Part shown: positions 1-10,881 of the stretch, piece after piece | How positions within the stretch are numbered: the stretch's first letter is position 1 | Layout of the letters: each line of letters starts with the position of its first letter | NCBI GenBank assembly: GCA_003497765.1 | Contig: DNNY01000046.1 | Span: 1-10,881, forward strand | Length of the DNA: 10,881 nucleotides | Direction of reading: 5' to 3' | DNA from: Oceanospirillaceae bacterium | GTDB lineage: Bacteria > Pseudomonadota > Gammaproteobacteria > Pseudomonadales > Balneatricaceae | Made by a program: the position numbers and the translations under genes | The notes under the pieces: generated by a model | Seen by the model: only the letters and a program-made list of their open reading frames with translations | What the model was told of the DNA's origin: nothing | The model's database searches: none

Positions 1-13
1 TTTAGGTATTGTC
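1..13 (+). other. Left edge: ubiX ribosome binding site and possible end of an upstream gene
   Basis: Only 13 bases precede ubiX. They hold an AGG at 4-6, seven bases before the ATG, which can serve as a short Shine-Dalgarno. A TAG at 3-5 could be the stop codon of the preceding gene. In pseudomonads the gene before ubiX is mpl (murein tripeptide ligase), but too little sequence is present to identify anything here. Confidence 0.3.
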
Positions 14-640
14 ATGGCTCTTTTGCAACAACCACCAAAGGTGATCACCTTGGCCATTACAGGTGCCTCTGGTGCGCCTTATGCTTTACGCTTGTTAAAG
101 TGTTTAGTGAATGCAGGCTGTCAGGTAAATATTTTGTTTTCATCGGCAGCACAGGTTGTTTTAGCTACTGAAACTGATTGGCAGTTACCCGGTGATAAGC
201 AGGCTCAAACGGCTTATTTTGCTGAACGAGTGGGTGCTAAAGATGGTCAAATTAAGGTCTTTGGTAAACAACAATGGATGGCGCCTGTCGCTTCTGGTTC
301 TGGTGCTGGCGAGGCGATGGTGGTTTGTCCATGTAGTACAGGCAGTTTGTCAGCCATTGCCAATGGGGCTTGTGATAACCTTATTGAGCGCGCAGCAGAT
401 GTGCATCTAAAAGAGCGTCGCCCTTTGATTATCGTGCCTCGTGAGGCGCCATATAGTGCGATACATTTAGAGAATATGCTCAAGCTAACTAATATGGGTG
501 CTTTGATTATGCCTGCCAGCCCCGGCTTTTATCATCAGCCACAAAGCATAAATGATCTCATCGACTTTATAGTGGCACGCATTCTTGATCAATTATGTTT
601 ACCACAGGCATTAATGCCAAATTGGGGTGAAAGTACCTAA
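14..640 (+). CDS. ubiX: UbiX flavin prenyltransferase
   Basis: This 208-residue protein is a UbiX-type flavin prenyltransferase. The family joins a dimethylallyl group to reduced FMN, making the prenylated flavin cofactor used by UbiD-type decarboxylases, including the one in ubiquinone synthesis. Visible motifs in order: the FMN loop GASGAPYA (residues 17-24), CPCSTGS (105-111), [15 protein letters not shown] (122-136), PRE (142-144) and the C-terminal signature [11 protein letters not shown] (167-177). Length is normal for the family and no membrane segment is evident, so it should be cytoplasmic. The first ATG is chosen because AGG lies seven bases upstream and the next internal Met (residue 89) would remove the flavin loop. 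No ubiD lies in the window, and the 216-bp gap downstream suggests ubiX ends the preceding transcription unit. Family assignment is secure; the link to ubiquinone is by family knowledge. Confidence 0.96.
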
Positions 641-736
641 TCAAACTAGCTTGAGTTGTCTATTTGGTTTGGGCTTAACATTGCCCCCCCAAAAGGCCAG
701 CCAATATGGGTATATTTGCACTAAATGACTACGTTG

Positions 737-780
737 TTAGGTGGTTTCAAGCTATAATTAGTGGTTTGAAAAAGCTAATT
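737..780 (+). repeat. Imperfect direct repeat of 23 bp in the proA upstream region
   Basis: Two similar 23-bp stretches lie almost end to end at 737-759 and 758-780. Both read TTAG, then TGGTTT, an A-rich stretch, then GCTA and ATT, with one- or two-base shifts between the blocks. The period of about 21 bp is close to two helical turns, which would suit two protein dimers binding the same face of DNA. The first copy overlaps the candidate -10 box. The pattern is seen directly; a regulatory role is inference. Confidence 0.35.
753..758 (+). promoter_or_regulatory. Candidate sigma-70 -10 box for the proA-rodA operon
   Basis: A perfect TATAAT sits about 100 bp before proA in the only sizeable intergenic gap upstream of the operon. 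No good -35 box is found at 15-19 bp: the best TTG-type hexamer, TTGTTA at 734-739, is only 13 bp away, and the hexamer at the ideal 17-bp distance (TACGTT) is poor. There is no extended TGn element. Transcription starting near 765 would give a leader of roughly 90 nt. Without a -35 this may need an activator, or may be chance in AT-rich DNA. Confidence 0.4.
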
Positions 781-826
781 GATTAGTCTGTGCAAAGCCA
801 TACCGAATGGGCTCCAGCACTAATCA
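780..826 (+). promoter_or_regulatory. Nested inverted repeat in the presumed proA leader
   Basis: TGATTAGT at 780-787 pairs perfectly with ACTAATCA at 819-826. Inside it, AGCCAT (796-801) can pair with ATGGGCT (807-813) with one bulged G, around a five-base loop. If transcription starts at the nearby -10 box, this forms a two-part stem ending 20 bases before the proA Shine-Dalgarno. A competing pairing exists, because CTAAT at 775-779 also matches ATTAG at 782-786. There is no run of T after it, so it is not an obvious intrinsic terminator. It could be an RNA structure or a split operator; function is unknown. Confidence 0.3.
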
Positions 827-845
827 TGTTACAAGATCAATAAAT

Positions 846-850
846 GGGAG
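846..850 (+). promoter_or_regulatory. proA ribosome binding site
   Basis: GGGAG lies six bases before the ATG at 857. It is among the strongest Shine-Dalgarno matches in the window and settles the proA start. The next Met codon (residue 7) lies inside the expected N-terminus and has no comparable site. Confidence 0.75.
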
Positions 851-856
851 CAATAA

Positions 857-2128
857 ATGTCTGTAATTGAGTATATGCACACCCTAGGTCAACAAGCCAG
901 AGCGGCAGCCGCTGCATTGGCTCAGACGCCTACCGCACAAAAAAATGCGGCCTTGGTGGCTATGGCTGAGGCCATGGATGCAGCTCGTCCGGCATTAATT
1001 GCGGCTAATGCCAAGGATTTGGCAGCAGCTGAAGCTAATGGCCTAGATGCCGCTATGCTTGATCGCCTACGGATCACCGATGCTGGTATTGATGCCATGA
1101 TGGAAGGTTTGCGTCAGGTTGCTGATTTAGCTGACCCAGTGGGTGAAATTACCGATATGAGCTATCGTCCCTCTGGTATCCAAATTGGCAAGATGCGTGT
1201 GCCTTTAGGTGTTGTTGGCATTATTTATGAGTCACGCCCAAATGTGACTATTGATGCAGCCAGCTTATGTTTAAAGTCTGGTAACGCTGCCATTTTGCGT
1301 GGCGGCTCAGAAGCGAGTCATTCCAATCAAGCCATTGCTGCTTGCGTTACCGCGGGCCTGCAACAGGCCGGTTTGCCAGAGTATGCAGTGCAAGTAGTCA
1401 ATACCACTGATAGGGAAGCGGTAGGTCAATTAATCAGTATGCCAGAGTATGTTGATGTGATTGTGCCCCGAGGTGGTAAGGGGCTTATTGAGCGGATTAG
1501 CAAAGATGCTAGGGTGCCAGTGATTAAGCATTTGGATGGCAATTGCCATGTGTATTTAGACGATGAAGCTGATGTTACCAAAGCCATCAATATTAGTATC
1601 AATGCTAAAACCCGCCGTTATGGCGTTTGTAATGCGATGGAAACCTTGCTGGTATCAGCCTCTCGTGCGGCGGAATTACTGCCTGAGATTGCTCAACATC
1701 TGCAAGAGTTTGAGGTGGAATTGCGTGTTTGTGAGCAGGCCAATGCGCTTTTGGGTAAGAGTAGTAGTGCCGGTGTCATTGCTGCTAGTGAAGACGATTG
1801 GTATGCGGAATATCTAGCGCCTATATTGGCAGTCAAGGTGGTGGCGGATATGCAGGACGCCATTAACCATATTAATAAATATGGTTCTCACCATACAGAT
1901 GCTATTGTCACGGAAAACTATACCAAAGCGCGTCAATTTATGTCGGCTGTAGACTCCAGTTCGGTAATGGTAAATGCCAGTACTGGTTTTGCTGATGGTT
2001 TTGAATATGGATTGGGTGCTGAGATTGGTATCTCAACGGATAAAATTCATGCTCGTGGGCCAGTTGGTTTACAGGGCCTTACTTCGCAAAAATATGTTGT
2101 GTTTGGTGATGGTCATACCCGTCCCTAG
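857..2128 (+). CDS. proA: Gamma-glutamyl phosphate reductase ProA
   Basis: ProA catalyses the second step of proline synthesis: NADPH-dependent reduction of gamma-glutamyl phosphate to glutamate semialdehyde, which cyclises to pyrroline-5-carboxylate. The 423-residue length fits the family (about 415-420). Recognisable segments of this aldehyde-dehydrogenase-fold protein are YESRPNVT (124-131), [11 protein letters not shown] (140-150), PRGGKGLI (204-211), the catalytic cysteine C258 in [13 protein letters not shown], and the C-terminal GLTSQKYV. The N-terminal part is alanine-rich and helical, as usual. It is the first gene of a tight operon, with nadD starting 15 bp after its stop. The partner proB (glutamate 5-kinase) is not in the window, as in pseudomonads, where proB lies elsewhere. 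The leader carries a -10-like box and a nested inverted repeat, the only visible hints of control. Confidence 0.97.
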
Positions 2129-2143
2129 GGAAGTAGATTAAGC

Positions 2144-2788
2144 ATGGTTAAAGTCTGCTTTGGTGGTACTTTTGACCCAGTTCATTTGGGTCATATCGGC
2201 TCTGCCATTGCCCTCAGCGAGCTGTTATCGGTACCTGTAACCTTGCTGCCAAATGGTAGACCAAGCCATCGTAATAAACCTGCTGCAAGTGCGCAACAAC
2301 GTCTAGATATGTTGCGTTTGGCTTGTGCAGATAAACCCCAGCTGTTGGTCGATAGTCGTGAAATTGAGCGACTTGGGCCTAGTTATACTTATGACAGTGT
2401 TAAAAGTATACGTGCAGAAATGGATGCTGATGAGGTGTTGATATGGTGTCTTGGTGCTGATGCCTTTGCCCAATTACATACTTGGCATAAGTGGCGGGAA
2501 CTGCTGCAATATACCCATTTATTGGTGTTGCAAAGACCTGGCAGTTTGGAACCTAAAGAGGTTGATTTGTTGGCATTTTGGCAACAGCATCAGGTTAATC
2601 AACCACAACAATTAATGGCTAGCCCTAAAGGTGCAATAGCCACTGTGCGCTTGCCTCAATTCGCAGTCTCAGCCACGGCTATCAGGCAGCACTTTGAGCA
2701 AGGTACAATACCACCGGAACATATGTTACCGGCAGAGGTAGTCCATTATATAATGGCGCAAAATTTATATAACTTGGAAACAAATTAA
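2144..2788 (+). CDS. nadD: Nicotinate-nucleotide adenylyltransferase NadD
   Basis: NadD transfers AMP from ATP to nicotinate mononucleotide, forming deamido-NAD, a required step in NAD synthesis in the cytoplasm. The 214 residues match the usual length (213 in E. coli). The nucleotidyltransferase signature is clear: [11 protein letters not shown] at residues 7-17, with the HxGH pair H14 and H17. The family segment SYTYDSV follows near residues 79-85, and the C-terminal SATAIR corresponds to the ISSTxxR ATP-binding motif. The start has GGGAAG about ten bases upstream, in the 15-bp gap after proA. Only 2 bp separate its stop from rsfS; the nadD-rsfS pair is widely conserved in bacteria. Confident assignment. 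Confidence 0.96.
2776..2780 (+). promoter_or_regulatory. rsfS ribosome binding site inside the nadD 3' end
   Basis: GGAAA lies in the last codons of nadD, ten bases before the ATG at 2791. A second in-frame ATG follows at 2797, but it would be sixteen bases from this site, so the first ATG is preferred. The overlap with nadD suggests coupled translation. Confidence 0.45.
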
Positions 2789-2790
2789 TT

Positions 2791-3159
2791 ATGGCTATGT
2801 CCGTAGAAGCATTATTAGAACTGGTAACTGAAGCCCTCGATGATATGAAAGGCAAGGATATCGTTAAGTTGGATGTGCGCAGCTTGTCGAGTGTCACTGA
2901 TTATATGGTGATTGCCACAGGTAACTCTAATCGTCATGTAAAATCCTTGGCTGAGGAAGTATCTTACAAGGCTAAACAGGCTGGTTATGCACCTCTGGGC
3001 GTAGAAGGTGAAGTCAGTAGCGATTGGGTATTGGCCGATTTGGGTGATGTTGTTGTCCACGTTATGCAGGCCGAGGCACGTGATTTTTATGACTTGGAGC
3101 GTCTATGGAATCCAGCTTTACAAGATAATGCAGCAGCTACTTTAACAGTAGAGGATTAG
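2791..3159 (+). CDS. rsfS: Ribosome silencing factor RsfS
   Basis: RsfS (the DUF143, Iojap-like family) binds protein uL14 of the large ribosomal subunit and blocks joining with the small subunit, reducing translation in starvation or stationary phase. The 122-residue length is somewhat longer than E. coli RsfS (105), mainly through an extended C-terminus ending in an acidic stretch. Typical core sequence is present: an N-terminal helix, then [22 protein letters not shown] (about residues 23-44), then [20 protein letters not shown] and the [10 protein letters not shown] segment. The ATG at 2791 is used because of the GGAAA upstream; residue 3 is an alternative Met. It sits between nadD and rlmH with gaps of 2 and 12 bp, the usual neighbours. 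Confidence 0.95.
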
Positions 3160-3171
3160 TTTTACTGGGTC

Positions 3172-3639
3172 ATGAAGATTAAGTTATTGGCGGTGGGTAA
3201 CAAAATGCCCCCATGGGTTACCGCAGGCTATCAAGAGTATGCCAAGCGCCTGCCTGCCTATATGCAATTGCAGTTGCAGGAATTGCCTTTAGGCTTCCGC
3301 GGTGCAAGTGCTGACCCCGCCAAGGCTATGCAGCAAGAGGGCGATGCCATGTTGGCGGCCATTGCCCAAGATGATCGAGTGGTGGCACTTGACGTCAAAG
3401 GTAAAGCTTGGAGTACTGAGGAACTAGCCAAACAATGTGCTGATTGGCAGATGGATGGACGCAATGTTAGTTTGCTAGTGGGCGGCCCCAACGGGTTGGC
3501 ATCATCTTGCCTGCAACGCGCTGATCAAAAGTGGTCGTTATCACCCCTTACCTTGCCACATCCACTAGTACGCGTATTATTAGCTGAACAGCTATACCGC
3601 GCTTGGTCAATTCTTAATAACCACCCCTATCATAAGTAG
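3172..3639 (+). CDS. rlmH: 23S rRNA pseudouridine-1915 N3-methyltransferase RlmH
   Basis: RlmH is a SPOUT-class methyltransferase that uses S-adenosylmethionine to methylate pseudouridine 1915 in helix 69 of 23S rRNA on assembled ribosomes. The 155 residues equal the E. coli length. Diagnostic elements are the N-terminal [15 protein letters not shown], the SAM-site loop LLVGGPNGL (around residues 101-109), the trefoil-knot segment [11 protein letters not shown] and the almost invariant ending NHPYHK. The loop has Asn where E. coli-type proteins usually have Glu or Asp (GGPEG). The start is set by homology; only a weak GGG just upstream serves as a ribosome site, 12 bp after rsfS. The next gene, mrdA, starts 8 bp after the stop. 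Confidence 0.96.
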
Positions 3640-3647
3640 GCCTGCTT

Positions 3648-5522
3648 ATGTCTTGGTCCAATATGAACGACAAGCAATATGAAAACGAACGTTTTCAAAT
3701 GCGTTTGTGGTTTGCCTTGGGCATCATCTTATTAATATTTGGTGTATTAATAAGCCGTTTGGTTTATTTGCAGGTTATTGATCACGATCATTATATGACT
3801 GTGGCAGAGGATAATCGCCATCAATTGCAACCCATAGCGCCCACTCGGGGACTGATCCATGATACCAAAGGTCGCTTATTAGCCGGTAATCGTGCCACTC
3901 ATAGTGTGGCTATAGTCCCTGAGCTACTTGATGGTGGTATGCAGGGGGTAGATGCAACGATTGCTCAATTACAAACCATCATTGCCATTGATGAAAATGA
4001 TATCAAGCGCTTTGCACGACGTTTACGTCAAGCACGCAAGCCATTTAGTTCTATTCCATTAAGGTATCGATTAACGGAACAAGAAATTGCCAAAATTACT
4101 GTTAATCAGCACCATTTACAGGGCGTTAGAGTCGAAGCTGAATTGGTGCGCTATTATCCTTTTGATAATGGCTTTGTCCATGCCTTGGGATATGTGGGGC
4201 GAATAAATGATCGTGAAATCGCCTATTTAGATGCGGTGAATTATAGTGACACCCACCATGTAGGAAAATTGGGTGTCGAAAAATTTTATGAAAATGAGCT
4301 CCATGGTAAGGTCGGCTACCAGACCGTGGAAACCAATGCTCGAGGCCGCATATTACGGGTCTTGGACCGTGTTGAACCCGTCCCCGGACAGGATATAACC
4401 CTGCATCTTGATGCGCTTTTGCAACAAAAGGCAGCGCAACTGTTGGAGGGTAAACGGGGGGCTATTGTGGCTATAGACCCAAATACGGGCGGGGTGTTGG
4501 CTATGGTCAGTGCGCCCAGTTATGGGGCTAATCAATTTGTCACCGGCATAAGTAGTAAAGCCTATGGTGAACTTAGAAATTCCGATGAGTTGCCATTATT
4601 TAATCGTGCCTTAAGGGGGCGCTATCCCCCTGCGTCTACTGTGAAACCAGTGATCGCTTTAGCCGGTATAGATACCGGTTTGATTAGGCGTGATTATTCT
4701 ATTCAAGATCCCGGCTACTATCAATTATCTGAAGGTGGTCGTTTGTATCGTGATTGGAAAGAAGGTGGTCATGGCGAAGTTGATTTGCATAAATCAATTG
4801 TCGAGTCTGTGGATACTTATTATTACGATATTGGCCATCAAATGGGTAATGAACCCATGACCCGATATTTGGCTAAATTTGGCCTTGGCCAAATTACTAT
4901 TGCTGATCAGCCAGAGGCCTTGGAAGCGGTTTTACCTACCAAAACTTGGAAGCGAGCTGTGCGCAGCACGTCATGGTTTCCGGGTGATTCTTTGAACTTA
5001 AGTATTGGGCAGGGCTTTCTCTCAGCAACGCCATTACAGTTGGCTACCATGACAATGGTGTTAGCTAATAAGGGTAAATGGCACCAAATACGTATGATTA
5101 AGAGTATTGATGGCACTGAAGTGAGCGCTATTGAGCAGATTAATCGTAGCCAGCCAGTTATTCCTGAAGATGTAAAACTACGCCATTCTAGTGATTGGGA
5201 TCGCTTGCATAAAGCCATGGAAGATGTGATGCATGGGGGCATGGGCACAGCCCGACGCAGTGGTGCCGATAGTGCTTATCGCATGGCGGGCAAGACGGGT
5301 ACTGCTCAGGTAAAAGGTATTAAGCAAGATGAAGAATATGATGCCGAGAAAGTCGCCGAACGCTTACGTGATCATGGTCTATTTGTTGGCTGGGCGCCGG
5401 CAGAGAATCCAGCTATTGTAATAGCCGTGGTGGTGGAAAATGGGGGTGGTGGTAGTTCTGCGGCTGCCCCTCTAGCTAGACAGCTATTTGACACTTATTT
5501 ACTGGATCAAGATGATGGCTGA
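3648..5522 (+). CDS. mrdA: Penicillin-binding protein 2 (elongasome transpeptidase)
   Basis: PBP2 is the class B transpeptidase that cross-links new peptidoglycan during lateral wall growth, working with RodA in the rod complex. At 624 residues it is close to E. coli PBP2 (633). One membrane anchor spans about residues 19-41, followed by the periplasmic pedestal domain starting with the typical PIAPTRGLI. The transpeptidase motifs are all present: SxxK as S330-T-V-K333 in RYPPASTVKP, SxD as S387-V-D389 (the PBP2 version of SxN) and KTGT at 549-552. The start is the ATG 8 bp after rlmH; Met6 is an alternative, and neither has a strong ribosome site. Its 3' end overlaps rodA, consistent with coupled synthesis of the two partners. 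It would be a beta-lactam (mecillinam-type) target by family knowledge. Confidence 0.97.
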   Translation: MSWSNMNDKQYENERFQMRLWFALGIILLIFGVLISRLVYLQVIDHDHYMTVAEDNRHQLQPIAPTRGLIHDTKGRLLAGNRATHSVAIVPELLDGGMQGVDATIAQLQTIIAIDENDIKRFARRLRQARKPFSSIPLRYRLTEQEIAKITVNQHHLQGVRVEAELVRYYPFDNGFVHALGYVGRINDREIAYLDAVNYSDTHHVGKLGVEKFYENELHGKVGYQTVETNARGRILRVLDRVEPVPGQDITLHLDALLQQKAAQLLEGKRGAIVAIDPNTGGVLAMVSAPSYGANQFVTGISSKAYGELRNSDELPLFNRALRGRYPPASTVKPVIALAGIDTGLIRRDYSIQDPGYYQLSEGGRLYRDWKEGGHGEVDLHKSIVESVDTYYYDIGHQMGNEPMTRYLAKFGLGQITIADQPEALEAVLPTKTWKRAVRSTSWFPGDSLNLSIGQGFLSATPLQLATMTMVLANKGKWHQIRMIKSIDGTEVSAIEQINRSQPVIPEDVKLRHSSDWDRLHKAMEDVMHGGMGTARRSGADSAYRMAGKTGTAQVKGIKQDEEYDAEKVAERLRDHGLFVGWAPAENPAIVIAVVVENGGGGSSAAAPLARQLFDTYLLDQDDG

Positions 5523-6663
5523 TTTTCAACGCTCTGTGCCAGATGCCAAAAGTTTTCTGCGCCGTGGCCCTAGTATATTGTCTCGTAGTCGTATTGATCT
5601 GTGGTTGTTGTTGCCAGTTTTATGCATTATGGGCTTGGGTTTAGTGGTACTTTATTCAGGTGCTGGTGCTAGTGAGGAAGCCGTTAATAAGCAACTGTTG
5701 CGTTATGGCGTTGCCCTATTGGGTATGCTGATAATGGCACATATAAACTTGCGAGAAATCGAGCGATTTGTCCCATTATTTTATGTTATTGGGGTGCTAT
5801 TGCTGGTGGCTGTATTGTTATTTGGTGTGGGTGCAAAAGGTGCCCAACGTTGGTTACAAGTATTTGGCATGCCACGTTTTCAACCCTCCGAACTGTTAAA
5901 GTTGGCAGTGCCATTGACGGTGGCTTGGTATTTATGTGGGCGCAACCACCCAACGAGCTTTGGGAATACCTTAGTGGCCTTTATTTTAGTCGGTATCCCA
6001 GTCTTCCTAATTGCAAAACAGCCAGATTTAGGGACGGCTCTGTTGATTGGTGCATCAGGCTTATTTGTTATCTTTTTTGGTGGCTTGCTATGGCGTTATA
6101 TGATGTTAGCCGTATTGGCTGGTGCCGCAGGATTGCCAGTTCTATGGAGTTTTATGCATGCCTATCAAAAACAACGAGTAATGACCTTCTTGGATCCTGA
6201 AAGTGATCCTTTGGGGGCAGGTTGGAATATTATCCAATCGAAAATTGCCATTGGCTCGGGTGGCTTTACTGGCAAAGGTTGGTTGCAAGGTACCCAATCT
6301 CACTTAGACTTTTTGCCGGAAACCCACACCGATTTTATAATTGCTGTATTAGCCGAAGAATTTGGCTTCTTAGGGGTGCTACTGTTACTATTTTTATATT
6401 TGTTTATTTTAATCCGCGGACTAATTATTGCTGGTAAAGCACAGGATCCTTTTAGTCGTATGCTAGCTGCTGGCTTAACCCTGACCTTTTTTGTTTATGT
6501 GGTGGTTAATATTGGTATGGTTAGTGGTTTGTTGCCGGTTGTTGGCGTGCCATTACCCTTAGTGAGTTATGGTGGTACCTCGGCAGTAACTCTGATGTTA
6601 AGTATTGGTATGTTAATGTCCATTCGGGCGCAACGGACATCTAGACGGATGCGCAAGGTCTAG
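5512..6663 (+). CDS. rodA: Peptidoglycan glycosyltransferase RodA
   Basis: RodA is the SEDS-family integral membrane enzyme that polymerises lipid II into glycan strands, with PBP2 as its partner. The 383-residue protein is almost entirely hydrophobic, consistent with about ten membrane helices. Family marks: PSELLK (125-130), KQPDLGTALL (169-178), the large periplasmic loop with GWLQGTQSHLDFLPE (256-270) and the essential Asp in HTD (272-274), and the C-terminal signature PLPLVSYGGTS (347-357). The open frame reaches back to a TTG at 5488, but the paired ATGs at 5512 and 5515 sit five and eight bases after a GGA, so one of them is preferred; this overlaps the mrdA stop by 8-11 bp. Downstream, mltB, rlpA and dacC, the usual followers in pseudomonads, are missing, and a convergent operon begins instead. 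Confidence 0.96.
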   Translation: MMADFQRSVPDAKSFLRRGPSILSRSRIDLWLLLPVLCIMGLGLVVLYSGAGASEEAVNKQLLRYGVALLGMLIMAHINLREIERFVPLFYVIGVLLLVAVLLFGVGAKGAQRWLQVFGMPRFQPSELLKLAVPLTVAWYLCGRNHPTSFGNTLVAFILVGIPVFLIAKQPDLGTALLIGASGLFVIFFGGLLWRYMMLAVLAGAAGLPVLWSFMHAYQKQRVMTFLDPESDPLGAGWNIIQSKIAIGSGGFTGKGWLQGTQSHLDFLPETHTDFIIAVLAEEFGFLGVLLLLFLYLFILIRGLIIAGKAQDPFSRMLAAGLTLTFFVYVVVNIGMVSGLLPVVGVPLPLVSYGGTSAVTLMLSIGMLMSIRAQRTSRRMRKV

Positions 6664-6696
6664 AGGGCCTACGGGAATAAAGGACTTCCCAGAAGT
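6664..6696 (+). other. Convergent rodA/alr intergenic gap
   Basis: These 33 bp separate two facing stop codons. The only structure seen is GGGAA (6673-6677) facing TTCCC (6686-6690), a five-pair stem with an eight-base loop and no T run on either side. That is too weak to call a terminator, so transcripts from the two operons may overlap through the alr and rodA 3' ends. Confidence 0.4.
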
Positions 6697-7776
6697 TTAG
6701 GAATAGATTTTGGGTACCCTTTGACCAATGCGGGTAATCAACTCATAACCAATAGTGCCAATATAGTTTGCCACTTCGTTGGGGCTAAGATCTGGGCCCC
6801 ATAGGCAGACCGGGGTTCCCACCTCCACACCCTTAATATCAGTGACATCAACGGTTAACATATCCATGGAGATACGCCCAATAAGACTGGCGCGCTGGCC
6901 GTTAACTATTAATGGCGTGCCATTACCAGCATGGCGAGGGTAGCCATCGCCGTAGCCCATTGCTACAGTAGCTACTATTGAGTCACGCTGGGCGGTCCAT
7001 ACTTGACCATAGCCCACACCCTCACCAGCACCAATTTCGCGTAATGAAATCACCGCAGAATGCAGAGACATAACAGGTGTTAAACCCTGACTAGTCTTAT
7101 GGTCAAGGTTTAAGGGTGAGTTTCCGTACAGCATATAACCAGCACGATTCCAGGTGGCATGGGCTTGCGGCCAAGCCATAATCGCAGCTGAATTAGCCAA
7201 GCTAGTAGACATCTTGGCATCAGGAAGATGGTCGTAAAAACATTTCATTTGGCGGTTAGTAAAATCATTATCAAGCTCATCAGCGCAGGCAAAATGGCTA
7301 GCGATAACTATATCGGCATCAATATTGTTGCTGTTACGTAATTGAGCTACTAGGTCAGCCAAGCGTTTGGGGGCAACGCCCAAACGATGCATGCCAGTAT
7401 CCATTTTAACCCACACCGATACTGGCTTAGGTAGGGTGGCATTGATAATTGCCTCAGCTTGCCAAGAATCCTCTACCATTAACCAAAGATTTTGTTGGGC
7501 GGCAGTGGTTATCTCATCAGAGGTAAAAGCACCCTCTAACAGCAGAATAGGTTTATTGATGCCAGCATCACGTAATTGTAATGCTTCTTCGATACAGGCT
7601 ACCCCAAAAGCAGGTGCATAAGCATCCAAAGCTCGGGCACAAGCAATGGCCCCATGACCATAAGCATCAGCTTTGATAATAGCCATGGTCTTGGACTTGG
7701 GAGCTAATTCGCAGGCCCACTGATAATTACGGATCAGGGCTGGCAGATCGACTTGTAAATAACTGGGGCGAGCCAT
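6697..7776 (-). CDS. alr: Alanine racemase
   Basis: This PLP enzyme interconverts L- and D-alanine, supplying D-Ala for peptidoglycan or feeding D-Ala into catabolism. The 359 residues are typical. The PLP lysine is K35 in IIKADAYGHG (33-42), at the head of the TIM-barrel domain. KMDTGMHRLG (124-133) and SLANSAAIM (191-199) follow. The second catalytic residue is Y256 in GVGYGQVW, and the C-terminal domain carries GYGDGYPR (274-281), RISMDM (301-306) and the terminal QRVPKIY. The start has AAGG at 7784-7787, seven bases upstream. It is the last gene of the minus-strand operon, 23 bp after dat. The pairing with dat suggests either a catabolic (DadX-like) role or a supply role; whether it is the cell's only racemase cannot be told here. 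A serine/threonine racemase variant is less likely given the close Alr match. Confidence 0.95.
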   Translation of the reverse strand: MARPSYLQVDLPALIRNYQWACELAPKSKTMAIIKADAYGHGAIACARALDAYAPAFGVACIEEALQLRDAGINKPILLLEGAFTSDEITTAAQQNLWLMVEDSWQAEAIINATLPKPVSVWVKMDTGMHRLGVAPKRLADLVAQLRNSNNIDADIVIASHFACADELDNDFTNRQMKCFYDHLPDAKMSTSLANSAAIMAWPQAHATWNRAGYMLYGNSPLNLDHKTSQGLTPVMSLHSAVISLREIGAGEGVGYGQVWTAQRDSIVATVAMGYGDGYPRHAGNGTPLIVNGQRASLIGRISMDMLTVDVTDIKGVEVGTPVCLWGPDLSPNEVANYIGTIGYELITRIGQRVPKIYS

Positions 7777-7799
7777 ACAGAAACCTTAATAACAGTAAC

Positions 7800-8657
7800 T
7801 TAGTAATTATATTTGCCGGCACTATACAGTTTTGCCGCTTGTTCCCATACTGGGCCAGGGCAGCCACCACTTATAGGTTGGCCATCTAACTCAATTACTG
7901 GAGCAATTTCTTTGCTAGAGCTGGAGATCCAAATTTCATCGGCTTGGCGTACTTCATCCATAGTGACTACCCGTTCTTCAACGGGAATAGAGCCGTCCTT
8001 ACGCAGCACATCAAGGGCAATTAATCGGGTAATACCAGCTAGAATTTGGTTATCTAGTGGGGGGGTAATAAGGGTACCATCCTTAACAATATAGGCGTTG
8101 CATGCACCACATTCTGTTAGTTCATTGGCATCGTTATATAGTAATACCTCGCCATTACCTTGGGCATAGCCATTTTGGAAATGCATCACATTGCCGAGTA
8201 GCGATATGGACTTAATCTGGCAACGCCGCCAGCGTTTATCCAGCATGCTCGAGACTTTATAGCCTTTGACCTTGTCGCGTTCAGGAATGGGTGCTGGTGG
8301 TATTTCCGTGGGCATAGCAAACACCGTCGGCTTAACCCCTTGTGGATAGGGGTGGTGACGTTTATTATCAGCACCTCGGGTCACATGCAGGTAGAGGCCT
8401 AATTGTGGAGATGGATTGCGAGCAATCAATTCTTCACAAACTTGGCGCCATTCATTATGGCGCCATTCAAGACCAATTTCTAAAGTAGCCAAACCCTCTA
8501 GCATACGGTCTATATGCGGCCCAAAGCCTACCATTTTGCCAGCATAAGAAGGAATAACCTCATAAATACCATCGCCAAACAAAAAACCACGATCTAAAGG
8601 TGATATCCGGGCTTCATCTAGGGGCATATAAGTGCCATTTAAGTATGCAATTTTCAT
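7800..8657 (-). CDS. dat: D-amino-acid aminotransferase (class IV PLP aminotransferase)
   Basis: This 285-residue fold-type IV aminotransferase is likely to transfer the amino group of D-Ala or other D-amino acids to 2-oxoglutarate, making D-Glu and a keto acid. Motifs in order: LDRGFLFGDGIYEV (21-34), TRGADNKRHHPYP (93-105), the PLP lysine K149 in CQIKSISLLGNV, the cofactor loop LTECGACNAYIV (180-191) and ILAGITR (205-211). Y32, R100 and H102 match the Tyr31, Arg98 and His100 trap that holds the substrate carboxylate in Bacillus D-amino-acid transaminase, which argues against a branched-chain transaminase or aminodeoxychorismate lyase. An earlier ATG seven codons upstream would overlap lysR; the ATG at 8657 fits the family N-terminus and has a good ribosome site. 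The gene lies 1 bp after lysR. The lysR and alr neighbours support D-amino-acid work; substrate preference is inferred. Confidence 0.85.
   Translation of the reverse strand: MKIAYLNGTYMPLDEARISPLDRGFLFGDGIYEVIPSYAGKMVGFGPHIDRMLEGLATLEIGLEWRHNEWRQVCEELIARNPSPQLGLYLHVTRGADNKRHHPYPQGVKPTVFAMPTEIPPAPIPERDKVKGYKVSSMLDKRWRRCQIKSISLLGNVMHFQNGYAQGNGEVLLYNDANELTECGACNAYIVKDGTLITPPLDNQILAGITRLIALDVLRKDGSIPVEERVVTMDEVRQADEIWISSSSKEIAPVIELDGQPISGGCPGPVWEQAAKLYSAGKYNY
8443..8469 (-). repeat. Short in-frame tandem duplication in dat
   Basis: A 12-bp unit (TGGCGCCATTCA on the + strand) occurs at 8443-8454 and again at 8458-8469, a period of 15 bp. In the protein this gives EWRHN followed by EWRQV (residues 64-73). 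The copy is in frame and harmless to the reading frame. It may be a slippage duplication or chance reuse of codons. Confidence 0.5.
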
Positions 8658-8658
8658 A

Positions 8659-9576
8659 TTAATACTTTCCATCTTCAATAGAGGTAAAGTCTCCGGGGTT
8701 AAGAGGAGATTGGATCAACTGGCTGGCAGATTCGGCCAGCAGTTGTGGTAGTATGCGATCCTCATCTTGGCGCCAGCCAGTGCAGAAATGCAGTAATGGC
8801 GCCTCAGGATAGACATGAAGTTTTTCTAAGCGACCAGCATCGATGGCGCCTTGTACCAAAGGGTCTGTCAGTAAAGCTACGCCAGCACCTTGCTCTGCCA
8901 TGGCTATTAAGCCGGATACTGAATTACTGGTATGTAATTTGGGCATTTCTGGTTGATCTTTGAAGAGCTGTTGTAAATGTCTACCAGGTCCCGTATTTAT
9001 GGGAAAGCTGAGAATAGTTAGGTGTGCTAAGTCTTGAATAGAAGACACTTTATGGGTGGCTGCAAATTCTGGTGTCGCTACCCATGATTGTGGGTAAGCA
9101 CACAGGGGCTTAGTTAAAATAGCACCTTGGTCACTGTAGACCATAATTGCTAAATCTAAATGGTGTTCTTGAAGCTGGGTATAAAGGGCTTGGCTGAGAT
9201 CAATAGTCAGTTCAAACTGAATCATAGGATGCTGTTCGCGCCAAACCTTTAACAGGTCTTTAAGCCACAAATGAGCCACGGTGTCGGCAATACCGATACG
9301 GAAGATGCCTTCTTCCGGTGCTTTGTCATTAAGCTGGGTTTTCATTTCATTGCTGATGGCTACTAAACGCTCAGCGAAAGGCAATAACTGCATGCCCCTG
9401 GTGGTTAGTTGAGTGCCACTTTGGTCACGTTTAAATAACCTGACGCCTAATTCGTCTTCTAAGGTGGCGATACGAGCTGAAATGGCGGGTTGGGAGGTAT
9501 GCAACTGCGTAGCAGCGGCATGAAAACTACCCAGTTTTGCCACTTTAATAAAACTATTTAGGTTGCGGATACGCAT
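8659..9576 (-). CDS. LysR-type transcriptional regulator
   Basis: A 305-residue LysR-family regulator. The N-terminal winged helix-turn-helix is clear: residues 1-60 begin MRIRNLNSFIKVAKLGSFHAA, with the helix-turn-helix in ATQLHTSQPAISARI and the family-typical LEDELGVRLFKR. A linker helix follows, then a periplasmic-binding-like effector domain from about residue 90 (EGIFRIGIADTV) to 290, as in other family members. The start ATG is 1 bp after the stop of the DUF4392 gene, and its own stop is 1 bp before dat. LysR genes more often face their targets divergently, so this position inside the operon is notable. I infer that it controls this operon, perhaps responding to a D-amino acid, D-Glu or 5-oxoproline; the ligand cannot be read from the sequence. 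Confidence 0.93.
   Translation of the reverse strand: MRIRNLNSFIKVAKLGSFHAAATQLHTSQPAISARIATLEDELGVRLFKRDQSGTQLTTRGMQLLPFAERLVAISNEMKTQLNDKAPEEGIFRIGIADTVAHLWLKDLLKVWREQHPMIQFELTIDLSQALYTQLQEHHLDLAIMVYSDQGAILTKPLCAYPQSWVATPEFAATHKVSSIQDLAHLTILSFPINTGPGRHLQQLFKDQPEMPKLHTSNSVSGLIAMAEQGAGVALLTDPLVQGAIDAGRLEKLHVYPEAPLLHFCTGWRQDEDRILPQLLAESASQLIQSPLNPGDFTSIEDGKY
8665..8670 (-). promoter_or_regulatory. dat ribosome binding site inside the lysR 3' end
   Basis: On the minus strand GGAAAG lies seven bases before the ATG at 8657, within the last codons of lysR. It decides between that ATG and an upstream in-frame ATG, and points to translation coupled with lysR. Confidence 0.65.
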
Positions 9577-9577
9577 G

Positions 9578-10441
9578 CTAGCACTCCGATTCAGTAGCTT
9601 CTGAGAAGCGCATAGTGTGGCGAATTTCGGCTATCACTGCCAACCCTTCTGAAGGGGTTAAACCATCTTCAGTAAGCTCATTAATACGGGTTACACCATC
9701 TACACTGCCGAGTTTTGATAGGTAATTGAGAATAGTCAGTGGATCAATTCGCCCTAACAGGTCCTCATTATGCCATAGGCTTAAGAAAGCGATAAGTCCA
9801 TAAGCGCCCCAGTTAGATACATCTGCTACTAATAACTCATCACAACTGGTGACCGCAGGGACAATATTTAAGGCCTGCAGGGCAGCGCTTACTTTGCCCA
9901 TGCCAATTTCATTACCACCATCACCAATACCAATTGTTGGACACTGAGCTTGGGTGATAAAACTATCAAAACAGGCTGTACGCGCACTAATATCTTCCCC
10001 ACGCATATTGTAATAACCACCATCAGCGGCTTGCCCTGGTCGCTCAATAGAAATGATGGCATCAGGGTTATAGTGTGCTAGCGCTTGCTTGGCTTCTGCT
10101 TCACGTTGATTATGCTCTCCCACTTTGATTTCATGGGTGCGGTATTGGTCTGCAAGGGCACCAACAATAGGTTGGCCACAGACGATTACCGGTTTAGCCC
10201 CAAGGTAAGCAAGGGTTTCATAGAGGGCAATGGCACCCACTGGGCCATCGGTTTCAAAGGTATCCACCACGGGAAAACCAGTGCCAATAAGGATATGCCC
10301 AGTTTTATTCCGTAGCAGTTGCGCGGCACGCAAACAATAACCTGGTGTTAAGGCCGATTGTACTGCTTGCATGCCCCTTAAATTGCGGGCCACAAGAATA
10401 TTTTCTATGCTGTGGCTGAGGCTTAGCAAATCTGTAGACAT
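9578..10441 (-). CDS. DUF4392 D-glutamate cyclase-type protein
   Basis: This 287-residue protein matches the DUF4392 family, whose mammalian member, the C-terminal part of DGLUCY, interconverts D-glutamate and 5-oxo-D-proline. Characteristic segments: TGFPVVDTFETDGPVGA (54-70), SIERPGQAADGGYYNMRGEDIS (131-152) and IGIGDGGNEIGMG (170-182), the last perhaps forming a ligand pocket. No membrane helix or signal peptide is evident. The frame stays open upstream to an earlier start, but the ATG at 10441 is chosen because it sits 4 bp after the pxpC stop and begins the family-like region; a weak GTGAG lies seven bases before it. The N-terminal DUF1445 half found in DGLUCY is absent, as in other bacterial stand-alone forms. 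Neighbouring pxpC and dat, which would consume and make its metabolites, support the D-Glu/5-oxoproline role. Activity is inferred from family and context. Confidence 0.85.
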   Translation of the reverse strand: MSTDLLSLSHSIENILVARNLRGMQAVQSALTPGYCLRAAQLLRNKTGHILIGTGFPVVDTFETDGPVGAIALYETLAYLGAKPVIVCGQPIVGALADQYRTHEIKVGEHNQREAEAKQALAHYNPDAIISIERPGQAADGGYYNMRGEDISARTACFDSFITQAQCPTIGIGDGGNEIGMGKVSAALQALNIVPAVTSCDELLVADVSNWGAYGLIAFLSLWHNEDLLGRIDPLTILNYLSKLGSVDGVTRINELTEDGLTPSEGLAVIAEIRHTMRFSEATESEC

Positions 10442-10445
10442 AGGC

Positions 10446-10881
10446 TTACTCACTAATAGCCTCGAGGGGCGTGTGTTGGAAACGATAGGCGGCCAAAGCA
10501 TAAATATTTTGCGCTTGATGCAGATCCACTGCCTTAAATGTAACCGTATCCCCTGGCCGAAGCTGTGCTAGACGCGCCGCATCTTGACTAATAACAGAAC
10601 CAATCTTCGGATAACCGCCAATGGTCTGTCGATCATTAAGTAATACGATAGGTTGGCCATCAGCGGGAATTTGAATAGCCCCATAACAGATACCCTCAGA
10701 CAGCATACTCGTTGTGTCACAGGATACATCTGGGCCCGATAACCGCATACCCATGCGGTCGGCACGATCCGTCAGGGTATAGGTGCTGGAAAAAAATAGA
10801 GCTTGTTTAGCAAGGCTAAATAAATCATGTTGATAGCCAAGCACGACACGCAATTCAGTATGGTCGGTATAGGTTGGCCGC
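10446..10881 (-). CDS. pxpC: 5-oxoprolinase subunit C, C-terminal part (cut by window edge)
   Basis: The last 144 residues of a biotin-dependent carboxyltransferase-like protein (YbgK/KipA family) are present; the reading frame runs off the right edge, so about half of a normal 310-residue PxpC lies outside. Family marks seen: LRVVLGYQHDLF, ADRMGMRLSGP, then GAIQIPADGQPIVLL and the near-invariant DRQTIGGYPKIG, followed by the LRPGDTVTF segment. PxpC works with PxpA and PxpB to hydrolyse 5-oxoproline to glutamate with ATP; pxpB and pxpA are likely further upstream but not visible. A TTG inside the frame at 10853 is not a real start, since homology continues upstream of it. The tie to the D-Glu cyclase gene, 4 bp downstream, is metabolically sensible. 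Older names for this family (urea amidolyase-like, allophanate hydrolase subunit 2) refer to the same fold and are less likely functions here. Confidence 0.9.
   Translation of the reverse strand, partial: RPTYTDHTELRVVLGYQHDLFSLAKQALFFSSTYTLTDRADRMGMRLSGPDVSCDTTSMLSEGICYGAIQIPADGQPIVLLNDRQTIGGYPKIGSVISQDAARLAQLRPGDTVTFKAVDLHQAQNIYALAAYRFQHTPLEAISE

Follow-up and report, generated by a model that had tools for sequence, protein, structure and literature searches.

A candidate D-glutamate supply-and-disposal operon that may stand in for glutamate racemase in an Oceanospirillaceae bacterium

The supply of D-glutamate (D-Glu) is essential, and glutamate racemase (MurI) has been studied as a drug target. 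In Staphylococcus aureus, auxotrophy for D-Glu requires the loss of murI and dat both, as stated in the accessible part of the source (PMC5458566). The mammalian D-glutamate cyclase, which consists of the two domains DUF1445 and DUF4392, yields 5-oxo-D-proline according to the available text of PMC5339696, whereas the substrate reported for the 5-oxoprolinase PxpABC in the available text of PMC13274462 is 5-oxo-L-proline. In the literature that we found, DUF4392 appears only as the mammalian heart enzyme and as an archaeal “phosphatase”, TON_0340, for which the accessible text reports a weak Mn-dependent phosphatase activity with unknown substrate (PMC5132392). Here, we analyzed a stretch of 10,881 nucleotides (referred to as the window) in which genes for such proteins lie together. 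On the basis of sequence comparisons, we consider it probable that they form a D-Glu supply-and-disposal module that stands in for MurI.

Layout and conservation of the operon

The preliminary description of the window had listed five co-directional genes, pxpC-DUF4392-lysR-dat-alr, with gaps of 4, 1, 1, and 23 bp. All of them are present on the minus strand with these gaps:

10446..10881, minus strand: 3' part of pxpC, 5-oxoprolinase subunit C (Pfam CT_A_B, 4.5e-40)
Contig C89, L003:6382-7038: 5' part of pxpC (151-bp overlap of the contig ends, 1 mismatch)
9578..10441, minus strand: DUF4392 / GLUCM-like_C protein, 287 aa (PF14336, 1.8e-71)
8659..9576, minus strand: LysR-family regulator, 305 aa (HTH_1 and LysR_substrate matches)
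7800..8657, minus strand: dat, fold-IV D-amino-acid transaminase-like protein, 285 aa (Aminotran_4)
6697..7776, minus strand: alr, alanine racemase, 359 aa (Ala_racemase; TIGR00492, 356.5 bits)
5512..6663, plus strand: rodA (mrdB), convergent neighbour marking the insertion site
3648..5522, plus strand: mrdA (PBP2), context of the elongation cluster

The right end of the window overlaps, within pxpC, with contig C89 of the same genome. The search for pxpB and pxpA to the right of the window, which had been proposed, yielded both genes on C89 ahead of pxpC, together with a DUF1445 gene. The full operon comprises eight genes in the order DUF1445-pxpA-pxpB-pxpC-DUF4392-lysR-dat-alr. This set is intact on a single contig (L034) in the sister genome G009, where the complete pxpC encodes 313 aa (L034:10521-11462). 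Since the sister genome has it on one contig and the same order recurs in the loci of relatives, the arrangement is not due to chance. The insertion site lies in the cell-elongation cluster, with rodA on one side of the operon and mltB on the other; the neighbours on the window side are presumably nadD-rsfS-rlmH-mrdA-rodA and those beyond the operon on C89 presumably mltB-rlpA-dacA-ybeD. The order of the elongation cluster is kept in relatives, and the flanks of the operon are kept across the genus except in G014, where the rodA flank differs.

In the 34 loci that were fetched around DUF4392 matches in relatives, DUF1445-pxpA-pxpB-pxpC-DUF4392 occur in this order in 29 and dat is present in 30, and the same gene order recurs in many gammaproteobacteria. 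In a set of 80 named loci, eight of which are shared with the former 34, pxpA was found in 72, DUF1445 in 69, and dat in 70 (two of the dat genes being weak copies on the opposite strand). Thus, the view of the preliminary description that the enzymes are a conserved unit joining D-Ala, D-Glu, and 5-oxoproline is borne out, with pxpB and pxpA next door. Among 76 genomes, the presence of the genes is nested (pxpA in 61, DUF1445 in 43, DUF4392 in 34). The neighbouring genes were grouped and some of them identified; none accompanies the operon as a ninth gene from group to group, and therefore no transporter is tied to it.

The proposed D-Glu supply and the apparent absence of MurI

The alanine racemase Alr exceeds the NCBIfam cut-off (TIGR00492, 356.5 bits versus 168) and has K35 in 76/76 and Y275 in 75/76 matched loci, which we take to be the catalytic Lys and Tyr. 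A single alr match was obtained for every genus genome (G000-G014, 15 in total), and in 14 of them it is the operon's own copy; in the window genome, the operon alr is the only one found. In G004 neither the operon nor DUF4392 was found. The transaminase Dat stays below the cut-offs of TIGR01121 (227.8 versus 277.45 bits) and PRK06680 (235.5 versus 320), so that its designation as D-AAT-like comes from motif and relatives: its best solved relatives are D-amino-acid aminotransferases, and Tyr32, Arg100-x-His102, and Lys149 are kept in 133-134 of 134 matched loci. The canonical carboxylate trap of D-amino-acid transaminase is formed by Tyr31 and Arg98-x-His100 (numbering of PMC10003956), and its counterparts Tyr32, Arg100, and His102 are present in 133/134 matched loci. 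In the proposed pathway, Alr would convert L-Ala to D-Ala and Dat would transaminate 2-oxoglutarate with D-Ala as amino donor, yielding D-Glu for MurD. The LysR regulator, which exceeds no NCBIfam cut-off among the best 25 of 54 families listed, probably sets the expression of the operon.

No TIGR00067 match over the curated cut-off, and hence no MurI, was found in any of the 15 genus genomes, although a gene may escape detection in such drafts (the assembly that holds the window is 67% complete). Of four other family members inspected, three have murI after der; in G028 it is not beside der. Within the genus, birA comes right after der in 12/15 genomes and is separated from it by one extra gene in two, with the junction genes backed by Pfam search; the 15th genome gave no full der. 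A weak protein of the Asp/Glu-racemase family, with partial TIGR00067 matches of 18.7-33.5 bits in 8/15 genus genomes, was rejected as a hidden glutamate racemase: the remaining 7/15 have no TIGR00067 match at E<=1e-3, and thus it cannot be a general D-Glu source. Because the sole alr lies in the operon (14/15) and the genus has no detected MurI, the most plausible role of Alr and Dat is D-Glu biosynthesis, a reading that is supported by comparison.

In some genomes, MurI is missing only because of the assembly or of masking. In G025, MurI runs into a masked stretch and its apparent absence is an artefact. In nine relatives (G044, G017, G032, G035, G046, G021, G024, G040, and G039) the contig stops 204-647 bases past der, the place where murI lies in 3/4 relatives looked at. 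All ten were excluded as MurI-negatives. The masking check covered der only, in the genus and some others; the larger part of the 32 operon genomes without MurI, as well as the 21 named ones, lies outside it. In view of these artefacts, a plain count, with 27 of the 34 DUF4392 genomes (of 76) lacking MurI over the cut-off, is too strong and was discarded. In the named set, no conclusion was drawn from 18 MurI-negatives that have no alr next to dat, for contig-end or masking reasons; at face value, the link between alr and MurI is weak there (21/23 versus 18/27, p 0.046).

Across the order, 293 genomes were compared (38 from the earlier set plus G126-G380), and the MurI status of 42 of them was set by elimination from the listed ones. 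MurI was not found in 32/45 DUF4392-positive versus 41/248 DUF4392-negative genomes, which corresponds to a Fisher odds ratio of 12.4 with relatedness ignored. The operon contains dat-alr in 32/32 MurI-less versus 6/13 MurI-keeping DUF4392 genomes (p 4e-5, relatedness ignored), so that six genomes combine an alr-bearing operon with MurI. A Dat (E<=1e-35) was detected in 63/73 MurI-less versus 41/220 MurI-bearing genomes. Among the six genomes seen of genus g68, the three with DUF4392 are without MurI and the three without DUF4392 have it. On the gene tree, only four independent contrasts are available, of which a mean of 3.4 go with MurI loss and none against, which is not significant. As this tree cannot separate gain from loss, we do not claim that a catabolic ancestor turned biosynthetic. 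DUF4392 is dispensable for MurI loss, as 31 of the 41 DUF4392-negative MurI-less genomes carry a Dat; thus, only Dat-Alr is tied to supply. In 6/14 DUF4392-negative MurI-less genomes looked at, a different Dat lies right after dacA, a layout that is also present in three MurI-bearing genomes. The other 10/41 gave no Dat match at E<=1e-35, which points to either another D-Glu source or a hidden MurI. In G361 MurI was not found, yet dat reads in two overlapping frames.

The putative cyclase half and alternative readings

The DUF4392 protein is homologous to TON_0340, whose structures (5gkx, 4fc5, 4dwz) match it at about 1e-30, and to the C-terminal domain of mammalian D-glutamate cyclase. The six metal-binding acids E63, D65, E133, D174, E178, and D259 are kept in 150/150 matched loci (16 loci counted twice), with one X at D259. 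DUF1445 is not part of the same protein but is encoded by the separate gene on C89 (PF07286, 3.5e-68). DUF4392, DUF1445, and Dat all have relatives of solved structure. In the sister copy (L034), PxpA (NF003816, 335.9 versus 213) and PxpB (TIGR00370, 163 versus 145.55) exceed their cut-offs, while PxpC exceeds that of the broader TIGR00724 (256.6 versus 230.2) and stays below that of the equivalog NF045499 (217.6 versus 500 bits). Natural fusions link DUF4392 to PxpC, PxpB, DUF1445, or a short MurD-like ligase. The latter fusion was unexpected; it occurs in other phyla and comprises the N-terminal and middle MurD domains, presumably binding the UDP-precursor and ATP, respectively, and no C-terminal domain.

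From homology, co-occurrence, and fusions we infer a disposal half, in which DUF4392 and DUF1445, as split counterpart of the mammalian cyclase, would interconvert D-Glu and 5-oxo-D-proline and PxpABC would open 5-oxoproline at the expense of ATP; surplus D-Glu, or pyroglutamate derived from it, would thereby be removed or recovered. In MurI-keeping relatives whose dat has no adjoining alr, the main function of these genes may be catabolism of D-Glu/5-oxoproline. The preliminary description had seen a chain in which every enzyme hands its product on to the next one. The joining of D-Ala, D-Glu, and 5-oxoproline stands, but the chain has a stereochemical gap, since the cyclase product and the PxpABC substrate differ in handedness in the accessible texts (PMC5339696; PMC13274462). 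If PxpABC also takes 5-oxo-D-proline, its reaction and that of the cyclase would together run in a futile cycle; this and the weak phosphatase activity reported for the stand-alone TON_0340 (PMC5132392) count against the proposed module.

The gap would be removed by a two-handed 5-oxoproline salvage or metabolite repair, with PxpABC converting 5-oxo-L-proline to L-Glu, DUF1445/DUF4392 converting 5-oxo-D-proline to D-Glu, and Dat and Alr leading on to D-Ala and L-Ala. The confinement of DUF1445 to pxpA-bearing genomes (43/43 within the 76) and the DUF4392-PxpC/PxpB fusions agree with this, but it leaves the link of dat-alr to MurI loss unexplained and does not fit with DUF1445-DUF4392 loci that have no pxp genes (L136; L141/L242, which are one locus; L221). 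Moreover, 5-oxoproline hydrolysis without ATP is uphill, and we regard such a role as rather unlikely.

Also unlikely is the D-amino-acid salvage that had originally been suggested, in which amino groups of D-amino acids are gathered as D-Glu and passed via 5-oxoproline to L-Glu. Its reactions are reversible in principle, and several MurI-keeping family members (e.g., G028, G037, G041) have the operon with dat and no adjoining alr, which fits catabolism. However, the genus operon holds the only alr found and MurI was not found, so that the operon products would be needed at every division; salvage is thus unsupported in this genome. Furthermore, no transporter-type gene recurs with the operon, and cyclase product and PxpABC substrate are of opposite handedness as far as the available texts go (PMC5339696; PMC13274462). 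D-Glu overflow control protecting wall synthesis, which had been named as the alternative, comes nearer than salvage but misses Dat as the probable D-Glu source. A chance union, in one transcript, of essential alr-dat genes for wall supply with a 5-oxoprolinase operon that has nothing to do with them is very improbable, since DUF4392 followed by dat recurs across many groups and genomic surroundings, even without pxpABC (L221, L242), although dat-alr does occur without the remaining operon genes (G136, G215) or adjoining pxpABC without DUF4392 (G056), and DUF1445 plus pxpA without DUF4392 in 9/76 genomes.

If the operon is a supply-and-disposal module, several marine gammaproteobacterial groups would build their walls without MurI, and the widespread DUF4392 domain would have a bacterial role in D-Glu control. 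More speculatively, and with little probability, DUF4392 might be a regulated valve for cell-wall D-Glu where Alr-Dat replaced MurI, cycling D-Glu through 5-oxoproline with DUF1445 and PxpABC, whereby the MurD-like fusion part could sense wall precursors and switch the valve; a wall-precursor feedback loop of this kind was not found in the literature searched. The function of DUF1445/DUF4392 is now open to simple genetics and metabolite measurement.

Comparison with known systems

In S. aureus, dat and murI reportedly coexist and do not lie in one operon with alr. B. subtilis, one of our control genomes, has a DUF1445 protein, which we take to be YcsI, and DUF4392 had no match in any of the 14 control genomes, B. 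subtilis included. As proposed here, the peptidoglycan D-Glu of S. aureus can be derived from D-Ala by a D-amino-acid transaminase, according to the accessible part of PMC5458566, whereas in our case no MurI was found, and one unit comprises dat, alr, and the genes for cyclase and 5-oxoprolinase. The PxpABC operons of B. subtilis, C. glutamicum (pxpTABC), and C. difficile (pxpAGBC) share pxpA, pxpB, and pxpC with the present one, but include a 5-oxoproline transporter or homologue in the available text (PMC13274462), of which none recurs here. For gut microbes, human GLUCM is among the tabulated proteins to which neighbouring bacterial genes match (row 0 and 6), and the accessible part of that source gives no link of these split homologues to pxpABC, dat, alr, or MurI (PMC12547972). 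The stand-alone archaeal TON_0340 shares the family and the six metal-binding acids with the DUF4392 protein, while no Dat or Pxp context is given in the available portion of its description (PMC5132392). The mammalian DGLUCY has the DUF1445 and DUF4392 domains that are both present here, but, according to the accessible text, as one fused mitochondrial protein with DUF1445 first (PMC5339696), whereas here they are encoded by two genes flanking pxpABC, and bacterial fusions (P0029) put DUF4392 first.

Operon structure and genomic setting

The preliminary description had placed five co-directional genes, pxpC (partial), DUF4392, lysR, dat and alr, at 6697-10881 and had read them as a candidate D-amino-acid salvage operon; they lie on the minus strand, and their positions, the gaps of 4, 1, 1 and 23 bp and, by family searches, their family names were confirmed. 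The genes pxpB and pxpA, which it had suggested to look for to the right of the window, are indeed next door, both on contig C89 of the same assembly (1.58 Mb in 214 contigs, 67% complete), whose end overlaps the window's right end. A search of this genome for the other domain of the mammalian D-glutamate cyclase yielded a DUF1445 (PF07286) match on C89 as well:

C89 about 4125-4913, DUF1445
C89 4925-5659, pxpA
C89 about 5684-6385, pxpB
C89 6382-7038, start of pxpC

Reverse-complemented, the window's right end overlaps C89's end by 151 bases with one mismatch. From this overlap and the gene order on C89, the operon reads DUF1445-pxpA-pxpB-pxpC-DUF4392-lysR-dat-alr. In the sister genome G009 all eight genes lie on a single contig between mltB and rodA (locus L034), with proteins 94-98% identical, a layout that supports the joining of C89 to the window but does not itself make the join. 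The C89 genes beyond the operon are, as we recognize them from their sequences, presumably mltB, rlpA, dacA and ybeD, and the window genes before it are taken in the same way to be nadD-rsfS-rlmH-mrdA-rodA. With these flanks, the operon lies in reverse orientation within the cell-elongation cluster, rodA on one side and mltB on the other. Both flanks are present in 10 of 13 operon loci from other genomes of the genus; two more (L054, L062) have the rodA flank and end with their contigs on the opposite side, and in the thirteenth (L038, G014:C27) one flank is an mltB-like gene (54% identical), with no rodA in the 2.2 kb past alr. G014 also carries a second, distant DUF4392 (35% identical; the fourteenth genus locus, L050, G014:C142) outside any such operon.

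Conservation, active-site residues and DUF4392 fusions

Around DUF4392 matches in the genus, family and order, 34 loci were fetched, of which 29 contain DUF1445-pxpA-pxpB-pxpC-DUF4392 in this order; contig ends cut two of the five incomplete ones. The dat gene is present in 30 of the 34, and alr (>45% identity) adjoins it in 17. A set of named loci, the best 80 of 555 encoding a relative in a scan of genome contigs (eight shared with the 34), spans Amphritea, Marinobacterium, Neptuniibacter, Rheinheimera, Colwellia, Halieaceae, SAR92, HTCC2207 and others. Among these 80, the N-terminal part of pxpC occurs in 73, pxpA and pxpB in 72 each, dat in 70 (two of them 34-35% identical and on the opposite strand), DUF1445 in 69, lysR in 33 and alr in 26. 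The surroundings differ between groups, so either selection keeps the order or the genes move together as one block. Shrunken cores also occur, namely DUF1445-DUF4392-dat without pxp genes in L221 and L141 (the same locus as L242) and DUF1445-DUF4392 alone in L136, as does a variant pxpA-DUF4392-dat-alr in L066 (G049) and L211 (G141, also with DUF1445), in both of which pxpB and pxpC were not detectable. Across 76 genomes presence is nested, with pxpA in 61, DUF1445 in 43 and DUF4392 in 34, each smaller set lying within the larger. Loci L046 (G028) and L052 (G040) have an insert between DUF4392 and lysR-dat, which includes an opposite-strand gene that looks PLP-dependent and a small gene belonging to a cluster also present in L051.

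By sequence comparison, the active-site residues are intact. The DUF4392 protein matches TON_0340, whose six metal-binding acids, as named in an excerpt of its description (PMC5132392), align to E63, D65, E133, D174, E178 and D259. These acids are invariant in 14 aligned sequences, and all 150 loci that matched retain them apart from one X (151 supplied, 16 of them counted twice). Of the 134 loci matched for Dat, 133 have the canonical trap of D-amino-acid transaminases, given as Tyr and Arg-x-His in the excerpted source (PMC10003956), and all 134 have the PLP lysine; Dat scores under the curated equivalog cut-off.

In the MurI-less genome G345, pxpC and DUF4392 form one gene of 607 aa (L239:6393-8216; the protein is named Porticoccaceae). 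Its DUF4392 part was used as query with candidates limited to 0.55-1.75 times 607 aa, which favours fused forms. By Pfam, the best 120 of 696 proteins listed include fusions of DUF4392 with PxpC (24), PxpB (3), DUF1445 (12) and a Mur-ligase middle domain (33, two of them also with DUF1445), the names given for the last kind being SAR324 and Planctomycetes. In four of these (P0065, P0090, P0055, P0033) DUF4392 precedes a MurD-like part in which the C-terminal domain of MurD is missing. The match of this part to the 441-residue murD model TIGR01087 begins at the model's start, ends at residue 259-296 and scores 168-187 bits (cut-off 211.95). In 17 aligned MurD-like fusion members the GK loop, GGN-G and SS-QLE blocks are kept, which we take to be hallmarks of MurD, the D-Glu-adding ligase. 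The fusions connect DUF4392 with 5-oxoproline chemistry and with D-Glu use, and are compatible with either reaction direction. Single fusions carry NlpC/P60 (P0035), glucosamine-6-phosphate isomerase-like (P0061) and methyltransferase (P0027) domains.

Missing MurI and the dat-alr pair

None of the 15 genus genomes has a MurI (TIGR00067) match over the cut-off; in eight there are partial matches that do not exceed 33.5 bits, and seven give nothing. Each has one alr match, which in 14 is the operon's own; in G004, genome searches found neither DUF4392, DUF1445 nor pxpA. In other family members murI follows der (G038, G026, G027) or lies elsewhere (G028). Of the 15 genus genomes, 12 have birA directly after der and two (G004, G014) have one further gene in between, and no full der was obtained from the fifteenth (G002); the der-birA junction is also seen in G022 of another genus. 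By Pfam, the two genes after der in G013 are BirA and type III pantothenate kinase, and the gene after der in G022 is BirA. In G025, MurI is present and mostly hidden by a masked stretch beside der (L148, G025:C1:2846000-2860000), so false absences are possible for genes near masked regions, and in nine relatives "no MurI" is meaningless because the contig ends just past der.

In a sample of 293 genomes of the order (at least 90% complete, the window's own also included), MurI was scored present at E<=1e-20 with G025 counted present (219/293; 216/293 at the curated cut-off), and 45 have DUF4392 over cut-off. MurI was not found in 32 of the 45 DUF4392-positive genomes versus 41 of the 248 negative ones (Fisher odds ratio 12.4, p 7e-13, ignoring kinship). 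In all 32 of these MurI-less genomes the operon has alr after dat, compared to 6 of the 13 DUF4392-positive genomes with MurI (p 4e-5). Dat (E<=1e-35) is present in the same 32, in 31 of 41 other MurI-less and in 41 of 220 MurI-bearing genomes (odds ratio 27.5), and ten MurI-less genomes lack DUF4392 as well as a Dat at this threshold. Masking was checked at der in 30 genomes and in six regions, and some absences outside the checked genomes may be false.

Among the genomes of genus g68 that were covered, three have DUF4392 and no MurI and three the reverse, with zero masked bases in the murI regions of two of the latter (G249, G230). In family f41, g101 (six genomes) has DUF4392 without MurI and g90 (two) MurI without DUF4392; in g56 three genomes have both, and G136, like G215 of g97, has neither and carries dat-alr. 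Among 50 named DUF4392 genomes (eight also in the order sample), no MurI match exceeded the cut-off for 21 of the 23 in which alr adjoins dat versus 18 of the 27 in which it does not (p 0.046), the latter group including lineages with MurI at contig ends or masked stretches. A DUF4392+Dat tree built by a quick method from 56 rows has four changes of the alr state and seven of the MurI state; of four independent contrasts, an average of 3.4 pair MurI loss with alr and none goes the opposite way, at a number where significance is unreachable. In G361, where MurI was not found, dat reads in two overlapping frames (L267/L240, G361:C1 about 3387585-3388438), which points either to an error in the sequence or to a genuine exception.

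Of twenty loci chosen and fetched, 14 belong to genomes that lack both MurI and DUF4392. In 6 of the 14, the gene directly after dacA is a different Dat (37-46% identical), as rodA-mltB-rlpA-dacA-dat in G193, G060 and G073 and as dacA-dat in G062, G128 and G129; three (G056, G136, G215) have dat-alr, and in five dat is alone among the searched genes. The dacA-dat pair also occurs in three MurI-bearing genomes of family f43 (G138, G294, G346). The loci are:

L251, L252, L253, L254, L255, L258, L262, L263, L264: second kind of dat immediately 3' of dacA, in other families, with mltB-rlpA-dacA visible in most

Two kinds of Dat thus lie in or at the elongation cluster, a position that fits a supply of D-Glu yet is not limited to MurI-less genomes.

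Proposed role and comparison with the mouse cyclase

In the portions seen of the open-licence literature on D-glutamate cyclase (also with 5-oxoprolinase, bacterial operons or peptidoglycan), DUF4392, DUF1445, pxpA/pxpB, Dat with glutamate racemase, and 5-oxo-D-proline (20 of 31 papers), neither this operon nor MurI replacement in these bacteria is described. Comparison of sequences shows the operon itself, its conservation, the association of dat-alr with a missing MurI, and active-site residues that are kept. We suggest that Dat would run toward D-Glu, that DUF1445/DUF4392 would act as a cyclase, as the mouse enzyme does, and that PxpABC would open the cyclase product. The recombinant mouse cyclase yielded 5-oxo-D-proline, with racemase and oxidase activity not found, according to the excerpt of that work (PMC5339696), and the Pxp substrate treated in the excerpt of PMC13274462 is 5-oxo-L-proline. 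If PxpABC accepts the D form, it would reverse the cyclase at ATP cost and thus make a controllable cycle; if it accepts the L form only, the two activities would serve separate hands of one damage product.
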